Virus record (IMG/VR): IMGVR_UViG_3300021185_001116
Coordinates: 1-21,539 of that record
Direction: 5' to 3' (one strand)
DNA length: 21,539 nucleotides
Source: a virus
In this document: one piece after another, positions 1 to 21,539 of the stretch
Numbering within the stretch: position 1 is the first letter of the stretch
How the letters are laid out: each line of letters starts with the position of its first letter
Notes under the pieces: generated by a model
What the model was told of the DNA's origin: nothing
Seen by the model: only the letters and a program-made list of their open reading frames with translations
Databases searched by the model: none
Program-made: the position numbers and the translations under genes

Positions 1-537
1 TTCGTTTAATGCAGGCCAAGGACTTGGTATAGTAGGCCTGTAATCTACTCTATAACGAGTTTCTACATCTTTATTATACTCATGACCAATATTTTTATCC
101 ATACCTGCCTTCATAGCAGTCTCAATAGTATTACGTATACCATCAAAATCATGTTGCTTAAGTAAGTCTGCCGAATTTAGTATAGCGTTTTTCATTTCCT
201 GGTTCTTACAAAAAGTTGTAAACTCTTCTTGAACGAATGCTACATCATCAGAAGATGCTTCATACGAATTACGTAACTCTTCTTTTAACGCTACCTGTAA
301 TACTTCGTTTTCGACTTTTTGAAGCTCTACCTTAAGAACATCCATAGTAATGTTAGTATGGTATCTATCAAAATAATCACATATCTGTTTTACAATCCAT
401 TTATGTGAATCTGCATCAAAATAGTGATCATGTAATACGTCCCTAACGTTAAGTAAAAATGATTTATCTGTAAGTAGCGATCCTAAGACCTTTAATTGGA
501 ACCCTTTCCCGTACTGTTGTAAACTCTTTAGTGTCAT
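1..537 (-). CDS. 41: Replicative DNA helicase, DnaB/T4 gp41-like (N-terminal part; runs off the left edge)
   Basis: The first 179 codons are in the window, from the ATG at 537; the frame stays open to base 1, so the RecA-like motor domain with its Walker motifs lies outside. The visible part resembles the N-terminal helical domain and linker of DnaB/gp41 helicases: it starts with the LGSLLTDKSFLLNV pattern, has an ITMDVLKVELQKV helix, and ends with a GHEYNKDVETRYR stretch followed by IPSPWPALNE, matching the linker entering the motor domain (gp41 relatives have GHDYF..ERY then a short IP segment). By family knowledge this is the hexameric helicase that unwinds DNA at the phage fork and works with primase. 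It is the last gene of the replication run, 23 nt after a cytidylyltransferase-like gene. The N-terminal domain is poorly conserved, so the call depends mainly on the linker and the gene context. Confidence 0.75.
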   Translation of the reverse strand, partial: MTLKSLQQYGKGFQLKVLGSLLTDKSFLLNVRDVLHDHYFDADSHKWIVKQICDYFDRYHTNITMDVLKVELQKVENEVLQVALKEELRNSYEASSDDVAFVQEEFTTFCKNQEMKNAILNSADLLKQHDFDGIRNTIETAMKAGMDKNIGHEYNKDVETRYRVDYRPTIPSPWPALNE

Positions 538-560
538 TTAAAACCTTTAGATTAATATAA

Positions 561-983
561 CTATTTTTTATCTAACAACCAACTAGATGATTGTATTTTA
601 TCTCCTAATCCATCAATTAACTCTATTCCATATTGATTGCATATATTTGCTTCTGGTATAGTGTCATTATTTTGATCTCCTCCGTTAGCAAAAGCTAATT
701 TATAAGTCTCATGAAATTTATTAAACATACATTTAATCGTTTCTATTTGAGTACTATCCTTATCTATTGAAATCCAAGCCATATCAACAACACTCAATGA
801 CCTAATTATTCGAACTCTTTCTTGTTCATCTTGAAAGAACTTAGAACCTTTCATTTCTCTCTGTTTATCGTTATTAACGATTACTATAAGAGCGTCTCCT
901 ACCTCTTTAGCTTTTTCAAATAAATCTAAATGTCCTTTATGTAGTGGATTAAAGTATCCGCTAACTATTATTGCTTTTTTCAT
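561..983 (-). CDS. Small cytidylyltransferase-like nucleotidyltransferase (intact HxGH)
   Basis: This 140-aa protein has the Rossmann-like nucleotidyltransferase pattern of the TagD/RfaE-C/NadD-type superfamily. A short beta strand (residues 3-9) leads into NPLHKGHLDLF, with the nucleotide-binding HxGH motif intact at residues 15-18 (HKGH). Near the end, IQSSSWLL at residues 130-137 stands where the family has its second nucleotide-contacting Ser/Thr motif. Such enzymes join CTP or ATP to a phosphorylated small molecule (for example glycerol-3-phosphate or a sugar phosphate) and release pyrophosphate; the substrate cannot be read from the sequence. It overlaps the preceding gene, a second member of the family, by 23 nt, so the two are probably translationally coupled. 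There is no clear ribosome binding site. Length is normal for a stand-alone domain. Confidence 0.8.
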   Translation of the reverse strand: MKKAIIVSGYFNPLHKGHLDLFEKAKEVGDALIVIVNNDKQREMKGSKFFQDEQERVRIIRSLSVVDMAWISIDKDSTQIETIKCMFNKFHETYKLAFANGGDQNNDTIPEANICNQYGIELIDGLGDKIQSSSWLLDKK

Positions 984-1377
984 AACTATTTGCGATTAAT
1001 TTTTTAAACTTTGTTGTACTCCATCCATGATCCCTACTAAGGTAGTGAATAGGTATTTTTAAATCATCCCCAGTAAAAGGTTTACCTTTATAATCATCAC
1101 CTAAAAACCTAATATTAAACTCTCCTACTTTAAGTAAATCATATAATTGTTCTTCATATGTGTATCTGATAACATCATCAACATATCTCAAAGACATAAG
1201 CATATCTTTTCTCTCGTCTGGTGAAAGTATAGGTTTAAGTTTATGGGGTCTTTCAATACTTGGATCTGTATGTAAAAGTACTATAAGGCAATCACAGTTT
1301 TCAGCACATTCCTTAAACATAGCAATATACCCTGGGTGTATTACATCAAAATTACCTGCTATTATCCCCTTTTTCAT
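961..1377 (-). CDS. Glycerol-3-phosphate cytidylyltransferase-like protein (HPGY variant)
   Basis: This 138-aa protein is a single TagD-like cytidylyltransferase domain: strand GIIAGNFDVIHPGYI, then LSPDERKDML (family ERxxxL helix) and a C-terminal GWSTTKFKKLI resembling the RTSGISTT-type motif. The HxGH motif at residues 14-17 reads HPGY, so its second histidine is a tyrosine; this may alter activity or reflect a phage subfamily. I chose the ATG at 1377 because it overlaps the TGA of the upstream nuclease gene as ATGA, a common coupled start, and because the protein then begins directly with the first beta strand. An in-frame ATG 36 nt upstream would add 12 residues inside the neighbouring gene and is less likely. 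Its partner downstream is another member of the same superfamily, suggesting paired nucleotide-activation steps. The substrate is unknown. Confidence 0.8.
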   Translation of the reverse strand: MKKGIIAGNFDVIHPGYIAMFKECAENCDCLIVLLHTDPSIERPHKLKPILSPDERKDMLMSLRYVDDVIRYTYEEQLYDLLKVGEFNIRFLGDDYKGKPFTGDDLKIPIHYLSRDHGWSTTKFKKLIANSYEKSNNS

Positions 1378-2387
1378 TTTACTGTTGTTAGTCCTCGAAA
1401 GTTTTCTAACCAACCTTCTGTATTTTTAGTAACTCCCTCAATTTTATCTTGATCTAAATGATGTAGAAACGCACCTGTCTGTAAATCCGGTACTGGTGTC
1501 TTTAATATTTCTTCTACATACTCTACTTCTTTATCGTCTAATGCAGTATTATGTAGATCCATTAACTTAAAATTAGTTTCTACTCTATCCCAGTTATGAA
1601 TAATTTTAGGAAAGATTTTCTTTTCTTCTAGTTTTTCTTCTGCTACTTTATAAACATAATCTAGATCAGTCTTTTCAGTAAGTAGTTTAGGAAACTGTGA
1701 TACGATAGTTTTAATTCCTAATCCTTTTACTCCTTGTAAGTTATCTGAGTTATCTCCTAATAGTGCTTTTACTATATTATAATTTGTAGGTAATACCTTA
1801 AGTTCTTCAAATATATTATCTTTTGTAAAAGTTTTCTTCTTAACAGGAGCATAAACTTCAATATTACTATTTACTAACTGTAAAAAGTCCTTATCTGAAG
1901 ATACTATGGTTACTTTTTTACCTGCTGATGAAGCTCTTAAAGCTAGATAAGCCATTATATCATCAGCTTCTAATTTTTCTAGTACCATTTGATGTAAAGG
2001 TAAACATTCTAGATAATCTTGAGTTCTAAATAACTGTCCTATTAAAGCTTCTGTCTCTTCTTCTTTAGTATCGTATAGTCCCCAATGAGTAATACGTGAG
2101 GTTGCTCTTTGAGCCTTATAATTAGGGTCAATATTCTTTCTATTTCCGGAACCTCCTTTACCGTCCCATACTACTACTACTCTAGTAGGATCAAAAATTC
2201 TAGTAACATACCCTAAAGAACGAAGAAACCCTATCAGGCCACCAACATGGGCACCTGACGGGTTCATCGCTTTGAGCAGCGAGAACGACCTGATTAAGGT
2301 GTTCATCGCATCAATGACCAAGATGTGGTCATTCAACGCTCGGGGTGGGGTCTGCTTTAAATTCTTTAATATCTTATCGTAAGCCAC
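1374..2387 (-). CDS. rnh: RNase H / 5'-3' exonuclease of the T4 Rnh (FEN) family
   Basis: This 337-aa protein has the PIN-like 5' nuclease fold followed by a helix-three-turn-helix. Metal-binding acidic residues appear in order: D26 in VIDAMNTL, D75 in VVWDGKGG, the E140/D142/D143 cluster in EADDIMAYL, D165/D167 in VSSDKDF, and D212/D215 in LGDNSDN. The DNA-binding H3TH segment follows as LQGVKGLGIKTI (217-228). In T4 this enzyme removes RNA primers and nearby DNA from lagging-strand fragments, together with gp32; gp32 is encoded three genes upstream here. The start is GTG at 2387, and its first base is the last base of the TAG stop of uvsX (TAGTG), so translation is probably coupled. The first part of the gene is clearly richer in G+C than the rest (see findings). 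Confidence 0.9.
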   Translation of the reverse strand: MAYDKILKNLKQTPPRALNDHILVIDAMNTLIRSFSLLKAMNPSGAHVGGLIGFLRSLGYVTRIFDPTRVVVVWDGKGGSGNRKNIDPNYKAQRATSRITHWGLYDTKEEETEALIGQLFRTQDYLECLPLHQMVLEKLEADDIMAYLALRASSAGKKVTIVSSDKDFLQLVNSNIEVYAPVKKKTFTKDNIFEELKVLPTNYNIVKALLGDNSDNLQGVKGLGIKTIVSQFPKLLTEKTDLDYVYKVAEEKLEEKKIFPKIIHNWDRVETNFKLMDLHNTALDDKEVEYVEEILKTPVPDLQTGAFLHHLDQDKIEGVTKNTEGWLENFRGLTTVK

Positions 2388-3457
2388 TAATCAAGTAAAT
2401 TTGGTGCTATTACATCTTCTTCTAAGTCTCCTTCTTCAATTAAATCAAAGTCTACAGTACCTACTAATTTTAGCCAATGTTCTTTATGATCGTCTCTATA
2501 TTTATCAATAGCTTTTTTATCGTCTTCGATAAATCCATGTGAAGTCATTACTACTCTACCTCTAGATTGTACTCCACCTATATGGTTCTTTTCAATTTGT
2601 ACGTTTGTTCTCTTTGCAAACTCTACTTGTAAACCGTCTTTAATAGCTTTAATCTTAGATGTACCTGGATTAGTAATATTACCAAAGGTAACGACTAGTG
2701 TAGCATCATACCACATAGACATCCCACCTTTATTCTGTAATTTAGGTTGTCCCATTGGATGCTCAGGTTTCATTGTCCATACTTTATTAATAGCTACCAT
2801 AGTATTAGTATAGGGTGAATTTTCTTTTCTAGATAATAAGATCTTTTGGTTGAGGTTATTACCAAATTGAGTAGACATAGCACCAGCATTCCATTCATTA
2901 TTATTCTTATTAGAACGTACTGATAATTCACAAGGTACTGAACCTATACTATCCCAAAAGAAGCACATATCATAAGGTAAATTACCTTTAGCTTGTTCAT
3001 CCATAAGATCGGCCATATATACTGCTACATCCTCTATTGTATTTAATTGACCTCTATCAGCATATAGAAAATGACCTTCATAATCAACTACTGTACCGTT
3101 TTTATCTTTAACTTCTTCAAACTGTAATCCCATTTCTTTAGCATGATCCCAAGACCATTTCATCTCGGTAACAATAAAGACAGGAAGTACACCTAACTTT
3201 TGAGCATTTACTGCTGCTTCAATTAATGCAGTAGTCTTACCTGTATCACTATGTCCTCTTAGTAGAGTAATATGTCCAGTTGGTATACCGGGTAATGATG
3301 TAATATCTTGAAAGGCTTGAGATAATGGTATCCATCCTTGTTCTTTAAATTTTACTGATGCGTTTGAATATCCTTTTTTCGATTTAAAGTTGGATAGATT
3401 AAAGGACTTACGGACTGCAGCGGTCGCTCTTGCTTTAGTTTCTTCTTTTTTAGCCAT
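2387..3457 (-). CDS. uvsX: UvsX/RecA-like recombinase
   Basis: This 356-aa protein is a RecA-fold strand-exchange ATPase close to T4 UvsX in size. The Walker A loop is GHSDTGKTT at residues 68-76. The probable catalytic region is FIVTEMKWSWD (94-104), Walker B is CFFWDS at 165-170 with D169, and the STQFGNNLNQKI segment from about 195 is the expected helix after loop L1. The C-terminus is acidic (IEEGDLEEDV), a usual feature of RecA/UvsX tails. The role is ATP-dependent filament formation on ssDNA, homologous strand exchange and recombination-dependent replication, with gp32 and the helicase as partners, both encoded here. It starts with ATG sharing one base with the TAA of the upstream gene (TAATG) and is followed directly by rnh. 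No inserted sequence or intein is visible. Confidence 0.92.
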   Translation of the reverse strand: MAKKEETKARATAAVRKSFNLSNFKSKKGYSNASVKFKEQGWIPLSQAFQDITSLPGIPTGHITLLRGHSDTGKTTALIEAAVNAQKLGVLPVFIVTEMKWSWDHAKEMGLQFEEVKDKNGTVVDYEGHFLYADRGQLNTIEDVAVYMADLMDEQAKGNLPYDMCFFWDSIGSVPCELSVRSNKNNNEWNAGAMSTQFGNNLNQKILLSRKENSPYTNTMVAINKVWTMKPEHPMGQPKLQNKGGMSMWYDATLVVTFGNITNPGTSKIKAIKDGLQVEFAKRTNVQIEKNHIGGVQSRGRVVMTSHGFIEDDKKAIDKYRDDHKEHWLKLVGTVDFDLIEEGDLEEDVIAPNLLD

Positions 3458-4164
3458 TATATAAGTGATTTGTTTGACATTAACATTTTAAATTTTTGCG
3501 GACCACCTAAATGTTCGTAAACATCTGGAGTATTAACGCTTCTTATACTAAGATACGAATAATTTCCTTCATATAAAAGCATTCCCAGTAAATATTGTCC
3601 AAGAAGTATAGAAAAAGACAAAAAAGTATTATCAAATTTATTCAAAATATCTTTTCTATAGTAACTATACTGCTCAATATAATCTGTAAGTAGCTTTTTA
3701 TTGTTAATTTTTAGGAATCCTATGTTCGGTACAAAGGGTAATTTTTTTACTGATTTAATTTTATCATATAGTAACATTCCTTCTACAGCTCTTATGTCTT
3801 CTTCGTACCAGTACTTCCTAGGTGAATCTTTATAGTCAAATATTAAATCTGTATTTGAATCAACCATAGGTTTTTTAAACATAAGTATATCAGGGTCTAC
3901 TAACATCTCATTAAATTTTAAATCTTTGAGTAGACTTAGTTTAAAGTCATCTAAAAATTTAAAATCACTAGAATCAATCATAGTAATATCATTAGATAGA
4001 TTTTTAAGGTCCTTATAGGTACTATCATCTGTAACTAATCTATAGTTACTATGTTTACTAACTAATTTAATTGATTGTTTGAGAAGGGTAAGACTAATTG
4101 CATACTGCTCTTCGTTAACCGCTAAGTTTTTTGAAAAGCAGTATACATATGTAATCTTACTCAT
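3457..4164 (-). CDS. Putative GT-A-type glycosyltransferase-like protein
   Basis: I do not recognise a specific family for this 235-aa protein, but its pattern is that of a nucleotide-sugar transferase fold: an early beta strand (ITYVYCFSKN), a helix with LLKQSIKL, a strand YRLVTDD (41-47), a strand ITMIDS (60-65), and then a strand ending in a DxD-like motif, LVDPDILMF (D90 and D92), where such enzymes bind the metal and nucleotide sugar. A later HLGGPQKF near the C-terminus could be part of the acceptor side. Its start overlaps the end of gene 32 by 8 nt and its stop overlaps uvsX by 1 nt, so it is translated with replication genes although its predicted role is unrelated. An alternative is a non-catalytic relative. 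Glycosyl transfer to phage DNA, virion or host surface would all be guesses. Confidence 0.5.
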   Translation of the reverse strand: MSKITYVYCFSKNLAVNEEQYAISLTLLKQSIKLVSKHSNYRLVTDDSTYKDLKNLSNDITMIDSSDFKFLDDFKLSLLKDLKFNEMLVDPDILMFKKPMVDSNTDLIFDYKDSPRKYWYEEDIRAVEGMLLYDKIKSVKKLPFVPNIGFLKINNKKLLTDYIEQYSYYRKDILNKFDNTFLSFSILLGQYLLGMLLYEGNYSYLSIRSVNTPDVYEHLGGPQKFKMLMSNKSLI

Positions 4165-4954
4165 TGAATAAGTCGTCGAACTTACTTACTGTATCTTTAT
4201 TACCAGCAGTTGCTGTTTCTAAAGTAAAGTCTGTCTTCGCCGGTGTAGCAGGTGCAGCTTTAGTTTCAGCTCCTGCCGCTGGTGCAGCTTCTTCTGCTGA
4301 TCCAGGGTTAAGATAATTCTGTAATTGCTTCTTAATAAAGTCATAATCGTATTGATTATGTACTTCTACTGGATTAGGTTGAGTTTTTAACCAAGTATCT
4401 ACTGAATCGTTATTTTCTGATAGAGCAGTTTGCTTAGGTTTAATTCTTACAGTAGTTTCAGGATAAGGATTACCTTCTCTCTGCTCTACTACTAAATCCC
4501 ATCCGTTTATTACGTCAGTAAAATCACCTACGTCTTCATCTTCTGCTAAAGCAAGTAATGCTTTATAAATAGTAATACCAAATCCCCATAATCTAACTCC
4601 TTTTTCTTCTTCTCCTCTTACTACAACAGGAGCAAAGATTCTAGTTTTAGGTGATATCTTACCAGCTAATGACCAATTATCTTTATCAGAAGTTTTCTTA
4701 AGTTCTTTTACAAACTCTTCTATCGGGTCTTGTTTACCGAAGTTAGAAAGAGCCACCATAGGATATTTTCCAATACCGTAGTGAAACTTTAACTCCTTAA
4801 AAGGAAAAGTAGGGTCGTACATAGAAGGTACAATCCTAAGAGTTTGTTTTCCTAATTGTGGTTTCCAAAAAATTGTTGAATAGTCAGTCTTTTCTCTCTG
4901 CTGACCGTTGTTGTTTAAGGCATCTAGCTTAGCCTTTATCGCATTTAAATCCAT
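4157..4954 (-). CDS. 32: Single-stranded DNA-binding protein, T4 gp32-like (no cysteines)
   Basis: This 265-aa protein resembles gp32 in its architecture. A basic/polar N-terminal arm (residues 1-24) is followed by an OB-type core with the typical opening TDYSTIFWKPQLGKQTLRIVP and the later WGFGITIYKALLAL segment. An Ala/Pro-rich linker occupies about 221-242, and the tail ends in SKFDDLFNE, the acidic C-terminal peptide through which gp32-type proteins contact partners. The role is to coat ssDNA at the fork and during recombination. T4 gp32 has a Zn site built from one His and three Cys; this protein has no cysteine at all, so that site cannot be present. The leader upstream (4955-5011) holds a small hairpin and an A/U-rich stretch, which may matter because T4 gene 32 is translationally autoregulated. 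Confidence 0.87.
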   Translation of the reverse strand: MDLNAIKAKLDALNNNGQQREKTDYSTIFWKPQLGKQTLRIVPSMYDPTFPFKELKFHYGIGKYPMVALSNFGKQDPIEEFVKELKKTSDKDNWSLAGKISPKTRIFAPVVVRGEEEKGVRLWGFGITIYKALLALAEDEDVGDFTDVINGWDLVVEQREGNPYPETTVRIKPKQTALSENNDSVDTWLKTQPNPVEVHNQYDYDFIKKQLQNYLNPGSAEEAAPAAGAETKAAPATPAKTDFTLETATAGNKDTVSKFDDLFNE

Positions 4955-4992
4955 ATAACTTATTTTAAATATAACGTTTATTAACTAATATA

Positions 4993-5011
4993 AGAACTTA
5001 TTTTCAGTTCT
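4993..5011 (-). promoter_or_regulatory. Small hairpin in the leader of gene 32
   Basis: The coding strand shows a 6-bp perfect inverted repeat (AGAACT / AGTTCT) around a 7-nt A-rich loop, overlapping the stop codon of the preceding 152-aa gene and lying about 39-57 nt before the gene 32 ATG. No run of T follows, so it is a poor terminator. In T4, gp32 represses its own mRNA by binding a structured, A/U-rich leader, and this hairpin with the A/U-rich 38 nt after it could have that role. The loop can also pair weakly with a TATTT further downstream. Six A/T-rich base pairs can occur by chance. Confidence 0.3.
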
Positions 5012-5462
5012 CCAACTCTATAATCTTAAAAAGTTTAGTATTTACCCTTTTAAGTTCTGGTCCTTTAGTTAGTAGGACACAGTTTCTATAATCAGACCAG
5101 TTAACACGGTAACTAGTATCTAATTCCCCTCCGTTTAATTCTTTAATTAGAGTATTTAAAGCATTAATAGTGTAGAGAGTATTTGAATCTTTCTTTCTAT
5201 GAACTAATATAGTGTTATCAATGAATGTTCCTATATTACCAAAATCTACATTATACGTACAAATGTACTCATCTTGAGACTTTGCGTATAATACGAAAAT
5301 TTTATTGTAAATTATCTTGTACCTCTCTTGAATCTCTTGAAGAACTGACTCTAAAGTTTCTTCAGTAGCAAAAGTACAGAAAAGTTTGTTGCTCATGTCG
5401 TCGTATAAATCTAACGGATCAATATCATAATCGAATTCCGTAATAACTGCGTTTTCTATCAT
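5004..5462 (-). CDS. Unknown 152-aa protein between polymerase and gene 32
   Basis: I do not recognise this protein. It is acidic at the N-terminus (ITEFDYDIDPLDLYDD), with a predicted mix of helix (TLESVLQEIQERY) and strand segments (KIFVLYA, EYICTYNVDF) and a tail LNTLIKELNGG...SYRVNWSDYRNCVLLTKGPELKRV. It has no signal peptide, membrane segment or metal-binding cysteine cluster. It starts 19 nt after the polymerase stop and ends 49 nt before gene 32, so it is probably co-expressed with replication proteins and may act with the polymerase or gp32. The ATG at 5462 is preceded almost directly by the TATTTATA element (5464-5471), leaving essentially no leader if that element is a promoter for this gene. 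Confidence 0.75.
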   Translation of the reverse strand: MIENAVITEFDYDIDPLDLYDDMSNKLFCTFATEETLESVLQEIQERYKIIYNKIFVLYAKSQDEYICTYNVDFGNIGTFIDNTILVHRKKDSNTLYTINALNTLIKELNGGELDTSYRVNWSDYRNCVLLTKGPELKRVNTKLFKIIELEN

Positions 5463-5463
5463 T

Positions 5464-5471
5464 TATAAATA
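5464..5471 (-). promoter_or_regulatory. TATTTATA element before the 152-aa gene
   Basis: An exact copy of the octamer that recurs before several genes (TATTTATA on the coding strand), between the polymerase stop and the 152-aa gene, with one base between it and the ATG. That spacing is shorter than at the other sites, so transcription from here would be leaderless or the match may be accidental. Confidence 0.25.
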
Positions 5472-5481
5472 TCTTTTTGTT

Positions 5482-6807
5482 CTATAAACTGAGGCTTTTA
5501 GAATATTTAAATTTAATCGGGTACTTACCCCCTGATTCTAATATCTCCTGTAGTTCTTCTAGTGTTTTTTTGCCATCTTCCTTATTAAAGTCAAATAGTA
5601 ATGCATCGTATGTATACAGAACAAGCTTTGTCTTTTTATTTTTCAAGTACCTTAGTACATCTTTTAATATAAGAATATTTCTTGAAGTCTCTAACGATTG
5701 CATGATATAATTCATTAATTTCTGTGGATTCATATCTTTTAGCTTATTCGTAAAAGGTTTTCCACTAATTGGCGCCAAGACTTCTCCGTCATTTTGGTAT
5801 CGTTTCCATAAGTCTTTGATATAATCATCAATTTTTGTAAAGATTGGTAGGAAAGCATATTTTTCTGGTATCTTTCCATAAATTGCGTGAAAGTTAATCT
5901 GTTTTGCTTGGTCATATTCATCTTCTGTGATTTCTTCTTTATTAAAGTACTGTTTTGCTAATTGAGTATGAGCGGATTCGCTTGATAATGGATAGCCAAT
6001 TTGCTCACAAAGTAACCGAAGGTGGTAACCATCGAAATCCAACTCAACAAAATAATCACCGGTTGGATGGAAGCATTTCCTGTGTTGTTCGCTCTTAGGA
6101 ATAGCAGCGAAATTAACGCTATTAAAAGCATTAGTAGGTCTAGATGTGACATTGTATAAATTGTATGAAGTTAGTACTTTATTATTAAAAATATTATAGA
6201 GAGGGTTACGAGGTTTAAACATTTCTTTAAATTCTTCATAGAAAATACTTAATCCAGCATGTTCTAATAAGAAAAATACATTAGTAGCAGTCTTATTATA
6301 AAAATCAAACCCATTAGGTATATCATAATCGATTACTTTCTCAACTGAGTCATAAGCTTTTTCACTACTTTCATATAGTTTAGATAAAGGTATTAATCTA
6401 TTTACTTCTTTAAACTTATTAAATTTATTATAAAAATAATTTAAAGTATTGTTTTCTCTAGAATATTCTAATCTATCATATTCAGTCATTGAATACAACA
6501 ACGATAGATCTATTGCTTCCTGTAAATTAAAGTGATATAAAAGGTTTTTCTTATCTATGGTATACAACTTACTAGCAGAAGAAAGAATACTATAGACACG
6601 TTCTTTTGATACATTAATACCTTCTTCATGGTCTATAGGCACTATAAAGCCATGCTTTGAATGTATTGGTCTAATGTATACTGCTGCTGTTGAAGTAAGT
6701 TTAGGGTGATATAGATCGTTAGACGAAATAACGTCAACGTATAACCCTAATTTTGATAACCGTTGTAAGTTCTCTAACTTACTTTCTTGTTCAACTATAT
6801 AAAACAC
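5482..6807 (-). CDS. Short divergent family A (Pol I-like) DNA polymerase
   Basis: This 441-aa protein carries the palm/fingers signature of family A polymerases in the right order. TSRPTNAFNSVNFAAIP (221-237) matches the TGRLSS..PNLQNIP segment. Motif A is ELDFDGYHLRLL with catalytic D257; motif B is AKQINFHAIYG with K302, F306 and Y310, equivalent to Pol I K758, F762 and Y766; motif C is VLYTYDALLFDF with catalytic D401. Several usual residues differ: H262 at the motif A Glu (E710), Y298 at R754, and Y400/A402 at the motif C His/Glu. The first ~210 residues have no readable DnaQ-type exonuclease motifs, although the segment around 40-105 may be a degenerate exonuclease-like domain. The protein is much shorter than Pol I. 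T4 itself uses a family B polymerase, so this is the likely replicase or an accessory polymerase. GTG start at 6807. Confidence 0.8.
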   Translation of the reverse strand: MFYIVEQESKLENLQRLSKLGLYVDVISSNDLYHPKLTSTAAVYIRPIHSKHGFIVPIDHEEGINVSKERVYSILSSASKLYTIDKKNLLYHFNLQEAIDLSLLYSMTEYDRLEYSRENNTLNYFYNKFNKFKEVNRLIPLSKLYESSEKAYDSVEKVIDYDIPNGFDFYNKTATNVFFLLEHAGLSIFYEEFKEMFKPRNPLYNIFNNKVLTSYNLYNVTSRPTNAFNSVNFAAIPKSEQHRKCFHPTGDYFVELDFDGYHLRLLCEQIGYPLSSESAHTQLAKQYFNKEEITEDEYDQAKQINFHAIYGKIPEKYAFLPIFTKIDDYIKDLWKRYQNDGEVLAPISGKPFTNKLKDMNPQKLMNYIMQSLETSRNILILKDVLRYLKNKKTKLVLYTYDALLFDFNKEDGKKTLEELQEILESGGKYPIKFKYSKSLSL

Positions 6808-6832
6808 TTATACAACCTTTTATATAATATAC

Positions 6833-6840
6833 GATAAATA
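6833..6840 (-). promoter_or_regulatory. TATTTATC element before the polymerase
   Basis: A one-base variant of the recurrent element (TATTTATC on the coding strand), in the 35-nt gap between the 170-aa gene and the polymerase, 24 nt before the polymerase GTG. The position suggests a promoter for the replication genes, separating them from the tail genes upstream. This is inferred from recurrence and position only. Confidence 0.35.
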
Positions 6841-6842
6841 TA

Positions 6843-7355
6843 TTACTTTACAAACTGTCCGTAATTATTTATTGAATTAGAAAGGCCTTCGATAGTTTTT
6901 TCAGCATCTAGTATTAATTCTTTATTTTTAGATGCACTTCCGAAGTAGACGTAAGGTCCTTCGTTAATATTTTCTGCTGGTCTGTTAAATTCCACTTTAC
7001 TTTGGATACTTTGTATATATTGAAACTTTTTTAACTCTAAATACTTTTTCTTTCTAGCTTCTATTATACTCTTAGTTCTTTTATCCTGTAAGAAATACCT
7101 AGTAATATAACCATCTTTATAATTTAACTCAGTTGGTATTATTAAATCATTAGTAAATCTTCTAGCTGGATTGAAAGCATCTGTGTGTACTTCTTTTACT
7201 AACTCTTGAGAAGTTCTTGTAGGAGTCTTGCCTGTGTAGTACTTATCGTTATATGTTTCGAAGTACCAACCAGTATACGCTTTACCAGAAGGTAGATATA
7301 AACTATCTCCTCTAGAGTAAATTGGTTTGCTATATTTTGATTTTGGTAAGTACAT
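6843..7355 (-). CDS. Probable baseplate/tail-associated protein, 170 aa
   Basis: No family can be named with confidence. The N-terminal half is rich in Tyr, Gly and Lys, with a GKAYTGWYFETYNDKYYTGK segment reminiscent of small virion-associated proteins encoded near baseplate genes of marine T4-like phages; this is an impression, not a search result. A long basic helix follows (TKSIIEARKKKYLELKKFQ), and the C-terminus is Asn/Ser-rich. There is no signal peptide or membrane span. Its ATG shares a base with the TAA of the hub gene (TAATG), and an AGGAG lies 10 nt before the ATG inside the hub gene, one of very few plausible ribosome binding sites here. Tight coupling to the hub gene supports a role in the baseplate. 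Confidence 0.6.
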   Translation of the reverse strand: MYLPKSKYSKPIYSRGDSLYLPSGKAYTGWYFETYNDKYYTGKTPTRTSQELVKEVHTDAFNPARRFTNDLIIPTELNYKDGYITRYFLQDKRTKSIIEARKKKYLELKKFQYIQSIQSKVEFNRPAENINEGPYVYFGSASKNKELILDAEKTIEGLSNSINNYGQFVK

Positions 7356-10069
7356 TATGCAAATACTCCTGTGTGTGGGACAGGTATCCCTTTATATCTT
7401 AATTCTAAATGTAAATGATTTAACATTTTACCGGATTTTGCATCATCATATCCTGGTCCAAATATTGAATCACCGGCTAAGTTACCCATACTTCCGACCG
7501 GGTGGCCCTGTCTAACTACATCTCCTACGTTTAGACTTCTTATTGGATTAACATATCCTAAAGTTACTCCATAATCTTTAAATCGTCCTGTACCTTGTAA
7601 TTTAATTTTAGATAAACCTTTAGAAAAGTTTTTTCCTAATGATACTACCTCACCATCAAATGGTGAAACCATCTCTACTCCTGGTGGAATACTATAGTCT
7701 ACTCCTTTATGAATATTTAATTTTCTTTTTGCTCCAAAATTACCTGCTCCTGCTGCATCATTTCTAACTCTTCTCCCAACAGCACTAGGGCCCACAGGGA
7801 ACATTAACTGTACTAATCCATCTTCAGGAATTTCATCAATGATCTCTTCTAAATCAACATCTACTAATACTTCATCTTCTACAGAAAGTAATTCTCCTTC
7901 TGTGTTCATTTCTTCTTCACCTTTAAATTGCCCTGATATAATCATTTGAGCAGTAAGCTCAGTATTCCATTTATTATCACTAATTGAATTAGTAACTCCA
8001 TTAATTAAAAAACTAACCACACCTCTGTATCTTTCTGGAAGTATAGTAGGTGATATATTAAATGCTTCACCAATTTTAAATCCTGCTGTACCTTTTAATT
8101 TAAGTGTCAACTCTAATGGTATTAAACCCGGTATATTAGTTCTAGCTCTAGAAGTATACGTCTGTAAAAATCTTTTCATAGTAAATATATGATCACTTGT
8201 AACAGCTTTATAATCTTCTGCATTATAGTATATCTTATTCTCATCTACTTGAAGTTTCTCTAAAAGTTTTACAATTCTACTTATTTGAGGTTTTTTTTCG
8301 TTCTTCTTTTTTACAGCTCTAATATTTTTATTTACTTGCGTTCTATCTACTAGTCCTTGATTCCATCTTTGCATTTGCAGTAATTCCTCTCCTACATCAG
8401 AACCAGCACTTTGAGCGGAGACTGCTACCATTGCTGCTATACTTGAAGGTATTTTACTATTTAAAGATACGTCTTCTACAACGGTATTTAAACCAATAGT
8501 ATCAATTACAGCATCAGCTAGTTCACTAAAAGCAGGAGTAACTGCTCTATCTACTACATGAAATTGAAATTTTTCATCTTCATAATGTAAATCAAAATCA
8601 TTTATTTTACCTGCATCGGTTGTTAACTTAGAAAGTATTTCTTTTATAAAGTCATATACCGTTTTAGATTCTTCTTCGTTAGTATCTAATTTTTGATTCA
8701 ATACGTCTAATAAGAAATCTACATTTATACATATATTTAATATATCATCTGTATCTCCTGATAGTTCATCTCCTACTTCTGCAAACTTTATTCTAAATTT
8801 ACCTTGCTCTGCTTTACCTTTTGGTAAAAATCCTATATATGGATCAACTAAAAAATGTTGTGGAAAAGTAGTAAAGTTATTTATAGTAGGATCATTATTA
8901 ATATAAAAAGAAATTAAAGCTTCATCTTCTGTCTTTAACATATAGTTTTCGTTTAGGAAAGCTAATAAATTAGAAAGAGGAATGTATTTGAAATATTGAT
9001 CAGGTGTAACATCATCAGAGTTTTTATTTATCTCCACTGAAAATACTTTTAATTCTCTATTATTATCTTCTAATAACTGTTTTGTAGGATCTAATAATGT
9101 TTTATATTCTGGATTACGAAGTAGGTCTTCTGTAAGATTTGGAGAATCACATAAACTCTTAACTGCATGTAAGTAACTGTGTAAAGGTGTAGAATTTTCA
9201 ATGTTAGAAGTAATACTATCTTCTTTTTTATCTTGACCAAAAATAGCTAACTGTAAAGATTCAACTATTTCACCAGCTGATATAACAAATGCTTTACAGT
9301 CATATTCTCCATTTTGCGAATAAGACCAAGTAAAGTTTTTAACATAACCATACATACCCTCATAATTATAATTTGTAAGTTTACGTAATTCATTAATCTT
9401 TTTAGTCACATCAGTACCTTTATACATATTAAAGTACTCATCTCCTATAGTTTGTATTTGAGTCTGAACTTCTCCGTCTTTATCTAAGTAAATTGAATGT
9501 CCCCACTCTAATAACATAGTATATCCTGGTCTTAAAAATAAAGCTTCAAGGTCAGTTAGTTGCTGTATAGAGTTAGCTTTGAACTCTACAGTAGCTATAC
9601 GTAAAGTTCCAAAGGTACCTTCATGTTGTACTTGAAATCCATCTATACCTGGCATTGGTACATAACCGAATACTTCATCTAACTCATATGCTGATCTTGC
9701 ATCATCGGTATCAGGTACTAATCCTGTTCTTATAGCTTGGTCTTTTAAAGTACCTCCCATAAGAACGTATTTTTTCGCTAAATCAGAGCTTCCTATATCA
9801 GGTACCTCTATATCCTTAAACCCTGCTCCTCCAAAAGGATTAGGTAAGTAAGGTAGTTTAAAAGTTTTTTGATCTTCTTTTCCTTTGGCTTTAGTATTAA
9901 CAGAAGAGGTCATTTTAACCCAACCGGTGTTGGCATTAAAGTACAACAACTGGTCATCACTAAAATTGTGAGTCTGGCCGAATACTTCTTGACGTTTATT
10001 GATTAAATTTAAAACGTCTTTAGATATCGGTCCACCAATTATACCTTTGTCAGTGTACTTTAAAGACAT
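7355..10069 (-). CDS. Baseplate hub protein with C-terminal M23 (LytM-type) peptidase
   Basis: This 904-aa protein looks like the hub at the tail tip, fused to a cell-wall hydrolase. The N-terminal third has the hub pattern EGTFGTLRIATVEF, LFLRPGYTMLLEWGHS and YVKNFTWSYSQNGEYDCKAF, ending near ISAGEIVESLQL, as in gp27-like hub proteins of marine and large phages. The last ~120 residues are an M23 metallopeptidase domain with Zn ligands H787 and D791 (HKGVDYS) and the HxH pair H885/H887 (NHLHLEL), all present. M23 enzymes cut peptide cross-links of peptidoglycan, so the protein should open the wall locally during DNA entry, the job of the gp5 lysozyme in T4. There is no signal peptide, which fits a virion component. 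It is coupled to the LysM gene upstream and the 170-aa gene downstream by one-base TAATG overlaps. Confidence 0.85.
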   Translation of the reverse strand: MSLKYTDKGIIGGPISKDVLNLINKRQEVFGQTHNFSDDQLLYFNANTGWVKMTSSVNTKAKGKEDQKTFKLPYLPNPFGGAGFKDIEVPDIGSSDLAKKYVLMGGTLKDQAIRTGLVPDTDDARSAYELDEVFGYVPMPGIDGFQVQHEGTFGTLRIATVEFKANSIQQLTDLEALFLRPGYTMLLEWGHSIYLDKDGEVQTQIQTIGDEYFNMYKGTDVTKKINELRKLTNYNYEGMYGYVKNFTWSYSQNGEYDCKAFVISAGEIVESLQLAIFGQDKKEDSITSNIENSTPLHSYLHAVKSLCDSPNLTEDLLRNPEYKTLLDPTKQLLEDNNRELKVFSVEINKNSDDVTPDQYFKYIPLSNLLAFLNENYMLKTEDEALISFYINNDPTINNFTTFPQHFLVDPYIGFLPKGKAEQGKFRIKFAEVGDELSGDTDDILNICINVDFLLDVLNQKLDTNEEESKTVYDFIKEILSKLTTDAGKINDFDLHYEDEKFQFHVVDRAVTPAFSELADAVIDTIGLNTVVEDVSLNSKIPSSIAAMVAVSAQSAGSDVGEELLQMQRWNQGLVDRTQVNKNIRAVKKKNEKKPQISRIVKLLEKLQVDENKIYYNAEDYKAVTSDHIFTMKRFLQTYTSRARTNIPGLIPLELTLKLKGTAGFKIGEAFNISPTILPERYRGVVSFLINGVTNSISDNKWNTELTAQMIISGQFKGEEEMNTEGELLSVEDEVLVDVDLEEIIDEIPEDGLVQLMFPVGPSAVGRRVRNDAAGAGNFGAKRKLNIHKGVDYSIPPGVEMVSPFDGEVVSLGKNFSKGLSKIKLQGTGRFKDYGVTLGYVNPIRSLNVGDVVRQGHPVGSMGNLAGDSIFGPGYDDAKSGKMLNHLHLELRYKGIPVPHTGVFA

Positions 10070-10371
10070 TATCTAGCCGTATTTATTTCGTTAAAGAGTC
10101 TTAATGCTAAATTTTGATCAGCCGGAATACGAATTTGTTGACCGACTGGTGGAATTAAAGAACCCTTTTGATTATTATTTGCTGATGCTATTATCCACCA
10201 CAGTGATGAATCTCTATAAAATTGTGAAGCTAATATATCATACCTATCTCCTGCTGTTGCTATAACATAAATATCTTGCTCGGTTTCAGGTATTCTAGGA
10301 TAGATAGCATTTGCTATATACCTTTTACCTGTCTCGGTTTTATTATTATCTATTTTTAAATATCTTTTCAT
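10069..10371 (-). CDS. 53: Baseplate wedge protein, gp53-like, with LysM domain
   Basis: This 100-aa protein is essentially one LysM-like module, with strand DIYVIATAGDRYDILASQFYRDSSLWWIIASANN (about 33-66) and the closing IPPVGQQIRIP (73-83). The same combination of short length, LysM fold and WW..IA..N pattern is typical of T4 gp53-type baseplate wedge proteins, which help join wedges around the hub. It lies directly between the tube-initiator-like gene and the hub gene, the expected neighbourhood. The ATG overlaps the preceding stop by one base; a GGAG sits 7 nt before the start, though it is also coding sequence of the upstream gene. LysM domains also occur in other small tail proteins, so gp53 equivalence is probable rather than certain. 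Confidence 0.75.
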   Translation of the reverse strand: MKRYLKIDNNKTETGKRYIANAIYPRIPETEQDIYVIATAGDRYDILASQFYRDSSLWWIIASANNNQKGSLIPPVGQQIRIPADQNLALRLFNEINTAR

Positions 10372-11978
10372 TAGAATGCTCCAAATGATTTACCTAAATC
10401 TAATTTAGGTGTTTTAATCTTACTGAACTTACTGTTTAAATCTAACCCTGATTCAATACCAGAAGTATCAAATGCCTGTACTGGTTCTTCTCCTCTTACG
10501 TTAAAGTATTGTTTCATAAATGGATTAGTAATATAATGATTTAAACCTGTTTGAGGAGCAAATCTGTGTATCACTGTAAAGGAAAGACTACAGTCCATTA
10601 CCATAGGTAATTCTTGCATACCTGCATCTTTTCCTCCTTCTGGTGCATCAACGGCTATTTCCCATGGGTATGCTTGATCCCAAGCATAGTTTACGTTAGA
10701 AATAAAACCAGGCATTTCGTAAATATAATCACCTACTGTTGCTTTTACTAAGGTACCTCTCATTACTCCTTCATTATTATATGTTGGAGCTGTAGATGAT
10801 GCAAGTAAGACCATCTTTTTATATAGAGGTTTCATTTCATATCTTGTCTGAGCTGCTATTCTAAATCCTATATTAACATTTCTTTCAAATCCACTATATG
10901 TATAAAAGTTTTCTGCTCTTCCATTGTAACTAAATTGATTCCAATCACCATTAAAGTTATCATCAAAAGAAGTTAAAAAAGCTCTAAAATGTAAATAGGT
11001 ATTATCTTCTGGGGTTATTATATTAAATCTAAATTTAATAATATCTCTGGTCTTATCTAAAGATTCTATTTGACCACTATATGGATCTAGCATATTTATG
11101 CCATCACTAACAGTTGAATCAAAAGGTGCTCCATATTCTTTTCTATCCTCACTATCTCTTTTTGATATATCACCAAGACTAATTCTAGTATCTTTAAAAA
11201 CGGATTTTGCAGTATTTAAAAATTTACCTGGTAAAGAGCTAGCTAATTTATCAGAAGCTTGTTTAGCTATATTTTCTAACTGGCTTTTTACATTACCTAC
11301 AATATTTCCTTCTAGATCTCCACCTTCTTGTGCTTTTAAACCTGTTAAAGTCTCTGTTCCTTCTAATCTTTTATCAGAATTAATTTTTTGACCTCCAACT
11401 GTTTCGTTACCCGCTCCAGCGTCTAATGCAGTATTTTCAGTATATACTTTACTCCCCTGTCTTACTAAGGTATGAGGTGCTGTTGACATACCAGATAAGT
11501 ATGTCTGTTTAGAAACCCCATTGAATCCTTTTACAAAGTGAGTACCTGTACCATTAACTGGTACTTGAGCTAATGTAGAAGCAACAGTCTTAACTGTTTG
11601 TCCTACTCCTCCTATAAGATTAGTACCTAACTGTACTATCTTTCTTTTGAAAAGATTCCCTAACGTCTCCGTAGCACTAGGTCTTGCACTAGTATTAGTT
11701 CTAATACGGTCTGCTGTAGATCTTTTATCTTTAGATGCGTATAAAGCTGTTTCGTTAGCTATAAACTTCAACCCTGGTGGTTGAGTTAAGAGAGTTGTGA
11801 TTCTAACTAAATCGTCTATTCTTTTTGATGCTTGATTAGAAGTAGGTACCTTGCTTCTTAAGTTCATAGGTATATCCTTCTGTATTATAGGTTCATTACC
11901 TATATTAACAGCATCAGAATACTTAAACCTGTTGTTCACAGGTATTCCGTCCTTTATATACGATTTAAAAATCGGCAT
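10371..11978 (-). CDS. Baseplate/tail-tube initiator protein (gp48/gp54-like role)
   Basis: This 535-aa protein has a low-complexity, Gly/Ser/Lys-rich first half (about 85-290) and a structured second half. The latter includes RDIIKFRFNII, FRAFLTSFDDNFNGDWNQFSY, GFERNVNIGFRIAAQTRYEM, YIYEMPGFISNVNYAW and ELPMVMDCSLSFTVIHRFAP. This beta-rich pattern resembles the tube-like domains of baseplate proteins that cap the hub and start tail-tube polymerisation (gp48 and gp54 in T4). Its place between the tape measure and the gp53-like gene matches 29-48-54-53 logic. T4 has two separate proteins for this role, and only one candidate is visible here. The extended N-terminal region may thread through the baseplate. 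A hub-adjacent structural role is secure; the exact T4 equivalent is not. Confidence 0.6.
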   Translation of the reverse strand: MPIFKSYIKDGIPVNNRFKYSDAVNIGNEPIIQKDIPMNLRSKVPTSNQASKRIDDLVRITTLLTQPPGLKFIANETALYASKDKRSTADRIRTNTSARPSATETLGNLFKRKIVQLGTNLIGGVGQTVKTVASTLAQVPVNGTGTHFVKGFNGVSKQTYLSGMSTAPHTLVRQGSKVYTENTALDAGAGNETVGGQKINSDKRLEGTETLTGLKAQEGGDLEGNIVGNVKSQLENIAKQASDKLASSLPGKFLNTAKSVFKDTRISLGDISKRDSEDRKEYGAPFDSTVSDGINMLDPYSGQIESLDKTRDIIKFRFNIITPEDNTYLHFRAFLTSFDDNFNGDWNQFSYNGRAENFYTYSGFERNVNIGFRIAAQTRYEMKPLYKKMVLLASSTAPTYNNEGVMRGTLVKATVGDYIYEMPGFISNVNYAWDQAYPWEIAVDAPEGGKDAGMQELPMVMDCSLSFTVIHRFAPQTGLNHYITNPFMKQYFNVRGEEPVQAFDTSGIESGLDLNSKFSKIKTPKLDLGKSFGAF

Positions 11979-11981
11979 TTA

Positions 11982-12188
11982 CTAGTTAAATGTTGCTCCA
12001 GTCTCAGGATGTGTGTAAACACTAGGCTTTTGACCATCTAAATCTTGAACTGAATGATCAGCTGTTTGTGATTTGATATCAGCCTTATAATGTTTTTGAG
12101 AAGTCTTTAATGCTCCCTCTCTAGTAGCTGGTGTGCCACCTTTTAATCCCAATATGGACTGTACTAATTGATTGTTTAAAATTCCCAT
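11982..12188 (-). CDS. Unknown 68-aa protein after the tape measure
   Basis: A small protein with a hydrophobic N-terminus (MGILNNQLVQSILGLKGG) and a polar remainder ending in SVYTHPETGATFN. The first 15 residues are not long enough for a normal membrane helix or signal peptide. I do not recognise it. It lies 26 nt after the tape measure stop and 3 nt before the tube-initiator-like gene, so it is part of the baseplate transcription unit and could be a minor structural or assembly protein. Reality is supported by the tight packing and the lack of any better frame. Confidence 0.65.
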   Translation of the reverse strand: MGILNNQLVQSILGLKGGTPATREGALKTSQKHYKADIKSQTADHSVQDLDGQKPSVYTHPETGATFN

Positions 12189-12204
12189 AATTGTTTTCTT
12201 TATT

Positions 12205-12212
12205 AATAAATA
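12205..12212 (-). promoter_or_regulatory. TATTTATT element before the 68-aa gene
   Basis: A one-base variant of the recurrent element (TATTTATT on the coding strand, followed by AATAAAG as at other sites), in the short gap after the tape measure gene and 16 nt before the ATG of the 68-aa gene. Possible promoter for the baseplate genes. Confidence 0.3.
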
Positions 12213-12214
12213 GT

Positions 12215-14782
12215 TTAACTTAATTTATGTTGACCTAAAACCATTGCTCGACCTGCTTTATTTCCGTCGATATATACATCTCCACCGGATTTAACGGCAG
12301 AAATTAATTTTTCTAGTAACATATTAGTTTTCTCACTAACTTTACTATCTGTGTTTAATGTAGTATTTAATACTGGTTTGAATGAATCAATATCTATTTC
12401 GTAATCTTTTTTAGCTGGCATGTCTAAACTAGTGCCACCCATTATTAAATCATCCTGATTATATTTTATAGGTCTTTGACCTGGTCTAAGTATAAAATCA
12501 TCTACTTTATTTATTTGTTTATCTAAACCAAACTTTTCGACTAATTGCGCTTTCTCCTGCAAATCTTCAGCGGCACTCATTGCAGCTTTATTAGCAGATT
12601 TCCTTTCAAAGAAGTCTATTATCGCAGGTAAAAACCCGCCCCAAAATTGGTATCCTTTTCTTTCTTGTTCGTCTAAAGTAGTAGCTTTTTGCTGTAGCGC
12701 TTGGGCTTCTATTGATTTATTTAAGAATTGTTTATACACCTTTGATTCATCTAGTGATGAGTCATTCTCTAAAGTCAAGTTAACCCTATCTTTTGCTGCA
12801 CTTATTTTATTTCCTGCAACTTTAGCTTCTGAGCCTAAGAAACCGGATAAATATTCAGTTAGGTCAACTAAAACATCAGCTAGTGTCTGAAGAGCCCCTG
12901 AATTAACTAAACCGGTAAATTGGTCTTTTGCTTTAGTTAATGAAGCATTAAACTTATCTTGAGCAGTTAAAGTTCTTATTATCTCATCTCTACTAGCACC
13001 TTGAAGACCTAACCTTGTTGCTAGTTGTGCTGCCTCTTCTCCTTTTTCCTCTCTTAAAAGAGCTATATAATTACGTTGTTCTTTATTTAAATTTTTCTGT
13101 ACTAAACGTGCTCTAGTTAGCTGTTCTACACTTAATCCAGAGGCTGCTGCTGCAGCTTCTAATATAATAGGACTTTTCATTTGCTCATCAGTAAGAGACA
13201 TCATCTGAGTCATCACCTCTTCTGCTGCTTGTCCTAATTTTCCTGTTGCTGATAATGCTCTTGCTCTTTCAAAATTCATCTGTTTACTAGTAAGTAACTC
13301 CAATTCTAATTCACCGGCTATAGATGATTCAAAATTTAATAAACTTTTAGAGATACTTCCAGCTGCGGTTAAATTAAGACCGAGCTTTCTAGTTTGAAAT
13401 ACTGCTTTTGCTAAAGCATCAGCTTGAAACCCGTAATAGGATTGAATTTCAGAACTAGTATTGGCCATTTCCCTCATAATTTCCTGACCGCTAATTAAAT
13501 ATCCGTTTTGGGCTGCTTGTGCATTTGCAAAATCTATAGTTCTATCAGTTAAACCTGCTACATCGGCACCAGTAGCAGATAGAAGTAATTGCAGTTCAGC
13601 TGCTTTTTCACCAGATATACCTAGGTTTTCAGTTAAGAATACTGATCCTTCAGCTATTTCTTTACTACCAACAGTAGTTGCTCCTAAAGCTTTTATGAAT
13701 TCATATTGAGCTTTTAATAACGATTCGGAATTTACAAGTATGTTATCAGATGATGCTGCAATTTGTATAAATTCTTTCCTTATTTTTTCTGCTTGAATAC
13801 GAGTAACACCGGTATTTTTTGCGATACTAACCATATTCTTATCTGCAGAGATAAATAATTCTACAACAAATTGAATAGCTTTAGCTAATAAAAGAGCAGG
13901 ACCTAAAGCTTTCATAAGTGATTTACCTAAGCTTCCTAAACCGGCTGATAAGCTTTTACCTATCTGCCCCATATTGGATACACCTTTATTTTTAGCAGCT
14001 TTAACTGCTCCTCTAGCTGCATCTTCAGCATCTTGAAAAGGTTTAGAAAATACTCTTAAACCAGGAATACTTTCAGTTAGGTCTTTCATAAAAGTAAATC
14101 CAGATACTTTTCTATCTATAGCTTCTTCTAAATCTAGCCTTTCTTTTGTTTTCTGTACTATAGCATCTACTGTGTTTTCTTGATCATAGTAAGACTGAAG
14201 CATAGCTAATGCTTCATCAGATAGTTTTTCATCTACACCTAATTTCTCATTAATTAATTTTAACCGTTCGCTAACAGTGTCATTAATTTGAGATTGCTCT
14301 TTATCCATTTCTCTAAGATACTCTACTTCATCATCTAAAAGTAATAATTCAGCTTTGCTTTTAATTAAACTTTTACTAGATTGTTCAATTCTACCTCTCT
14401 CTATCTTAGCTCTCTTATGTAGATTGTTTAATTGCTTGGTATTTAAGTCGCTTATACCTGCTTCTTCAAATTTTAAATCTTCAACTATAGAAGTTAATGC
14501 TCTAAAACCTTTACGTATGTTTGCTGTTTCGCTAGTCTGGTTTTTAAATTCAGAAGTTACTGCTTTAAGTCTACTGTATAGGTTAGATGCTGAGCCATTC
14601 ATTTCATCTAATGCTTTTCTAGCATCTCTTATATCAGACGGTAAACTTTTAAGCTGTTTTACAGATTCAGGATCAGTTAATTTGATAGGATCTCTACCTA
14701 ACTGCATTCTTATATCATTAAGCTGCTTTAGAAGCTTCTTTGCATCATTAAGTTGTTGCTCAAATTGTGGATCTCTGGCCAT
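12215..14782 (-). CDS. Tail tape measure protein
   Basis: This 855-aa protein is the best tape measure candidate. It is long and mostly helical: charged heptad-rich segments fill residues 1-225, a Gly-rich hydrophobic stretch runs from about 268 to 312 (SLGKSLMKALGPALLLAKAIQFVVELFI), further Ala/Leu-rich helices follow, and the C-terminus is polar (VYIDGNKAGRAMVLGQHKL). Tape measures set tail length, occupy the tube lumen and often carry such a hydrophobic segment for passage through the host inner membrane. The position is decisive: it directly follows the gp26-type assembly gene and its probable frameshift extension, the arrangement found in front of tape measures in most tailed phages. No lysozyme or peptidase domain is visible. 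At roughly 1.5 A per residue the tail would be about 130 nm, an estimate by rule of thumb. Confidence 0.85.
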   Translation of the reverse strand: MARDPQFEQQLNDAKKLLKQLNDIRMQLGRDPIKLTDPESVKQLKSLPSDIRDARKALDEMNGSASNLYSRLKAVTSEFKNQTSETANIRKGFRALTSIVEDLKFEEAGISDLNTKQLNNLHKRAKIERGRIEQSSKSLIKSKAELLLLDDEVEYLREMDKEQSQINDTVSERLKLINEKLGVDEKLSDEALAMLQSYYDQENTVDAIVQKTKERLDLEEAIDRKVSGFTFMKDLTESIPGLRVFSKPFQDAEDAARGAVKAAKNKGVSNMGQIGKSLSAGLGSLGKSLMKALGPALLLAKAIQFVVELFISADKNMVSIAKNTGVTRIQAEKIRKEFIQIAASSDNILVNSESLLKAQYEFIKALGATTVGSKEIAEGSVFLTENLGISGEKAAELQLLLSATGADVAGLTDRTIDFANAQAAQNGYLISGQEIMREMANTSSEIQSYYGFQADALAKAVFQTRKLGLNLTAAGSISKSLLNFESSIAGELELELLTSKQMNFERARALSATGKLGQAAEEVMTQMMSLTDEQMKSPIILEAAAAASGLSVEQLTRARLVQKNLNKEQRNYIALLREEKGEEAAQLATRLGLQGASRDEIIRTLTAQDKFNASLTKAKDQFTGLVNSGALQTLADVLVDLTEYLSGFLGSEAKVAGNKISAAKDRVNLTLENDSSLDESKVYKQFLNKSIEAQALQQKATTLDEQERKGYQFWGGFLPAIIDFFERKSANKAAMSAAEDLQEKAQLVEKFGLDKQINKVDDFILRPGQRPIKYNQDDLIMGGTSLDMPAKKDYEIDIDSFKPVLNTTLNTDSKVSEKTNMLLEKLISAVKSGGDVYIDGNKAGRAMVLGQHKLS

Positions 14783-14795
14783 TAAATATCTTTAC

Positions 14796-14803
14796 TATAA
14801 ATA
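14796..14803 (-). promoter_or_regulatory. TATTTATA element before the tape measure
   Basis: Exact copy of the recurrent octamer on the coding strand, followed by GTAAAG, 13 nt before the tape measure ATG and just after the stop of the frameshift extension. No Shine-Dalgarno sequence lies between it and the ATG. Candidate promoter from recurrence and position. Confidence 0.4.
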
Positions 14804-14816
14804 GGAAAGACCTCTA

Positions 14817-15086
14817 TTATTTAGAAGCCTTTGTCCTGATTGTTGGTTTTATGTCTGGTTTATGTATTTTAGCCTTTTGAACTCCTTGGGCTTTTTTCAT
14901 AGCATCTTCTTCGGCTTTATTTTTTTTATCGTAGAAATCTCTTATTTTACCAAAAGTAAACCTTCTTAACCAAATAGGCATGTTATATACATCATCCCAT
15001 GTATAACCACCTTTACCGTGGAATATTATTTCGTGTATTTGACTAAATACAGACTGTCTATAATCAGAGCTCAGGCCAAAAAAAGT
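14817..15086 (-). CDS. Probable frameshift-encoded C-terminal extension of the gp26-type assembly protein
   Basis: An open frame of 89 codons overlaps the end of the gp26-type gene in the +1 frame and stops 34 nt before the tape measure start. It has no usual start codon near its beginning; the first ATG is at 14981, inside what looks like a conserved block (GGYTWDDVYNMPIWLRRF). That block resembles the second half of frameshifted tail assembly chaperones, where a MP-x-x-L-R-x-F pattern is typical, and it is followed by a long basic helix rich in Lys. Protein-like composition upstream of the ATG indicates that the real product includes the earlier part. The simplest explanation is a ribosomal frameshift on the T7 run at 15078-15084, giving a fusion of about 327 aa (241 + 86). 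If translation instead starts at 14981, the product is 54 aa. Confidence 0.65.
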   Translation of the reverse strand, partial: TFFGLSSDYRQSVFSQIHEIIFHGKGGYTWDDVYNMPIWLRRFTFGKIRDFYDKKNKAEEDAMKKAQGVQKAKIHKPDIKPTIRTKASK

Positions 15087-15801
15087 TTACCCCTATGGGG
15101 AGATCGACTCCTCCTTCCTTAGCACCGTTTGGATAAAATACCAAATCGACATCGGGTTGAATCTCTGTTACTTTATCTCTTAATGCTCTAGCATCTGTAG
15201 CTAGAAGATAATTGCTAACAAAGTCGTTGATCTCACCAGGATTATCTGATCCATCAACTGAAGTAATTAAATGTCTCATTCTAGTTGTTATTTCACTTCT
15301 AGAATCTTTATCTATTTTTTTAGCTCCTTCTTGATCTTTTTCGATACTTTTCTCATCTGCATGTGTGAGAAGCTTATATGTAACTTTTAAACCTGATTTA
15401 GGTAAAGTAAAATCGAATTTATTATTAGATCCTTTTAAACTTTCTAAATCAACTTGTTTTTCGTCTATATTAGATAAATCAACAATATGTTCTTTACCTC
15501 CGTAAGTAATTTTATATTCAGCTCCGTAAGAAAGTATTCTAGCAGCTACCATTATAGCATTTTTATCTCCTATTAATATATCATCGAAGTTAACTCCTTC
15601 TGTGACTATAAGAGATTGTAATAGTTTATCTATTACTGTACCTTGTGCTATGTAGTTTGTATTAGTAAGAATGTCTTCTTCCTTGGCTGTCATATACTTC
15701 ATCTCTATTTCTCCTTTAAATAATGGAGAATCTTCGGAGTAAAGTACTCCTTTTGAGGGTAAAATGACTGTTTCTGTAGGTAATTTAAATTTTGTACTCA
15801 T
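15064..15801 (-). CDS. 26: T4 gp26-type baseplate/tail assembly protein (probable tail assembly chaperone)
   Basis: This 245-aa protein has the pattern of the T4 baseplate protein family that includes gp26. It opens with TETVILPSKGVLYSEDSPLFKG, continues with EMKYMTAKEEDILTN (the lPSkG..Y and lta.dE..L motifs of the family), and then has an all-helical and strand middle with DKLLQSLIV and DILIGDKNAIMVAARILSYG. In T4 it is linked to hub assembly. Its place between tail tube and tape measure is the slot of the tail assembly chaperone (lambda G) in other phages, and its end overlaps an open +1 frame. The ATG at 15801 is preceded by a TATTTATA element 29 nt upstream, not by a Shine-Dalgarno sequence. 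The zero-frame product ends FFWPEL directly after the slippery run. Confidence 0.8.
   Translation of the reverse strand: MSTKFKLPTETVILPSKGVLYSEDSPLFKGEIEMKYMTAKEEDILTNTNYIAQGTVIDKLLQSLIVTEGVNFDDILIGDKNAIMVAARILSYGAEYKITYGGKEHIVDLSNIDEKQVDLESLKGSNNKFDFTLPKSGLKVTYKLLTHADEKSIEKDQEGAKKIDKDSRSEITTRMRHLITSVDGSDNPGEINDFVSNYLLATDARALRDKVTEIQPDVDLVFYPNGAKEGGVDLPIGVNFFWPEL
15075..15090 (-). other. Candidate frameshift site: seven-T run at the end of the gp26-type gene
   Basis: On the coding strand the zero frame reads GTA AAC TTT TTT TGG CCT GAG CTC TGA. The run of seven T lies at 15084-15078. Moving +1 on the run (TTT TTT, skip T, GGC) enters the open extension frame; a -2 slip reaches the same frame. 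The +1 frame has a TAA at 15089-15087, directly before the run, so the two frames overlap by only 26 nt, from 15086 to the zero-frame TGA at 15066-15064. A homopolymer indel in the assembly would look the same. Confidence 0.5.
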
Positions 15802-15830
15802 AAATAACGTTTAAGTATAACTTGTCTTAT

Positions 15831-15838
15831 TATAAATA
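15831..15838 (-). promoter_or_regulatory. TATTTATA element before the gp26-type gene
   Basis: Exact copy of the recurrent octamer, followed on the coding strand by ATAAG, 29 nt before the ATG at 15801 and just downstream of the terminator at 15864-15889. Terminator followed directly by this element is the best positional support that it starts a new transcript. Confidence 0.45.
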
Positions 15839-15863
15839 TAAGAAGAAAAAATTTATTAGGCAA

Positions 15864-15889
15864 CAAAAAACCCGACTAAATGCCGGGTT
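15864..15889 (-). terminator. Rho-independent terminator after the tail tube gene
   Basis: On the coding strand, AACCCG and CGGGTT form a 6-bp, C/G-rich stem around a 9-nt loop, and the stem runs directly into a T-rich run (CGGGTTTTTTG). It lies 25 nt after the tail tube stop. It should end the sheath-tube transcript before the gp26-type gene, so that the two highly expressed tube proteins are transcribed apart from minor tail proteins. It is the only clear terminator in the window. Confidence 0.8.
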
Positions 15890-15914
15890 CTTAATAAAGT
15901 ATGTAATATAGCGG

Positions 15915-16400
15915 TTAGTAATTTAATATACAGTAGTCCATTGCTACCGTTAACGATAGGTCAACTACTTCACTGTTAGCCCAGTCATAATCACCGAAAT
16001 CAGCTGTTGTAACGAATCCTCCTTTGATTACCCATTCACCAACTATGTCTCCTACTGGTCCTAATATATTAAGAGTTAAATCTTTTTTGTAGAAATCTGA
16101 ATATCCAGCTCTACCTGTTACTGATTCATATGATAATCTAGCCCATTCCATTACAGCTTGTGCTCCTGATGGTGTGATTGGATCATATAAAGTCATTGTT
16201 ATATCAGCCCACTCTCTCTTACCCCTAATCTTACGGTAAGTATTGATGTGATCTAATTTAATCACTTCGTCTGTGAATTCTGGAGCCGATACGTTCTTTA
16301 CTAAGAAGGATGGTATTCCATCTACATAAAGGACAAATCTATTTTGTACCTTCGGCTCGAAGGCTCTAAACATTATTTCGTTTGGGTCTAATACTGCCAT
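15915..16400 (-). CDS. 19: Tail tube protein, gp19-like
   Basis: This 161-aa protein matches T4 gp19 in length and pattern. It opens with FRAFEPKVQNRFVLYVDGIPSFLVKNVSAPEF, in which a strand and loop precede the VK.VS.P segment, then KLDHINTYRKIRGKREWADITMTLYDPI and a closing strand EVVDLSLTVAMDYCIL. This is the single-domain beta-barrel tube fold that polymerises as hexameric rings inside the sheath and conducts DNA. Gene order sheath-tube is as in T4. It has its own TATTTATA element 15 nt before the ATG (16416-16423) and is followed by the terminator at 15864-15889. There is no Shine-Dalgarno sequence before the start. Confidence 0.93.
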   Translation of the reverse strand: MAVLDPNEIMFRAFEPKVQNRFVLYVDGIPSFLVKNVSAPEFTDEVIKLDHINTYRKIRGKREWADITMTLYDPITPSGAQAVMEWARLSYESVTGRAGYSDFYKKDLTLNILGPVGDIVGEWVIKGGFVTTADFGDYDWANSEVVDLSLTVAMDYCILNY

Positions 16401-16415
16401 GCTATTTTACTTTAT

Positions 16416-16423
16416 TATAAATA
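16416..16423 (-). promoter_or_regulatory. TATTTATA element before the tail tube gene
   Basis: Exact copy of the recurrent octamer, followed by ATAAAG on the coding strand, in the 36-nt gap between sheath stop and tube ATG, 15 nt before the ATG. It would allow the tube protein to be transcribed independently of the sheath. Confidence 0.4.
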
Positions 16424-16436
16424 TCTAAATTTTAAA

Positions 16437-18188
16437 TTATGCTCCAAATGTTGCTCCTGTTGGCTCAACTACGAAGTCTAGTACTATAAATTCTGCTGTC
16501 TTAGCTGGCTGAATAAAGATTTGACCTACTAATTGGTTTCTATCTATTACGTCAGCAGTGTTATTAGTGTCGTCCATTACTACTCTGTAAGCATATAGAC
16601 CTTGTCTTTGTGTAACTCCGTCTAAATATGGATTAACTGCTGCTAAGAATTTGTTTCTTGTTGTTATAGAATTCTGTTCGAATACTAAACCTTGTGCTTG
16701 ATCTCCGATAAACTTCTTAAGATCAATTAATAATCTACGTACATTTACTCTATCTAAAGCGCTTGCTTTAGTTTGTAATGTTTTCTGTCCAAAGATTGCA
16801 ATACCTGTTCCTGGGAATGTAGCAATTGGGTTAACTTTAGCATCATATAAAGTATCTCTATCATTTCTAGATAATTTTCTTTCTGCTTGAATTACTCCTG
16901 GAATACCACCTCTTACAAGTCCTGCTGGTGCAAACCATGGTGCTGCTGCTCCATCTGTGAATGCATATACTCCTGGAATGTAAATTGATGCTGGTACCCA
17001 TACGTTTTTACCTGTCGCTGACGATGTTTGTAACCAAGGCCAGTATGCTGCTGCATAAGAACTATTTAATAGGTCTGCTTTAGTTGTAACGTTAGCTACT
17101 GAAGCTCCGTATCCGTAAAGGTCTACTACTGCGATATTATCTCCTCTAGTTTCTGCTAAAGAAATTAATTTATCAACTGTAGCACTGTGATTATTTTTAT
17201 TTAATCCTGGTGCTGATACTACATTAAATCTATATTCGTCAGAATTTTCTAATACTGTTATCATGTCATCATAAGATCCACCAGTAACTCCTTGGTTATT
17301 AGCATTAATTGCTTCAAACCATTTATTTTCGTTTGCTGCAAGTGTATCTCCTGTTGCGTTGTAGAATGATCCTGATTGTGCTGTAGGTAAGTAATTGTTA
17401 TATGCTATACCTAATGTACCTCCAGAGTTAATAGTACTACCATCATTAGCTAAATAATCTGGTGTAGCGTTTGGTACTGATGCTATTCTAATATAGTTTG
17501 AACTGTTAGAATATGAACCAGATGCTTTGATGTATGTTACACCTGCGCTATCCGATGCTTTAGATAATTGGTTATCTCCAACTAACTTCTGAATAAAATT
17601 GTCTGCGTTAGGATCTAAAGAAAGATTATTGAATGTTTCTAAGATTACTTTATTTTTATGGCTATCATCTCCTCTTCTTACCGATAATGTAAATGTTCCT
17701 TTGGCAGAGCTTACATTTGAGATTTCCCATCTTAAGTTATTAGCTGATCCAGAAAGTAAAGATCCATCGCTGTTCTCTCCTCCAGTATCTGCTGATCCTG
17801 TTGCGTTATTGTATAATGCTCCTCTACCGATCGTTCTAATTGTGAACGGAGAAGATGCACTTCCTGTTGTTGCAGCTATATTAGTATTATCTGCTTCAGA
17901 GAATGAACCAGTTACTACTCTTGATACTAGACAAGAGTTACCTCCTTGAGAGAAGTAAGATTTTACTGCAATTGATGTTAAGTATTCATAAGAATCGGAT
18001 CCTGATGTTACAGTATCTCCAAATTTTCTTACGTATTCGTTATAGGATGTAACAAGTGTAGGTACTTCTACTGGTCCTTTGACTGTAGGTCCTAATATTG
18101 CTGCTCCTGCTTCTAGAGGTGCTGGGGCGATAAAAGATATATCGTTTTCTCTTTGAAATACACCCGGTGAGACTATTGTTTCTGCCAT
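16437..18188 (-). CDS. 18: Contractile tail sheath protein, gp18-like
   Basis: This 583-aa protein is a phage tail sheath subunit. The N-terminal SPGVFQRENDISFIAPAP and AAILGPTVKGPVEVP segments and the early VTSYNEYVRKFGD are typical of gp18. The C-terminal domain has RRLLIDLKKFIGDQAQGLVFEQN, NPYLDGVTQRQGLYAYRVVMDD and QLVGQIFIQPAKTAEFIVLDF, the conserved core that stays attached to the tube and extends into the neighbouring subunit. The middle (about 100-300) is Ser/Gly/Asn-rich and variable, as expected for the surface domain. The sheath contracts on infection and drives the tube through the envelope. Two TATTTATA elements precede it (18216-18223 and 18272-18279). It is somewhat shorter than T4 gp18 (659 aa). 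Confidence 0.95.
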   Translation of the reverse strand: MAETIVSPGVFQRENDISFIAPAPLEAGAAILGPTVKGPVEVPTLVTSYNEYVRKFGDTVTSGSDSYEYLTSIAVKSYFSQGGNSCLVSRVVTGSFSEADNTNIAATTGSASSPFTIRTIGRGALYNNATGSADTGGENSDGSLLSGSANNLRWEISNVSSAKGTFTLSVRRGDDSHKNKVILETFNNLSLDPNADNFIQKLVGDNQLSKASDSAGVTYIKASGSYSNSSNYIRIASVPNATPDYLANDGSTINSGGTLGIAYNNYLPTAQSGSFYNATGDTLAANENKWFEAINANNQGVTGGSYDDMITVLENSDEYRFNVVSAPGLNKNNHSATVDKLISLAETRGDNIAVVDLYGYGASVANVTTKADLLNSSYAAAYWPWLQTSSATGKNVWVPASIYIPGVYAFTDGAAAPWFAPAGLVRGGIPGVIQAERKLSRNDRDTLYDAKVNPIATFPGTGIAIFGQKTLQTKASALDRVNVRRLLIDLKKFIGDQAQGLVFEQNSITTRNKFLAAVNPYLDGVTQRQGLYAYRVVMDDTNNTADVIDRNQLVGQIFIQPAKTAEFIVLDFVVEPTGATFGA

Positions 18189-18215
18189 TTTCGGTAAAGT
18201 TTATTTAATGTCTTA

Positions 18216-18223
18216 TATAAATA
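18216..18223 (-). promoter_or_regulatory. TATTTATA element proximal to the sheath gene
   Basis: Exact copy of the recurrent octamer, 27 nt before the sheath ATG, in the 114-nt intergenic stretch after the small helical protein gene, one of the two longest gaps between genes in the window. Sheath is expected to be among the most abundant late proteins, which fits a promoter here. Confidence 0.4.
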
Positions 18224-18271
18224 TATGCAAATATTCGAAACCACATAATCAAGGCGGTACTTATTCACATA

Positions 18272-18279
18272 TATAAATA
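18272..18279 (-). promoter_or_regulatory. Second TATTTATA element upstream of the sheath gene
   Basis: A second exact copy in the same gap, 83 nt before the sheath ATG. Two copies in front of the sheath gene could give tandem start sites. Confidence 0.35.
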
Positions 18280-18302
18280 GTGTAAGGTTGTATGAAAAAG
18301 TA

Positions 18303-18557
18303 TTAAGTTATAGGCGTAAAGGTTCCTGTTTCAGTATCAATAGATCCCCTACCGTATTTTACTTCTAAATCTTTAGCAAGATCCTTTTCCATTTTACGAG
18401 TATCATCATCAAATTCTTCTACTTTTGCTTCTTTTCTTTTAAGTTTTAATCTTAAATGTCCAATATCAGTTAGCTCATCACCGACTGCTTTTCTTCTCAG
18501 TCGTATTACCTCTAGCATTTTAACTTCTTCTGGTGTCAATTTAATAGGTTTGCTCAT
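18303..18557 (-). CDS. Small charged helical protein, 84 aa, unknown function
   Basis: This 84-aa protein is dominated by charged residues. Residues 8-65 look like one or two long helices with coiled-coil character (LTPEEVKMLEVIRLRRKAVGDEL, then LRLKLKRKEAKVEEFDDDTRKMEKDLAKDLE), ending in YGRGSIDTETGTFTPIT. I do not recognise the family, though small phage proteins with a YGxGSID..TG tail ending are common. It starts one nucleotide after the stop of the glycosyltransferase-like gene and ends before the sheath promoter gap, so it belongs to the upstream unit. It has no cysteine and no leader-like Gly-Gly site, so it is not an obvious radical SAM substrate. Confidence 0.75.
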   Translation of the reverse strand: MSKPIKLTPEEVKMLEVIRLRRKAVGDELTDIGHLRLKLKRKEAKVEEFDDDTRKMEKDLAKDLEVKYGRGSIDTETGTFTPIT

Positions 18558-18558
18558 T

Positions 18559-19197
18559 TTATTTATTATTAGGTATACTTAGGTCTGTATCTAAGATAAG
18601 AAATAATCCTCTATTTTCAAACCAATTCTTCCAGAAAATACTTCCTTCATAATTATCCCTGTACTGTAATAGTAGTTTTTGATGTAGTTTATGCATTTCA
18701 GTTTTAAAAGTCTCTTCATTAATTTTAAAAGCTTTCTTAAAAGCATTACTATATCCGGTAAATAATCTCTCATCTAATGTCCTATAGTATATAGAACCAA
18801 AAATACACTCTTCTTTAGTTACTTGGTCGAGTAAGGGTCTACTCTGTATTGCTGCTTTCTGAAAGTATCTGTCTATAGCTCCTTTATATTTTATTTTATT
18901 AGAATTTAAATTAGGCTTAAACTTTACTATAGTCTTATACTTATCTATATCGTCTATTATATTAATAGCTTTCCAAGTAGAGTAGAAATAAGAATAGAGT
19001 TTAGTTTCAAATTTAGGTTCTTCAGTAACTATTTTAAGTTCATTACAGTATTTTTTATATCTGTTGAGCTTAGTTATCCATTTTTTATTATCTTTAACTT
19101 CCCATGTATGTATATATACGTCTGTCTTCTTATTTAAAAAAGGAATAATATTATCAGATAGATCATAGAGAAACCCTGATATAATAATAGCGTTCAT
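18559..19197 (-). CDS. Glycosyltransferase-like protein next to the radical SAM genes
   Basis: This 212-aa protein begins IIISGFLYDL and has DVYIHTWEVKD at about residues 26-36, a pattern (SG..R......DvfiHtW) that I associate with glycosyltransferase-like proteins common in marine phages and algal viruses; this is recognition by eye. Later it has YKTIVKFKPNLNSN (around 87-100), resembling the strand and loop that hold a KxRpD-type nucleotide-sugar site but without a clear Asp there, and a GSIYYRTLDERLF segment. It is basic and Tyr-rich, with no membrane span. It shares one base with the stop of the radical SAM gene upstream (TAATG) and sits one base before the 84-aa gene, so it is translated with the radical SAM pair. 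Activity on a sugar is inferred; the missing acidic residue leaves room for a non-catalytic protein. Confidence 0.5.
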   Translation of the reverse strand: MNAIIISGFLYDLSDNIIPFLNKKTDVYIHTWEVKDNKKWITKLNRYKKYCNELKIVTEEPKFETKLYSYFYSTWKAINIIDDIDKYKTIVKFKPNLNSNKIKYKGAIDRYFQKAAIQSRPLLDQVTKEECIFGSIYYRTLDERLFTGYSNAFKKAFKINEETFKTEMHKLHQKLLLQYRDNYEGSIFWKNWFENRGLFLILDTDLSIPNNK

Positions 19198-20687
19198 TAA
19201 TTTCTACCTAAATCAATTCTAGTCCATTTATCTTTAAGACTTCTATTCTTTTTAAGAAGATCTGGTTTATATTCTGTTGTTTCCCAACCTTCCATACCTC
19301 CTGGTGATAGCTTAACGTCTTTAATACTTTTATCAACCTGTATAGAATCGTACCATTCGGCAAGCATTGGAAAAGTCTTTTTAAAGTCTTTACCTCTTCG
19401 TACATCATACTGTTCATAAAATGATTTAAAATCATGGAAGTGTTTGTCTTTGTCTGCCTCTGCTCTTGCATGTCCTTGATCTACTCCATCTACATAGTCA
19501 ATAACCCTTTGCGTTTGAGAAATCTCATGTTCTAATAATAAACCTGAGTCTCTGTGTTTATCTAACCATACTTGTATTTTATCTACAGCTTCTTTTTTAA
19601 CATCTTCAGGTAAATTAAGAGGGGACATAAATGCAGGCCATCTTAAAAAATTTAAATCTAAAGTAGGCATATTTGGACCATACTTCTTTTTAAGCTCCAA
19701 CATATCATCCATAAACTCTGTCATAGACATTAAAGAAAGACCTGATACTGTCATCATAACTACTATTTGACGTATATTAGCTTCTTCTATCATTCTTACT
19801 ACATTAGATCTCCATTTATCATAATTTATTCCATCTCTTAAATACTCAGCATGAGGACCAAAAGATTCGTTGGAAGTATATATATCGTATGATTCAATAT
19901 CTAATACGTGAGTAGTTTCAATTAGTTTATCTATTAAGACATCTTTAACACCTAGATTAGAGTTAATTGATAAATTTAAGTTTGGAGCAGGTTTATCTGC
20001 AACCATTGCTAAAAATTTCCAGAACCCTGGGCTAGTTGAAGGCTCTCCTCCAGTTATTCTTAATGTCTGTAAATCTTGAGATAAGCTAGGCCACCATCTT
20101 AAGAAAGCATCAACGTATGGATTACCGTCTATATATTTATTTTCAGGATCTGCCCAAGTTCCATTTTGTTGATATGCTCCTGCTGTCAAAGTTTGAAATT
20201 TCTGGTAAGGACCATTTTGATCTATATCTTTACCCCAAGTGGTTGAGTAACTAGGATTACAGTACGAACAAGCAAAATTACAAGATCTATCGAAAGATAG
20301 TTCCACAGTACGTAAATTAACATTAGCATCCCAAGGAGTATTAGGGAGTGCCTGTATATCAGCTGTTTTATACTCTTTACTTCTATATACTCTATCAGAA
20401 ATATTATTTCTACCTAAGTCTTCTACTTTCCAGCAATAAGAACATTCAGCTGGTCTTTCTCCTTCAAGCATCATTTTTCTCATTTTCTTTTTATGCTTGG
20501 TATTATGTAGTGCAGATGGGTTTTCTACTAACTCTTCTACATCAATAGGGTGAGGTAAGGGAAGAAAACATGATCTTGTGAAACCGCTTCCTAAATCTAT
20601 AGTAGCGTTGTACCATTTTGCTGGGCAAAATGCTTTATTTACTGAGTTGAGGTTATCCTCTTTCCATTTAATTAATCTATCTGACAT
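19197..20687 (-). CDS. Radical SAM protein with N-terminal twitch-like cysteine set
   Basis: This 496-aa protein has the radical SAM signature CNFACSYC (CX3CX2C: C136, C140, C143), which binds the [4Fe-4S] cluster that cleaves S-adenosylmethionine, and GGEP at 213-216 for SAM binding, followed by LNLSINSN in the partial TIM barrel. Before the core, four more cysteines occur (C21 in FCPAKWYNATI, C40 in SCFLP, C82 and C85 in ECSYCW), the pattern of a twitch/SPASM-type auxiliary cluster domain placed at the N-terminus, as in the twitch domain-containing radical SAM proteins of marine phages. The C-terminal ~150 residues are charged and helical. The reaction and substrate are unknown. It begins one nucleotide after the stop of a second radical SAM gene and is coupled to a glycosyltransferase-like gene downstream. 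Confidence 0.87.
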   Translation of the reverse strand: MSDRLIKWKEDNLNSVNKAFCPAKWYNATIDLGSGFTRSCFLPLPHPIDVEELVENPSALHNTKHKKKMRKMMLEGERPAECSYCWKVEDLGRNNISDRVYRSKEYKTADIQALPNTPWDANVNLRTVELSFDRSCNFACSYCNPSYSTTWGKDIDQNGPYQKFQTLTAGAYQQNGTWADPENKYIDGNPYVDAFLRWWPSLSQDLQTLRITGGEPSTSPGFWKFLAMVADKPAPNLNLSINSNLGVKDVLIDKLIETTHVLDIESYDIYTSNESFGPHAEYLRDGINYDKWRSNVVRMIEEANIRQIVVMMTVSGLSLMSMTEFMDDMLELKKKYGPNMPTLDLNFLRWPAFMSPLNLPEDVKKEAVDKIQVWLDKHRDSGLLLEHEISQTQRVIDYVDGVDQGHARAEADKDKHFHDFKSFYEQYDVRRGKDFKKTFPMLAEWYDSIQVDKSIKDVKLSPGGMEGWETTEYKPDLLKKNRSLKDKWTRIDLGRN

Positions 20688-20688
20688 A

Positions 20689-21539
20689 TTATGTTAGTTT
20701 ATAAACGTTATATAACTTTTCTGCTATTGGGAATGTATATCTAAAGTCTTGTTTTCTTGATCTATCTAATAATTGTGTATTCTTTCTAAATGTTCTCCAC
20801 TCCGATGGGTCCGATTTGTTAGGGAGTTTTAAAGTTGTAATAATTTTTTTAACTTCTTCGAATGACTGTAAGATACGTGCATGTTGCAAATCATTTTTTG
20901 CTCTGTTTTCAGAATACGGTCCTTCTCTTTTCTCTAACTCTACTTCTAAGTATTCTAGTACTTTAGGTTTTATATCATCTGGTAGATTAGTAATACTAAG
21001 GTGTACTGGATTATAAACAAAACTGATAAATAATTTAATATCTCTATCTAAAGCATAATCTAACATTTCGAATACATACATTACATTTAAAGCTGATATA
21101 GTGCAAGCTATTTCTAATAGTAGTTTATTTTCACTATTAGGATCTTCTTCTATTTTTTTACGAGTTTCTAACCATTTAGTAATATTATTATTTACTGTCA
21201 ACCAGTTTCCAGGGTATCTTAAATAATGAAATCTATCTCCTACTCCATCTAAACTAAACCCTATTCTTGTCATATGAAAAGAAGTAAGTATATCAATATA
21301 TTTTGGAGTAACAATAGTACCGTTAGTATTAAAGCTCATAAATTGAGTCTTTGCATATCCTTGTTTTACACAGTAGTCTAATATTTCCCATTGCTTTTTC
21401 ATTAACATAGGCTCTCCTCCGTATATATCTAATTGCTGTATTTTAGGTAAAATTTCTTTTAAGTACTTCCATATACTACTTTCGTCTAAATATGCTTTAG
21501 AGTATTCTAAAACTTCTTGGTCTAATTCTTCTTCTGTAT
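20689..21539 (-). CDS. Second radical SAM protein (5' end beyond the right edge)
   Basis: The frame is open from its TAA at 20689 to the right edge, giving 282 visible residues. The ATG at 21408 is not the start: the frame continues upstream through IQQLDIYGGEPMLM, which contains the SAM-binding GGEP motif, so the CX3CX2C cluster motif must lie further upstream, outside the window. The remaining part matches a radical SAM barrel: SFNTNGTIVTPKYIDIL, then FHMTRIGFSLDGVGDRFHYLRYPGN, as in SPASM/twitch-family proteins (the SLDG strand and following D..R.g). The visible part has only two cysteines, so there is no C-terminal SPASM cluster. It is one base from the next radical SAM gene, so the pair is surely co-expressed. 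The pair may be a duplication or two sequential enzymes. Confidence 0.82.
   Translation of the reverse strand, partial: TEEELDQEVLEYSKAYLDESSIWKYLKEILPKIQQLDIYGGEPMLMKKQWEILDYCVKQGYAKTQFMSFNTNGTIVTPKYIDILTSFHMTRIGFSLDGVGDRFHYLRYPGNWLTVNNNITKWLETRKKIEEDPNSENKLLLEIACTISALNVMYVFEMLDYALDRDIKLFISFVYNPVHLSITNLPDDIKPKVLEYLEVELEKREGPYSENRAKNDLQHARILQSFEEVKKIITTLKLPNKSDPSEWRTFRKNTQLLDRSRKQDFRYTFPIAEKLYNVYKLT

Follow-up and report, generated by a model that had tools for sequence, protein, structure and literature searches.

The locus at positions 15801–14817 (minus strand) of the window, by which we mean the whole 21,539-nucleotide stretch of IMG/VR virus record IMGVR_UViG_3300021185_001116, raises the question of whether a gene related to T4 gene 26 encodes one protein or two. 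The gp26-type open reading frame ends with ...GTA AAC TTT TTT TGG CCT GAG CTC TGA, in which a run of seven T residues (15084–15078) is soon followed by the stop codon TGA (15066–15064). The +1 frame, which is equivalent to the −2 frame, has an 89-codon open stretch that starts slightly 5′ of the T run and reaches a TAA at 14819–14817. It contains no ATG, GTG, or TTG upstream of an MPIW block located at codon 36 of the open frame, or codon 33 counted after the shift, and a +1 fusion of the two frames is predicted to be 327 aa long. This reading of the frames confirmed the original prediction, which had described a gp26-type gene stopping a few codons past seven T residues and an 89-codon +1 frame without a usual start in its first 35 codons; both its coordinates and its description were correct. 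An independent contig (L009), with 97.9% nucleotide identity across the fusion region, contained the same T run and identical frames. The features of the locus and its neighbors are summarized in Table 1.

Table 1. Features of the gp26-type locus and adjacent tail genes (positions in the window).
Feature	Position	Strand	Basis or remark
Putative gp26-type tail-assembly chaperone gene, short form, 245 aa	15064–15801	−	PF12322 T4_baseplate, phrog_150, AlphaFold2, BFVD
Candidate +1 shift site TTT TTT TGG	15076–15084	−	Probable slip codon TTT 15081–15079, re-pairing to TTT 15080–15078
Zero-frame tail W-P-E-L-stop beyond the slip codon	15064–15078	−	Overlaps the initial +1 codons GGC CTG AGC TCT
C-terminal extension, +1 frame, 86 codons, GLSSDYR...TKASK	14820–15077	−	Would complete the 327-aa long form; conserved in homologues
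Stop codon TAA of the long form	14817–14819	−	Frame reading
Probable tape measure protein, 855 aa	12215–14782	−	Next gene downstream; position; equivalent in immuto annotated as tail tape measure
Tail tube protein, gp19-like	15915–16400	−	Immediately upstream; PF06841 Phage_T4_gp19, E 1.4e-4, below cut-off
Probable tail sheath protein	16437–18188	−	Order as in immuto (sheath, tube, hub, and tape measure annotated)

Relatives were retrieved by tblastn from four cultured phages, namely Flavobacterium phage immuto (55%), Microcystis phage Mel-JY01 (42%), Listeria phage LIS04, and Streptococcus phage GXN1; none was found in the genome_contigs collection. The first homologue search of IMG/VR returned 287 encoding stretches, 80 of which were retained, and the extension lay in the same +1 relation at all 79 loci that were testable for frame. 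Together with the T run and frames shared by the independent contig, this uniformity indicated that the frame arrangement is not due to chance. Searches starting from Mel-JY01, megaphage LR756508, and LIS04 enlarged the set to 175 loci with a +1 extension, representing 150 unique fusions. The arrangement of YTT, T, CCT, and a +1 extension was kept at the 175 loci, the pattern used to collect the sites itself having demanded YTT-T and CCT; among the testable loci, only L190 and L195 failed it. The +1 clade would comprise mostly aquatic phages, together with Listeria and Streptococcus phages.

The codons at the junction were strongly constrained. Among the 150 unique fusions, the first slip-site codon was TTT, TTC, or CTT in 134, 13, and 3 cases, respectively, and the slip codon itself was TTT in 142 and CTT in 8. 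The A-site codon was TGG in 146 fusions, TAC in three, and TTC in one, and, under the collection pattern given above, the base following the slip codon was T and the codon following the A-site codon was CCT in 150/150. Other conserved Phe columns of the same genes use TTT at about 80–85%, and Pro is encoded elsewhere in these genes mostly by CCA, with all four codons employed in conserved Pro columns. Immuto has a site of this kind, AGC TTT CTT TGG CCT GAC. On the tree, no third-position change was counted in one slip-site Phe codon and a single change in the other, compared with 10–33 changes in 28 other conserved two-fold columns; the third position of CCT did not change, compared with 28–49 changes in seven conserved Pro columns. 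In the protein, W242 and P243 were invariant in an alignment of 41 gp26-type proteins. Dual coding can account for the constancy of CCT, because Pro is specified in frame 0 and Leu in the +1 frame; the freezing of TTT or CTT goes beyond dual coding, since TTC would be equally good for the protein. The common denominator of the sites is YTT followed by T, from which a P-site tRNA-Phe or tRNA-Leu can, on codon pairing, slip +1 onto TTT.

In the two exceptional loci, the extension forms an ORF of its own in another frame, which opens with an ATG just 3′ of the gp26 stop and adds approximately 25 N-terminal residues (about 2190–2520 in L190 and about 2190–2511 in L195). The equivalent sites read TTC TTG TAT CCT and TTC CTT TGG CCA, and the protein motif F-L-[YW]-P-D is retained. 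An extension with its own ATG was found in these two loci and at none of the other testable loci. The two cases are suggestive of a nucleotide constraint confined to loci that need shifting.

A +1 slip on CCT instead of YTT, by which tRNA-Pro would move to CTN, deserves consideration because CCT is constant and tRNA-Pro is a known +1 slipper, but we regard it as improbable. The codon would be required anyway if Pro in frame 0 and Leu in the +1 frame are kept, the CTN landing codons pair poorly with tRNA-Pro, and such a slip would not account for the frozen T that follows YTT; moreover, Streptococcus phage GXN1 reads TTT CGT CCC at the equivalent place. The case cited for +1 slipping of tRNA-Pro is CCCUAA in SPP1 (PMC6316719).

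The extension showed the properties of a coding sequence from its beginning. It was present across homologues, and its codons 1–32, which precede MPIW, had a mean dN of 0.18 and a median dS of 0.96, demonstrating purifying selection from the first codon. These values bear on separate translation of the extension, either from an internal start, such as the MPIW ATG, or by re-initiation past the gp26 stop. The Met of MPIW is present in 131 of the 150 extensions, and the extensions of L190 and L195 truly own an ATG; however, the 32 codons upstream of the MPIW ATG are conserved as protein, 94 of the 150 unique fusions lack ATG, GTG, and TTG in the first 30 extension codons, Leu or Phe replaces the Met in 18, and a Shine-Dalgarno-like 4-mer precedes it in only 4 of 130. 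Internal initiation is therefore unlikely, and the frozen third positions of the slip site are not needed for re-initiation. We consider separate translation of either kind a poor explanation of the conserved arrangement.

Sites with an interrupted T run, which make up 21 of the 150, bear on the direction of the shift and on the machinery responsible for it. Thirteen read TTCTTTTGG (T run of four) and eight read TTTCTTTGG (T run of three), and all retain the same +1 arrangement. A −2 ribosomal shift would yield the same frame, and re-pairing after it is feasible in the pure run of seven T. At TTC TTT T, however, such a shift would bring tRNA-Phe to TCT; at TTT CTT T, it would bring tRNA-Leu to TTC. 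Both pairings are mismatched, whereas a +1 shift lands on TTT at either site. The +1 direction is therefore favored, and the alternative of −2, which the original prediction had left beside it, appears highly improbable. Transcriptional slippage, in which RNA polymerase would slip on the seven T residues and leave some mRNAs one U short, accords with the run of seven that the window shares with most homologues, but at the interrupted sites polymerase is offered runs of only four and three T, and we give this explanation very little weight. Ribosomal +1 slippage, which re-pairs well at the interrupted sites, is favored on these grounds. Sequencing error or a pseudogene, as a homopolymer run within a metagenomic contig might suggest, is refuted as a general explanation by recurrence of the arrangement at 175 loci, in many metagenomes and in the cultured phages immuto and Mel-JY01.

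The reading that we prefer, with a probability of roughly 0.9, is that a single gene would give rise to two tail-assembly chaperones, of 245 and 327 aa, through a +1 ribosomal slip. The proposal that a programmed shift joins the gp26-type protein to the extension received strong comparative support from the conserved frames, the slip-site codons, and the dN/dS of the extension, and the predicted pair of a 245-aa protein and a fusion of about 327 aa agreed with the frames and the comparative evidence. In the mechanism we propose, the majority of ribosomes would terminate at the TGA and release the short form. In a minority, the P-site tRNA-Phe paired with the second TTT would slip +1 to the overlapping TTT ahead of TGG decoding (tRNA-Leu would make the slip at loci with CTT), and the shifted ribosomes would read GGC CTG AGC into the extension to produce the long form. 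If lambda G/GT is taken as the model, the short form may coat the product of the adjacent tape measure gene, and the extension of the long form may recruit the tail tube protein. We infer the shifting by ribosomes, the exact slip codon, the ratio of short to long form, and the chaperone and binding roles from sequence.

We also searched for elements that might stimulate the shift. RNA folding of the site region in the window was no better than that of shuffled sequences (z −0.14), a consensus structure of 30 homologues contained three pairs and no covariation, and Rfam gave no match at the site. The 80 nt downstream were somewhat more stable in the window's group than in the control (−13.6 vs −10.1 kcal/mol), without a consensus structure. 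Shine-Dalgarno-like pairing did not exceed the control in the window's group; it was mildly enriched in two other groups, where it may simply stem from codons containing GGG. The lack of a conserved downstream RNA structure and of a Shine-Dalgarno-like stimulator in the window's group weighs against the proposed shift.

A mechanistic parallel is prfB (release factor 2), in which tRNA-Leu on a P-site CUU slips +1 onto UUU, with UGA in the A site and a Shine-Dalgarno sequence upstream. The window's clade resembles prfB in that a P-site YUU would slip +1 onto UUU, and CUU also occurs here at 8 of 150 loci. It differs in that the A-site codon of the window is UGG rather than a stop (TGG, TAC, or TTC across the clade) and in that no Shine-Dalgarno sequence was seen in the window's group.

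The short form matched PF12322 (T4_baseplate) with 27.1 bits, above the cut-off of 24.5, and phrog_150 (baseplate hub) with an E of 1.3e-9; T4 gp26 and gp51 both belong to these two families, and gp26 aligned with the N-terminal part of gp51 with an hhalign probability of 99.3. The window's own extension alone gave no convincing Pfam or PHROG match, and matches of the +1 extensions to phrog_634, representing the gp51-type C-terminal part, were weak and came from 10 of 41 (best E 0.0034). A further family of gp26-type genes, found in S-RIM8, Melnitz, KVP40-type phages, PhiW-14, ZPAH1, XacN1, and RAS14, has Phe-Phe near the end and an extension in the −1 frame; at 87 loci, the standard −1 heptamer T TTT TTC/T is present. 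The +1 and −1 fusions aligned over 283 columns with an hhalign probability of 99.0, and their extensions scored 47.2 against each other (shuffled maximum 13.9; probability 95.5). The −1 extensions in turn scored 54.7 against the C-terminus of T4 gp51 (shuffled maximum 12.3), and those of the cyanophage, KVP40-type, PhiW-14, and ZPAH1 genes clearly matched phrog_634 ('baseplate hub assembly catalyst'). Because the direct match between the +1 extension and T4 gp51 was weak (score 21.9; shuffled maximum 15.5), their link rests on the −1 family. From the profile matches among the fusions, the extensions, and gp26 and gp51, the predicted 327-aa product is the probable counterpart of T4 gp51, and the 245-aa product is the counterpart of gp26. 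T4 gp51 carries the extension in frame and provides the case in which both parts occupy one frame; T4 differs from the window in that gp26 and gp51 are two separate, divergently oriented genes, whereas the window has one gene with two frames.

The short form and the extension were folded separately. The AlphaFold2 model of the short form had a mean pLDDT of 90, and its BFVD matches with names were mostly T4-like hub or baseplate proteins. Among 207 chains aligned to this model, the top two were YqbN (3klu; Z 5.8, rmsd 4.4, 89 aligned), which we take to be a member of the XkdN-like chaperone family, and the HK97 tail assembly chaperone (2ob9; Z 5.1, rmsd 4.0, 97 aligned). It is telling that two phage chaperone-type proteins head the list for the predicted fold, with Z-scores that are middling. 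The extension was modeled as three helices with a mean pLDDT of 80.6, and this model had no significant match in BFVD or the PDB.

The gene order sheath, tube, gp26-type gene, tape measure places the putative chaperone gene between tube and tape measure, the position of lambda G/GT. A tail tube protein is annotated at the equivalent position in immuto and Mel-JY01; for the 855-aa protein itself, Pfam and PHROG gave no confident match. Gene order and the homology with gp26/gp51 and the −1 genes, and more weakly the fold, upheld the suggested tie between the gp26 family and tail-assembly chaperones.

Lambda G/GT, HK97, P2, and SPP1 17.5/17.5* resemble the proposed pair, in that a frameshift near the end of a single gene yields a long product besides the short one, and lambda G/GT and its counterparts likewise lie between tail tube and tape measure. 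No sequence similarity to these chaperone families (lambda G/GT type, HK97, P2, SPP1) was detectable. Lambda and most others shift −1 (PMC5009743), including a putative −1 shift at UUUUUUC in SPP1 (PMC6316719), whereas the window's clade would shift +1 at YTT-T. The haloarchaeal myovirus HSTV-2, for which +1 frameshifting in the tail chaperone gene is considered likely (PMC5009743), resembles the window in this respect and in its contractile tail, and differs in its archaeal host. The cyanophage, KVP40-type, ZPAH1, PhiW-14, and XacN1 genes share the gene, the extension, and the Phe-Phe junction with the window and differ by the −1 frame; in their annotations the extension appears as a small gene apart or is overlooked.

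As side observations on the −1 genes, the extensions at T TTT TTC in L090 (3100–3369), L093 (3260–3441), L097 (2895–3075), L094 (3190–3363), and L092 (3175–3369), from cyanophage, KVP40-type, ZPAH1, and PhiW-14 genomes, are annotated as 'baseplate hub assembly catalyst', as hypothetical, or not at all, and the long product is missed. In Klebsiella phage T765 (Ackermannviridae; L096, 3230–3450), the −1 extension follows GAG ATT TTC ATT TAA, and no standard slippery heptamer is present.

A review treats G/GT frameshifting as conserved among long-tailed phages 'except T4', which makes T4 the named exception to a near-universal feature (PMC5009743). Another source counts gp26 and gp51 among the hub assembly chaperones and gives gp51 as essential and of unknown function (PMC3004832). 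According to PMC12846349, a 2022 Virology paper reported T4-like chaperone genes; PMC12846349 cites it also for −1 signals in them. The chaperone identity of gp26 and gp51 is prior knowledge, as perhaps are the −1 cases; the novelty lies in the conserved +1 site, of which we found no description in the literature, the 2022 paper being represented there by its citation. We think it rather likely that one homologous T4-like gene produces the same short and long pair, with a Phe-Phe junction, by a +1 shift, a −1 shift, the paralogues gp26 and gp51 (the latter an in-frame long copy), or a separate start (L190 and L195), and that the direction of shifting flipped in evolution, the +1 site lacking a recognizable stimulator. 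A large T4-like clade with a +1-made gp26/gp51 pair would show how such a pair can arise from one gene. The role of gp51 as the long-form chaperone becomes directly testable, and the natural series of +1, −1, split, and separately started genes provides material for studying the evolution of ribosomal frameshifting. The predicted long product is absent from present annotations, such as those of immuto and Mel-JY01.

Other genes of the window, all on the minus strand, were also of note. Neighboring radical-SAM-like genes (19197–20687 and 20689–21537; PF04055, the second below cut-off) lie beside the tail genes. A 904-aa tail-region protein (7355–10069) has a C-terminal M23 peptidase domain at residues 786–897, suggesting a hub or spike with predicted peptidoglycan-cutting activity. 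Two adjacent, overlapping cytidylyltransferase-like genes (561–983 and 961–1413; PF01467) are perhaps a tandem duplication.
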